Shown here: piece after piece, positions 1 to 64,000 of the stretch
Layout of the letters: each line of letters starts with the position of its first letter
Numbering within the stretch: position 1 is the first letter of the stretch
From: Asterias amurensis
Taxonomy: Eukaryota > Echinodermata > Asteroidea > Forcipulatida > Asteriidae
Assembly: GCF_032118995.1 (NCBI RefSeq)
Contig: NC_092666.1
Location: forward strand, 1,550,001-1,614,000
Direction: 5' to 3'
DNA: 64,000 nucleotides
Notes under the pieces: model-generated
Seen by the model: the letters and a program-made list of their open reading frames with translations, nothing else
The model's database searches: none
Told to the model about the DNA's origin: nothing
Made by a program: the position numbers and the translations under genes

Positions 1-1015
1 CAGTCTCGCCCAATAAGCATCCCCAGTATCCATAATGGTCCAGTCGAGAATGGTTTTGTGAAAGCGCAGTGATAGGTTGGCATGGGAGGATTGATTAAGT
101 CTGTAGGGGTGTACCTCAAAGTGACTCGACTCTCATATGAAACAAGAACGAACTTTGCCTAACCCTAATCATACTCACACGTTGTAGGCTTCATAGTTCT
201 AATTATTGCGTGGTTTTGGTTGTTGTCATTATGAATTATGTGAGTAACTATTATTTGCTCAGTTGCAGCTTCAAAGTTTGTCAAAGAAACTGTACTAGGG
301 GTATGGTAGTTTTAAAGTTTTTTTTTTCTGAAAAGAACCGTACCGCTTATTTTACTAATACTACCAAGGGGAGGTGCAAATCTGTCAGAGATGAAGCATG
401 CGTGTGAGAAGCCTTTACGGCGTGAGGTGCGGGCACGATCAAGGGCCCGGGAAAAAAATTGCATTTTAGATGCTCTGTGATGCAATCTAGGGCGACACTT
501 GATACAGTGTCCCTCACCCTTGACAAAATGGTTGTTTCTTGCTATACTCCCAGGATTAATGCCCTTGGTGGGACACAGGGTTCGGTCTTATACAGTGCAA
601 AACATGGGCTTCATCAAGATAAAGGTGGTCAACAAGATGGGTGGGGGGCATTTGATATTGTGTCCCCCACCCTCCAAAAGATGGGGGACATGTCCCCCTG
701 GTCCCCCCAAAAAAAATACTTACTTTCTCTAAGGCCCGGCCGATGTTAATGTTCGGTTTCATAAACTTTAATAAAACATTTCTGAACAGGATGACGTTCC
801 TTCAGAGGTTACTCCCCGCTCTCACTGGTATCCCGTTTTGTACCCTCTAAGATACATTCGGTGGTTTCCATCTTAAACTTTGAAAGTAGTTACGAAATTC
901 GATAATTTCCCATTCTTCATTTTATTTGTAGACGATAAACTTACAGCTCTCTCATTTGAATAAAAAAAAAAGTTATATGATGCCGATGACTCGATCAAGC
1001 TGGTCGAAACGTTAA
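1..1015. other. No gene seen; short internal duplication
   Basis: No exon with convincing coding character is visible. Between about 490 and 715 a segment with the core TGTCCCCCACCCT occurs twice about 160 bp apart (near 507 and 660), each followed by an AAAATGG/AAGATGG-like stretch, so this part is an old imperfect duplication. The short ORFs over it are low-complexity and not credible genes. Confidence 0.5.
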
Positions 1016-1342
1016 GACCAATAATTGTATTGTCCAAAGGTCCACACTTCGTGTATCACAACTTGTATTATAAAATAACAAACCTCACCGGGAAAACCTA
1101 CCCTAGTTTCCGCACGTCTCGCCGTGTCATGTCTTGTAGTAAAAATAAATCCGTTATTCTCGATATCGAGAGTTGATATTGTTTTAATGTTTTCCCAAAA
1201 CTAAAACATATACTGGAATAATATTTAAAGGTATTTCACCATTACCTTCTGTAAACCATGTTAGTTACTTTTTTGTGAACTTTCAATTTGTGAACTTTCA
1301 ATTTGTGTTCTGTTCAGAAAGGTGCCAATGGCTTTAAGAACC
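1016..1342. repeat. Foldback element, family E, copy 1
   Basis: This stretch aligns by eye with 54585-54962: both share the successive blocks GTCCACACTTCGTGTATCAC-like, CGCCGTGTCATG, AATAAATCCGT and TTCACCATTACCTTCTGTAA-like, and both end near CCAATGGCTTTAA. The second copy begins with the inverse of that end, so this is a terminal-inverted-repeat element; here the left terminus is eroded. Confidence 0.7.
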
Positions 1343-1530
1343 AGCTCCGCCAATTTTCTACCTTCCGCCCGCAGCAGTTAAAAGCAGGACAGCTCTTTTT
1401 AAGAACTGAGAAGTCCCCCGAAATCCTAAAAATCTACTCCGTAGTTGTAGAATATAAAGCAAGTTTCTTTAAAGAACAACATGATCTACCAGGCAAGTAG
1501 ACACACACATGGTGTTACCACAAACCAAAT
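1343..1530 (+). repeat. Dispersed repeat, family G (Penelope/retrozyme-like end)
   Basis: The segment carries AAGCAGGACAGCTCTTT, a run near ATCTACTCCGTAGTTGTAGAA and the end CATGGTGTTACCACAAACC. The same blocks recur at 56760-56925 (same strand) and inverted at 4835-5140 and 24265-24445, which defines a dispersed family. Confidence 0.6.
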
Positions 1531-2151
1531 ACACATAGATTCAGATTGTTTTGTTCTGATATCGGGCCCCGATAACAAGACTGTGTACAACATAGGGTGA
1601 ATCCGAACGGTTAACCGTGGCTTTGCGAACGCATGACTGCACCCGTTGACTGGAATTAATCATTCTTGATCATCGAGGGGACCCCCTGTCTCAATACACT
1701 GTTATTAGACAACAACCTACAAATCAAGCAGACGCTTGGCTGGTCTGGAGGTGGGATCAACAATAGCGGAGAAATGCTAAGCCTGTAACGGGGAGGAAAC
1801 GTCCAGCAGACGGCAGGCCATCAGCTGTGAAACCGCTTGGAGTAAAACTTGCCCTCGAGGAAAAGTTCGCGGAAACTTTCCAAATGAAATCTTTGGACGC
1901 AGAAGGACAGTGCTTTGAACACGTTGATGTGAACTGAAGATGTCAATACATAAAAATCTAAAGATTTAGAAACCAACTTTGGACAGTAGGTGGCGAAACT
2001 ATTTAAGCCTGTGCGGTGTACGCCGTGAGAGTAAAATTCACAATCAAATGAAGTTCCATGCCCTTTAAAACTTACCCATGCAATTCAGGAGACTTAACGT
2101 GTAGTTATACCGTGGAGGTTCGAACTCCAGCGAGATCTCAACGGTTTCAGC
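1531..2151 (+). promoter_or_regulatory. Candidate promoter and 5' UTR of ovo gene 1
   Basis: A TATA-like TATTTAAG lies at 2000-2007, about 150 bp upstream of the candidate start codon at 2152, with no other repeat recognised between them. A stop at 2095-2097 closes the frame upstream, so everything 5' of it would be untranslated in this model. No transcript evidence is available; the call depends entirely on the exon at 2152-2278 being real. Confidence 0.2.
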
Positions 2152-2278
2152 ATGCCGGCGAGGTCGCCTGCTGCTACCGTCTCGCCACCGGTCAACAATG
2201 CCGTTGGATGGAGCAATTCTCTTGGGGACACTGGCCCATCAATCTCGGTCATGCCAGATCTGGATCGAATGAAAATAG
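2152..2278 (+). CDS. ovo: Candidate first coding exon of ovo gene 1
   Basis: Reading from ATG at 2152 gives 42 codons plus one base (MPARSPAATVSPPVNN, then a Gly/Ser-rich stretch ending in DLDRMKI) and then the near-consensus donor ATAG|GTAAGT. The exon ends in phase 1, exactly what the large exon at 11812 requires: that exon has an excellent polypyrimidine tract and acceptor, and its first in-frame ATG lies far inside (about 12226), so an upstream start exon must exist. The encoded start is not a SNAG motif. The overlapping ORF from 2058 leaves in phase 2 and would not fit. The intron would be 9.5 kb. The true start exon may instead lie outside this window. Confidence 0.33.
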
Positions 2279-2825
2279 GTAAGTTGTTTTGAAACGGTTG
2301 ATGGCGACACATTACATTAATTGTCAATATTAATACCACATCTTTCATTCTATTGAGCTTCACCTTTTTAATGTATGTACGGAAAAAGGTATGAGGTGCT
2401 ATGAAATGTAAAACTACTCGTCTGGTTAGGCAGGGCAATAAGTATTTTGCAAAGATCAGATTGACAAACATCTTCCTCCATGGTTAAACAAAATAATTAA
2501 GTAAATTAGTAACGGATTAACATTTGTTTCATAATTAATTTGTTAAGTAGGCCTACGTCTTTAACTGTGACAAACCAAATAATATGATTGAAAAGTTTCC
2601 GTATCCACTTTTTCATTCGATATGAAATAAAGTATCTAATTATATCCCTTTTTTGTAAAAAATGAGTGAAACAGTGGTGGCGTCATACCGAAAGTTATCC
2701 CACTTCGTACCCTTTGCAAGGTACGGCGTGACTTTGGACACTTCGTACTGCTGCCACTTCATACCTTCTTACAAGACTCTTCGTGCCTCTTTACCCATCC
2801 TCGGATCACCCATCTTCATAGACCT

Positions 2826-3003
2826 GCTAAAGCACAAAATAAGTTAAGCAGCACAAAATTATGCTAACCAGACTAAGGTTACCAGCCAAATATCACGTCA
2901 CATGTACGATTTGTGACTGGTATTCTTCTCTAATTATTGATAAGCAGTGATTGTTTAGGTATTTAATATTTTCTGCCCAAGCAGCTCTATGAATCTGGGC
3001 CAA
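2826..3003. repeat. Foldback element, family F
   Basis: Carries the family F signature: AAAGCACAAAAT near one end, an internal CAGCCAAATATCACGT block, and AGCAGCTCTATGAATCTGGGCC at the other end. Relatives are listed at 3668, 4483, 22028, 28086, 31600 and 63412. Confidence 0.55.
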
Positions 3004-3010
3004 GGGGTGG

Positions 3011-3081
3011 ATTTCACAAAAAAAGTTAATACTAGTCTTAACCTGAGTTAGGACAAGTTAGGACTATAGTCGTGAAATCAA
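3011..3081. repeat. Partial foldback element, family B
   Basis: TTTCACAAAAAAAGTTAATA at the left and GACTATAGTCGTGAAATC at the right form an eroded inverted repeat around GAGTTAGGACAAGTTAGGAC, the same theme as the intact copy at 8819-8988. Confidence 0.5.
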
Positions 3082-3374
3082 ATCAGAAACGGGTCAACTC
3101 GTACCCACGTCAACTCGTACCCACAATATTGTACCGTGAAACCGACCCCTGGTGTAATAGGAGGAGAAAGGAAATGCCATCATTAAACAAAAGTATTATT
3201 CAACGTTTGCGCCTCTTAAAATTATCGAAGCGCTTTACAGCAACTTAATACATGTAATCTAAAAGCGTTAACAAAATAAATAGGTTTGAACTATGAAACG
3301 GTTGAATAATTTGGGTACGAGTTGACTTGGGTACGAGTTGACTTGGGTACGAGTTGACCCGTTTCGTAATCAGA
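3081..3374. repeat. Foldback element with subrepeated termini
   Basis: The left end (3083-3125) holds two copies and the right end (3314-3372) three copies, in inverse orientation, of the unit GGGTACGAGTTGACTT, and the outermost bases AAACGGGTCAACTCG and CGAGTTGACCCGTTT are exact complements. The roughly 190-bp centre has no coding capacity, and no clear target-site duplication could be fixed. Confidence 0.75.
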
Positions 3375-3667
3375 TATGCCATTGGGTTGAATCTTCTATT
3401 GGGTTCACTGAATGGATGATAACAAAGGTGGTTGGCTTCAATGCTCGAGCATTGACTCACCCTTTCTTTGAATTATCATTGTGAATTCTCGTCTCCGTAG
3501 AAAATAAGCCTCAAGGTTGATGGCTGACTCTGACAAGGTCTATCCTTCATGGTCATACAGTACAGCTAAATTATTGCGGATAATATATGCACTTACCACG
3601 TGTGTCCGACCATTGCTCCTTGGTCTGACCAAGGGGTAGACATTCTGAACACAAATTGCATGTAGCC

Positions 3668-3846
3668 TGTAAGCACAAAAACTAGATTGGCAAAAAACGT
3701 TTGCTTGGCAAAATTAGATAGTCAACCAAAACACAAAAATTATTATTATATTATTGCTGCGACTTGTACCTCGGTCATTTCTTGCTTTAGCCACTAAATT
3801 TGCTAAACAGAATTTTGTCCGCTTAGCAGCTTTATGAAACAGGGTC
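3668..3846. repeat. Foldback element, family F
   Basis: Starts with TGTAAGCACAAAAACT and ends with GCTTAGCAGCTTTATGAAAC, the typical eroded family F termini. Confidence 0.5.
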
Positions 3847-3899
3847 GATTAAACAACTTTTTTTCGGCTGGTACCTCTGTAGTTTCTTGCCGAGCCTCG

Positions 3900-4040
3900 A
3901 AATTTGCTAAGCAGTTTCGTTTACTTTGACTCAATTGGTCATCGAAGTTTCAAGAGAATAACGAAAGAAAAAAACATCCTTCCTGAACAATTCGGTGCGT
4001 TTTCAAAATCATCAAGATTTTTTTTTTTTACATGGCTTTA
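3900..4040 (+). repeat. Fragment of foldback family A
   Basis: Contains TTTGACTCAATTGGTCATCG followed by GAGAATAACGAAAGAAAAAA, the second quarter of family A (compare 25320-25375). The rest of the element is missing, so this is a truncated relic. Confidence 0.5.
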
Positions 4041-4482
4041 TAATGTTCCTGATCGTGCAGCAATTGCTAAAAATTATGCTACTCAATAATTGGACCCGAT
4101 ACTCATTTACCATAGAGAAAGGACCACTGGTCATTACCTACCAGCACCATCATACACGTTCAAAACAAGTATGAAGCACGCACCATGCTTTCTATTGACC
4201 ATGCATCCGGCGTATGCCGACTTTAAAACCCATTCATTAATTACCCCCAAACCAATCGCCTTACAAGTTCGATTTAATCCCTCGCGGATAAACGGGTAGT
4301 TGTCCTGGAAGTTTTGCCACTATATTCAGGCAGCTTTTCACTACCCCCATGCTAAGTCAAAAAGATAAGCATTTATTGAGGATTACACGCGTAGTATAAG
4401 AAAGCCACTCGAAAACGAACTTATGGCGGTTTCACGGGGCTGACACATTTTTTCTTGGTCAGACAATCTTTTTTTTTCCCTA

Positions 4483-4682
4483 TGGCCTGGGACAAATTTC
4501 ATTGAGCTGAAAGTAGCTTAACACAAAAAATAGTGCTTATGAGGAACAAAATCGTGCTAACTAGTATAAGTTTACCAGCAAAAATACCGTGTCACACAAT
4601 TTGTGATTGTATCGGTCGGCTCATTTCTGCTTAGCAGACAATTTTTAAGTTACATTTTCTGCTTAGCCAGCTCTGAGGATTC
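4483..4682. repeat. Foldback element, family F
   Basis: GGGACAAATTTCATTGAGCTG at the left and TTTCTGCTTAGCCAGCTCTG at the right match family F ends, with an internal GTGTCACACAATTTGTGATT. Confidence 0.5.
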
Positions 4683-4834
4683 TAATAAGAATGTCTGATA
4701 GTTATTGTGTTCACGTAAGCTAGGAAAAGCGCAATTTTGAATTTGATTTCATAATTTCCACTCAGATAAATTCCCTGTAGTTGATTATTGTAAAATTATC
4801 TTCCTTTTATATGATTTGAGGCATTGCATGGCGA

Positions 4835-5140
4835 GATCAATTATTTGGTTTGTACTACATACACCATGTGTGTATCTACTTGCCAGGAAGTTTGTCCTTA
4901 GAGAACTGTCTTTGTTCATTCTACTACCAAGGAGCAGATTTATCGGATGTTCGGGAGACTTCAGATCTGTCCTGCTTTTTAACTACTACTACCTGGGCGG
5001 AAGGTATCGAAATTGGCTTGGACTACTACTTTAGCTTATAAGATCGTAATTATCATGCACTACCGCGGAGTCAGTTCTTAAATTGGTCTCATCGTTTCGA
5101 CTAGCTTGCTGTAGTCATTGTCAGGAGACTGTACAGATAT
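4835..5140 (-). repeat. Dispersed repeat, family G, inverted copy
   Basis: On the minus strand this begins near 5140 with a CAAGCTAGTCGAAACGATGA block and ends near 4860 with the CACACATGGTGT block seen in plus orientation at 1343-1530. The GACTA...TAGTCGAAAC arrangement may be a degenerate hammerhead-type core (see findings). Confidence 0.6.
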
Positions 5141-7495
5141 CTTCCTTTTCAGGTAAAATAGGTTAAAATAGTTGGATAGAAGAGGGCACAAAAACAGATT
5201 TTTATTATTTTTTGCAACATCTTCCCAACATAAAACACAACAAGGCTAAAAGCCACTCATGTCCGAAAAGAAAACACGAAACGAAAAACATAGCTAAATA
5301 ACTAGGTCTGCTGACGGCATAACCATAATCTAAATTCTGTGTGGCCTTATGGAAGATGACGTAACAATGTGTACTTGGCATTAAACGGCAGACCGCTCTT
5401 ACGGTACGCAGTTTTAGCAGCCTTATTCATGAAGGTTGAATGTCCTCATTTAACAACGCTACTCTTTTGTAAACTGTAAATTTTGGAACCCTTAAGTCCT
5501 AAGATCTTGCATCTTATTAGCACCTTTTACGAAATGAGCGTCTTGTTCCTGGTACCATGGAGGTAGAATGGTACCCACCTTTTAGCGGGTAAGCTTTACA
5601 TCCACTGTATAAGAAGAGGGTACAATCCTTTAGATAATAGCTGTTATCAGTTAGTATACACTACACAAGGCCTACTGCATCACATTTCCCTGGAAATTCT
5701 CCCAACTGTGGTTTTGTTTGTTAAGCTGTGGTTTCAGTAAACAAGTCCTTAACAAAATGATGTTGTTACACAACAGTGCGTTCAATTAGCGATTGGCTAG
5801 TAGGTAAGGAGCTCACGGGTCATTGACCGATCGATTGTACGATTATCTTACTCCATTGGTGTGATGGCCAATAACAGAAACTATAGGTCAAACTTAAGGG
5901 GGTACCTTTGGGCGCACTATTTTTTCCCAGGGACACCTCTGGCCATAATTGTATATATTTATTGTTCTTGCGCCATTTGCTATAGTTCTATAAAAACGGG
6001 CCTGATACTTCACGGAGGCAACGAAGGCGAATTGCCTTAATGTCCCCTGGTCATTGCATTGGTGCCCGTATAGAAGTTTACAATATCCCAATAGGGTGTC
6101 CAAGGAGAAAATGCATGGGCGCCCTTGCCCTTTTCAAAATCGAAGCATAGGCCGTACATTCCTCATACAAGTTACGGGGAGGGACAGGGCACAGCGGGGT
6201 GTTCTTTTTTCTTCTTGGCACTAGGCTTCTGGCCCCATAACTTACTATTGTAGTTTCCATTTTGAAGTTTCCTTAAGCAATCTCACTCATAGTTATAGAG
6301 ATTGGAGAAAACGAGTCCAGTTTTGATGGCTCATCATCGAAGCTAGTATGGTAACATTTACAGCACGATGTTTCTCTAGTGTGTACTTCTGGCCCCATAG
6401 CTTTTATTTTCTTCAATCTGCGTTTTCGAGCCCCTGTAGTTCAGAGTTGAACTTTTTTCCATGGTGAAAAATTCCCCTCTGACGTAGATTCAAGAAAGCT
6501 ATCTGAAAACCAAAGAACTATGTGTTTTTACCATCCTGAGGATTGTTCATGGTGCACGGAACGATTTCGTCCAGCAATTTTGCGTATCAAAATATTTTGA
6601 CTGGAAAGTTTTGTGCACAATGAATGCACAATACTGAGTGGTAAATAATAATTTTTTTTGAGCAGCTATTAATGTAAAATTTGTGGAGCATTTTGCTTTT
6701 CTTTACAAGGGGAACTGTTCATTGTGATGGTGTCACTATTATTCTGCTGACTCACACAACTGACTAAACCCAAATTTGCACTTTGTTATTTCCTGTATTA
6801 TAATAATTGTTGATCATACAAAAGCAGAACGCTGTCTGTGACTTTTTGATGTAGCTCTCTGACTTTGTGCACTTTCCCGTTTGTGCACTTTTTTGTGGCC
6901 TTGCTTCAAAATTCGCGACCAATTTAATTTAACGAGAGTGAAGTACACGATAAAATGTACAATACGTAAACCTATAACATATGACGACTCATTGCACGTT
7001 TTGTAATGGTGACTGTTAGTATAAGCTTTTGTTATGTCCATTAAATGCATTGTGTGCTTGCTGTACAGTTGTTTACAAGTTTGATTGATTTTTAAAAAAA
7101 TAATAATAAGGGGGGGGCGGACACATTCAGACGAAAATGTTTCCCTCCAGAGTCGGCTTAATATATTTAGCCAGACGTCCTTCACCTCCACAATTTAGCA
7201 AACATTCAAACTTTGCAATGTACTTTATACAATATACAATATACAATGTGATTAGCTGAACAATTATATCTTTTCGTTCCACCATACCCCTTTGTGATTT
7301 TTTTACGAATACTTTATTTCCGATGTATTGTTTGAAGCTTTGACGCCACCACTTTGCTTGCTTACGTATGGCATCTGCACGTACGTACCTGGCATGAAAA
7401 ATAGTAACTTCACGTTTATTCTCAAAACGTGAGATTTTTACAGCATTTTGTCACGTTCACGTCTTTACTCGCGTAACGTGCAGCTAAACCTTCAT
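5141..7495. other. No gene seen
   Basis: Both strands carry only short, low-complexity or frame-incoherent ORFs (for example minus 5894-6103 and 6814-7191) without recognisable domains or paired splice signals. A G run occurs near 7111. In the gene 1 model proposed here this would be intronic. Confidence 0.5.
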
Positions 7496-7575
7496 ATTAA
7501 CTTCACTACCGCAGAGTGAGTTCTTAATTGTATTCAACGTTTCGACTAGCTTGCTGTAGTCATCGCCAGGAGATG
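7496..7575 (-). repeat. Dispersed repeat, family G, fragment
   Basis: Contains CTACCGCAGAGTGAGTTCTT and TTTCGACTAGCTTGCTGTAG, nearly the same as 5060-5130 and 24412-24445. Confidence 0.6.
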
Positions 7576-8121
7576 ATGATCTACAGTTCTTTACGGTTGC
7601 ATTCCACAATTGCACCTACGCCAGACAACAAATGAACCTTCGCCACATTTTACTGTTCTGCCCCACTGGCAGAAAACATCAAACCAGACACCATGCCCTC
7701 ATCCACCCTGGGGCGGGATTGCAATTATCACCTTTGCTTTTTTTTTCTTCTGCTGGTCTGAGCTAGCTGGTCATTTACCTTTGGCCAGCTGTTGACATTT
7801 TGTGGGCTTTGTTTGATTGTCGGTTACGTAACATTTCCCGGTATTCAATCAAGCGAACCTTTTAGGTAGCAAGTTTAAGAGCGCGGCTGCATAATTCATC
7901 AACATACCAGTATGCTTCGCCTTGGAAAGGGTAAGGGCACCAAAGATTTGTCTCATTGGTAAAGTACACCTGCTCCATGATATGAAGAAGTGGTTATCTT
8001 CTACTTGAGCATTTCAAGGGCACCAAGGCAATGACCAAGAGGCATGAGGGCAATCACCTTCGTTGCCTTCGTGAAGTATCAAGTCTGAATGCTTATCTTT
8101 CTTGAGTGAAGTTGGTTTTGG

Positions 8122-8153
8122 CATGGAGCAATAAACTAGTTTATTGCTCCATG
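8122..8153. repeat. Perfect 32-bp palindrome
   Basis: CATGGAGCAATAAACT is followed with no loop by its exact reverse complement AGTTTATTGCTCCATG. It sits between two direct GGTTTTGG-type copies. It belongs to no repeat family I can see elsewhere in the window. Confidence 0.85.
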
Positions 8154-8365
8154 GTTTTGGTTATAATGGGGGTGGTTCATTGTCTTAATTAGACTTATTA
8201 GCATGTCAAACCATGGAGGTAGAAATAGTATCACGAGGTTTGCAATTTGGTGTTTCCATGAAATCCAAATGTTGATTCGCCACTTTATCCAAACTGAGAG
8301 GGCTGGCACTGTGCCAAACTTTTGTGATACGTTATCGGCATTTTCACGACGAGTAATCTTGACGA

Positions 8366-8523
8366 GAGACCGTAGTCCAGTGGTCAGACTGCAGGACTTG
8401 CAAGTACAAGGTTGTGGGTACGATTCCCCGAGCTTACCACTGATTAACATTGACAATAGTAAGAATTGTCGTCCACTTGCGTGGTGTTTTCATCTCCTTG
8501 TGGGAGGTTGCCAGTTCCCTTGA
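8366..8523 (+). repeat. tRNA-derived SINE
   Basis: The head has an A-box-like TAGTCCAGTGGTCAGACTGC and, about 35 bp on, a B-box-like GGTACGATTCCCC, so it looks like a pol III promoter from a tRNA. There is no acceptor-stem pairing, and the same head occurs inverted at 20880-20990, so it is a SINE rather than a tRNA gene. Confidence 0.6.
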
Positions 8524-8807
8524 TGGGAAATCATCTAAAACAAACAAAGAAAATTACAAACAAATAATCTCAGGAGCTCAATGTGTAGGATGGCAAGACA
8601 AAAAAGTGTAGTTAATTTCAGAATTATTATCATTTCAATTTCCCGCGCCCCCTGCTTTGCTATAGAACTTTATCACGGTGTGGCCATCTTGATGTTACTC
8701 CATTTCAACTCATTGTGACCAAACTGAGGCTGGACGAAATAATAGTCTGGTGCCACATTTGCGCAATGGTCGTGAGCATGATTGTGACAGCGTGATACAG
8801 GTATAGT

Positions 8808-9350
8808 TTAAAGGCATTGCCGTCGATTTCACAAAGAGTTAGGACTCGTCTTATATCGAGTTAGGACGAGTAACTCTAACTCTATCTAACTTAGGATTAA
8901 TATTAGGGTCTGCGTGCAGGGTTGGGACTCGTCCCAAGTCCTAAGATTAGTCTTACAGTTAGGAAGAGTTTTGTGAAATCGACGGCAGGACACCTTTGGC
9001 AATTGTCAAAACAGTATTCCCACTTGGTGTAGGCCCATCTCAGTATATAATAACAAATTTGTGAACATTTGGTCATCGAAGTTTCAAGAAAAAAGAAAGA
9101 AAAAAGCATCTTGTTGCGCACTTATGCGTGCTTTCAAATGCCTAAAAAGGGCTTCATGCCTGGAGTCTTTTTCAGATTTAAATATTTGAGTGAGAAGTTA
9201 AACCTCTTTCTCAAAGACTACGTTTACCCCAGAGGGAGCCGTTTCTCACAATGTTTTACCAACAGCTCTCCATTGCTCGTAATTTCAAAAGGTTGTTATT
9301 GCTACAAAATATTTTGAGTAATTACCAGAAGTGTACCGGGCCTTTAATAC
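8808..9350 (+). repeat. Foldback family A copy interrupted by a family B element
   Basis: Outside the insertion the order of blocks is that of family A: TTTAAAGGCATTG, GGACACCTTTGGCAATTGTC, CCCACTTGGTGT, GGTCATCGAAGTTTC, AAAGGGCTTCATGC, GAGGGAGCCGTTTCTCACAA, and the end ATTTTGAGTAATTACCAGAA with GGGCCTTTAA. The 170-bp insertion is annotated separately. Confidence 0.7.
8819..8988. repeat. Foldback element, family B, nested
   Basis: The ends GCCGTCGATTTCACAAA (8819) and TTTGTGAAATCGACGGC (to 8986) are exact reverse complements. The interior repeats GAGTTAGGACTCGTC themes in both orientations. It interrupts the left end of a family A element, so B moved after A had landed here. Confidence 0.8.
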
Positions 9351-10135
9351 CATGTTTACTGTATTTATGCCGACGTCATTTTTTGTGTTGCCTGGGGCGC
9401 ACAATCAAAGCAAACTACCAAACGCTTGGCTTTTGAAGTTCCACCATGTACCATTGTTAATGGCCAGTTATATTGATATTTGTCATAATGCAAGTAAAAG
9501 GAACAACTATTTTGGTAGGTGATGGCAGCCCAGGGTTCTATTGTGACGATACAAACATCTTTTGTACAGTTCTTTATTATTTTCTGGCATTGTGGAGCAC
9601 TCCGTTGGTCGGAAAGGCTTGGAAGCCGTCAAAACTCTCTGGAGTAAAAATAAACCGGCAATGAAAACATATTGGGCGCGTTAGTGTGGTAAGTTTGGCT
9701 TAATAAGGCGCAACTTTTGGAGCTGAGAAAAAACAAAAAACAGAATCGTCATTATCGTTGAGTACAAATAAATACTGAAGTTTTATATAAAGCGGTTAAA
9801 ATGTACATGTATAGTATGCAATTTGGTTGGTAAGGCCAGACATGACATAACTTCAGGATCCTGATAATAATTTCTTTTGTTTTTTCATTTTTAAACCTTA
9901 CAACTTTATCGAAGATATAAGACAATTCGTTTCATAAATATGGATACTAATAACATCAATGGTTGTATTGGTGTTTGTATACTTATATTTAGATTAGTTG
10001 CTGTCTTTAGGATCAGCTGAAGAGGAGAGCCTCTGGACAGGAACTTTGTTTATTTTAGGTGATCCTTCGGACTGTTGCTTCTTTTTCCTTCCTCTGTATT
10101 TAAATCGTTCATTGCTGTATTGTTTCATGTTTTAC
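9351..10135. other. No gene seen
   Basis: An ATG at 9367 reads MPTSFFVLPG and runs in phase 1 to a possible donor at 9515; it vaguely recalls a SNAG start but lacks the invariant Arg at position 3 and the following basic residue, so it was not called. The remainder shows no coding or repeat signature. Confidence 0.4.
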
Positions 10136-10137
10136 AT

Positions 10138-10357
10138 AATTTATTAGCATTATTGTGCTTTGTCTACCCGAGAAATTATAAGTACAGATATTAAATATAA
10201 ATATAAATTCGTGGGTCAAATCGGCCGAACATTTGCCTTTTGTAAATAATTTATTAGCATTATTGTGCTTTGTCTACCCGAGAAATTATAAGTACAGATA
10301 TTAAACATAAATATAAATTCGTGGGTCAAATCGGCCGAACATTTGCCTTTTGTAAAG
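10138..10357. repeat. Recent 110-bp tandem duplication
   Basis: The block beginning ATAATTTATTAGCATTATTG occurs twice in direct orientation with a period of 110 bp; by eye the copies differ by a single base (TTAAATATAAAT versus TTAAACATAAAT). Such low divergence indicates a young event. Confidence 0.9.
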
Positions 10358-10639
10358 TAAGATTGCATTGAAAACACGAAAGCGACAATTTTGAAGTCTG
10401 TGTCAACGCGAAACATAGTTTCTTTTTAAACAAGCCGTTTTCGAGGTGGGTGGTACCCCGTTTACAACAGACCCCAAAAGTTTCCTTTCTTCCTTTATGT
10501 CAAGTTTAACTACAACTGTCACTAGGAATCTGTAACAATGGCACAAATCCGATCCGGGAGACATTTCCGTTGGCCGTTCAACTGTTGCCCACGTCAAAAA
10601 AGGGATATGTGTACGTTTTGTAATGACCATGCCAATAAA

Positions 10640-10975
10640 TTGCAATAACAAAACATATTTCGTGAGAAGTACAGCAGATTTGGACAGTAAAATGCATTTT
10701 GAGAAACTGTTTACTGCAGCTACGGAATAATGAAAGAAAAAACACCTTTGTTGCACACATTTTGTGTGCTTTCAGATAATAAAATACTTCAGGCCTGAAG
10801 TCTTTCAATGTTTGAGTGAGAATTCACCTCTTTCTTATAAACTACATGTTTACGTTTTATCACACAATTGTAAACCATCAACAGCTATTCATTGCTCGTA
10901 ACCAAATAATGTTTTATGCTGACAATTATTTTTAGTAATAACCAATCCGTTCCCAGAAGTATGACACAACATGTA
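10640..10975 (+). repeat. Degenerate foldback family A copy
   Basis: Recognisable blocks are AATGAAAGAAAAAACACC, TGTGTGCTTTCAGAT, CCATCAACAGCTATTCATTG and the end ATTATTTTTAGTAATAACCAA. The left terminus is lost. Confidence 0.55.
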
Positions 10976-16797
<5,822 letters not shown>

Positions 16798-16807
16798 TCA
16801 AATGCTT

Positions 16808-16813
16808 AATAAA
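16808..16813 (+). terminator. Candidate poly(A) signal of ovo gene 1
   Basis: AATAAA lies 11 bp past the stop. This would be an unusually short 3' UTR, so a later signal, for example AATAAA near 19423, may be the main one. Confidence 0.4.
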
Positions 16814-16823
16814 AGACTTCAGA

Positions 16824-16837
16824 ACGCTAGGTGGCAG
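16824..16837 (+). promoter_or_regulatory. CTCF-like motif ACGCTAGGTGGCAG
   Basis: The 14-mer fits the vertebrate CTCF core from the fourth base on (CTAGGTGGCAG). The identical 14-mer recurs at 36897-36910, past ovo gene 2, inside a small foldback element, so the match may be a transposon terminus. Confidence 0.3.
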
Positions 16838-17700
16838 TATACTTATAACATACGCATTATGATTACGAAGGAGCACTACAAATGGCAAAATGTTGAGGGA
16901 TTTGAAGGCAGTGTGCCCCTTTAATCCACCATATTATACACTGACAAACCTGTAGAAGTTTGAGAACGATCGGCCATCTGGGTCACGAGCAAACAGGGAA
17001 ACCGATTTTGCGTGAAATCGATTTAAACAAAAACGAATGAAACGCTCATTGAGCGATTAATTTATTTCTCATCAAAGCAATAAAAAATTTTAGACAGAAA
17101 TATTTCAAGGGATGTTTCGACTTTCATCATGATTAGACCGTGTTAGTTTTGAAAATTTGTGTTCTTAGACGAGTTTTCTCGAACCAATTCTGTAATGTTC
17201 CTTTCAGTTGAACTTTGAACCTAGAATTGTTGCTGGCTTTGACTAAAGTTAACCTAGCCATAAAAACAATATACTATTGTTTAATTTCGCAAACGAAGCT
17301 ATGGAAGGAAATAAAAGCTCCGTCTAGTATGTTATGTTATAAACGAACTCAACTCGAAATGATGTTTTAAACTTGTTCTGTAATATTACACTGTGTATTT
17401 TGCCAATTTTACAATCTTGAAATAATTGAAATAATTTCTCACATATGTTTTTTGGCTATGAAATATTTATTTTTTAACAATAAGAAAAAAGAAAAAAAAT
17501 GCATTGATCAAGATGATTTCGCATGCAAACTCAAACAACTTTTAAATATTTAACTAATGTTCCTTTCATCCGTCCAGAGACATGTTTTTTAAAGTTTTTT
17601 TTGTAATCAGTACTAGATGTTGCTAGATATTTCACTAAAATACTTTATTATAAACAAATTATTTCACTAATCCGTCCAAGTGATGTCATTACCAGAACGA
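16838..17700. other. Possible 3' UTR or intergenic; no gene seen
   Basis: AT-rich sequence with several AATAAA-like words and no coding signature on either strand. Whether it is transcribed with ovo gene 1 cannot be decided from sequence. Confidence 0.4.
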
Positions 17701-17708
17701 TACTAGGG

Positions 17709-17875
17709 TCCTTTTCGAAACCACGGCTTTGGACTTGGCTTCAGGCTCCGTCCTCTCGTCTAAAGCCCCGTCCTCTCGTCTAAAACCCCGAGTACATACG
17801 CAAAGCACGCGGGGCCAAGCTAGCCTGATCCAAATATGGGGCCTAAGCCGTGGTTTCGAAAATTGGCCATAGTAC
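17709..17875. repeat. Foldback element, family D, copy 1
   Basis: Starts CCTTTTCGAAACCACGGCTT and ends with the inverse AAGCCGTGGTTTCGAAAATT. The centre is GC-richer, with a duplicated CCCCGTCCTCTCGTCTAAA. Confidence 0.75.
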
Positions 17876-17879
17876 TATT

Positions 17880-20185
17880 ATCAAATCGTAGTCTACACTC
17901 AAAACAGTTTTCCGTCCTTAACTGGTTTCCAAAGAGCCAAACCATAAACTATTAAACCGTACGCCAAATATTTATTAAATCTATATATAAATGTATATAT
18001 GTACAAGTACTGAAGCGAATGAGATCAGGGCACCAGTCATCTTTTTAATGGCTTGTCATTGGCAGCTAAAGCTCGGCTACGGCATTTGCTAAGGACGTCC
18101 CATACTTCAACGCACGACGATGACGCGGAAATCTAGCCGTAGCTGTAACCGCTAATTTGGACAAGGCCTATACACTTATTTTGCGTCTATGGACCTTTAT
18201 CATGCTGCCTCCATTTTTGTCATGTGTCTGTATCGAATAACAACGATGAATGCTAATAATCGTTATACAAAAGGAACCAGACTGTTTTGTTTATCTATCC
18301 TTTGTTTCAGTTACATTGTTATCAATTGGGGGGGGGGGGGGGGGTCGGAGATGGCTGCACCATAACAAATTTCTATTATGGCCTTGCACACGAAGCAACT
18401 TTTGCATGCAAGAGCTCCGGCTTTAGTGCATCACATTACCAATTAATTGGTAGCACAGTAATTTGTCAACCAAGGTTTTACGATCCCAAGACGAATACAT
18501 GAAGATCCAAAATGTGAATGAATGTTCTTCTTGGAGATTGCATGGAACTGGTTGCTTGTAAAAGTTGAATCGTTATACCATGGTTATACCGCCACGAGTT
18601 GCATACATAGGCATTTACCTAGATGAGAACAGTGTTGTTGCAACTCTCGTTGTGTGAAACCTTAGTGTAAACAGCGCCACCTGTCGACGCTATGTCAAAT
18701 CAAACACAAAACATTAAGTTTGTTTATTGTTCTCACTTCACAACATTTTAATTGTATATTATTATAATAACTCAGGGGTGCTGCAATACAACTGACATGG
18801 GAGCTTAATCTTTGTTAATATACCACAGTAAATTGAATAGATTGTGATTTGGCATTGGTTGACATACGTAAATATTCCCTGCTCAACTCGTGAAATATGC
18901 AGGGCTATGACTTTGGGTCCCTTTCGTCTGTTTTTTTTTTTTACTGTGCCAATAGTCGATTTTGATATGAAGATGACAACAGGTCACCTCAAAAGAAGAT
19001 GAATATATGTTTTGCCATGGTATAACAAAAACAATTAAGGCACGTTTTATAATGGAGTCCATGGGTTTTGTACATTCTTTCGGTCTGGGGCTAAATTGTA
19101 TTCCTGTTTTTGTACAGTTGTATGGAAATACCTGAAAGGGTCAAATCTTCGAAATCGTTATTTTTTAAATATATTGTTAAACAGTTATTGTTATGTAGTA
19201 TTGTGCTTGTAAGTTGTGATTGGTGTTGCATTTTAGAAGTACCTTTCGTGTCCGCACCTTTTGTTGGTGGTTATTAGAAGACTTGTTCGTTATGCACTGG
19301 TAGTTTCTACACAAAAACAAATTATTTTCAGTTGCTATTATATCTGTGCCACTCACTGTTTGTAACGTTTCTATAGTTTATTATGATGTACATGTAATTC
19401 CTTTAAGCGATTGAGCTTTTTGAAATAAATTGAGATCGTTAAATGCAATTTAACTCCAACACAATACCTTATTTGTTTCAGTCACTCTGTGAACATTCCA
19501 CTTTATGGACTACTCGTGTTCTTAAACAGTGTAAAACAAAAACATAGCATTGTGTGGACGTGTGTTAGTCCACACAATGTTTAAAACCATGTCTTGGGTG
19601 GACTTAATGTGTTCCAAAGTCTTCGGTATGCTTACCCAAAGCGTATTCAAATATTATGCATCCCTGTGGAGACATGTTTTGTTCTTACAATCCCTTCTGT
19701 TAGTAGTCATGTAATTTGTCTACACTCTGTTTAAATTAAAAGGAATTTTTTTTTTCATTAAAATGCCAACCATAATTATTATGATACATTATTAACTTAT
19801 TCTTCCGCACATTAATACATTTTGAAATGGTGACTTCCATCCACTTTTTGTTAGGTCGATTAACTTTAGAATGATGTTGTTGTTGTTGTGTTGCTGTTAT
19901 AGATTTAGTGTTTATACATGTAAATGAGTTCATCTTGTGCAATTAAATACCTTTATTGTTGTTTACTTCTCAACAAAATTTGAATATACGTCATAAAAAA
20001 CAATTTGGTAAAAAAAGTCAAACATATTGAATGCATGTACATTTTTGAGAAAACATTTTCTTGTTTGAATTCCGTCAAGTTATGACGCCTCTTTGGTACA
20101 AATAAACAATACAAAAACCTCCGCTGCAATAAATTTGTGTGATCGCTGATATTTTTTGTAAAGTTGTTCTCACTTTCCGTTCAAA
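17880..20185. other. Intergenic; no gene seen
   Basis: A G-homopolymer of about 17 bases lies near 18329. The block at 18050-18180 (GCCGTAGCTGTAACC, CTAATTTGGACAAGGCCTAT) resembles 31420-31480 beside a family D copy, so it is probably the flank of a longer D variant. The rest is AT-rich with nothing recognised. Confidence 0.45.
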
Positions 20186-20191
20186 TATAGG

Positions 20192-20362
20192 CCCTTTTCG
20201 AAACCACGGCTTCAGCTCTGAGATTCGGCTCAGGCTAGCTTGTCCCCGCAGTTTTTTTGACAATGCGCGTGCATTGCATACGCGCTCTCGGGGCTTCAGA
20301 CGAGAGAACGAGGCCTGAATCCGAATCCTAAGCTAAAAAGCCGTCGATTCGAAAAGGGCCTT
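20192..20362. repeat. Foldback element, family D, copy 2
   Basis: GGCCCTTTTCGAAACCACGG at the left and CCGTCGATTCGAAAAGGGCC at the right are near-complementary. The centre has GGCTCAGGCTAGCTTGTCCC, also seen in the copy near 31320. Confidence 0.8.
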
Positions 20363-20879
20363 ATTCTCAATTGGCATCGTTAATTTTGTTAACACAGTCA
20401 CCAAACGCAACACAAATTACTCGAGAAGAGATACTGTATCAACCGAACATTTTGACTTATTATGATCCAGATTCGTAGACTTGCACAGTCCGCCAGAGCC
20501 ACAGTTGTGGCGCCCTCTACCGGGCGCCAGAAACAACGTCGCCAGCCAATGCTAGTTCATATTATAATGTCGTTCGCTGTACTGGTTGTGCCTACTGAGC
20601 ACATAAACCAACAGTAATTCAATTAAGCTTTACAATAAATATGTTCAATTTCAAAGATTTAGGTTTTTGTATTTTTGCTGTTCTTATTTAGATGATTTCC
20701 CCATAAAGGGAACTCGGCAAACTCCCAGAAGGGGATATAAACACCAAGCTGGCAACAGCCAATCTTTCATTTACAACATTAGTTTAATGACTATCATTAT
20801 GAATTGCACAAAACAATATAATTATGATTCAGTAACAAGTCGCTATGCTATGTCTAGTCGTTGTTAAATCAGCGATAAG
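20363..20879. other. No gene seen
   Basis: Contains a short palindromic block near 20512-20530 (TGGCGCCC...GGGCGCCA). No exon signature. Confidence 0.4.
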
Positions 20880-20990
20880 CTTGGGGGATTCAAACCCCAG
20901 CCTTGTACTGTCATGCAGTCTAACCACTGAACCACGGTGACATCGGTTGAGCTGTCCTCTTCACACAAGCAAGCTGCTTGGATTTCTACC
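20880..20990 (-). repeat. tRNA-derived SINE, same family as 8366
   Basis: The minus strand gives CACCGTGGTTCAGTGGTTAG (A box) and GGGGTTTGAATCCCCC (B box), with GACTGCATGACAGTACAAGG between, matching the plus-strand copy at 8366-8430. Confidence 0.65.
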
Positions 20991-21239
20991 TACAACTGAT
21001 TACCATAAACATCAGTGTCACGGCAGGTTGAAGGCCAATGCAATTCAATACATTGTATATAATATTAATCCTGACTGAGTACAAAGCAAGCCAGACTAGT
21101 CAGACGAAGTCAATGATGTTTACCGTGTGCTCATTAGTGCGTCAATTGATGTACAGTACATGCATTGTCACTCTTCGTGCATCAATGTCAAAATGCACAA
21201 TAAAGTACAACCATAACGTTGACTCTTGTGGTGGCTATA

Positions 21240-21860
21240 CACTCATGTATACCCCTTTCCCTCAACCCCCATGCTCCCACTGTTCATACACCTATGTTCC
21301 CAAACGCTATGCACCCCTATATAAACACCACTATGTTCCCACACCCTTGCTGACACCCATAATAGTTTCCACACTCCACTGTTCCGACACTCCTATGTTC
21401 TGACACCCATGTTCCAACACCCCTAAACTCTATATGTTCCAACACACCTGTGTTCAAACACCCATTATGTTACACCCCTATTCCGAGCCCCATGTGTCCC
21501 ACACCACATGCTATAAGACACTCATACTTTCCCATACCCTTAGTTCTAATTGCAGCACCCCCATGTTCCGACACCCCTATGTCCCGACACCCCTTCATTC
21601 CGACACCCCTATGTTCCCACAACCCCATGTTCCCATAGCCCTATTGTTCCAACAACCCTATAATCCGACACCCATACATTACCACACACACCTATATTCC
21701 GACACTCCTACGTTTCAACATCATAACATGTTCCTTCACCGCTATGTTCCGACACCCCCTTTGTTTTTACTCCCCTATGTTCTAAAAACCCCATAACCAG
21801 ACACTCATACATTCCCATACCCCTATGTTCAAACACCCATTCCGATACCCCTCTTCCGAC
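21240..21860 (+). repeat. Degenerate C-rich minisatellite
   Basis: About 600 bp consist of diverged units near TATGTTCCGACACCCC (14-17 bp). The length and base drift from unit to unit show great age or absence of homogenisation. Open frames across it are a by-product of the low complexity. Confidence 0.75.
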
Positions 21861-22027
21861 AATGCACTGCTACGTTTTGATGAAACCATGTACATATGTA
21901 CATATAGCCCTAAACCCATATGTTGTGATACATGTACATACTCATAGATTTATATGGATCCTTTTGGTTGGTAAGAAGTTTGCAACAGCTATTCTATTTC
22001 CTTGTTAATGAACCATCCGAAGAATCC

Positions 22028-22206
22028 GGGCCCAATTTCAAAGACCCGCTATATCAGCAGAAAATAGTGGCTTAATACAATACTGTCCGCTAAGCGAAAA
22101 TGATCAGAATATAAATCAGCCACATGAAGTTTGGCTGGTATAAACCTTACTTTGGTAAGCATAATTAAAGTTGTACTTAGCTACTTTTTGTGCTGAAGCA
22201 GCTATG
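22028..22206. repeat. Foldback element, family F
   Basis: Starts GGGCCCAATTTCAAAGACC. Internal words GCTTAATACAATACTG and GCCACATGAAGTTTGGCTGG and a TTGTGCTGAAGCAGCTATG end fit the family. Confidence 0.6.
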
Positions 22207-22680
22207 TGACATTGGTCAAAGTGGTCAATTTCATGAAGCCTGTAAGCCGCAAAAACTTGCTAAGCACAGAATATAATTGCTTAGAAGATACAGGTCACCA
22301 GCCAACTTACATTGAGTTTGCATTGTTGTGGCTGGTGCCCGCTCTTGTGTATGAGCAAACAAAATCGTCAAGCATTTTTTTCTGTTTTAACAGCTGAATA
22401 AAATATTGGGTCCAGGTCACCAGGATCGTGCTGCTGAACACCAAACCAGGACGGGTCACATCACAAAGGGCCGATTTAATCAAGCCTGTTAGCACAACGT
22501 TTGCTAAGCACAGAATAGTTTCGCTCAGCAGAAACTGAGTTTGCATTGTTGTGGCTGGTGCCCCATTAATTTTTGCTTAGCATTCTATGCTTTAGCAGCT
22601 TTTTAAAACTGGGCCCAGGTCACCATGGTCGTGCCGCTGAATATCAAACCAGGACGGGACACTCCATGGATGGGTGGACC
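22207..22680. repeat. Duplicated family F segment
   Basis: Two direct, diverged copies lie about 200-223 bp apart: TGAGTTTGCATTGTTGTGGC at about 22313 and 22536, and a CCAGGTCACCA block leading to CAAACCAGGACGGG at about 22411 and 22614. Both contain family F words. Confidence 0.65.
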
Positions 22681-22984
22681 GCCGTTGCTAAAACTTAACA
22701 GACCAAATCGACAACGAGTGATGGTTAGAGTGCCCAGCGAAACAGTTGAACTTGCTATTCAATTGTATGGACTTGTTTACAGTCTCGATGAATAAACGCA
22801 GAAGACATGACTTGTTTTTATTGAAGTGAAAACCTTGCTTTATATCAACATAGAGGGTGAGTTCAATTTGTCGGACCCTGTCCGTTTGTTGTCGTGATCT
22901 GTGTGTGTTGTGCCCGTGTCAGGGTCATTACTGACACGCGATACAGTATAATTAACAGGCAACCACCTCCAGAAACTCCCCAAG

Positions 22985-23330
22985 AGGACTGTTATGAAAA
23001 ATTAGTAGTAATAAACAGTTTTTATATCGCGCTTTTTCACACACGAAGAGCGTCTAAAAGCGCTTCCAACATTATAACCCCTGGTCACTGCAGGGCCTTG
23101 AATCATTCCTTAAACCATCTCAGCTCCCTTGGGATTCTACTGCCTGTGCTGCCAAATTATGTAACGCACTAAGCTAAATCAATCGCAAGAACCATCACTG
23201 CCCTCACCCCTGGGTGGAGAGCAGCAAATCTTGCTCGAGGAACACAAGTTTCCCGACCGGGATTCGAACCCACACTCTGTTGCAAGAGCTTGATCGGTGC
23301 TCTTATCCGCTCGGCCACGACACCCTTCAG
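22985..23330 (-). repeat. tRNA-derived SINE, nearly full length
   Basis: On the minus strand the head starts near 23325 with GGGTGTCGTGGCCGAGCGG (A box), then CAAGAGCTTGATCGG on the plus strand, and the B box GGGTTCGAATCCCGGTCG. A body follows containing GAGCTGAGATGG, TAAGGAATGATTCAAGG and AAGCGCTTTTAGACGC, and it ends in a TAGTA-rich tail. The body is shared with 57847-57970. The head resembles a long-variable-arm (Leu/Ser-like) tRNA. Confidence 0.8.
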
Positions 23331-23840
23331 GCTGAGTCACATCAAAACAGTTCTCAAAACATCCGAACTCGTTCTGAACAACACGAGTTTGGTCTGGCTA
23401 GAACGTAGCTTTGGCCGGATAGGGTCTATGGTTTTCTGGCAATGAGTTGGGTATAATAAAATATCTGTTAGATCGTTGCGCCATAAACTCCAGTTTTAAT
23501 TGGCTAGAAGTTTCTCCTTAAAAGGTGGTTCACCCCCTTGAGACGCCTACAAAATCTGACCCTAGTTTCGTCGCTGCCTGTAATTTATACAGAAATAGTC
23601 AAATTATAGTTCTTGTGTCCACTGTAAGGTTACCATAACTCATTTTCGACTTTGACTTTATTTATTGTTCGTGCCACAATGGGTTTTCAATTATTGTGAC
23701 CCGTACTGGTTCGAAGCTCGGTTCAATAGGACCGACACAAAAGCGACACAGAGAAACATACAATATTAAATGAACCAAATAAAATAGTTGATATTATGGT
23801 GATCGAGAACTTACTTTACACTTTCCCCAAGAGATTGGTG
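23331..23840. other. No gene seen
   Basis: No repeat family or exon is recognised on either strand. Confidence 0.4.
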
Positions 23841-23844
23841 ATGG

Positions 23845-24150
23845 TTGTCGTGATTCTGAAGTTCACTCGTTTTGGTATGGTTTGTGGAGTAAGCCAATAT
23901 TCCATCACAATTGGAAAATATTCAAGAGAGATTGAAAACTTCCATGATTAATTAGAAGGTACATGGAGCATGGAGTAATTCTCAATGCCCACGAAAACTG
24001 GGATAGTTTTAGTACTGATTCTAAAGTTAATTCGTTTTGGAATTGTTTGTTGAGTGAGCAAAAAATTGTTTGACAATTGGAAACAGGAGAGATAAATGAA
24101 AGGAAACATGTAGGATTCCTAAATTCCACGAAAAATTCGATAGTTTCCAC
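23845..24150. repeat. Diverged tandem pair, about 164-bp period
   Basis: GATTCTGAAGTTCACTCGTT at about 23852 and GATTCTAAAGTTAATTCGTT at about 24016 begin two similar segments that both continue with GTTTGT.GAGT.AG and ACAATTGGAAA. Confidence 0.55.
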
Positions 24151-24264
24151 ACTTTTCCCCAAGAGTAAAGGTTTTAGTAATGCGTGCGTTAACACAATGT
24201 GTTTAAAATATACTTTGCACGACAGCAAAGTATCTTTTTATTCTACTACCGCTGAATATATTTC

Positions 24265-24445
24265 GAAAGTTTGGAGACTTCTTCTAAAAAGAACTGTCCT
24301 GCTTATTAACTTATACCTGGGCGGAAGGTAGAACATCGGCTTGGACTACTACTTTGTCTTGATCGAGGGGATTTCTCGTTGTTAACGTCACTGTCTAGGG
24401 GTGTGTTATTAGTATTGGTCTCGACGTTTCGACTAGCTTGCTATA
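24265..24445 (-). repeat. Dispersed repeat, family G, inverted copy
   Basis: Shares CCTGGGCGGAAGGTA, CTTGGACTACTACTTT and CGTTTCGACTAGCTTGCT with 4990-5130. On the minus strand the word TGATGATGACTATAGCAAGC followed by TAGTCGAAACGTCG is the most hammerhead-like version in the window. Confidence 0.65.
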
Positions 24446-25149
24446 GTCATCATCATCCTATACGTGGAACACTTAAATTTCAGAATCCAACGAGAATTGG
24501 GAAAGTTTTAGAAGATATTTCAAACTTCCCTGAGAAATGAGAAAGTGTATAAACTACTTCCCAAATTAAATACCCTCTTGCTGTTGTTTCCAGTGCAGCG
24601 TATTTATATATTATTGTACGACAAAAACGAAACGTGTGCACGAAAACAAACCTGGTTGCACAGTTGCTAAAAATTAAAACGTTTGTAAAGAAACATGCGG
24701 TATACATATTTGGTAGTCACTCTTTAAATTAGGCACAATAACAATTGACTTGGTAAGAAGTACAACAGCATTCGATAGCATAATATGGACAGATACACCC
24801 TTTTTTAATCCAAGCCATTTGAGTCGAATTTGGATTCTGTGTGCTCGTACTCCACTTGCGGATTATTATAACTCTTGCATAACCGATTCATATTTTCGGC
24901 AATATCTCAAACACGCAATCACCTTTTGAAATGAAACTTTCACATTTGGTTTTATTGTAGATACAATTAGGATTTAAAAAATTAAACGTTTAAAAAAAGC
25001 CACAGGTTTACGTTCCCTATATCAACGTAAGAACACCGTGTAGCCAAAATGTAACGTTTTACTCTCAGTTGAAATGTCAAATCCGAGTGGGGTCCATAAA
25101 TAATACACCAACATTTTTGTTGTGCATGAATATCTCTGTTTTCGTGGGA
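24446..25149. other. No gene seen
   Basis: AT-rich, no recognisable repeat or coding signal. Confidence 0.4.
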
Positions 25150-25165
25150 GGCTCCCCCCCCCCCC

Positions 25166-25195
<30 letters not shown>
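25150..25195 (+). repeat. C-run followed by A-run
   Basis: A C homopolymer of about a dozen bases runs directly into about 31 A residues; it may be the tail of a retroposed copy, but no body was recognised upstream. Confidence 0.7.
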
Positions 25196-25197
<2 letters not shown>

Positions 25198-25239
25198 CAC
25201 AATGGCATTAGCCGTTTCAGTCAGATGACCTTGCTATAC

Positions 25240-25595
25240 GTTAAAGGTACTGGACACCATTGGTAGTTGTCAAAGACCGGTCTTCTCACTTGGTGTATCT
25301 CAACAAATGCAGGAAATAACAAAAACATTTTGACTCAATTGGTCGTCGAAGTTGCGAGAGAATAATGGAAGAAAAAACACCCCTGTCGCATAAGTTGTGT
25401 GCTTTCAGATGCTTGAATTCAAAACCATGAGGGAGGTCTCAAATTCAATTCTTTTTCTAAAAACTATGTTACTTCAGAGGGACTCGAGCTCACAATATTG
25501 TATACTATCAACAGCCCTCCATTGCTCTTTACAAAGTATGTTTTTATGATAAACAATATTTTGAGTAATTATCAATAGAGTCCAGTGCCTTTAAA
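25240..25595 (+). repeat. Foldback family A, full-length copy
   Basis: Runs from TAAAGGTACTGGACACCATT to TAATTATCAATAGAGTCCAG with a CCTTTAAA end. The ends are inverse of each other, the element is about 355 bp, and it has no coding capacity. Confidence 0.8.
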
Positions 25596-26104
25596 GGATT
25601 TGTCAGAAGTCATCCAAAGAGATATGCGGGTGGCGGACTGTTAACAAAAGTTATCCTTAACTCCAAACTATCAGTGAATAAACTAGCAGGGGGGCATTGT
25701 AGCGGGACCAACACTGTTAAAATGACACCAATATGAACGTTCAGGTTGAACGATCACAAAAGTTGTTTCTTTTGGTAGATATTATCCTTTTCAGCCCTTG
25801 GAAAACCTTCATGGATTTGTGAGCACATAATAGTATTTTTTTTTTAAATGGAACTGATATTTAGTATAACTGGTTACTGATGCAGGGACAAAGCAAGGAT
25901 GGAATGAAGCGACAATCGAGCATCATATAACGGGGTACGTGGCGGGGTGCAGGACGGGTAGGAACACCCAATCAGACTTTCGCTGTGTTATTATGGTTCA
26001 ATACTCTATGCGTGAAACTTCTGTTAGTTGTGGCTGTTCTCTTACAATCTAGGTAAGTGTTTACGTCTATATGCCTAAATTTCTTACTATTATAGTATCA
26101 CTAC
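25596..26104. other. No gene seen
   Basis: Nothing recognised. Confidence 0.4.
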
Positions 26105-26231
26105 TTAAGGTACTGGGGTCGATGTCACAACGAGTTATGACTAGAGTTCTAACTGAGAACTAGTCCTGTAACATATTAAAAACTTTTTGCTAATAAAGAC
26201 ACGTAACTCGTCCTAACTCTATATAACACCA
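26105..26231. repeat. Degenerate foldback family B copy
   Basis: GATGTCACAACGAGTTATGAC, GAACTAGTCCTGTAAC and TAACTCGTCCTAACTC repeat the B theme; the termini are eroded. Confidence 0.45.
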
Positions 26232-26625
26232 GTCTTAAAGGAACACGTTGCCTTGAATCGGTCGAGTTGGTCTTTGAAAAGCGTTTGTAACCGTTTTTTA
26301 TAAAATGCATATGGGTAGAAAGATGTTGTAAAAGTAGAATACAATGATCCACACAAACATGCCTCGAAATTGCGTGGTTTTTCTTTTACCTCGTCGACTA
26401 ACACGTCGGCCATTTATGGGGGTCAACATTTTGACTCCCATAAATGGCCGACCATGTTAGTTCGCACAGTAGAAGGAAAACCACGCAATTTCGAGGCAAA
26501 CTTGTGTGGATCATTGTATTCTACTTTTAAAACATCTTTCCAACCATATGCATTTTATAAAAAACGGTTACAAACGCTTTTGTTTTGACCAACTCGTCCG
26601 ATCCAAGGCAACGTGTTCCTTTAAA
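26232..26625. repeat. Foldback element, family C, copy 1
   Basis: The ends AAAGGAACACGTTGCCTT and AAGGCAACGTGTTCCTTT are exact complements, and the inversion continues inward almost without a break to the centre (26405-26455), where CCATTTATGGGGGTCAA is followed by TTGACTCCCATAAATGG. The whole 390 bp is therefore one long hairpin. Confidence 0.9.
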
Positions 26626-27003
26626 TGCTGTGGACACTATCGGTAATTACTCAAAATATTTATTGGCATAAAACCTTACTTGGAAATGAGTAATGGGGAG
26701 AGACTGATGGTATAAAACCTTGTGAGAAACAGCTCCCTCTGAAGTGACCTAGTTTTGGAGAAAGAAGTAATTTTCCACGAATTTGATTTCGAGACCTCAA
26801 GTTTAGAACTTGAGGTCTCGAAATCAAGCATTTGAAAGCACACAACTTCGTGTGACAAGGGTGTTTTTTCTTTCATAGATCTCGCAACTCCGACGACCGA
26901 TCGAGCTCAAATTTTTACAGGTTTGTTATTTTATGCATATGTTGAGATACACCAAGTGAGAAGACTGCTCTTTGACAAATACCAATAGTGTACACTGTCT
27001 TTA
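26622..27003 (-). repeat. Foldback family A with perfect central hairpin
   Basis: The ends are TGTGGACACTATCGGTAATT and ACCAATAGTGTACACTGTC. The centre (26783-26827) is a 21-bp perfect inverted repeat with a 3-base loop, built around GATTTCGAGACCTCAAG. Confidence 0.85.
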
Positions 27004-27345
27004 ACTGTTTGTGAAATCCTAAACAAATACCAGTATTCTCATTTGGTGTACCACAACAAATGCATAACATAACAAACAAGTGGACAATTCGCGCAAAATT
27101 TGTCATCGAAGTTGCAAAGGAAAAAAACAACATTATTTTGCGTGCTTTCAGATGCATAATAAAGGGCTTCAGCTGAAGTATTTTAATGTTTTAGATTGAG
27201 AAATTAGCCCTTTTTCAAAACTTACGTTTTTCAGAGGGAGCAGGTTCAATACTTTTCTACATTGCTCGTTTATACAAACGTAAGTTTTTGTTTATGCTAT
27301 CAATTATTTTGAGTAAACACCAATGGTGTCAAGTACCTTTAAAAC
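27004..27345 (+). repeat. Foldback family A, adjacent copy
   Basis: Follows the previous copy directly: CAGTATTCTCATTTGGTGTA, GTCATCGAAGTTGCAAAGG and the end TTTTGAGTAAACACCAATGG. No long central hairpin remains. Confidence 0.65.
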
Positions 27346-27419
27346 TCGCATCTTGTTGTAGTGTAATAATGATTGTTATAGGCCTAGATGTCTGTTGATG
27401 CCACATTGATATTTACTCA

Positions 27420-28090
27420 GAATACTTGTTAGTAAGCATACAAACTGACTTTGGTAACGACCAATGGGGAGCTGTTGATTATAATATAAAACATTGCTAT
27501 AAATAGCCTTGATCAAGGCGCTACAGCCAGCCGCGATCTGCAAAATCCCAGTCCCCATCACTGAATTCCGCCAGCGCACCCCCATACATAACACAGTGCA
27601 TATAATACGTATACAGCGTATGTACACACATACATACTGTACATGTACATGTACCATCTGTATACGGTACACTTAAGGTACATGGGTACTTAGAGCCACG
27701 TGTGCGAGGTTGAAAGTAGAAAGACACGACCGTACTCACGACTACGCTATACTGTTCTCGCTGTACAATGTATGGTAATGTACATTTGTGTATGCACTGC
27801 ATGCGTGTGCAGCGAACCGGGCCGGGGAACAGTACGTCAACAGCCTTGATCAAGGCTATGCTATAAACGGCTCCTTCTGAAGTAATGTAGTTCTTGAGAA
27901 AGATGTAATTTCTCACTCAAATACTTATATCTAAATAAGCCTTTTGTAGGCATCTGATAACACACAAAGTTGTGCGACAGGTGTTTTTCTGTCACTATTC
28001 TCTGGCAGCTTAGATGACCAATGGATCCTAGTGTTCACAGATATGTGTATTTTATGCATTTCTTGAAAACACCAAGTGCGGATACCGGGG
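27420..28090 (-). repeat. Foldback family A interrupted by a TIR element
   Basis: The two halves, 27420-27503 and 27859-28090, read as one family A copy on the minus strand once the 355-bp insertion and one copy of its target duplication are ignored. Confidence 0.75.
27504..27858. mobile_element. 355-bp TIR insertion with 9-bp target duplication
   Basis: The insertion begins TAGCCTTGATCAAGGC and ends with the exact inverse GCCTTGATCAAGGCTA. It is flanked by TGCTATAAA at 27495-27503 and 27859-27867, a 9-bp direct duplication. The 14 bases GCCTTGATCAAGGC of each terminus are themselves palindromic. No transposase is encoded, so it is non-autonomous. A 9-bp duplication is usual for Mutator-like elements; the superfamily is inferred. 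Confidence 0.85.
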
Positions 28091-28200
28091 CCAATTTCAT
28101 ATTGCTTGTGACTGGAATTTAGCTGTTGTTTACTTATCATAACAATTAGTCTTAGCCGGTAGTCTAATTTTACTAAGCGCACACTTGTTTGCTTATAAGG
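28086..28200. repeat. Family F fragment
   Basis: GGGGCCAATTTCATATTGCTTG followed by GCGCACACTTGTTTGCTTAT; only one end is preserved. Confidence 0.4.
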
Positions 28201-28829
28201 GTCATTCCATGTCAGACCAACACACTTTTTTACCTCATGTCTTCCGATTTTGATAAAAATTGCTGTGCTTGTAGGTCCTAATGAGCAATTAATGCACACC
28301 AATTTTTAGCCCGATCCGACTTTCCATGTGGTCAGGGCAGAAACCACTAAAATCTGACATTTTTTAAGGTAAAATACCACCTTTTTGGTAAAAATATGTC
28401 ATAAACATGTCAATTTTTATCACATACATGCAAATTTGGTATCAAAATGATGAGAATTGCATGCTCAAATCAATTCTATTGTTAAAAATAAATTTTCAGA
28501 AATGTAGGTTACTGTAATCTTTAATATGTTATCGTGACCTTTGACCCAGTTTTTGAAATAACGCATCATTCCAAAAATCAACGAAATGAAAATCACTTGA
28601 TATAGCATGTCGTCCTCTATCAGAATCCACTAAGAAACAACTGGGCTCTTCAAGATTTACAACTTTAAGACTATTTTTGTATAGTTGTTAGGTTACAAAT
28701 TAGTCAATTTATAAACTTTACTTTATAAATAAAGAATAATAAAAAACTTTCCAAAGTTACTAAAACTGTAAATGTTTGGGATTTGTTTATGTTGAGGGCT
28801 GATGTGGTCTAACAAGAATCATACTTTAA
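28201..28829. other. No gene seen
   Basis: AT-rich DNA without recognised repeat or exon. Confidence 0.4.
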
Positions 28830-29465
28830 GATACCAGCAGTGACGCACCCAGGATTTAGTTTGGGTTGTGGGTTGAGGGGGGGGGGGGGGCATATTTCCC
28901 AAACAAAATTCTTTCCAAGATGGTAAAAAAAATGTCACCATGCTGCAACTCTGACTTCATCGGAAGGTTAGCATGCCTTTTCGTGTGCTATACGATTTGC
29001 GGCGCTATGAAATGGAAAGTGCACAATAAGCACAAAATCTGCTGCTGAACAGCTCTACCAAAACGGGCCCTGAAGTCAGAGTTGCAGCATGGTAAACAAA
29101 TTGTTCTTGAGGATTTGTCAGAAAGTTATTATGCATTTGTTGTTCAAGATTCATCACAGGGGGTTAAAAGCAAGACTGCATAAGTTTGTGATGATCTACT
29201 GAAGAAAGGCAGGCAGCTTCTCCATCTCAACTTTGATGTGATCTCTAACTGGGATCACTAATAATCACAGTGTTGCACCCGAAGGGGTGGGGGGGGGGGG
29301 GGGGCGATGAGTCCAGGGGATTGATCCCAGCCCTCCAAGGTGCTCAATTTGTTTGTTTGATTTGTTTTTATTTTTTGTTTTACAATCTTCGAAAGAAATA
29401 TTTGGGGAAAATATGGCCCACCCCAAAAAATAATAAATCATGGGTGCGTCACTGCTGATAATTTA
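28830..29465. repeat. Large foldback element with G-runs
   Basis: Outer ends CAGCAGTGACGCACCCAGGA (28835) and TGGGTGCGTCACTGCTG (to 29458) are inverted, and inner arms CATGCTGCAACTCTGACTTC (about 28938) and GAAGTCAGAGTTGCAGCATG (about 29071) are exact complements. G homopolymers lie near 28877 and 29288. Confidence 0.8.
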
Positions 29466-30639
29466 AATTCTGATTTTGGTTAAACCACATCAGCCATCAA
29501 CAAGACAAAAATCGCAAACCATGAAGACTTTAAGTAACTTTAAAAACAGAAGAGTGAGTTTTGTTGGTGGATTTATTATGTGAGCCCGTAGCTCATTTAA
29601 TCTGTTATATAATAGCAGTATGTATTGGAGCTTGTTGTATTGATGTATGTTGTTGCCGATAATTGTTGTTGAATAAACGGAGTAGTATAACTCCACATCG
29701 AGAGAAAATAAAATAAATAAATAAATAAAAAAAAAAAAAAAATATTTGTGGTATTGGGACCAAGGATGCGCATGACTTAACTTAACCACTCAAGCTCATT
29801 AAATGTATTTAGGAAACCTGTAAACAACGGCGCTTGCTATAATGAGCAGGAGCCACCGGGTTGGACGGCCTTTTATTCCACGATAAGTTTTGTGGGTTAT
29901 TTTACATGCACGCATACCAATCCCAGTACACGAGATTTAGGGTTAAACGTCCCATCCGAAGGACAACACAAATGTTAGACTAGTACACGTAAGGTTTTTG
30001 AAGAAACAAAATAATGTTATGGGCATTTTGGGGTAAAAGTGGGGGAACAAGACTTTATAACATATTTCTGGTGAGCTGAATCCGATAAATTAATGTCCTG
30101 AGGGTAAAGCAATGTGATCATCGATATTTAGCATGATGCTTAATGTTATGCAAATGAGCTGGTGTAGCTACAAATGCTTACGTACATCAGCTATAGTATG
30201 CCTACCACATAACTTCATACCAATTCAATCAATGCTCAATATTTAGGTTGCTTCTTTACCCCGGTATACTACTTGCTTATACATGAAAGCCGAATGGGCA
30301 ATTTGGTGGCACTCACAAATCCCTCACTTTTTAGTTGGGTATAGAATGAACTGCTGTTGCCGCGCCTAGGACCATAGTCATACAACGAGTTTGATCATCA
30401 CCAATACGATGCTGAAATGTATGCATACAAAATAATTTCCAGGTAACTTTTAGGAGTTTGACTCATTGTAGTTAGTATGCAGTGGTTCTGAATCACCATG
30501 TTCAAATCACGTGACACATGTGTCATCAATTGGTGTCTTTGTTATCGTATGTGTATTGTTTTATTTAATTTTATTGTGTTTGATACAAGAAATAACAAAG
30601 TAGGTTTCCTTGGCTAATATTAGCAAAAATTCATTTGCT
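29466..30639. other. No gene seen
   Basis: Contains an AAATAAATAAATAAATAAAA microsatellite near 29706-29742 and a block (CGTCCCATCCGAAGGACAAC at about 29950) that recurs near 47698, probably a SINE remnant. Confidence 0.45.
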
Positions 30640-30985
30640 AATCGTCTCCTTTTCCCCCACAGATATCCCCATTTTAGCCTGCGCCCCATTCACTAATTAC
30701 CTTTTCCCAACCTCTTCCCACCCTTAATATTGTCCTTTGTGTTTCCATCATCTTGTGGTCAGCCAGTCCTTCACTTCACCCCCCCCCCTTTTGTCCCCCT
30801 ATTAATTGTTTACCCCTTGTGTTTTTCTGCATGCTTTCTAACCCCCTTGTATTTCCACTTCACTGCTTATGTTTCACTCACTTACCTTTTCATTTTTGTT
30901 GTGTTGTCATTTAGCCTTCGAGAAAGACTCTTCTATGGTTGAAACGTCAGGCCATTAACTATTTTTTGGCACTTAGAAGGAACTT
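30640..30985 (+). repeat. Dispersed repeat, family H
   Basis: A pyrimidine-rich stretch ends in TAGCCTTCGAGAAAGACTC and GGTTGAAACGTCAGGCCATT. The same sequence lies in inverse orientation at 44835-45185, with the order of blocks kept (TTGTGGTCA, GCATGCTTTCT-like, ACTGCTTATGTT-like). Confidence 0.75.
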
Positions 30986-31289
30986 AATAGTTTCCATACG
31001 CAGTAAAAAGCCCGCACTTCCCCCTCATCCACTCATCCATTCAATGACGTTTGCTTGCACACATGATTTCGTGTATACGTAGTTTGGCTATGGCTAGGAT
31101 GACTGATTTTTGGCAAAACACTATCGTGTTAACAATATAATCATGTGACAAAGTTCAACTTCTCTGCACAACTTTCAGTTGACAAAAAGATGAACGCATG
31201 AGTGATTGCTTTGAACAATTCAATGTGTGTTGGTTAGTAATGTGTAACAATGTTACAACCTATCTTTGCTTTTCATTTTATGGCTTCTC

Positions 31290-31470
31290 ATAGGCCCTTT
31301 TCGCAAACCAAGGATTCGGCTCGAAATAAGGCCCAGGTTAGCTTGGCCCCGCAGTTGTTTTTACATTTTGCGTGTGCTCTGCGTACGGAGCCTGAAGCCA
31401 AAACCAACCACATAATGACACGGAAACCTATCTGTAGCTGTAGATGTAGCCACCAATTCGGACATGTAGA
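31290..31470. repeat. Foldback element, family D, copy 3
   Basis: GGCCCTTTTCGCAAACCAAGG at the left and GGTTAGCTTGGCCCCGCAG inside match copy 2; the right end is changed to the CTGTAGCTGTAGATGTAGCC variant. Confidence 0.6.
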
Positions 31471-31599
31471 CCTATACACAAATCTTAACTTTTTTGATAA
31501 AGTTAAGCCATCTGAAAGACCGTCCGTATGCGCTAAAAAAAGGATTATAATCAACTAAATTTCCATTTGTTGCATATTATTGCTTGTTCTGGTATTTAA

Positions 31600-31735
31600 C
31601 TGGTTTGCTTATCCTGAAAAAAAACGTGGACATTTGGTTTGCAATCCTGTTTCTATCAGGCAAAATATTCATGCTAAGCAAATTGTTGTGCCTAGCATAC
31701 ATTATTAGCAGCTCTATGAACTGCACCCTGGTCAT
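31600..31735. repeat. Family F fragment
   Basis: TGCTAAGCAAATTGTTGTGCC and TAGCAGCTCTATGAACTGC are family F words. It lies about 250 bp upstream of the first codon of ovo gene 2. Confidence 0.45.
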
Positions 31736-31988
31736 TGGGCGAATGATATTCCCTTCTCTGCTCCCGAAAGTACAGCCCTGGGCACCCTAAGCTCTCCAAA
31801 TGGCTTTTCATACACAATACCAACCTCTACCCTCGCAGGTACCCCTACCATTGCCAGGCATGTCCACTGCCAATCGAACCTTTTGGCTTATTGAGGAGCC
31901 AAATACCCATTGGAACCTTCCTAGAGTTCGGAACTTCTGGAGTTACTCCCTCACTACAGTTAAAACATATTTACTTTACTCTACAGAA

Positions 31989-32079
31989 ATGCCGAGATCC
32001 TTCCTAGTCCGGAACCCGTTAAGGAGTTCCACATCGGTGCCTAATATAGCCACCTGTGACCCGACATGGAATCTAAAAG
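31989..32079 (+). CDS. ovol: ovo gene 2 exon 1 (SNAG)
   Basis: ATG at 31989 in a purine -3 context, MPRSFLVRNPLRSSTSVPN, leaving in phase 1 at AAAAG|GTAAGA. The exact SNAG start fixes the initiation codon despite an open frame upstream. Confidence 0.88.
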
Positions 32080-35000
32080 GTAAGATCTTTCAGAACGAAA
32101 GGTTTATCGATGGAAAGTTAGTAGTATTTAAAATAGTCCTTGTCAGAAATGTACCTAGAACAGCCTACGCGGGGTGACCGTATCAATAGTCTTTCCAAGA
32201 GGGTCTTTGCAATGAGACCAACGGCCGTTGCCTTCTCCTAGAGATGATACATTCTTTCACAGGACTGGTTAGATCATACAAATAAACATACATACATACA
32301 AACATTCATACATACACAATGTTTTATATACCTCCATTTCACCAAGACCACAGCGGTTGTGATGAAACAGAGAAACAAATAAACGAAGAGACAAAATGCA
32401 AGTTGAACCAAATAGTAAAACAATCATTGTGGGAACAGGTGTGATTTCAGATGCTTCTTGAAAATATGAAGTGTCAGCAGAGCGCAGAGTTGGGGGGAGA
32501 CTATTCCAAAGTTTAGAAGCGGCAAAAAAGAAGAATTTGTTAGCAGCTGAAGCAAGAGATCTGTGGTTTATTTTGTGTTCGACAAGACGGGTAGTGTCGT
32601 TTGATGACCGCAAGCCGACTCTTCCCGGTGTGTACAAAACTAAGCATGATTTTAAATATGGGCCCATATCAAGAGATCGAGAGAGTACATCAGGAGCCTC
32701 TGCCGAGATACTGACAGAGTACTTGCTCATAGAGATAAACGGTGTATCACCTTTTAGTGAAGGGGTCTTTCGTGCCAGACGATTAGCGGAATCTGTTGGT
32801 AGAGTGTGGAGTGAAAGTGACTTGCCAAGAGACTTATGACGGAATATCTGCAATAGGAAACTAACAGGAGCCAAACATACTTGTTTGTCCAGCGAGACCA
32901 TCATTATTTTGAAGGTCTTCATCGACATCTGATTGCTTTACTTTATCCCAGCAGGTTTGAAGTCTCCCACCGATAATCAACACCTCGGCGCTTCTATAGG
33001 TGAGGAAGACTTAAGTGGGTCACTTGATCTCCATGTTGTGACCTTTGATGACCACCGATCCTGCAATAGCCTCATCGACGACGCCATTGAACCTCTCAAT
33101 CTTAGTTGCAGATCAAGAAATGACCTTCGACCCGATAGCGCCACCAACGTTAGCGAGGACGTTGAACCGTTGGATCTGCATGTTCCATCGGCATACCGTC
33201 AGAACGCATCAGGTCTCAATGAGCCGAAGCGGCAGGTGGGGTTGTCGACTGGCGTTCGACAGCAGCGCCATTCAAGCATGGAAAAGGTAACTTAGTCAAT
33301 AGAAAACAAAAAGATTTTGACAACAGATTGATTACACATGACGTCATTGACCGCCATCTTTGATGAATTGTGAACGCAGGAAAGGCTCCATCATTTGATA
33401 CAAATTTTACTAGTACTTTGAATTATAATTAATTCACAAACCTGCCTGCCACTATTAATGGCCGGATGTGTACATAATTTGTATCACAGGACGAAGAGGG
33501 CGCTCTAGAAGGAACCTTACACCTACGATCTATCGCCCCATTACACCAGATGCAGTCAGACTACCAGCCAGGAGTCCATAATGCCAATGAACCGTGAGTT
33601 ATTGTGACATTTTCTGAAAGTTGGAAACCAGCTTGCTATATTATAGACGTATTCTATTTGACTAATTTAAGTTCATTGTCATGACAGTGTTATTTAATCA
33701 AATGAATTAGTAACATAACAACTTGGTAACTTGCTGTGAGCTGTTTGAGAACATTGTGATAAACTCTTGGTGGCGCTTTATTGTGAATTCCGCAGTCCTT
33801 TCTTTGATTACCACAAGGCTCGTATTAGACCAGTCCCCTGTCTTTAACCATCGTTACACGTTTAAGACCATTGTTCTCACTTGGTGTCTCCCAAGATAAG
33901 CACAACTAACCTGTGAAAATTTGGACTAAATTTGATCATCGAATTTGCATAAGAATAACGAAAGAAAACAGCCTTCTTGCACTAATATAAGTGCTTTTAG
34001 ATGCATAATAAAAAGCTTCTATCAATTGTGACAAGAATGTACATTCTAATACTTATATTTGTTTTATCTTGACAAGTTTGGGATCGATTTAAGGGAAAAC
34101 ACACTCTTCGCTTTTGTACTTCAAACAGAGACTTTAACTGAAAACATTCGGATTTGTATTTCACTGTTAAAAGTGTTAGATCACAGTGTTCAGTATCAAA
34201 ACAAAACCTAGCAATATTGTAGCTCAGCTCATACCTATGATGTTTGGGTTTTGTTTTATCAACCAACAATATTCCCTTTAGATCCCGGCTTCCCAATGAA
34301 AGACACCTACCAATAGACTCCCTTCTTCGGCAGACCCTGGAGAGTGGGTACAATACTGGCAACTTCTTCAGCCAGCAGTTGATGGCCTGTAAACGTAGAT
34401 CTCCAAACTACAGCACGGACAGCTCAAAGCGACATTGCTGCTGTTTTTGCACTAAGCAGTTTACCGACAAGTTTGACCTCAAACGACACATTCGGACACA
34501 TACAGGTAAAACCAATGACCTCAAACGACACATTCGAACACACACAGGTAAAACCAATGACCTCAAACGACACATTCGAACACACACAGGTAAAACCAAT
34601 GACCTTGAACGACACATTCGAACACACACATGTAAAACCAATGACCTCAAACGACACATTCGAACACACACAGGTAACACCAAGTACAATGTAACCTCAA
34701 ACGACACATTTGGACACACATAGGTAAAACAAATGACCTTGAACGACACATTCGATCACACATCAGGTTTAACCTCTAACAACACATTCAAACACAAACG
34801 GTTAAATCAATGATGTCCAACGACACATTTGAACACACACAGGTAAAAGAATGACTTCAATAATTACAATAACTTGGATTAACTTTTACATCCCTAGTAT
34901 AGTTACATATTAGTATGATTTGTTTAATGTGCATGCGCACTAAAAATGGCCCGTTTGTTTCTTATTTCTAAGGTGTGCGACCGTTCAAGTGTGATCGGTG

Positions 35001-35343
35001 TTTCCGAGGATTCACTCAACGTTGCTCCTTGGAGATCCACCAGAAGAAGATACACAACATAGACCTCAAGTTTGCTTTCAAGGAGCGACGAGGTAAAATC
35101 TACGTCTGCGAACATTGCGGCCACTCCACCGACGAAATCAACACCCACTATGCACACACTGTCCAGGAGCACCGGGGGCCGTCTGGCTGTATTCCTGGTG
35201 CCCGTAGCCAGGTTGTTCCGGGGATGGTCAGTGGGCCAGTGGTAGGGGAAGAGATGCCTAAAGATTTTGCTTTTGGTCTTAAGCAAGAACCGAAACCGTA
35301 CCCGATGTGCCCAGAGCGGGTGTTCGTACCGGGAAAGAATTAA
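31989..35343 (+). CDS. ovol: Short Ovo/OVOL-type zinc-finger repressor, gene 2
   Basis: Five exons, 31989-32079, 32955-33286, 33490-33593, 34282-34505 and 34973-35343, join with fully matching phases (1, 0, 2, 1) to 373 residues. Residues 1-8, MPRSFLVR, are a SNAG motif, which in Snail, GFI and OVOL proteins recruits LSD1/CoREST-type corepressors. Exon 2 encodes EPLNLS and EPLDLH, like CtBP-binding PxDLS motifs. Fingers 2, 3 and 4 are present (CCFCTKQFTDKFDLKRHIRTH; CDRCFRGFTQRCSLEIH; CEHCGHST), but finger 1, always present in OVOL proteins I know, is replaced by unrelated sequence. The intron between fingers 2 and 3 has the same position and phase as in gene 1, showing common descent. A nuclear repressor role is inferred. 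Confidence 0.9.
32269..32928 (-). pseudogene. 3' end of a LINE reverse-transcriptase ORF
   Basis: The minus-strand frame ends with features typical of the C-terminus of CR1/L2-like LINE ORF2: YTPGRVGLRSSNDTTRL and then AASKLWNSLPPTLRSADTS. A +1 shift then gives the expected FKKHLKSHLF end. A tetranucleotide tail of ATGT type lies at the 3' end (32275-32315). The copy is 5'-truncated and lies antisense in intron 1 of ovo gene 2. Confidence 0.8.
32955..33286 (+). CDS. ovol: ovo gene 2 exon 2 (CtBP-motif candidates)
   Basis: Acceptor CCCAGCAG, entry phase 1, exit phase 0 at GAAAAG|GTAACT. PLNLS is at 33092-33106 and PLDLH at 33167-33181; a third SLDLHV lies nearer the exon start. No other known domain. 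Confidence 0.82.
33490..33593 (+). CDS. ovol: ovo gene 2 exon 3
   Basis: Acceptor GTATCACAG, donor CC|GTGAGT, 104 bp from phase 0 to phase 2. It encodes DEEGALEGTLHLRSIAP and then a short Gln-containing linker. The exon is defined by splice sites and phase rather than by a domain. Confidence 0.75.
33865..34020 (+). repeat. Truncated foldback family A copy
   Basis: TTCTCACTTGGTGTCTCCC, TTTGATCATCGAATTTGCAT and AATAACGAAAGAAAACAGCC are family A words; the right half is absent. It lies in intron 3 of ovo gene 2. Confidence 0.55.
34282..34505 (+). CDS. ovol: ovo gene 2 exon 4 (finger 2)
   Basis: Acceptor CCCTTTAG, entry phase 2, exit phase 1 at ACATACAG|GTAAAA. Residues SSKRHCCCFCTKQF and FDLKRHIRTHTG form finger 2. 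Where finger 1 should be, the sequence reads FFSQQLMACKRRSPN, without the Cys pair. The frame continues open past the donor because of the 42-bp array described next. Confidence 0.87.
34476..34830 (+). repeat. 42-bp tandem array duplicating the exon 4 end and splice donor
   Basis: Each unit holds the last coding bases of exon 4 (ACCTCAAACGACACATTCG and ACACACACAG) followed by the donor GTAAAACCAATG. Donor positions are 34506, 34548, 34590, 34632 (AG changed to AT) and 34674, at exact 42-bp spacing; degenerate units follow at 34724 and 34767. Since 42 is divisible by three, reading through adds TNDLKRHIRTHTGK per unit, and the frame stays open until a TAG at 34721. Confidence 0.93.
34973..35343 (+). 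CDS. ovol: ovo gene 2 exon 5 (fingers 3-4 and tail)
   Basis: Acceptor TTATTTCTAAG before 34973, entry phase 1 restoring the GVRPFKC linker. Finger 3 is at about 34988-35055 and finger 4 at about 35105-35165, joined by KERRGKIYVCEHCG as in other Ovo proteins. A Gly/Pro-rich tail ends in TAA at 35343. Confidence 0.9.
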
Positions 35344-35557
35344 ATTGTAAACAGGCAAGGAATGTACACTTTCTGAAATGTTGGTTGATCAGTTGAACTT
35401 TCACAGGTCTACCAGACTGACCAAGAAAAACCCAGGCAGACAGACGGGTGTTGAGGTGTGGTATTAGAATAGAACGAAACTATTTGATTCTTCAAATGGG
35501 GGCTGGTTATAACTATACAACACTGTTCAATTTTTGAAGCAATTTCACGAAGTGACA

Positions 35558-35563
35558 AATAAA
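35558..35563 (+). terminator. Candidate poly(A) signal of ovo gene 2
   Basis: AATAAA 215 bp past the stop codon, a normal 3' UTR length. Confidence 0.45.
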
Positions 35564-35754
35564 TGAATGTGCCGAAAAACACAAAATTTGTGCAACAAAT
35601 TTGTGTACCAAACATTGGTCAGTTTACATTTTCAGCAAGCTTCAGGACCTAAAAGGGTAATAGTTTCGTACTAATAATGAATTGCATTACTGTATGGGGA
35701 ATCACTAGACTTGCCACTTGGCGTTTTCGCGAAAATACGAATCATGACCTGCCA

Positions 35755-35930
35755 ACAACAACAACGACAAGGACGACGACGACAACGACAACGACGACGA
35801 CGTCCTTGTCAATAACGACAACGACGACAATGACAACGAAAACGAAAACGACGACGAAGGCGATGATGACGACGACGAAAACACCTACGACAACAACGAA
35901 AACGGCGAGCGACACGAACAAAAACAACAA
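35755..35930 (+). repeat. ACA/ACG trinucleotide microsatellite
   Basis: An interrupted run of AC[A/G] and GA[A/C] triplets. It produces open frames rich in Thr (plus) or Val (minus) that are artefacts. Confidence 0.9.
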
Positions 35931-36893
35931 TGCACATTTTATTGGTGGACCTATAGTAACCCATGTCCCTTTTGTTTACTATTATTGACTTCACGCCTAT
36001 ATAACTCATTCTAAATAATATTTGTTTAAGGAGATTGATAATGTTATGATTTTTTAAAATTTTATTTATTACGGCTTAATATAATTCTTATGAATATCCG
36101 GCACTGATTTTGAATACGTTTATTTTTGATATTACCAAGCGATATTATCATGCAATACTGTTCCCTCCGCATGGGTCAACACAGAGCTGTGTCGCCAATG
36201 AGTAAGGTGTGACTTTGAGAATAGATGCATTTGGTCACGCGTTTGTTGGACGTCATTTTCGGTCAGTGTAGTCTGGCACCCTGTGTGCACACAAGCGTTT
36301 TGTTTTTTTGTATTTTTTCACCGAAAATGACAGTCAATCGCAAGTTGTATAGCCACCTCTTGGTCAACATTATCCTCTACGGGCAAATTTGGACTCAAAA
36401 ACTGGTAATTCCCCCCAAAATAGTAAGTTTGCCACCAACATTTTGATTTGCAACCATGCAACTTTCAAACACTTTTTTGTCCGAAAATGTTGTTCAGTTT
36501 GCACCTAAACTGATCATTTTCCTGGAATAAATAACGAGTGCGGCCCTAAACGGGTCACTTTGCCCCACAAAGGAACAGTTTACCAGTAAGGTAAAGTGGG
36601 TCAGGTTATCGCCATGCAAAGTTTCAAATATTATTTATATACCTGAGCAAAGGCTGTTCAGTTTGTCCCCTAACGCCTAAGCAAGAACACCAGACCGGCA
36701 AGTTTGACCCCCAAAACAGATCCTTTTTTGACCTAAAAAGGATCAGTTTTAAAACAATAGTGTTGAAAAATAGCAGTCCTAATATCGTTACTAACCCAAA
36801 ATTACATAACTTGACGCCAAACGCTTAATCATGACCCCTATTCGGGCTAATTTGATCCTAATTTGGTCAGCTTCTACGCTGTATGAGATTTTT
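35931..36893. other. No gene seen
   Basis: AT-rich. Between 36300 and 36840 loosely repeated words such as CAGTTTG.CCC.TAA and AACTTGACGCC suggest an old degenerate tandem region. Confidence 0.35.
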
Positions 36894-37016
36894 GTGACGC
36901 TAGGTGGCAGCAGACTTACCAGGTAAATCGTATGTCTTCGTTATGTGCGTGCCCAGATTAATGTAAACATTCATTAAAAAGTTACCTTGAAATGTCTGCT
37001 GTCACCTAGCATTGCA
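36894..37016. repeat. Small foldback with CTCF-like ends
   Basis: GACGCTAGGTGGCAGCAGAC (36896) and GTCTGCTGTCACCTAGC (to 37010) are near-exact inverted repeats around a roughly 80-bp centre. The left end contains the same 14-mer found at 16824 just past ovo gene 1. Confidence 0.75.
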
Positions 37017-38254
37017 AAGTCTCCAACTCGACTTGCATTAGTTGGAACCAATACATACAGCTATTAATGCACATTGCAAAATATCAACTTGTATATTGTT
37101 TATTGTATAGATGTTGTACTAATTTTAATACTGTGCTTATGAATATAACCTTTGTTATTGCGTCAATCTACAGTGTATTTAATGTTTGGAGATTTCTGTT
37201 CACAGTATTTTTTTGTACAGGGAAAAATAATTATATTGGCACTTTTGTGTGAGCAATTAATTACAAATCATGCAATAAAAATATTTTAATTCTAATAAAT
37301 AATTATGCAAATGTTAAAAGCTGATCGAGTACGTTTGTCTCAATGGTGTAAACATCTTTTATAAATAATATTTTCAAAGGAATAAGAAAACAAAACAAAA
37401 GATTGCAGAATTCACAGACTCTGTTGTCGCGAATGTGCTTTGGTAAATAAATCGCGTTAACCGTTTTGTATTGACAGTATGTCTACCACACACCAATGTA
37501 TGTCAAGCATGGTGTAGTCGACGATTCATTAATTAAAAAACTCTTTCGGGAACATTCTTCCGGTAGTGTCGCTAGCTAGAGCAAGATGCCAAAATGCATC
37601 AGAGTAAAACACAACACCTTATAGAAATGAACTTCTTATGACATGTATGCACACCCGATATATTGTACGTAGACCGAGAATAAAGACAAACACTTTAGTC
37701 TTACAGGTCCAATCATATCATTGGATAAAGGTGATGTAACGTAAACTTTCCATATCTGTGTTATAATAGGTCCGAGGTTATGTAGTGTCAATGTTGCACT
37801 TTCGACCGTCTGCATGCGACATACGTGTGCATAATGTTGTGTACGTCATGTAGGGGTGTTTTAATCAGTGTGTAATACATGAATATGTATGTGTGCATGT
37901 ACATGCGGATTAACTGCGAATCTCCGTGTGAAATGAATGCGAGGAGGTGCATTTGTAACATGTAAGGATTCGGACATCCGGTCTGACTGGAATCTTGCGT
38001 TATTCACGAGCCTCGAAGGAAGTGTGACGTCAGATGCTCAGACTAGGGCAATCCGCTTCATGTATTTCGGTGTAAGACTTTCTAGGCCGCTCGGTGGCAG
38101 CACACATGAGATAGCATGCACATTCCAAGGCTCAACATTTAGTACAATTATTTAACCTTTATGTCTGCTCCAGCTAACTTATTGCAAAAAACGAGTGCAG
38201 CTGGACAGCCCCTTAAATAAAACCTTTTAATGATGTCATTTTTGTTTACAACTT
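37017..38254. other. No gene seen; convergent intergenic space
   Basis: Lies between the 3' ends of ovo gene 2 (plus) and the minus-strand ORF at 38255. An ORF at 37937-38155 (plus) has no recognisable features. Confidence 0.4.
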
Positions 38255-38704
38255 TCATTGGCTGTCGGCCTCGTTCGGTCCTTCGTAATTGGTCCTTAGG
38301 TATCGACACTCTCGTAGTTCGCGCATCGTGTCTCTCATTTGCATAGCCTGATCGTTAACATTCCCGGATGCGTGACACGGAAAGGATTGCGCCCTCTGGA
38401 GTGGCGGTTTCTTAACCGTCTTCCCGTACACTAGCGCGTCAACTTCATGTTGGTTGAGGTTCTTCAGCTGTAGTATGGACCGTGGCTTCTTTTGACCCAC
38501 AGCTACGCCGGCTGAAGCAGCGCGGCCACCCACCAACGTCACCGGGCAAGATACGGTAGCGGCTTGATGGGTGTGCAGCTGCTCTGAACCGGTTGTACTG
38601 TGTGACAATGTACGGTGACGTGAACCCGTAAATGGCGTACGAGAAAACGGACCCGATCTCTCAGAGACCGCCGAGGCTGGTCTCTTCGAACGACCTTCCT
38701 CCAT
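38255..38704 (-). CDS. Unrecognised 149-aa protein or terminal exon
   Basis: A clean 149-codon frame with balanced, non-repetitive composition. It is basic and Ser/Thr-rich in its N-terminal two thirds (MEEGRSKRPASAVSERSG, then TPFTGSRHRT), followed by KPRSILQLKNLNQHEVDALV and a C-terminal part with RDTMRELRECRYLRTNYEG before the stop. There is no signal peptide, membrane segment or known domain, and I do not recognise the family. An in-frame stop about 15 codons upstream of the ATG, after a possible acceptor CATAG, leaves two readings: a single-exon gene, or a last exon of the membrane-protein locus to its right on the same strand. The composition would suit a cytoplasmic tail. Confidence 0.55.
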   Translation of the reverse strand: MEEGRSKRPASAVSERSGPFSRTPFTGSRHRTLSHSTTGSEQLHTHQAATVSCPVTLVGGRAASAGVAVGQKKPRSILQLKNLNQHEVDALVYGKTVKKPPLQRAQSFPCHASGNVNDQAMQMRDTMRELRECRYLRTNYEGPNEADSQ

Positions 38705-39605
38705 CTCAATTTCTACCGCACCAAGTACGTGACGTAATGAAACAGCCGTACACTATGGATATGTAGTCTAATACAAATAAAACATTCCAATACATTCCCA
38801 GACAAATTACACATTCTTGACTGTTCCATGTGCAAACAGGTAGAAGCTTCATTTAAGCAACTGAAGGTGATATTCGTATGCTTACGTTATGGGCTGAACA
38901 ATCATTCGCCAAAGTATAATTATTTGGAGCACCTAAAACCATGTTCAACCACTGTTATTGTATAGCACTTTAGTGCAGCTTCAGTAAACCCTCCATCAAT
39001 CTATACAATGGATTTCTATTATCTGTATATCTGATTATGATCGAGACGGAGTCATAAAAAAAGAACCATGGCTTCCAGATTTAGGCCCAATGCACTGGGC
39101 ATACAATACAATTATCAGCACTGAATGATGTCTCCATCAGTGATAGTCATTCCATTCCTCGCAAAAATTGAATGTTCTTGCCTTTTCGCACTTGTCAGAA
39201 ACTTGTTCTTCCCTTTTCACACTTGATGGAAATTTGACAGTCAGAAACCTGCAACCTTCATAGCTATGTTCCTTATTGTCCTCGGCATTTCTTTATGTAT
39301 CCACATTTTGTCGTATAGATTTCTTGACGACGTACCCGTTCGTATGTAGCACTCGTTCCAAAAGGTGTCAGTTGTTCATTGACAATATCCATTAGTCAGA
39401 GCAGACGATAACATCGTTGCTGTGTGGCTTCGCGCCTTTTTTCTCCAGCTAGCACAGACGACCGTTGAGTGTCTCCTCTTGAAAACAGTCCTAGTAACCA
39501 CATCTGCTATTGGTTCATTGCGTGCGATACCTTTATAACCATCCAATCCCCTGCCGGTTTATATATATGTATTTCAAAGCATCTTCTTAATGCGCATCTT
39601 CTAAA
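38705..39605. other. Upstream space with TATA-like box
   Basis: Nothing coding is recognised. A CCAAT (about 39543) and TTTATATATATG (about 39558-39569) lie just upstream of the candidate exon at 39606. Confidence 0.35.
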
Positions 39606-39659
39606 ATGCCGGACTTGTGTCTCTCAGACGAGGTAGAAATAATCAAAACGGAAAGGTTG
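39606..39659 (+). CDS. Possible first exon, unknown gene
   Basis: ATG at 39606 reads MPDLCLSDEVEIIKTERL to a fair donor TTG|GTAAAT; IKTE fits a SUMO-acceptor consensus. It lies about 40 bp downstream of a TATA-like box and about 60 bp downstream of a CCAAT word. No downstream partner exon is recognised in the window, so this is speculative. Confidence 0.15.
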
Positions 39660-42600
39660 GTAAATATTGACACAATGCTGTAAAATGATGTGCCGATCTT
39701 ATTGTCGTACCACTCGTCTGGTGCTGTATATATATATGGTGGGGTTGATACAACGCCTGCATGCCACTGTTGCTATATTCTCGGGATCACGGCAGTTTTA
39801 TATATTTTTTTTAGGCGGGAACGTTTACACTGCACGCACGCGGCTGATAGCCAGTATATATCTCTGTGCGATAGTTGTATTTGTTTGTGATGCATGTTGT
39901 GATGCATGTTTAATGATACATACCATGGGGAGAGAAGCATCTGCCACCGGTTGCTCGTGACAACACACTGATAAACAAACGATGAACGAGCAAGAGCACG
40001 AAGAACCGCGACTGTTTCATGCTGACAGTTTAATTAGTAATGTTCGTGCACATTCTTCAAACTCCTGGATTTTAGAATTAATGATTAGGGTTTTGGCACC
40101 AGGAGGCCTGACCATTTAATTGGGCAGATCGACCCGGAACTATATTATTTAAAAAAAAATTAACACGGATTATACGTCAGTCTGAACTATTTCTGGGTTG
40201 GACACGAATTTCCGTGTCTCAAGGAAATCTGTCCCCAGAGATTCCGTTGCCAATCGTGGGCTGAAGGAGGATATTTTAACAAATGGGCGCTTGCAGAAGT
40301 AGTTTGTGCACAGTTTGCCGTATGTGTGGGCATAATCTCCAGCCGCAACGGGCCTAGGTTAGACAACAAAAGTCAATTTCGACACGTATAGCTTTGAACT
40401 CAATTTAATTTGTTGCCCTTTTGACAAAAATAGCATCCCTAGATCTCAGTAGACAAAAATAAATGTTAACAATTATCGTACGGTATAGACTATTCTTACC
40501 AGGTTTCACCTTCGAATATAGGAACTGCTTGAATCAGCCGCCGAGATCAGCCTTTATTCTTTGGCTTTTTCCGAAGCGACAAGAGGAAATTGAATTTGCG
40601 ACGTAAATTTCGATTTTTCTGGCAAGCCACTGACCTGTTTTTGTCAATGTTTAGCGCAGTTTCCTGAACCTAATGTTTGCAAGTGATCTTTCTATCTTTA
40701 CTTCACAGTAAGCAGTGGCATGGTGGCTCTATAAACGGACATTGCATATTTCTGTTTATGGAAATGCAAAGTTCAAGCGTGTGCACTGCTGGTGGTCAAT
40801 GACGTCGTGTGCAAACAAAGCTTGGCTTTGAGCCACTCAAAGCGGAAACAACAGTTCTTCAAATCAGGAGTTGGGACATGCAGTACACCGTTGAAGCATT
40901 TATACAACGCAATCTTTTTAAAATTCTTTATTTGAAGTTGTAATCAAAAGGTGTATTATACAATTAGTCATTATTATGAACTTATTGGAATGTTATAAAT
41001 AGTATTGAGAATATGCAACAAAGATGTCATATCTACTTGAAAGGGAGTTTACAATATAATTTCATCATCTCAGGAATATCAAATTTTAAAAGTTTTAGCA
41101 AAAACGTGATGTAAGCCAAAAGCTAGTTTTAAAATTGTAAAATACTTATTGTTAAATGATATAGATAGGCCTTTGGGTTTTCCCGGTCAATTTCAGCAAA
41201 AATTCCTTCAATTAAATAAACACATAATATTCAATTTCAAATTTTCAACTATACTACACAAAAGTTTCGTTTTAAGCTGTTGTGGATATGATATAATTAT
41301 ATTTGTTATTATTTTTAAGATTAGTTTCTGTCAGTCATTCTATTTAATTTAGAGTCAATCAAGACTACGCTTTCACCATTATTGAATGTTTAACTGGTGA
41401 AATTTAACTACTCCTTTTGACTGTTGAATGCTAATTCAACGGAACAGTAATTTTCAAGTTGCAATATCAATACAGACTTGATGTGTTTATTACTAGGTAT
41501 AGAGCAAGGACATTCACGACTTTCAAACCGTTATAGTACCCTTCAATTCGGTTCTTATCCCCTTTTTGGGAGATAGTCACCTTTGTATCGGGTGTTATAA
41601 TGAATGGGTTTTAGTCGAAATCGACCGGGAAAATCTACATTAAAATATTTAATAATTTTGGAAACGGTAAAGACAGATAGACGTCTTAAAATTAAGATGA
41701 GTTTAAATGAGAAAAATTGAAAAGCATATTTATATATTTTCAATGAGCTGACAGTGATACAAAGAGTAAATTTTATTTTATAAAAGAAAGAGAATCCGTT
41801 AAGTTCCTAGCCCAGAATATTCATGATTTACCAACATTGTTTTCAACAAGTTGTTGTTTCAAAACCTAGACTCTTGGGGAAATAGTCCGGCCCCTTTTCA
41901 TTATCTCAACTGAAGACACATTGTTTTTTGGTATACAGGGAACACGACGAACGTTTTGAGTCAAGATTCACGATGATGCTTTATAAAAAAAAGGATAGTT
42001 GGGAAATTGTTTCTTCTGTATCACAGAAGTTAGTTCTTTTTTCTGTTTTGTTTTTGTTTCAACAACGGCTACGAATAAATTTGCATAATTTGTTGAAATA
42101 TTGTTTAAAAAGGCTTATTGTTACGTCAAAGCGCTCAACTTTGTATAGTGATTGCAACTTTTCTCCGAAATTTAGTAATAAATGGGATTATATTGGTTTG
42201 CAGTAACACCATGTGTTTGTCTACTTGCCAGTTAGATTATGTTCTTTTGAGAACTTGTTTTGCTCGATATTCTACTATTGGGTTTTTCCCATTGGGTGAA
42301 AACTAACAATTTGTTCCTGTCTTTGTAGTTTTAACAACAAGCATATACAAATCATCTTCAGATATTGCATCACGTTGTATAGTTATTGCACAATTTGGCA
42401 TTAATCTGTCATTATTTTTTGTTCCTCATTTTTTTAATAGTTATAGTTCACAGGCACGGTGTAAGTATTTATAGTGCGTTACTTGAAATAAAATGATTTT
42501 GACTAACCAAGAACGAGCTAAATATTGTATAAAAATATATAAATATTGTTCTTAATAATCTACAGAGTATGAAATGTTGTCATTGAATAAGTTGATAAAG

Positions 42601-42763
42601 ATGAAAGAAAAGCGCTGGGCATTTTTGTTTCCTCTCTCGCATGATGCCGAATGAGGGCGCTGTGCTGGTATCTATTAGATAGAACCACTAACACAGACCA
42701 TTTCGCAAACTATTCGGTATGCGCGCTTTATGTCATAAAGTTTATGCATGGCATGAGGTGCAT
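39660..42763. other. No gene seen
   Basis: Three kilobases of mainly AT-rich DNA. The ORFs at 39667-39960 and 41928-42206 are simple-composition frames without domains. Around 42195-42300 weak family G words (CACCATGTGTTTGTCTACTTG) appear. Confidence 0.4.
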
Positions 42764-42807
42764 GCTGGTCTAGCTAGCGACCACGTTTGATCGCTAGCTA
42801 GACCAGC
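42764..42807. repeat. 17-bp perfect hairpin
   Basis: GCTGGTCTAGCTAGCGA, a 10-base loop, then the exact inverse TCGCTAGCTAGACCAGC. Located about 75 bp past the stop codon of the minus-strand membrane protein gene, so it could be in its 3' UTR. Confidence 0.88.
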
Positions 42808-42880
42808 TTGCTTGTCATTCAACAGTTGGCCCAAATCTTGGTATTCGCGAAAAGGTCTATTTCATTATTAACAGTCATCG

Positions 42881-43211
42881 TCAGAGTTGTGTGGTTGCTG
42901 TGCCCGTTGTTGAACTTCCATTCTTGACTTCCATCTGTCCGCATAACGGACAGTGGCAATAGCATTTGCAGTCCCCGAGGAACGAGTTCTTGCGAGAGGG
43001 CGCCATCCTCTCCGATGCCGTCCTGCGCAGTGACCCAGCCGGTACGCTCAGTGACCCCGACGGCATGCCGACTGACCCACCGGATACGGTGGCAATCTCC
43101 ATGCAAACCTTAGCGTCCCTTGATGGGTTGTTGATGCTGTTGTTTGAGCTCGGCTGGGTTTTGTTGACTTGGTTTAATGTTTTGGCAATTTGGCGGTCCA
43201 TGTAGGATCTC
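42881..43211 (-). CDS. Membrane protein gene, last exon (cytoplasmic tail)
   Basis: Acceptor CCATTATAG on the minus strand, entry phase 2, and a stop after 110 codons' length of sequence. It encodes RSYMDRQIAKTLNQVNKTQP, a Gly/Ser-rich part and the Cys cluster. Confidence 0.65.
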
Positions 43212-46200
43212 CTATAATGGAGAAAATGTGAAAAGGAAAAAGTTGAGACGGTGGTAGAAAAAAAGGAGAGTTGATCAATGGCAGACTTTGGAACGCTAGG
43301 AGCAAGTTTATACACACATTGTCGACTACTGACCAGCCTTTGCGGAAAGTGTTTTTTTTATTCAGATGCTATTAAGGGTTATGCCATGTCAATCAGGCCT
43401 GTCTGGTGACAAAACAACTAAAGATTCCAGCTGAGAATTAAATGAGTAATTAACTAAGATATAGTTTCGGTCTTCTGGCTGCAGACCGGTAGCCACATGC
43501 CTTAATACAGCGTGGTTTTGGGTGAAGGTTCGACACATTTAATACGAGTTCATGTCCCTTCAAATCACATCATGCCGTTTCCAATAATCCGAACGATGTT
43601 CCATTATCAGAGTTTGGTCGTCCTCAACCTTCAATTGATTTAATTTTGTCTCTTAATAATTGATAAGAAAAACAGCTTCACTGCCAGACCTGATGGATTG
43701 CCAAGTCTATAAGCAGTAAATGCCATCGAAGAAGCCAGACTTCCAATTAGAGTACCCTTGTGACGTTGTCTGAGTGCTACTAAAGTCTGGTAGAATTTTC
43801 TCTGCCCTTGTTTTTTTTTTGTGTTTCCCTTCAAGGGATAGTGTCGCGAGTTGCGAGGCAAGATTATAAAACGCCGAAGGGATCTCGGGCTGAACTGTGA
43901 AATGTGAATCACAACTTGTCTACTGGACGCCATTTTTAGCAAGTAACTGTTTGTATAAATTTTGGTTTACCCTTTTCATACCGATGTGTGTTAGCACTGT
44001 ATATTCAGTACTTTCCGGAGTTCTGTGAAAAACTCACAAACATTACTCGGTTGGGATTCGTATCGATCATTGAAATTCAAGAACAGTGTCATACCAACTT
44101 TTCCAACCGAGTGTAAATATACAAGTGATTCAGTATTTTCACAGAACTTTCTCCCCGTGCTCCCGTTTTTATGGTGTTTTATGGGCGCCGATTTTGCAAG
44201 GTTGTGCATTTGTCTTTTTTTAAGTGCTACAGGGATCTGTTATTGGCCCCCTGTTTTTATTTGTTTGTGTATGCCGACATAACATAACGGATGCAGATGG
44301 CCAGATGTAAGTAAGACATATCATGTGACGCGCTCTAAACCAATCAAAACCTTTATATAGATGCCATAAACATAATCCATACTTTCAAGCAAACCAACCC
44401 AACTCCATTATTTGCAACTTTTAATCTAAGTCCCTATTGAATAATGGTTGTGCAAGCGACACAATCAAAACATTTGTTCTTTCAACAATCGTGAACTATA
44501 GAGTAAGTTTTATTCTCGTACAGACGTGCCCCGACATACGTGTCACAAAATTAATGACACACAAACTACGAAGTAATTTGTCAAACGTTCCGTTTTATTA
44601 AGAGACCCCTTCGTCCAATTTGTTTTAGAAATGTCACACTATAACGCGTTACCGTGACAACCCGTGCTAAATATGGCCTGTAATAAGCGCAGTCACTTTA
44701 TAAGTGCGGGAAATTAAATCAAAATATATCGAATTTCTCCAAGGAAGAAGCAAGGAACAAACGGAGAAGGGGAAAACTATTTAAAGAGACGAATGGATAT
44801 AAATGAAAAATTTAAGATGTAATTCAATTGCGAAAAATAGTTAATGGCCTGACGTTTCAACTCTAGCATAGTCTTTATTGAAGGCTTCGCAATGCAACAC
44901 ACTTTAACAGGTATAATTAAACGTGTAACATAAGCGGTGGAGTGGATATAAATGAATAGAGAGAGAGAGTCAGAAAGCACGCACAAAAAAGCAAGGGGAA
45001 ATTAAATTGAGAGACAAGGGGCTGGTTTGACCACAAGAAGTTAGAAACACAAAGGGCAAGTTCAATAGTGGGAAGATGGAGCAATAGTGTTTAATTAGTG
45101 AATGAGGAAGGCTAAGCATGGGATATTAATTGAGGCGAAAAGTAGACACGAGAGACAAAAATGCTAAACGAAACGCAAAACTAATTGATTTATTAACTAA
45201 AAACAGTAAAAACAAAACAAAAACAATGTTGCGATTTATTTAAATATGATTCAAAATCATAGCATCGAGCACTGTCATGTCCAGGAATTATTTTGCTCCA
45301 GTTGTATATTTCGTATGCAATTTAGAACCCCACAATTGGCGCGAACTTCGGTTTTCAAGTGGACCAAAATTAATACAAAATCTAATTTACGAATTTGCAT
45401 TTGGACGACTTATGGAATTCATGGGGAAACTACTCATTTTGTTAACAACAAAAATCGGCACAAACTGGAAACGTTTGTTCACAAAAAATATTTGTACGTA
45501 AACAGATACAATCTTAAGCAGCATGCAGAATCAGAGTCCAGCTTTCTCCAGAAGACGATCAGAGCATACTGATCGAAACGTCGAGTTGAAACCAACGGTT
45601 CTTTTCAGAACCACCCCAACTCATTAAAGATAGTTATTACATGTTGTTACCGCAAACCTCTCTATATAGATATAATCTGGTTGAATGATTACTTGTGCCA
45701 AGTTTAATGCAACTTCCTTACGTCCTTTGGGAAAATACGGAGAGGATGGGCACTGTACAACAAATCATTTGCCTCGCTCCATTCGATAGACCCCCTTCAC
45801 CCAAATAACCCGCTCCTCTATAGGATTATAGGACAAAGAAATAGCTCAAATTGATGGCAGAAAATTGATGCTAGTTGTTAAACACTATATTTTGCTCATG
45901 CAATGATCATTCAGGATTATACATAATTTCATGCATGACCATAGTCATGACCGTAGTCAGGCTGCTAGCTGCTTCCTCTGGACCATTGATGGGTCTTCAA
46001 GAACACAAAGCAGAGAGCTCGCTTGACTGTTATACCCTGAATAAGGAACTCGGCTACAGTTCAACCGTGAATAAGGAACTCGGCCTTCATGGTCAAACTA
46101 GCATTCATTCTTGAGCAAGTCACTTAACTATACACAGTCACTGCCAGTTCATATAATAGTAGCTTTCTTACGATTAATAATTCATAGTGAATTGTAGATC

Positions 46201-47477
46201 AAGGATAGACATTCGAGCTAGGGTCGGCTGCTTTGTGGATGCTTTGATGCCACCAGGGAAATGCAAGACAGTAAAAGTCAGTTTCATGCTCCTTCCCTGC
46301 GCTCATACGCATGAAAAACAGTTTCACCATAATGACTGACAATAACAGAAACTACAAAAGAAAAAATTGTTTTGTTTCATCAGATTTATTAAAGCATGGG
46401 AAAATGCCGGTTGTATGCCGATGTCAGCATTTGGCATGCCTGTCCAGATACAAACAAATGAAAAAATAAGAGCAGGGGCAAATGGAAAAAAATTGATACA
46501 CGAACATAAAAGAAATCAACATATTTCTTTGCGAAACTTGATAAGAATAGCGTGATTGTTGTAACAACGCTATTTATACTCAAGTCATGCTTGGATGCAT
46601 TGGTTCGATAGTGGCGCGCTACGCTCAAGTGACAAGTGCAGCGGGTGCACTCACGTGATAGGTCCAGCGGGAGGCTGGGCGTCTATTGTTATACGTCAAT
46701 CATTTGATTAAAACCCAATTTTCATGTTGGACATTGACTGATCAAATTGGTTTGTGCAGCGAATGTCAACGTTGCTTTTCATTGAACATTCACATAGGAC
46801 ATTTACGAAGATCAAGGGTAGACATCCATAAACAAAGGTCGGTTGCTTTTGTGGATGCCTATGATGCCACCAGAAATGCATGACAATAAAAGTCAGTTTT
46901 ATGTTTGACATTGATTATTCAAATTGGTTTGTGCAGCGGATGTCAACGTTGCTTTTCATTGAACATTCATATAGGACATTTACAAAGATCAAGGGTAGAC
47001 ATCCATAAACAAGGGTCGGTTGCTTTTGTGGATGCCTATGATGCCACCAGGAATGCATGACAATAAAAGTCAGTTTTATATTGGTCATGGATCATTTCGA
47101 GGAGGTAAAAACTCCTCTTACAAATAATTACTCAAATGAGGCTTTCCTTTTTGTAAAGTTAAAATGAGTGAACATGTTGTGGCAGGATGTGGAAATCTCT
47201 ATGAGAGAAAAAACGTACCTGCTTTTTGGCATCGGGTTCTCTATCGTGTAACCCTTATCGTCGTGAAGTATATGCGAGCCTCGTTTTAGTTCCACCGCGG
47301 CACGCCCAAGCCGTCGGTAAAGAAGACATCTCTTGATGCCCGCCCCCATGAGTCCAAGCAGGGCCAGTCCAACACAGACCGGCATTATAATAAGAATCGA
47401 GGGAGATGTTTCGAGTTGTGCGAAGCTCGTGTACGTATGCACTTTCTGTGTTGTTGCCAACTGACTTGCTGATTTCG
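42881..47477 (-). CDS. 3' part of a single-pass membrane protein gene
   Basis: Two exons, 47477-47219 and 43211-42881, join in phase 2 to about 196 residues. Exon A begins extracellular-looking and Thr/Ser-rich (KSASQLATTQKVHTYTS), then has a hydrophobic segment of about 22 residues (SILIIMPVCVGLALLGLMGA) followed by a basic stop-transfer KRCLLYRR. Exon B is a cytoplasmic tail with RRTASERMAPSRKNS, likely phosphorylation sites, and a Cys cluster CKCYCHCPLCGQ. The stop is at 42881-42883. The family is not recognised. The ectodomain must come from exons further right; one candidate is 48500-48318. The ATG at about 47496 lies before the acceptor and is not a credible start. Confidence 0.65.
43978..44072 (-). 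repeat. tRNA-derived SINE fragment
   Basis: Shares GTGTTAGCACTGTATA, TCAGTACTTTCC and TACTCGG.TGGGATTCG with the better copy at 52700-52870. Its B box is damaged. Confidence 0.6.
44224..44310 (+). pseudogene. Short LINE reverse-transcriptase fragment
   Basis: Twenty-eight codons read VLQGSVIGPLFLFVCV and then NITDADGQM and stop. This is the conserved (P)QGSVLGPLLF region of non-LTR reverse transcriptases with the following NDI/DA.GQM; the catalytic YADD part is absent. Confidence 0.65.
44311..44834. other. No gene seen
   Basis: CATGTGACGCGCTCTAAACC at about 44321 recurs at about 51418, so part is an unclassified dispersed repeat. Confidence 0.4.
44835..45185 (-). repeat. Dispersed repeat, family H, inverted copy
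   Basis: The minus strand ends in GTTGAAACGTCAGGCCATTA, as does the plus-strand copy at 30640-30985, and the upstream pyrimidine-rich body aligns block by block. Confidence 0.75.
45246..45670 (+). repeat. Family G-type retroelement end with residual ORF
   Basis: The right part has ACGATCAGAGCATACTGATC, GAAACGTCGAGTTGAAACC and the typical end TGTTACCGCAAACCTCT. The 108-codon frame before it (45246-45572) ends just at this motif; it may be the decayed C-terminus of the element's ORF, but I see no assignable motif. Confidence 0.5.
45671..46199. other. No gene seen
   Basis: A 30-bp direct duplication, GAATAAGGAACTCGGC, occurs near 46039 and 46069. Nothing coding. Confidence 0.4.
46200..47085. 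repeat. 177-bp tandem duplication plus older partial copy
   Basis: GACAATAAAAGTCAGTTTTA occurs near 46883 and 47060 (period 177) at the ends of two units containing GTGGATGCCTATGATGCCAC. A more diverged third copy lies at about 46200-46290. All lie just past the membrane-protein exon on its 3' side, in the intron. Confidence 0.8.
47219..47477 (-). CDS. Membrane protein gene, transmembrane exon
   Basis: Acceptor CCCTTTCACAG, donor AGCAG|GTACGT on the minus strand; 259 bp entering in phase 1 and leaving in phase 2. Good splice sites at both ends and a clear hydrophobic segment with flanking basic residues support it. Confidence 0.68.
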
Positions 47478-47511
47478 CTGTGAAAGGGGAAAACAAGAAC
47501 TTCTGTTTAAT

Positions 47512-47740
47512 TATGCTAAATTTGCATCGGGGATCAAGAATATCTGTTATTATTCAATTTAATTGTACGTTACTTATTCATTGTAGCTTATACAAGCCCG
47601 AGGAAACCTGTAAACAATTAGAATGCTTGATACAAACATGTGAACAGGATCGGGGTTTACCCTTACTCTCCCTTGACAAGTGTACGGGTCGTCTTACGTC
47701 CCATCTGAAGGACAACTTACCTGGAAAGGGAATGATAGAA
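47512..47740. repeat. SINE-type remnants
   Basis: AAATTTGCATCGGGGATCAAG (47519) matches the 3' end of the SINE at 52700, and CGTCCCATCTGAAGGACAAC (about 47698) matches 29950. Confidence 0.45.
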
Positions 47741-48317
47741 CAATAATAGCAGTACCCCACAAACCTTTTAAGAAAGGCTGTGTGTAAGACCATGCCGTGC
47801 TCTTTGCTGTATACATTTTGTGGACATTAATTTGTTCTGTTTAAGTTTGTACAGCGAAGGACACTATTTCTGTACAAACCCGAATGTCCAATATCAAATT
47901 TTAGACGTGCAAGGGCAAAACAGAATGTCATGTGTTCAATATCGATGCATACATTCACGATACAAACCAATACGTGAATGTCCAATATTCAATATCGATG
48001 TACATGGTATACATTCACTGTGCAAACTTACGTGAATGTCCAACGTACATATTATTGTACAAAGCAAACTTTCATTGTAAACCTATGTGTATGTCAAAAT
48101 GTCCAATATTAAACCAACTTTACTGGTCAGGACACCATACACATGTACACCACATTTCCACAGTGCTGTCGCAACTGCCTCTGAAATATCCGTATTTACT
48201 CATTCAAACACAGAATCCCTCTTGGACTGCCCGTGCATTATGTAGTCTTATTATTTGCAGCGTTTGCACATCTCGCTCCATTAACGTCGACAGATCGCAG
48301 TAATAGCGTGTCCGTAC

Positions 48318-48500
48318 CATCTTGGTGTGTTCGGTGATAACCATCAGAACGCAAGAGGCATTTCAACCGTTGAGTCATGCCTCCGGGATATCGACTCCAT
48401 AGACCACCCGATGTCAATCTCTGATCGTAGATATATCCGCTTGAGTCACGGACGGTCTTATCAATGCGTCCTGTCGCTTGTGGCTTTAGTATCACATTGA
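48318..48500 (-). CDS. Possible upstream exon of the membrane protein gene
   Basis: After the acceptor CGTTATTCAG the minus strand reads NVILKPQATGRIDKTV, SSGYIYDQRLTSGGLWSRYP and RLKCLLRSDGYHRTHQD to a possible donor GATG|GTACGG, entering in phase 1 and leaving in phase 1, which fits the transmembrane exon. GG.WSRYPGG....LKC faintly recalls a CUB domain start, but half of the domain would be missing. Only one of the three frames is open here. Confidence 0.3.
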
Positions 48501-48825
48501 CTGAATAACGAAGTGGTAATAATGTAGCAATAACTGAACGTCTGGGCTCTGAAGAGTTTGTAAGCCTTGACGTCATCCAGTGCGCCTAGATTGGGTTTAA
48601 AACTTTGCATGGGGATGGGAAATGGTGGGAAGTAGTGACTTGTTATAGCATTTCCATTGTTTTAACCACACACTGCTCAGCTATCATGATGTCCCAAGCT
48701 GGACCATACAACACGTCTTAGAGGGGCCAAATCAACGAAGTGGATATAGCAATAACTGAACATGTGGTTTTTGAAAAGTTTGTTAAGGTATGACGTCATC
48801 GCGCTGAAAATATGATTCGAAACTT

Positions 48826-49192
48826 AAAGGAACACGTTGCCTTGGATCGGTCGAGTTGGTCTTTGAAAAGCGTTTGTAACCGTTTTTTTATAAAATGCAT
48901 ATGGGTAGAAAGATGTTGTAAAAGTAAAACACAACGAAATTGCACGGTTTTCCTTTTACCTCGTCGACTAACACGGTCGGCCATTAATTTTATGGGAGTC
49001 ACATAAATGGTCGACCATTTAGTTTGCACAGTAAAAGGAAAACCATGCAATTTCGAGGCAAACTTGACGTGTGGATCATTGTATTCTACTTTTAAAACAT
49101 CTTTCCAACCACATGCATTTTATAAAAAACCCGGTTACAAACGCTTTGTATAGACCAACTCGTCCGATTCAAGGCAACGTGTTCATTTAACA
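48826..49192. repeat. Foldback element, family C, copy 2
   Basis: AAAGGAACACGTTGCCTTGG at the left, CAAGGCAACGTGTTCATTTA at the right, and a long interior inversion centred near 48990-49010, as in copy 1. Confidence 0.88.
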
Positions 49193-49392
49193 TGGAGGGG
49201 GAAATGGTTGGAAAGTACTGACTTATTATCTGCATTTCCATTGTCGTTAACCGCACACTGCTTAGCTTATAATATGCCATGATATTGTATGCCAATTGTC
49301 ACAGAGGGGTGCCAATCAGCGAAGGGGGTAATAATTTAGCAGTAACTGAACGTGTGGGTCTTGAAGTGTTTGTTAGGGTGTGGCATCAGGAC

Positions 49393-49790
49393 GCTTAAAG
49401 ACAATGGACACTATTGGTAAATGTCAACGACCAGTCTTCTCACTTGGTGTATCTCAACATATGCATAAAATAACAAACCTGTGAAAATTTGAGCTTGATT
49501 GGTGGTCGGAGTTGCGAGATAATAATGAAAGAAAAAACACCCTTGTCACACGAAGTTTTGTGCGTTTAGATGGTTGATTTCGAAACCTCAAATTCTAAAT
49601 CTGAGGTCTCGAAATCAAATTCGTGGAAAATTACTTCTTTCTCGAAAACTACGTCACTTCAGAGGAAGCCATTTCTCACAATGTTTTTGATACCATCAAC
49701 CTCTCCCCATTACTCGTTATTAGCAAGTGAGGTTTTACACCGACAATTATTTTGAATAATTACCAAAAGTGTTCACTGCCTTTAAATAGG
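49393..49790 (+). repeat. Foldback family A, full-length copy
   Basis: Ends TTAAAGACAATGGACACTAT and AGTGTTCACTGCCTTTAAA. The central hairpin at 49573-49614 is built on GATTTCGAAACCTCAAATTC. This is the best-preserved copy in the window. Confidence 0.88.
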
Positions 49791-50935
49791 ATTTGGAACC
49801 AACTTCCTCAATGCATCAGAGATATCACCTCAGTGTATACATTCAAGACACTAAAGCTCACCTGTTTCAGGTGTACCATCAATAATGTGTCCCTGTAGTC
49901 GTGCCCATACATCCGCGCCTTAGAGCAAACCTTTGATTTTTGCGCTTTATAACAAATAATCTTAACCCAGACACTACATGGACATGTCACAACACACTCA
50001 TATAAAACACATTTGTTGAAAAGGCAAAATAAACCCTCCCTCTTATCAATGTATTATTAACTGTTATGCATTTTATCTTGAATAACAACTTCACATCATT
50101 ACGTGCGCTCATTGACATCATCACATCTCTATCTTTCATCGTCTGAAAGAGCCTTACAATAAGAGTAACTCGTTCAAATAATGGGCGCCATAATAAGTCA
50201 GTTTCCTTATTGAGAAAAAGCAAACAACTGTAGTTATCTCAACATGCAGTCGGCACAACGCCAACCGAAGCCTTCCATCGAAGCTATTGAAAGGGACCGC
50301 TCGCTGTTTTAACTATCAGCGCCAACATTTGCATAGTGTGAGTCTTTGCCTTGGCCCTGAGTTTCTTCTTCATCAACATGGTGATGAATCAATATTATGT
50401 TGCTGAACAAAAAAAACAAACAAAAAAAACGAGAAGAAGATACACTTTATAAATATATAAAGACAAAATCTTTGGTTTTTGAAACCGTTTGATTGTTTTA
50501 ATAATATTTATGTTGTATACAATAAAACTAACGTGCGCAATTTTCGTTTGAAAAGGCGGCCGAGTTTTTGAGATATCATCGAAGAACAATCCCCATTTTA
50601 AGATACTTTATCTGAGAAGCATTACCTGTACAATAACGCTTCATAGATTTAAATTGTGGGACACAAAAACTAATATATTTTATATAAAAACCACACAATA
50701 GTTTATCAAAATGCTTTATACTATCGAGAGCTGCTGTAGGCTTCTCAACCAAAATGTTGTACTCCGTTAGAGAATAATAATATCAACTCAGTAATGCAAG
50801 CTCTCTCAATGCCCTTTACAAACATATTTTTCTTCAAAACATTAAAATCAATCAAATTTCTTAGTTGAAGACTTTGGAAGGCTTGAAGGCTTCAGATATG
50901 GCACGTTTTGTCTTCAAATTGTTAATACTATAGTA
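49791..50935. other. No gene seen
   Basis: AT-rich with an AAAACAAACAAAAAAAACG run near 50408; nothing coding. Confidence 0.4.
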
Positions 50936-50937
50936 TA

Positions 50938-51105
50938 CAAATATTGACTGCTTCGAGTGCTATGGTTAAAACTATGACTCCCGAGGTGATCCCCGGGGGC
51001 GTTCTACTTTCCCGAGGCGAAGCCGAGGGAAAATAGAACGCTACGGGGATCACCGAGGAAGTCATAGTTTGTAACCATTGCACAAGTAAAAGCAGTCAAT
51101 ATTTG
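50938..51105. repeat. Foldback element with GC-rich core
   Basis: CAAATATTGACTGC and GCAGTCAATATTTG are exact inverse ends. The arms continue through ACTATGACT and GGTGATCCCCG to a core in which CGTTCTACTTTCCC faces GGGAAAATAGAACG. Confidence 0.88.
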
Positions 51106-51303
51106 TTTTATAACACCCCAAACATTTCTAAACACTGTACTATTATTATTAAGTTACAAACCTGAATGCTACAATCCACGGACGACGCGAATACAGATTG
51201 CAAACACTTTTACTGTGCTGCATGTAGTGTCGTGCAATCCGAAATGGTTACAGACTATTAATTTATCATCCTCGTACACGCAACGGACGTCTGGGTACTG
51301 CAC
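51106..51303. other. No gene seen; between two foldback structures
   Basis: TATAACACCCC near 51109 and GGGGTGTTATAATA near 51462 are inverse, so the twin hairpins may sit inside a larger inverted-repeat element of about 365 bp. Confidence 0.4.
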
Positions 51304-51336
51304 GCCGTGTGCTAGTCTGACGGACTAGCGCACGGC
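51304..51336. repeat. Twin hairpin, first unit
   Basis: GCCGTGTGCTAGTC, then four to five bases, then GGACTAGCGCACGGC. Nearly perfect arms with one G:T-type mismatch. Confidence 0.9.
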
Positions 51337-51368
51337 GCCGTGTGCTAGTCTTCGGACTAGCTCACGGC
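51337..51368. repeat. Twin hairpin, second unit
   Basis: GCCGTGTGCTAGTC, loop TTC, GGACTAGCTCACGGC. It starts on the base after the first hairpin ends, a direct tandem duplication of a hairpin. Confidence 0.9.
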
Positions 51369-51874
51369 AAACCGACGCACTATCACACGGCCGTCGTCTA
51401 GCAAAACTAAGACATGTCATGTGACGCGCTCTAAACCAATGAGCAGGCAGAATACTTGCAAGGGGTGTTATAATAGACCCTTCCCATGAAGTATGTAAAT
51501 TGCACATAGCGCGTGTGCACTAACGTTTTGGTTGGCAAAATGAGGGAACTTCGCGCTGTTTTGTACACGGCTAATGGGTGCGTGACGCACACGCGATTGC
51601 GCGTCTGCTTAGTGCACAACTCTATGGTATTTGCCAACCAACAGGGTCTGTACGCATGCGTGAATGTAATTAGCATATTTCATTGGAAGGGTCCATTCAC
51701 ACTATTGTGAAACGTACGATAATGTACCCGCGAGTAACCTTTTTCCCCGTTCGAAAGCTTCCTTGCTTCCGTTCGAATATTGGTCACTACGTTGCAACTA
51801 AAATTACTAAAATAACCACCCGTTGTCTTGATTAATGTAAAATACATTTTCTCTAAAAGGATTGTGGTACCTTT
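51369..51874. other. No gene seen
   Basis: Contains CATGTGACGCGCTCTAAACC (51418), also at 44321. Confidence 0.4.
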
Positions 51875-52205
51875 GTAGCAAAACACAATGTCCACATATT
51901 TACATCAAACTTACACCGTTTCAAGATGATGACAGTAGATAGCGTACTTTGAAATATTAGCTGATGAGGTGCTGTAGTTTTTTGAGAAATGAATACAAAA
52001 AAAGTCATGAAAATACGTTTCATGCAAAAAAAAAAAAAAAACGTTTTATGATCACTGACGCGAAAAATATTTCCATGTCATTGTTTTACTCACTCAAAAA
52101 CTGCAGCACCTTAGCAAGTAATATTCTCATGAAAGCTTTCTACAATCATTATTTTCAAACTGTGTAAGTTTAATGTAAATCTGTGGACATTGTGTTTTTT
52201 TACAG
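51875..52205. repeat. Foldback element around a poly-A block
   Basis: AAAACACAATGTCCACATAT at the left and TGTGGACATTGTGTTTTTTT at the right are inverse. Inside, GAGGTGCTGTAGTTTTTTGAG faces CTCAAAAACTGCAGCACC. The centre has an A-run near 52026. Confidence 0.85.
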
Positions 52206-52674
52206 ACCCTTTAAGCGATACGGTGGCCTTTCTAGTCTTTGCACAAAATGTTTCTAGCGATAGAGGTTCCTCTATTATTATGCGCAAACGCCTGCAGTAC
52301 TTTGATCTACCAGCTCAAAGACGTCTCGAACCGAGGCTTTACAAGTAATGTTTTCAGTAGTACCGTCTATAGTAATACATGTCAACATCCCTAACTGTAT
52401 CTTTATGTGCGATGCTAGCAGCACTATGCACACTTTTATTCTTTCGAGATTCGTATAATAGTATCGATAATGATGTGATAAAACGATACCTACTAGCTAA
52501 TTAGACCCCCTAGGACATTACCTCCCCTGCTGGCTGTGTGAATTATCTAAATAAGCATCATTGTCTGAACAAATGATGGTTATCAAATCTTGCAAAAATG
52601 CATCACCTCGGGGTTTTTTGTGTACGGAGAATAATGGACTTACACGTATCCTCAAAGAAGTGTGTGAGGTCTTT
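52206..52674. other. No gene seen
   Basis: A short plus-strand frame after TTTTTACAG (52198-52206) ends at about 52349, but this boundary coincides with the preceding element, so it is not called an exon. Confidence 0.35.
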
Positions 52675-53165
52675 TAAGGGCATTGAACACTATTGGTTAT
52701 AATATGTGTTAAATTTGCATCGGGGATAAAGAACATTATTGTTTATTTTTTTTCTATACCCATACGCCGATATGTGTTAGCACTGTATACTCAGTACTTT
52801 CCCGAGTCCTGTGAAAAAAATATCACAGGGCTGTTACTCGGGTGGGATTCGAACCCACGACCCTTGCAGTTCTAAAAACTTACTTGGTAATCGAGCAATG
52901 GATTGATAGTATACAACTCTGAAGTACGTATTTTTTTTTAAAGAAAGAAGTAGTTTCTCCCTGAATTGAATAAGAGAACACAGATCAGCTGAGGTCTCCA
53001 ATTCAAGGCATCTGAAAGCACAAAACTTGATTGATATCTCGCAACTTCGACGACCAATTGAGTTAAAATTTGTACAGGTTTGCTGTTTTATCCAAAGTTG
53101 AGATACACCAAGTGAGAAGACTGGTCTTTGACGTTTAGCAAATAGGTGTCCAGTGCATTTATGAG
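52675..53165 (-). repeat. Foldback family A interrupted by a SINE
   Basis: The left tip (GGGCATTGAACACTATTGG) and the remainder from 52870 (ACTTACTTGGTAATCGAGCA to CAAATAGGTGTCCAGTGCAT) belong to one A element; the SINE at 52700-52870 separates them. Confidence 0.75.
52700..52870 (-). repeat. tRNA-derived SINE inserted in family A
   Basis: On the minus strand: CAAGGGTCGTGGGTTCGAATCCC (B box), CCGAGTAACAGCCC, a hairpin of TCACAGG and CCTGTGA, then GTGCTAACACATATCGGCG and the 3' end CCCCGATGCAAATTTAAC. The A-box part is lost. Confidence 0.75.
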
Positions 53166-54054
53166 GAGCAATGTAAAAGATAAATATTCCGCCAAAAATG
53201 TCGAGGCTTTGACAGTACTCTTTTCAGCGAAAGTTTATTTTTTGTTGAGTGGGTTAATGAATCCCTTGTGTCGACTGTATTATTTGAAAGCGACCTCTTA
53301 AGGGGCGGACTCTTGTTGGCGGGCTTTATTATGAACATAGAACTCACACATAATTACCCTATAGCTTGAAAGGAGAAGAAAGCGAACAAGCTTTGAAAGA
53401 AGTATAAAATCAACTATGCAATCGAGGCAGACTTTTCCCCCAATGTAATACACGCTGACGGGCCCTATGGTATTCATGTAGTATAACCGTTGTATGTATC
53501 AAGGTTAAAATAATAACTGCGTGCGCCAGAAAGAATGACGTCACGAGTTTTTTTACCAGGAAAAGAAGGCGTCTGCAATTAATATGCAAAATTGTGTCTC
53601 AAGGAAACTAGGAGACGCTTGAAAGTTTGATCTGTTTTCTACCATTCATTAGTTACTTTAGAAAGGGTGTGTTCTGCGTGGGTTTAACATAATTTTGTCT
53701 TTGGACAACATGAAAGTTTCGTGAAAGACACGGTTCCTTAGATTGTGCGCTTTCGAACTCCAAAAACAGCGAGCAAGTACAAAGATTGATTTTGTTTTCA
53801 CTCGAACCCAGGTTGGCCGACCATTGGAACTAGCCACAAGACCATTGTTTTTTCACTGGTTTCAATAGCCTGTTCCGTGTCTAAAGCGCGAAAGGGGAAC
53901 CAGTAAAAAGGGCGGATGGCAATGTGTTGAACACCGTGGTAACAATGGTTGACTTGGCTTCCAAACGAGTCGTTTGGGCATGGTTTGATTGGGTGCACAA
54001 TGCTCTTGTATTTTGCTGTTCAGTTGTCGATTAAATGTGTGCATTCGAACTTGT
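53166..54054. other. No gene seen
   Basis: Short ORFs on both strands, none with domain or splice support. Confidence 0.4.
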
Positions 54055-54290
54055 TCCAAGTTGAAAAGATGGTTAAAAAGCAGAATATAAATGGTCCACA
54101 CAAATATACCACACAACTGTGTGGTTTTCCTTTTTCTTTGTCAACTAAAGTAGCCCGCCAATTTGCATTATGCAGAATTTTGGACCGTGTCAGCTCACAA
54201 CGTAAAATAACAAACCTCACTTTGTGTGGACCATACTTTACAATCATCTTTCAAAACGTCTTAATTTCATATAACAAACGCTTTCAGGCC
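54055..54290. repeat. Diverged relative of foldback family C
   Basis: TGGTCCACACAAATATACCAC and GTGTGGTTTTCCTTTTTC at the left, and CACTTTGTGTGGACCATAC with ATCATCTTTCAAAACGTC at the right, parallel family C arms, but the sequence is too diverged to call a full copy. Confidence 0.5.
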
Positions 54291-54584
54291 TATCCAGGGC
54301 CATCTTTTGCTGACGACCTTCTGTTACTGTGAACATGTTCTTGGAAGAAGGGCGTCGGCCCATTCAGCTCTTCTTCCTGGAACACATGAGACGACCTCCA
54401 AAATGTCTTAATTAAAACCATGCATGCAATGCCCACGCCTGCTAGATTATACACAAACCATGACTGCATTGTGCTGTGTATGTTTAGAAAACGTTTATAC
54501 CTTATAAAAATGCCGTATTCATATTGTTTTCTAAGCTAATAACCTTTTCAGATATGTAGTGATAATTTGGCCAAAACAAACATT

Positions 54585-54962
54585 TAAAGCCATTGGACCT
54601 TTTCGGTAAACAGTATTGTCCAAGGCCCACACTTCGTGCATCACAACTTCTATATCAAATAACAAACCTGTGAAAATTTGGGCTTAATCGGTCATCGGAG
54701 TCGGGAAAAAATAACGGGAAAACCCACCCGTGTATCCGCGCGTTTCGCCGTGTCATGACATGTGTTTAAAATAAATCCGTAATTCTCGTTAACGAGAATT
54801 GATATTGTTTTACTGTTTTCTCAAAAAGTAAAGCATTTCATGGAATAATATTTCAAGAGAAGTATTTCACCACTACCTTCTGTAAACCCTGTAAGTTATT
54901 TGTAAATCTGTGAACTTTAAATTTTTTTTCTGTACCGAAAGGGTCCAATGGCTTTAAACAAA
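54585..54962. repeat. Foldback element, family E, copy 2
   Basis: AAAGCCATTGGACC at the left and GGGTCCAATGGCTTTAA at the right are inverse; the interior has the palindromic ATTCTCGTTAACGAGAAT at its centre. Confidence 0.85.
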
Positions 54963-55429
54963 TATTTACGTTTTAACTTTGTTAGAAATCATTATGCTTT
55001 TGCACTGTGAAAGCGCAGTATTTTTTTTACACAAGCATTTTATTAAAGTGTTTGATGAATGGAGAATCCGAGTCCATGAGTCATGGGCCTATTCCCGAAA
55101 GGACCATGTGGCATATAGAACTTAATAGTTTCACTTGTTTTTGCCTACTGAAAGAGTAGATGTCCTTTCGGTCTATTGGTTGCATGGGAGGGGTTAAAAA
55201 AACGCTAGTTTCTGGAAATACACCGCTCTCTCCAAGTACTCTCTCACACTACGCATGAATGCTAACAAATTTTGTTCGACTGTAGCGGATCTTCCGTCCA
55301 AAATTGATGCCTGATTGCACTTCGTTAAACGCCACAGACCCAAATACGTCATTCCCTCCATTGATATCAGTAACGCATGATTTAACGTCTTAGACGGATA
55401 GATCTAGCTTTGGGGATAAAGTACACACT
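54963..55429. other. No gene seen
   Basis: Nothing recognised. Confidence 0.4.
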
Positions 55430-56180
55430 TTTAGGCAACATTTTAAAGAACAGACCGATTAAATTATGTCCTAAGAGTACAGACAATCACGCGTTGTCTA
55501 GTGTATGATGAAGCAGCAACACATTGGTTAATCACGTTGTAGCAAGGGTATATAAATATACAAATCCAGCTTTTCGGTGAAATCATAAAAGGACAGTACA
55601 TTATTTTTTTTCTTCTAAAAGTACAGTCTATCGTTTTATCTATTTTTTTTTAACGAAGCAGTCAACTAAGAAGTGCTATCCAATGGTTGATCAAATTATA
55701 TAGCAAGAGCATGGAATTATACAGATCCAGCCGTTGAAAGTAGGCCTAACCTTTTAACAAAAAATTGAAGGGACCGTAAGTACAGTAAATCGCATCTTGA
55801 AGTTTTTGATAAACGCAGCTTCCAAGAAGTGTCATCCAATAGATTACTTGATAGTAAGAGCATATTATGATTTTCATTTAGCTTTGAGGTAAAGTACCCC
55901 CTTCCTTTCAACCAAAATTTGAAGGCACAGAACCTTATTGTCGAAAAGTACAATATATCACTTTATCTATTTTTCTTTTACAAAGCAATCAGCCAAGAAG
56001 TGTCATACAATGGATGATTACGTTATAGCTTTAAAGATGAAGTACATTCAACCAATATGTGAAGGAAAAGTTCTTAAAGTACAGCCAATCGTCTAACGCG
56101 AAAATCACCAAAGAAGACAGTGCATTGGTAGGTCACATTAAAGCAAGTTTTTCAAATCCTTGTTTTTCGGAATCATGAAA
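55430..56180 (+). repeat. Diverged tandem array, about 150-165-bp units
   Basis: Five units start with AGTACAG-like words near 55475, 55620, 55780, 55948 and 56079. Each contains AAGAAGTG.CATCCAATGG-like followed by TGATTACGTTATAGCAAGAG-like and AAATCCAGCTTT-like words. Divergence is high but the block order is constant. Confidence 0.7.
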
Positions 56181-56759
56181 AGCGAAATAAGAAACAATTG
56201 GCAACATTTGCACAAATGGAACACTACCCAGCTGTCGTCCAATTGATCTATCTCATTTTTGCCTCGGTGAGCACGCTGTTTGAGAGTGTAACGTCATTGC
56301 AGTGTTTTATCCACACAGGCTATCTTAAATGGATGGATATAATTATTATTACCGAACATGATTGTGTAATAAGTAACTTGCATGAGCACAATTATTGCAA
56401 ACCGGGGTCAACTTTTTGGCTCAGAGTTGGCCGTCTCACGTACATCACTGTTTCCAATAATATACAAGACTGTTCAAGGCTTAAACGTTATTGACCCTTT
56501 TATAAAAAAGTATACAATTTAAAGCAATGGCATTATCTTCATTATTATCGTTATCAGGCTGCGCTCATCCATTGTTGGATGAAGCCATCATCATGCAATT
56601 ACAATTATCTTCCCCTTCTTGCTAGTCTAGTCCCAGTTGTTGTGTTTGTAAGTTTGTATTTCCTCACTCGTCTTATATAAGTGATTCGTCTCCTGTTGAG
56701 GTGTTCGATACGAGGCATATATCTTTACACCAAAGAAATCTACACAATGTTGCGATTTT
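56181..56759. other. No convincing gene
   Basis: A 98-codon frame at 56198-56494 has no domain, poor start context and AT-driven composition; left uncalled. Confidence 0.35.
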
Positions 56760-56925
56760 CTACCTTACACTCTGGTAAAAGTAAAACAGCAGGACAGTTC
56801 TTTGCAGAACTGAAAATGCTCCTAAAAATCCGATAATCTAGTCCGCGGCGGAAGCATATAAAGAATGACAGTTCTCTTAAAAAAAAAAAATACCTGTTGT
56901 ATATACACATGGTGTTACCGCAAAC
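56760..56925 (+). repeat. Dispersed repeat, family G
   Basis: AACAGCAGGACAGTTCTTTGC, AGTCCGCGGCGGAAG and the end CATGGTGTTACCGCAAAC, in the same order as 1343-1530. Confidence 0.65.
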
Positions 56926-57773
56926 ATATTGATACCTCACCATTAAACGCCTCAAATCCCATATGTTAAACGGATAATACACTTTTCTTCAAAGTGACAT
57001 TGGAACGTGTGACCACAATCTTTTGAACGCATGTAAAATTATGCGAGAGACATCTTTTATTGCCAATAATTGACCACAACAATCGTACGCTGTCTGTACG
57101 AGCCAAGCAAGCCTTTAGTTGTCAAATTACACCATTATTTACGAGCACAACGGGAATAATAATGCATTAAATTTAGAATGGTACAAGCGCTTTCAATTGC
57201 TTGTCTGGAAACTAGTTAATATTTTACATCGCGTGTCTCTGGACTAATGGAAGCGACCATGACATAGACGCTACATCTTTTGTGGCCATAGCAACGCCGT
57301 AAAAATAGCACTTATTCTAGGCATGAACAATTGAAAGCACTCGGTTGTCGGTTTGGGTCCTCCTTGTTTTATTGCAGGCACTTGGCATTATCCGTGAGCA
57401 GAGAGAGTCAAAGCACATTAAAGTAATAGGCAATTGGATTTTGAAAGAGTGTTTTGGACCACAGATATAATTCACAGCATGATGATTGATTATGTCATCG
57501 TAAATGTTTGACGTCGACATCACTAGATGAATATCTGCATGAATATGACAACATTTTGAAGAAAGATGTCGTCTTCCCGATGTGTTGGAGAGATCCACAC
57601 AATGTTACCACTTGCAACACTATGTGGAATTAAACACAAATCCACACTCGTGAAGACAAGCCAACACTCACACAATAGAGTTTTACATATGATTGTACCC
57701 GCAAGTTAACAAAAAAGTTTCTTATTAGAGAAGTCCCAACTGTTTTGTATTAGGTATTGAAGAGTTAATTGTT
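56926..57773. other. No gene seen
   Basis: The minus-strand frame 57317-57598 has no domain or splice support. Confidence 0.4.
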
Positions 57774-60700
57774 CACAGAGCAAATGAGTGTCACACAGAG
57801 TATGCAACACTAGCCGTGCCTTGAGAGTGTCAACAGAGTATGCAACTCCCCAGGGAGCTGAGATGGTAAGGAATGATTTAAGGGCCAGTGACCAGGGACA
57901 ATAATGTCGGAAGCGCTTTGAGACACCCCGTGAAGACAGCTATATAAAAACCGTGTATTATTATTATTATTAGCCGTGCCTTATGAGTGTCCACAGAGTA
58001 TGCAACACTAGCCGTGCCTTATGAGTGTCCACAGAGTATGCAACACTAGCCGTGCCTTATGAGTGTCCACAGAGTATGCAACACTAGCCGTGCCTTATGA
58101 GTGTCCACAGAGTATGCAACACTAGCCGTGCCCTATGAGTGTCCACAGAGTGTGCAACACTAGCCGTGCCTTATGAGTATCCACAGAGTGTGCAACACTA
58201 ACCGTGTCTAATGAGTGTCCATAGAGTATGCAACACTAGCCGTGCCTTATGAGTGTCCACAGAGTGTGCAACACTAGCCGTGCCTTATGAGTGTCCACAG
58301 AGTGTGCAACACTAGCCGTGTCTTATGAGTGTCCACAGAGTATGCAACACTAGCCGTTCCGTATGAGTGTCCACAGAGTATGCAAAATTAGCCGTGCCGT
58401 ATGAGTGTCCACAGAGTGTGCAACACTAGCCGTGTCTTATGAGTGTCCACAGAGTATGCAACACTAGCCGTGCCTTATGAGTGTCCACAGAGTATGCAGC
58501 ACCAGCCGTGCCTTATGAGTGTCCACAGAGTATGCAACACTAGCCGTGCCTTATGAGTGTCCACAGAGTATGCAACACTAGCCGTGCCTTATGAGTGTCC
58601 ACAGAGTGTGCAACATTAGCCGTGCCTTATGAGTATCCACAGAGTGTGCAACACTAACCGTGTCTTATGAGTGTCCATAGAGTATGCAACACTAGCCGTG
58701 CCTTATGAGTGTCCACAGAGTGTGCAACACTAGCCGTGCCTTATGAGTGTCCACAGAGCGTGCAACACTAGCCGTGTCTTATGAGTGTCCACAGAGTATG
58801 CAACACTAGCCGTTCCGTTTGAGTGTCCACAGAGTATGCAACATTAGCCGTGCCGTATGAGTGTCCACAGAGTGTGCAACACTAGCCGTGTCTTATGAGT
58901 GTCCACAGAGTATGCAACACTAGCCGTGCCTTATGAGTGTCCACAGAGTATGCAGCACCAGCCGTACCTTATGAGTGTCCACAGAGTATGCAGCACCAGC
59001 CGTGCCTTATGAGTTTCCACAGAGTATGCAACACTAGCCGTACCTTATGAGTGTCCACAGAGTATGCAGCACCAGCCGTGCCTTATGAGTTTTCACAGAG
59101 TATGCAACACTAGCCGTGCCTTATGAGTGTCCACAGAGTATGCAACACTAGCCGTGCCTTATGAGTGTCCACAGAGTATGCAACACTAGCCGTGCCTTAT
59201 GAGTGTCCACAGAGTATGCAACACTAGCCGTCCCTTATGAGTGTCCACAGAGTGTGCAACACTAGCCGTGCCTTATGAGTATCCACAGAGTGTGCAACAC
59301 TAACCGTGTCTAATGAGTGTCCATAGAGTATGCAACACTAGCCGTGCCTTATGAGTGTCCACAGAGTGTGCAACACTAGCCGTGCCTTATGAGTGTCCAC
59401 AGAGTGTGCAACACTAGCCGTGTCTTATGAGTGTCCACAGAGTATGCAACACTAGCCGTTCCGTATGAGTGTCCACAGAGTATGCAACATTAGCCGTGCC
59501 GTATGAGTGTCCACAGAGTGTGCAACACTAGCCGTGTCTTATGAGTGTCCACAGAGTATGCAACACTAGCCGTGCCTTATGAGTGTCCACAGAGTATGCA
59601 GCACCAGCCGTGCCTTATGAGTGTCCACAGAGTATGCAACACTAGCCGTGCCTTATGAGTGTCCATAGAGTATGCAACACTAGCCGTGCCTTATGAGTGT
59701 CCACAGAGTGTGCAACACTAGCCGTGCCTTATGAGTATCCACAGAGTGTGCAACACTAACCGTGTCTTATGAGTGTCCATAGAGTATGCAACACTAGCCG
59801 TGCCTTATGAGTGTCCACAGAGTGTGCAACACTAGCCGTGCCTTATGAGTGTCCATAGAGCGTGCAACACTAGCCGTGTCTTATGAGTGTCCACAGAGTA
59901 TGCAGCACCAGCCGTGCCTTATGAGTTTCCACAGAGTATGCAACACTAGCCGTGCCTCATGAGTGTCCACAGAGTATGCAACACTAGCCGTGCCTTATGA
60001 GTGTCCACAGAGTGTGCAACACTAGCCGTGCCTTATGAGTATCCACAGAGTGTGCAACACTAACCGTGTCTTATGAGTGTCCATAGAGTATGCAACACTA
60101 GCCGTGCCTTATGAGTGTCCACAGAGTGTGCAACACTAGCCGTGCCTTATGAGTGTCCACAGAGCGTGCAACACTAGCCGTGTCTTATGAGTGTCCACAG
60201 AGTATGCAACACTAGCCGTTCCGTTTGAGTGTCCACAGAGTATGCAACATTAGCCGTGCCGTATGAGTGTCCACAGAGTGTGCAACACTAGCCGTGTCTT
60301 ATGAGTGTCCACAGAGTATGCAGCACCAGCCGTACCTTATGAGTGTCCACAGAGTATGCAGCACCAGCCGTGCCTTATGAGTTTCCACAGAGTATGCAAC
60401 ACTAGCCGTACCTTATGAGTGTCCACAGAGTATGCAGCACCAGCCGTGCCTTATGAGTTTTCACAGAGTATGCAACACTAGCCGTGCCTTATGAGTGTCC
60501 ACAGAGTATGCAACACTAGCCGTGCCTTATGAGTGTCCACAGAGTATGCAACACTAGCCGTGCCTTATGAGTGTCCACAGAGTATGCAACACTAGCCGTC
60601 CCTTATGAGTGTCCACAGAGTGTGCAACACTAGCCGTGCCTTATGAGTATCCACAGAGTGTGCAACACTAACCGTGTCTAATGAGTGTCCATAGAGTATG

Positions 60701-62160
60701 CAACACTAGCCGTGCCTTATGAGTGTCCACAGAGTGTGCAACACTAGCCGTGCCTTATGAGTGTCCACAGAGTATGCAGCACCAGCCGTACCTTATGAGT
60801 GTCCACAGAGTATGCAGCACCAGCCGTGCCTTATGAGTTTCCACAGAGTATGCAACACTAGCCGTACCTTATGAGTGTCCACAGAGTATGCAGCACCAGC
60901 CGTGCCTTATGAGTTTTCACAGAGTATGCAACCCTAGCCGTGCCTTATGAGTGTCCACAGAGTATGCAACACTAGCCGTGCCTTATGAGTGTCCACAGAG
61001 TATGCAACACTAGCCGTGCCTTATGAGTGTCCACAGAGTATGCAACACTAGCCGTCCCTTATGAGTGTCCACAGAGTGTGCAACACTAGCCGTGCCTTAT
61101 GAGTATCCACAGAGTGTGCAACACTAACCGTGTCTAATGAGTGTCCATAGAGTATGCAACACTAGCCGTGCCTTATGAGTGTCCACAGAGTGTGCAACAC
61201 TAGCCGTGCCTTATGAGTGTCCACAGAGTGTGCAACACTAGCCGTGTCTTATGAGTGTCCACAGAGTATGCAACACTAGCCGTTCCGTATGAGTGTCCAC
61301 AGAGTATGCAACATTAGCCGTGCCGTATGAGTGTCCACAGAGTGTGCAACACTAGCCGTGTCTTATGAGTGTCCACAGAGTATGCAACACTAGCCGTGCC
61401 TTATGAGTGTCCACAGAGTATGCAGCACCAGCCGTGCCTTATGAGTGTCCACAGAGTATGCAACACTAGCCGTGCCTTATGAGTGTCCACAGAGTATGCA
61501 ACACTAGCCGTGCCTTATGAGTGTCCACAGAGTGTGCAACACTAGCCGTGCCTTATGAGTATCCACAGAGTGTGCAACACTAACCGTGTCTTATGAGTGT
61601 CCATAGAGTATGCAACACTAGCCGTGCCTTATGAGTGTCCACAGAGTGTGCAACACTAGCCGTGCCTTATGAGTGTCCACAGAGCGTGCAACACTAGCCG
61701 TGTCTTATGAGTGTCCACAGAGTATGCAACACTAGCCGTTCCGTTTGAGTGTCCACAGAGTATGCAACATTAGCCGTGCCGTATGAGTGTCCACAGAGTG
61801 TGCAACACTAGCCGTGTCTTATGAGTGTCCACAGAGTATGCAACACTAGCCGTGCCTTATGAGTGTCCACAGAGTATGCAGCACCAGCCGTACCTTATGA
61901 GTGTCCACAGAGTATGCAGCACCAGCCGTGCCTTATGAGTTTCCACAGAGTATGCAACACTAGCCGTACCTTATGAGTGTCCACAGAGTATGCAGCACCA
62001 GCCGTGCCTTATGAGTTTCCACAGAGTATGCAACACTAGCCGTGCCTTATGAGTGTCCACAGAGTATGCAACACTAGCCGTGCCTTATGAGTGTCCACAG
62101 AGTATGCAACAGTAGCCGTCCCTTATGAGTGTCCACAAAGTGTGCAACACTAGCCGTGCC
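57774..62160 (+). repeat. 38-bp minisatellite with higher-order structure
   Basis: The unit is TAGCCGTGCCTTATGAGTGT followed by CCACAGAGTATGCAACAC. Counting from 57971 to 62151 gives 4180 bp, exactly 110 units, so the array has no net indel. Two degenerate units precede it (57774-57846), cut off by an inserted SINE tail. Variant units (TAACCGTGTC, GTTCCGTATG, CAGCACCAGCC, GAGTATCCAC) recur in a fixed order. The TAACCGTGTC variant is at 58199, 58655, 59301, 59757, 60061, 60669, 61125 and 61581, which is 12, 17, 12, 8, 16, 12 and 12 units apart: a higher-order block of about 456 bp. There is no long open frame. Confidence 0.97.
57847..57970 (+). repeat. SINE 3' tail inserted at the array edge
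   Basis: CAGGGAGCTGAGATGGTAAG, GAATGATTTAAGGGCCAGTG and AAGCGCTTTGAGAC match the minus strand of 22996-23140, ending in an ATT microsatellite. The head is missing (5' truncation). Confidence 0.85.
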
Positions 62161-63411
62161 TTCGCTATTTTATGGAGACCCAGAACCAAACAAAAGGGAA
62201 AAACAAAAGGTCTCCATAGGAATTCTAAGAAGCATAGTGATCCACCACAAAGATGTAAAAGTATACCTTACACAACAATGCAAATGTATTCAGCGCTGTT
62301 TCCATCAAGACCATAAAGAGCACTATAGAGAAAGCAATTAACATGGACAAACGTGAGTCTTTAGAACTTTACGAAATGCCGACAGTAACAGATTCCCTGC
62401 GAAGGAAAATTGTTTGAAATCATTGGCCCGGCTACACTGAAGGCGTTTTTACCTAGAATTCTGTTTTGGGAATATTCAAGCGAGTGATGTCAAGTGTGGA
62501 CCGAATGAAAAGTGGAATTGTATTAAGGAGTAGTTTTGTTCAAGCATTTAAAAACAATAAGGGCAACTTCAAATGGATTCGTTCTCTAATCGGTAGCCAA
62601 TGAAGGACAAGGGAAATACTCTGCTTATCTGCTTTTAGTATTAGGTCGAAATGTCAGGCCAAAATCAAGTCAATAATTAATTCCAGCCTTGTCATATTTC
62701 TTCCGTCTCATTTTTAACACTGTATCTTTAACACCCCAGAGATCAAACCAATTGTTAATACGTGACGTGGTCTTTTATATCAGTCTCGTACGCCTGGTTA
62801 AGGACAATTTAAGAAATTACTTCTAAAAATAGGACATGGCCTTGTGTCCCGTGGCGTAATTTCATTGTTAGGAAGACAATGTAACATCAACAACGGGTCA
62901 AGTAACACATTGTCACCCTTCAAATGTCAGTAAACGAAAACATCGCAGCCGATTTTGCGAAACGGTGAGGTGTTTAACGAGTCACATACCACATAAAATA
63001 GAAATATTTCAAAATTATTTATTATTATTTATTATTTCTCATGCGCATTCAAATTACAAGTGAAGTAGTTTGACACGGGGGACAGGGTTTAGTGTGCACA
63101 CTTTACTACAGTCTACGATGCACAAACCTCAACATATGACGTCACACTTAGCGAATTCGCAGTTTAATCCGACGTACACGTGTATACATTTATAGGGCTC
63201 TTCCTCTGTATTTTTTTCTTAAAGCAATTAATAAACGGTTAGCAAAATCAGTGAAAATACCCCATGTTTTTTTTTTAATTTAGAGTGCAGAAACGAGATT
63301 GGTTTATCTATTATCAAATCTTATCTTCTTTAGTGTCAGATCGTCGTCCCAATGTATGTCTAGGTCTAAAAACGTTAATTAACCGAGTTATTATTTTTAT
63401 TTTGTAAGTAC
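62161..63411. other. No gene seen
   Basis: The minisatellite ends abruptly into ordinary DNA. A TTATTTATTATTATTTATTA tract lies near 63015. No exon is recognised. Confidence 0.4.
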
Positions 63412-63650
63412 TGGGCCCAATTTAATAAAACACGTATAAGCAACCGTTGTGTGCTTACGAAGCAGAATTTCTACTTCATGAAGCTGTTTATGCTGGATAA
63501 CCCACCTTAAGCACACGATTGACGTTACAATGCAAATATGCACCACGAGAAATGTTTTGCTTACTTGAGAATTCATGGTGAAACACGTCTGTGCTTATTT
63601 GTATGCACATTTTGCTTACGGGTAAACAGCTTTATGAAATTGGGACCTGT
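63412..63650. repeat. Foldback element, family F, well preserved
   Basis: TGGGCCCAATTTAATAAAAC at the left and GCTTTATGAAATTGGGACC at the right are near inverse; the interior has the family words TGTGTGCTTACGAAGC and GTAAGCAAAA on the minus strand. Confidence 0.75.
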
Positions 63651-64000
63651 TCAAGATGGAAATAAATATCATATTGAATTGGTTTGAAAGTCATGTGCGG
63701 GTATACTTTGACCTCACCGATACCTTTTTTTTTATTGATGTGCACAGCAAACACTATCCATATTTGTCAACTGCATTATCTGCTCTCTCAAAGTGCGAAA
63801 AGAGAGCGGGTAAACAAAACAAAAAAGCAAGCGATGTCATCCGTAAAATGGCGCGCAAAAAGCCTATCAGCATAATTTGGCTTGACGGATTGATGTAACG
63901 TTGCAGCTTGTCAGATAGATTGAAAACCTTTGTTGAACCAGCTCTCTACATTGGTTTTGACGCCTCGTGCTTGATAATCGCTTTTTGTTTTAACGGGTGA
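63651..64000. other. No convincing gene at the window end
   Basis: An 80-codon frame at 63656-63898 is Lys-rich and has no recognised domain. It may be chance or a partial gene continuing outside the window. Confidence 0.3.

Follow-up and report, generated by a model that had tools for sequence, protein, structure and literature searches.

Alternative splice donors that alter the stretch between two C2H2 zinc fingers are best described for human WT1, where the choice between two donors at intron 9 decides whether three residues are present between fingers 3 and 4, giving the +KTS and -KTS forms (PMC8484119). A different kind of precedent comes from the fission yeast genes SPOG_01682 and SOCG_00815, in which 24-bp units containing AGGT are repeated and introns extend across the copies (as cited in PMC4974935). 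The OVO/OVOL family of transcription factors is described as carrying a tetrad of C2H2 fingers (PMC3380836). Here we analyse an ovo-type gene of the northern Pacific sea star Asterias amurensis, ovo gene 2, in which a 42-bp minisatellite repeats the end of a zinc finger together with its splice donor. The locus resembles WT1 in that active donors would change what lies between two C2H2 fingers. However, the two donors of WT1 make a difference of three residues that is documented in RNA and linked to disease, whereas the donors of ovo gene 2, up to five of them in phase and spaced by 42 nt, were born from a minisatellite and are known from sequence alone. It resembles the fission yeast arrays, which are interpreted under the Rogers model, in that a short coding unit with AGGT has been multiplied, but in fission yeast the result is a new intron inside an exon, whereas in ovo gene 2 the multiplied donor belongs to an existing intron that relatives also have. 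The +/-KTS donors of WT1 are the nearest functional parallel and the fission yeast AGGT arrays the nearest structural one. Among the literature matches listed (titles and starts of abstracts, from a search covering few subscription journals), we recognised no work that dealt with this locus or with a minisatellite that multiplies a donor within a finger, nor any case in which a minisatellite, four intact in-phase donors and a finger linker come together.

The window that we analysed, i.e. the whole stretch of DNA under study, is 64 kb of contig NC_092666.1 (1,550,001-1,614,000), and a finger pattern scan located two ovo-type genes in it, both on the + strand. The five coding exons of ovo gene 2 (Table 1), whose open frame ends at 35343, give a 373-residue translation that is identical letter for letter to its best database match, the deposited Asterias amurensis protein P0001 (NCBI/UniRef; 373 aa, named 'uncharacterized protein isoform X2'). 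P0001 corresponds exactly to a splice from 34505 to 34973, and at this acceptor the sequence reads G/GT GTG CGA, giving G-V-R across the junction. A reverse-strand ORF of 222 aa (32269-32937) overlaps the end of intron 1; it had no match in Pfam and presumably resembles the tail of a LINE reverse transcriptase.

Table 1. Features of ovo gene 2, of its repeat array and of the neighbouring ovo gene 1, in window coordinates.
Feature	Position	Strand	Detail
ovo gene 1 fingers	14187-14333 and 16387-16569	+	finger pattern scan
ovo gene 2 coding exon 1	31989..32079	+	start codon, MPRSFLVRNP...; in-silico model, translation as in deposited P0001
ovo gene 2 coding exon 2	32955..33286	+	in-silico model, translation as in P0001
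ovo gene 2 coding exon 3	33490..33593	+	in-silico model, translation as in P0001
ovo gene 2 coding exon 4	34282..34505	+	ends in finger 2 (C2H2 at 34439-34501)
42-bp minisatellite, about nine copies	34474..34860	+	TRF; begins inside finger 2, extends into intron 4
Donor 1, CAG/GTAAAA (cut after CAG)	34506..34507	+	junction of deposited protein; presumed ancestral
Donor 2, CAG/GTAAAA	34548..34549	+	would add 14 aa
Donor 3, CAG/GTAAAA	34590..34591	+	would add 28 aa
Donor 4, weakened, CAT/GTAAAA	34632..34633	+	would add 42 aa
Donor 5, CAG/GTAACA	34674..34675	+	would add 56 aa
First in-frame stop, TAG	34721..34723	+	reached when the intron is read through
Donor-like site 6, TAG/GTAAAA	34724..34725	+	directly after the stop; product would be without fingers 3 and 4
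Donor-like site 7, CAG/GTAAAA	34843..34844	+	last copy, about 120 nt past the stop; truncated product or decayed mRNA
ovo gene 2 coding exon 5	34973..35343	+	finger 3 (34990-35055) and finger 4 (35107-35172)

The motifs FDLKRH..RTHTGVRPFKC and FTQRCSLE, which we take to mark OVO/OVOL zinc fingers, are both present in ovo gene 2 and both visible in its database matches. The gene shares with the OVO/OVOL family fingers 2-4, the linker TGVRPFK and the position of the intron after THTG, and differs from it in the array after the donor and in its finger number: instead of the family's tetrad, the finger pattern is matched at fingers 2-4 only, and the scan found no finger 1 within 31989-35343. No finger 1 was seen by eye in a deposited 181-aa relative from Patiria. 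We call ovo gene 2 a divergent three-finger ovo-type gene rather than a standard family member, and the absence of finger 1 from both it and the Patiria relative suggests that sea stars have an older branch of three-finger ovo genes. Ovo gene 1, to which ovo gene 2 is identical in 49 of 89 aligned columns, has an intron (14338-16369, placed by eye) at the same site as intron 4 of ovo gene 2; its donor at 14338 follows RTHTG, and its acceptor leads into GVRP in the exon that starts at 16370. TRF reported no such repeat at the intron site of ovo gene 1. The same intron carries, at 14407-15566, an element with 226-nt inverted repeats (96% complementary), within which an ORF (14819-15055) is presumably a Tc1-like helix-turn-helix fragment. 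We considered whether the locus might be linked to the published sex-determining region and discarded the idea: the region is placed on chromosome 10 at 7-12 Mb (PMC11757944), and the window, which lies between 1.55 and 1.61 Mb from an end of a 15.77-Mb contig, falls outside 7-12 Mb in either orientation.

A sequence-only reading of the window had proposed that the end of finger 2 is repeated in donor-bearing 42-bp units, and TRF confirmed this, reporting an array at a score far beyond chance (period 42, 9.2 copies, 79% matches, 9% indels, score 448). The units stand head to tail and are within the range of about 10-100 bp that defines a minisatellite. The array is 387 bp long, and its end had been placed at 34830 in that reading, i.e. 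30 bp short of the end given by TRF. In the repeat unit, the final 32 coding bases of exon 4 are followed by the first 10 bases of the intron, and because the unit spans the exon end and the intron start both the donor and its phase were copied along with it. Copies 2 and 3 are identical. Copy 1 differs from them at two positions (CGG/CGA and CAT/CAC), both silent by eye; copy 4 has three differences from them, and copy 5 has one within the 42-bp unit and is followed by extra bases. Copies 1-4 are near-identical (88-100%), and copies 6-9, which were cut by hand, are diverged, of unequal length and 63-86% identical to the other copies. The motif CTTGAA is common to copies 4 and 7 and CATTTG to copies 6 and 9 (by eye), which suggests that the array grew by duplications of more than one unit at once; TRF also gave a second period of 77 bp over 34692-34844. 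When the array was used to search the genome, with simple repeats and very common words left out, the one match was the array itself. Other tandem repeats reported by TRF in the window are a 38-bp satellite array (57971-62162, about 110 copies, 92% matches), a 177-bp unit present about twice (46720-47088, 93% matches) and a 110-bp unit present twice (10136-10356, 99% matches).

We scanned 34440-34969 for GTs with at least 6 of 9 matches to CAGGTAAGT, a count of consensus matches rather than a splice-score model, and seven GTs reached this threshold. The sites at 34506, 34548, 34590 and 34843 read CAGGTAAAA (7 matches), so that donors 1-3 have the same nonamer, 34674 reads CAGGTAACA (7 matches), and 34632 and 34724 read CATGTAAAA and TAGGTAAAA (6 matches each). 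As the sequence-only reading had it, ACAG/GTAA is kept in a single phase at 34506, 34548, 34590 and 34674, the donor at 34632 is mutated (to ACAT/GTAA), and the frame is open as far as the TAG at 34721-34723. The loss of the donor in copy 4 is accompanied by loss of the helix lysine (LKRH to LERH). The scan also extended the earlier account by two donor-like sites, 34724 and 34843, which lie past the stop and are in other phases than the five sites from 34506 to 34674. Joining the five in-phase donors in silico to the acceptor at 34973 gave products of 373, 387, 401, 415 and 429 aa, in agreement with the proposal that each later donor would add a 14-residue step. Judged by consensus matches, the locus therefore has at least two in-phase donors of similar strength, as in the KTS type of WT1.

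The added segments are finger ends. In the read-through ladder (146 residues) Pfam recognised one complete zf-C2H2 finger, at residues 51-73, and four stretches above cut-off for each of zf-H2C2_2 and zf-H2C2_5, which match the array copies because their profiles include finger ends; an added segment has no cysteine pair and hence is not a finger. We did not rely on a single-sequence structure prediction of the read-through ladder, which gave one long helix (mean pLDDT 76.7, pTM 0.46) and in which even the real finger 2 was not folded as a finger.

The spacing of fingers 2 and 3 was compared among 240 proteins (the best 120 of 2931 matches and the best 120 of 390), of which 25 were off-pattern and were left out. 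The linker is 7 residues long in 200 of the 215 scorable proteins, P0001 included; the other 15 have linkers of 22-53 residues that start with TG and end with G(V/I)(R/K)P(Y/F)K, and these look like introns at the same site that have been translated. The plain TGVRPFK linker is found in P0121 from Patiria miniata and P0122 from Acanthaster planci; counting gapped tails, ovo gene 2 is identical to the Patiria miniata relative in 77 of 134 aligned columns and to the Acanthaster planci relative in 79 of 127. The spacing is thus strongly conserved, which makes it less likely that 14-56 residues are often inserted to functional effect, but leaves room for use at a low level. No insert-bearing protein was present among the best 120 of 2931 matches or the best 120 of 390, and none of the 240 listed proteins had two tandem finger ends (pattern RHxRTHT twice). 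The second of these sets came from a short query across the junction, intended to pick up fragments derived from transcripts; it included no entry named Asterias in its best 120 of 390, many of the entries being without a name. When residues 1-245 of P0001 were used as the query, P0001 was the sole match among 343 candidates, with no close Asterias orthologue among them. Residues 1-245 would also be present in any ladder isoform built on the same first exons, so that such an isoform could hide only inside the 90% cluster of P0001, which has 3 member sequences. The name 'isoform X2' implies at least one further annotated isoform, and P0001 itself may rest on prediction rather than on reads.

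We also asked whether survival of the later donors points to selection. Relative to their own consensus, copies 2-5 carry 4 substitutions in total, a count that omits the extra bases following copy 5, and 1 of these falls in the 7-nt donor core, where 0.67 would be expected. Donor survival in these young copies is therefore in no excess over expectation, and selection on the later donors is unsupported: the copies are so little changed overall that survival of their donors needs no selection, and only their youth can be deduced from it.

The reading that we prefer, with a probability of roughly 0.68, is that the minisatellite arose from slippage at the exon-intron border, and that the first donor is the main one, the later donors being minor and without a dedicated role. 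The minisatellite is most likely young and straddles the border of exon 4 and intron 4. The sites of the slippage behind the first duplication would be TGACCTCAA in the exon (34474) and its near-match TGACTTCAA in the intron (34852), which are identical at 8 of 9 positions, this being the sole match of at least 7 in 121 intron positions from 34844; the array would then have grown through exchanges of more than one unit. The donor at 34506 is taken to be ancestral because ovo gene 1 has a donor at the same residue and phase without the repeat, and it would give the main protein with the standard 7-residue linker between fingers 2 and 3. The later donors, of equal quality by sequence, would probably be used at a low level to give minor in-frame forms (+14, +28 and +56 aa) or truncated ones. 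An origin by intron gain was rejected: the AGGT model has a new intron that is absent from relatives, whereas this intron site is common to ovo gene 1, and possibly also to the 15 of 215 proteins mentioned above if their long linkers are translated introns.

That P0001 is the first-donor product speaks for a main role of the first donor. Against it, the shared nonamer of donors 1-3 leaves the first without an advantage in sequence, and when identical donors stand in tandem in mammalian tests, the one closest to the 3' splice site is often preferred. The motif ACACACA is present in copies 2-5 and absent from copy 1; CA-rich runs are sites for hnRNP L, and we would guess that hnRNP L bound there might weaken the later copies. 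In DOK7, binding of SRSF1 immediately upstream moves splicing between neighbouring donors towards the intron-proximal one (PMC5585400), and hnRNP A1 favours the intron-distal donor (as cited in PMC5585400). Given these shifts and the mammalian preference for intron-proximal sites, use of the later donors is quite possible.

The sequence-only reading went further, in proposing that the locus could make a ladder of proteins. The anatomy of this proposal stands, i.e. the in-phase copied donors, the open frame and the 14-residue steps. Against a functional ladder, the deposited protein uses 34505 to 34973, the two sets of best matches contain no insert, the 7-residue spacing prevails in them, and donor survival in the young copies shows no excess. 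We treat the ladder as a possibility and not as a finding. If it were used, donors 1, 2, 3 and 5 would compete, fingers 2 and 3 would be separated by 0, 1, 2 or 4 additional TNDLKRHIRTHTGK-type segments, the spacing of the DNA sites would be altered, and repeat number would vary between animals. Equally good donors in one phase with an open frame are what this explanation would call for, as is the near-identity of copies 1-4 with silent differences between copy 1 and copies 2-3, and WT1 is a precedent for two donors that alter a finger linker (PMC8484119). However, no insert-bearing protein is among the matches listed, the scored proteins show almost no variation in spacing, copy 4 has lost both its donor and its helix lysine, copies 6-9 have decayed, and the inserted segment, having no cysteine pair, would supply no finger. 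We consider a ladder in use to be unlikely. Rated lower again, as a speculation, is the idea that donor choice in a DNA-binding domain is tuned by a mutable minisatellite, such that animals with different repeat numbers would make different spacer ladders and bind different DNA sites.

It is also conceivable, at still longer odds, that the extra donors, and 34724 and 34843 in particular, act as decoys that divert splicing into mRNAs that are degraded or lack fingers 3 and 4, in which case the output of the gene would fall with repeat number. Two donor-like sites past the in-frame TAG would suit such a role, particularly 34843, which is a full CAG/GTAAAA and the nearest to the 3' splice site. 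However, the donor at 34724 would put the stop directly at the junction, where by the mammalian 50-nt rule it would often escape decay, and this counts against a decoy. Least credible of all is an assembly artefact; tandem arrays can in principle be mis-assembled, but this one is just 387 bp long and most of its copies are distinct (copies 2 and 3 being identical), and the assembly was made from PacBio HiFi reads with a mean length of 12.5 kb at 22.68x (PMC10625585).

The locus amounts to a natural experiment on how the cell chooses among identical, evenly spaced donors, with an exact readout in the protein. Should the later donors be in use, the distance between DNA-binding fingers would be directly altered by a repeat of a type that mutates quickly; if not, the locus would show a strict preference for the first donor that does not depend on any difference in the donor nonamer.
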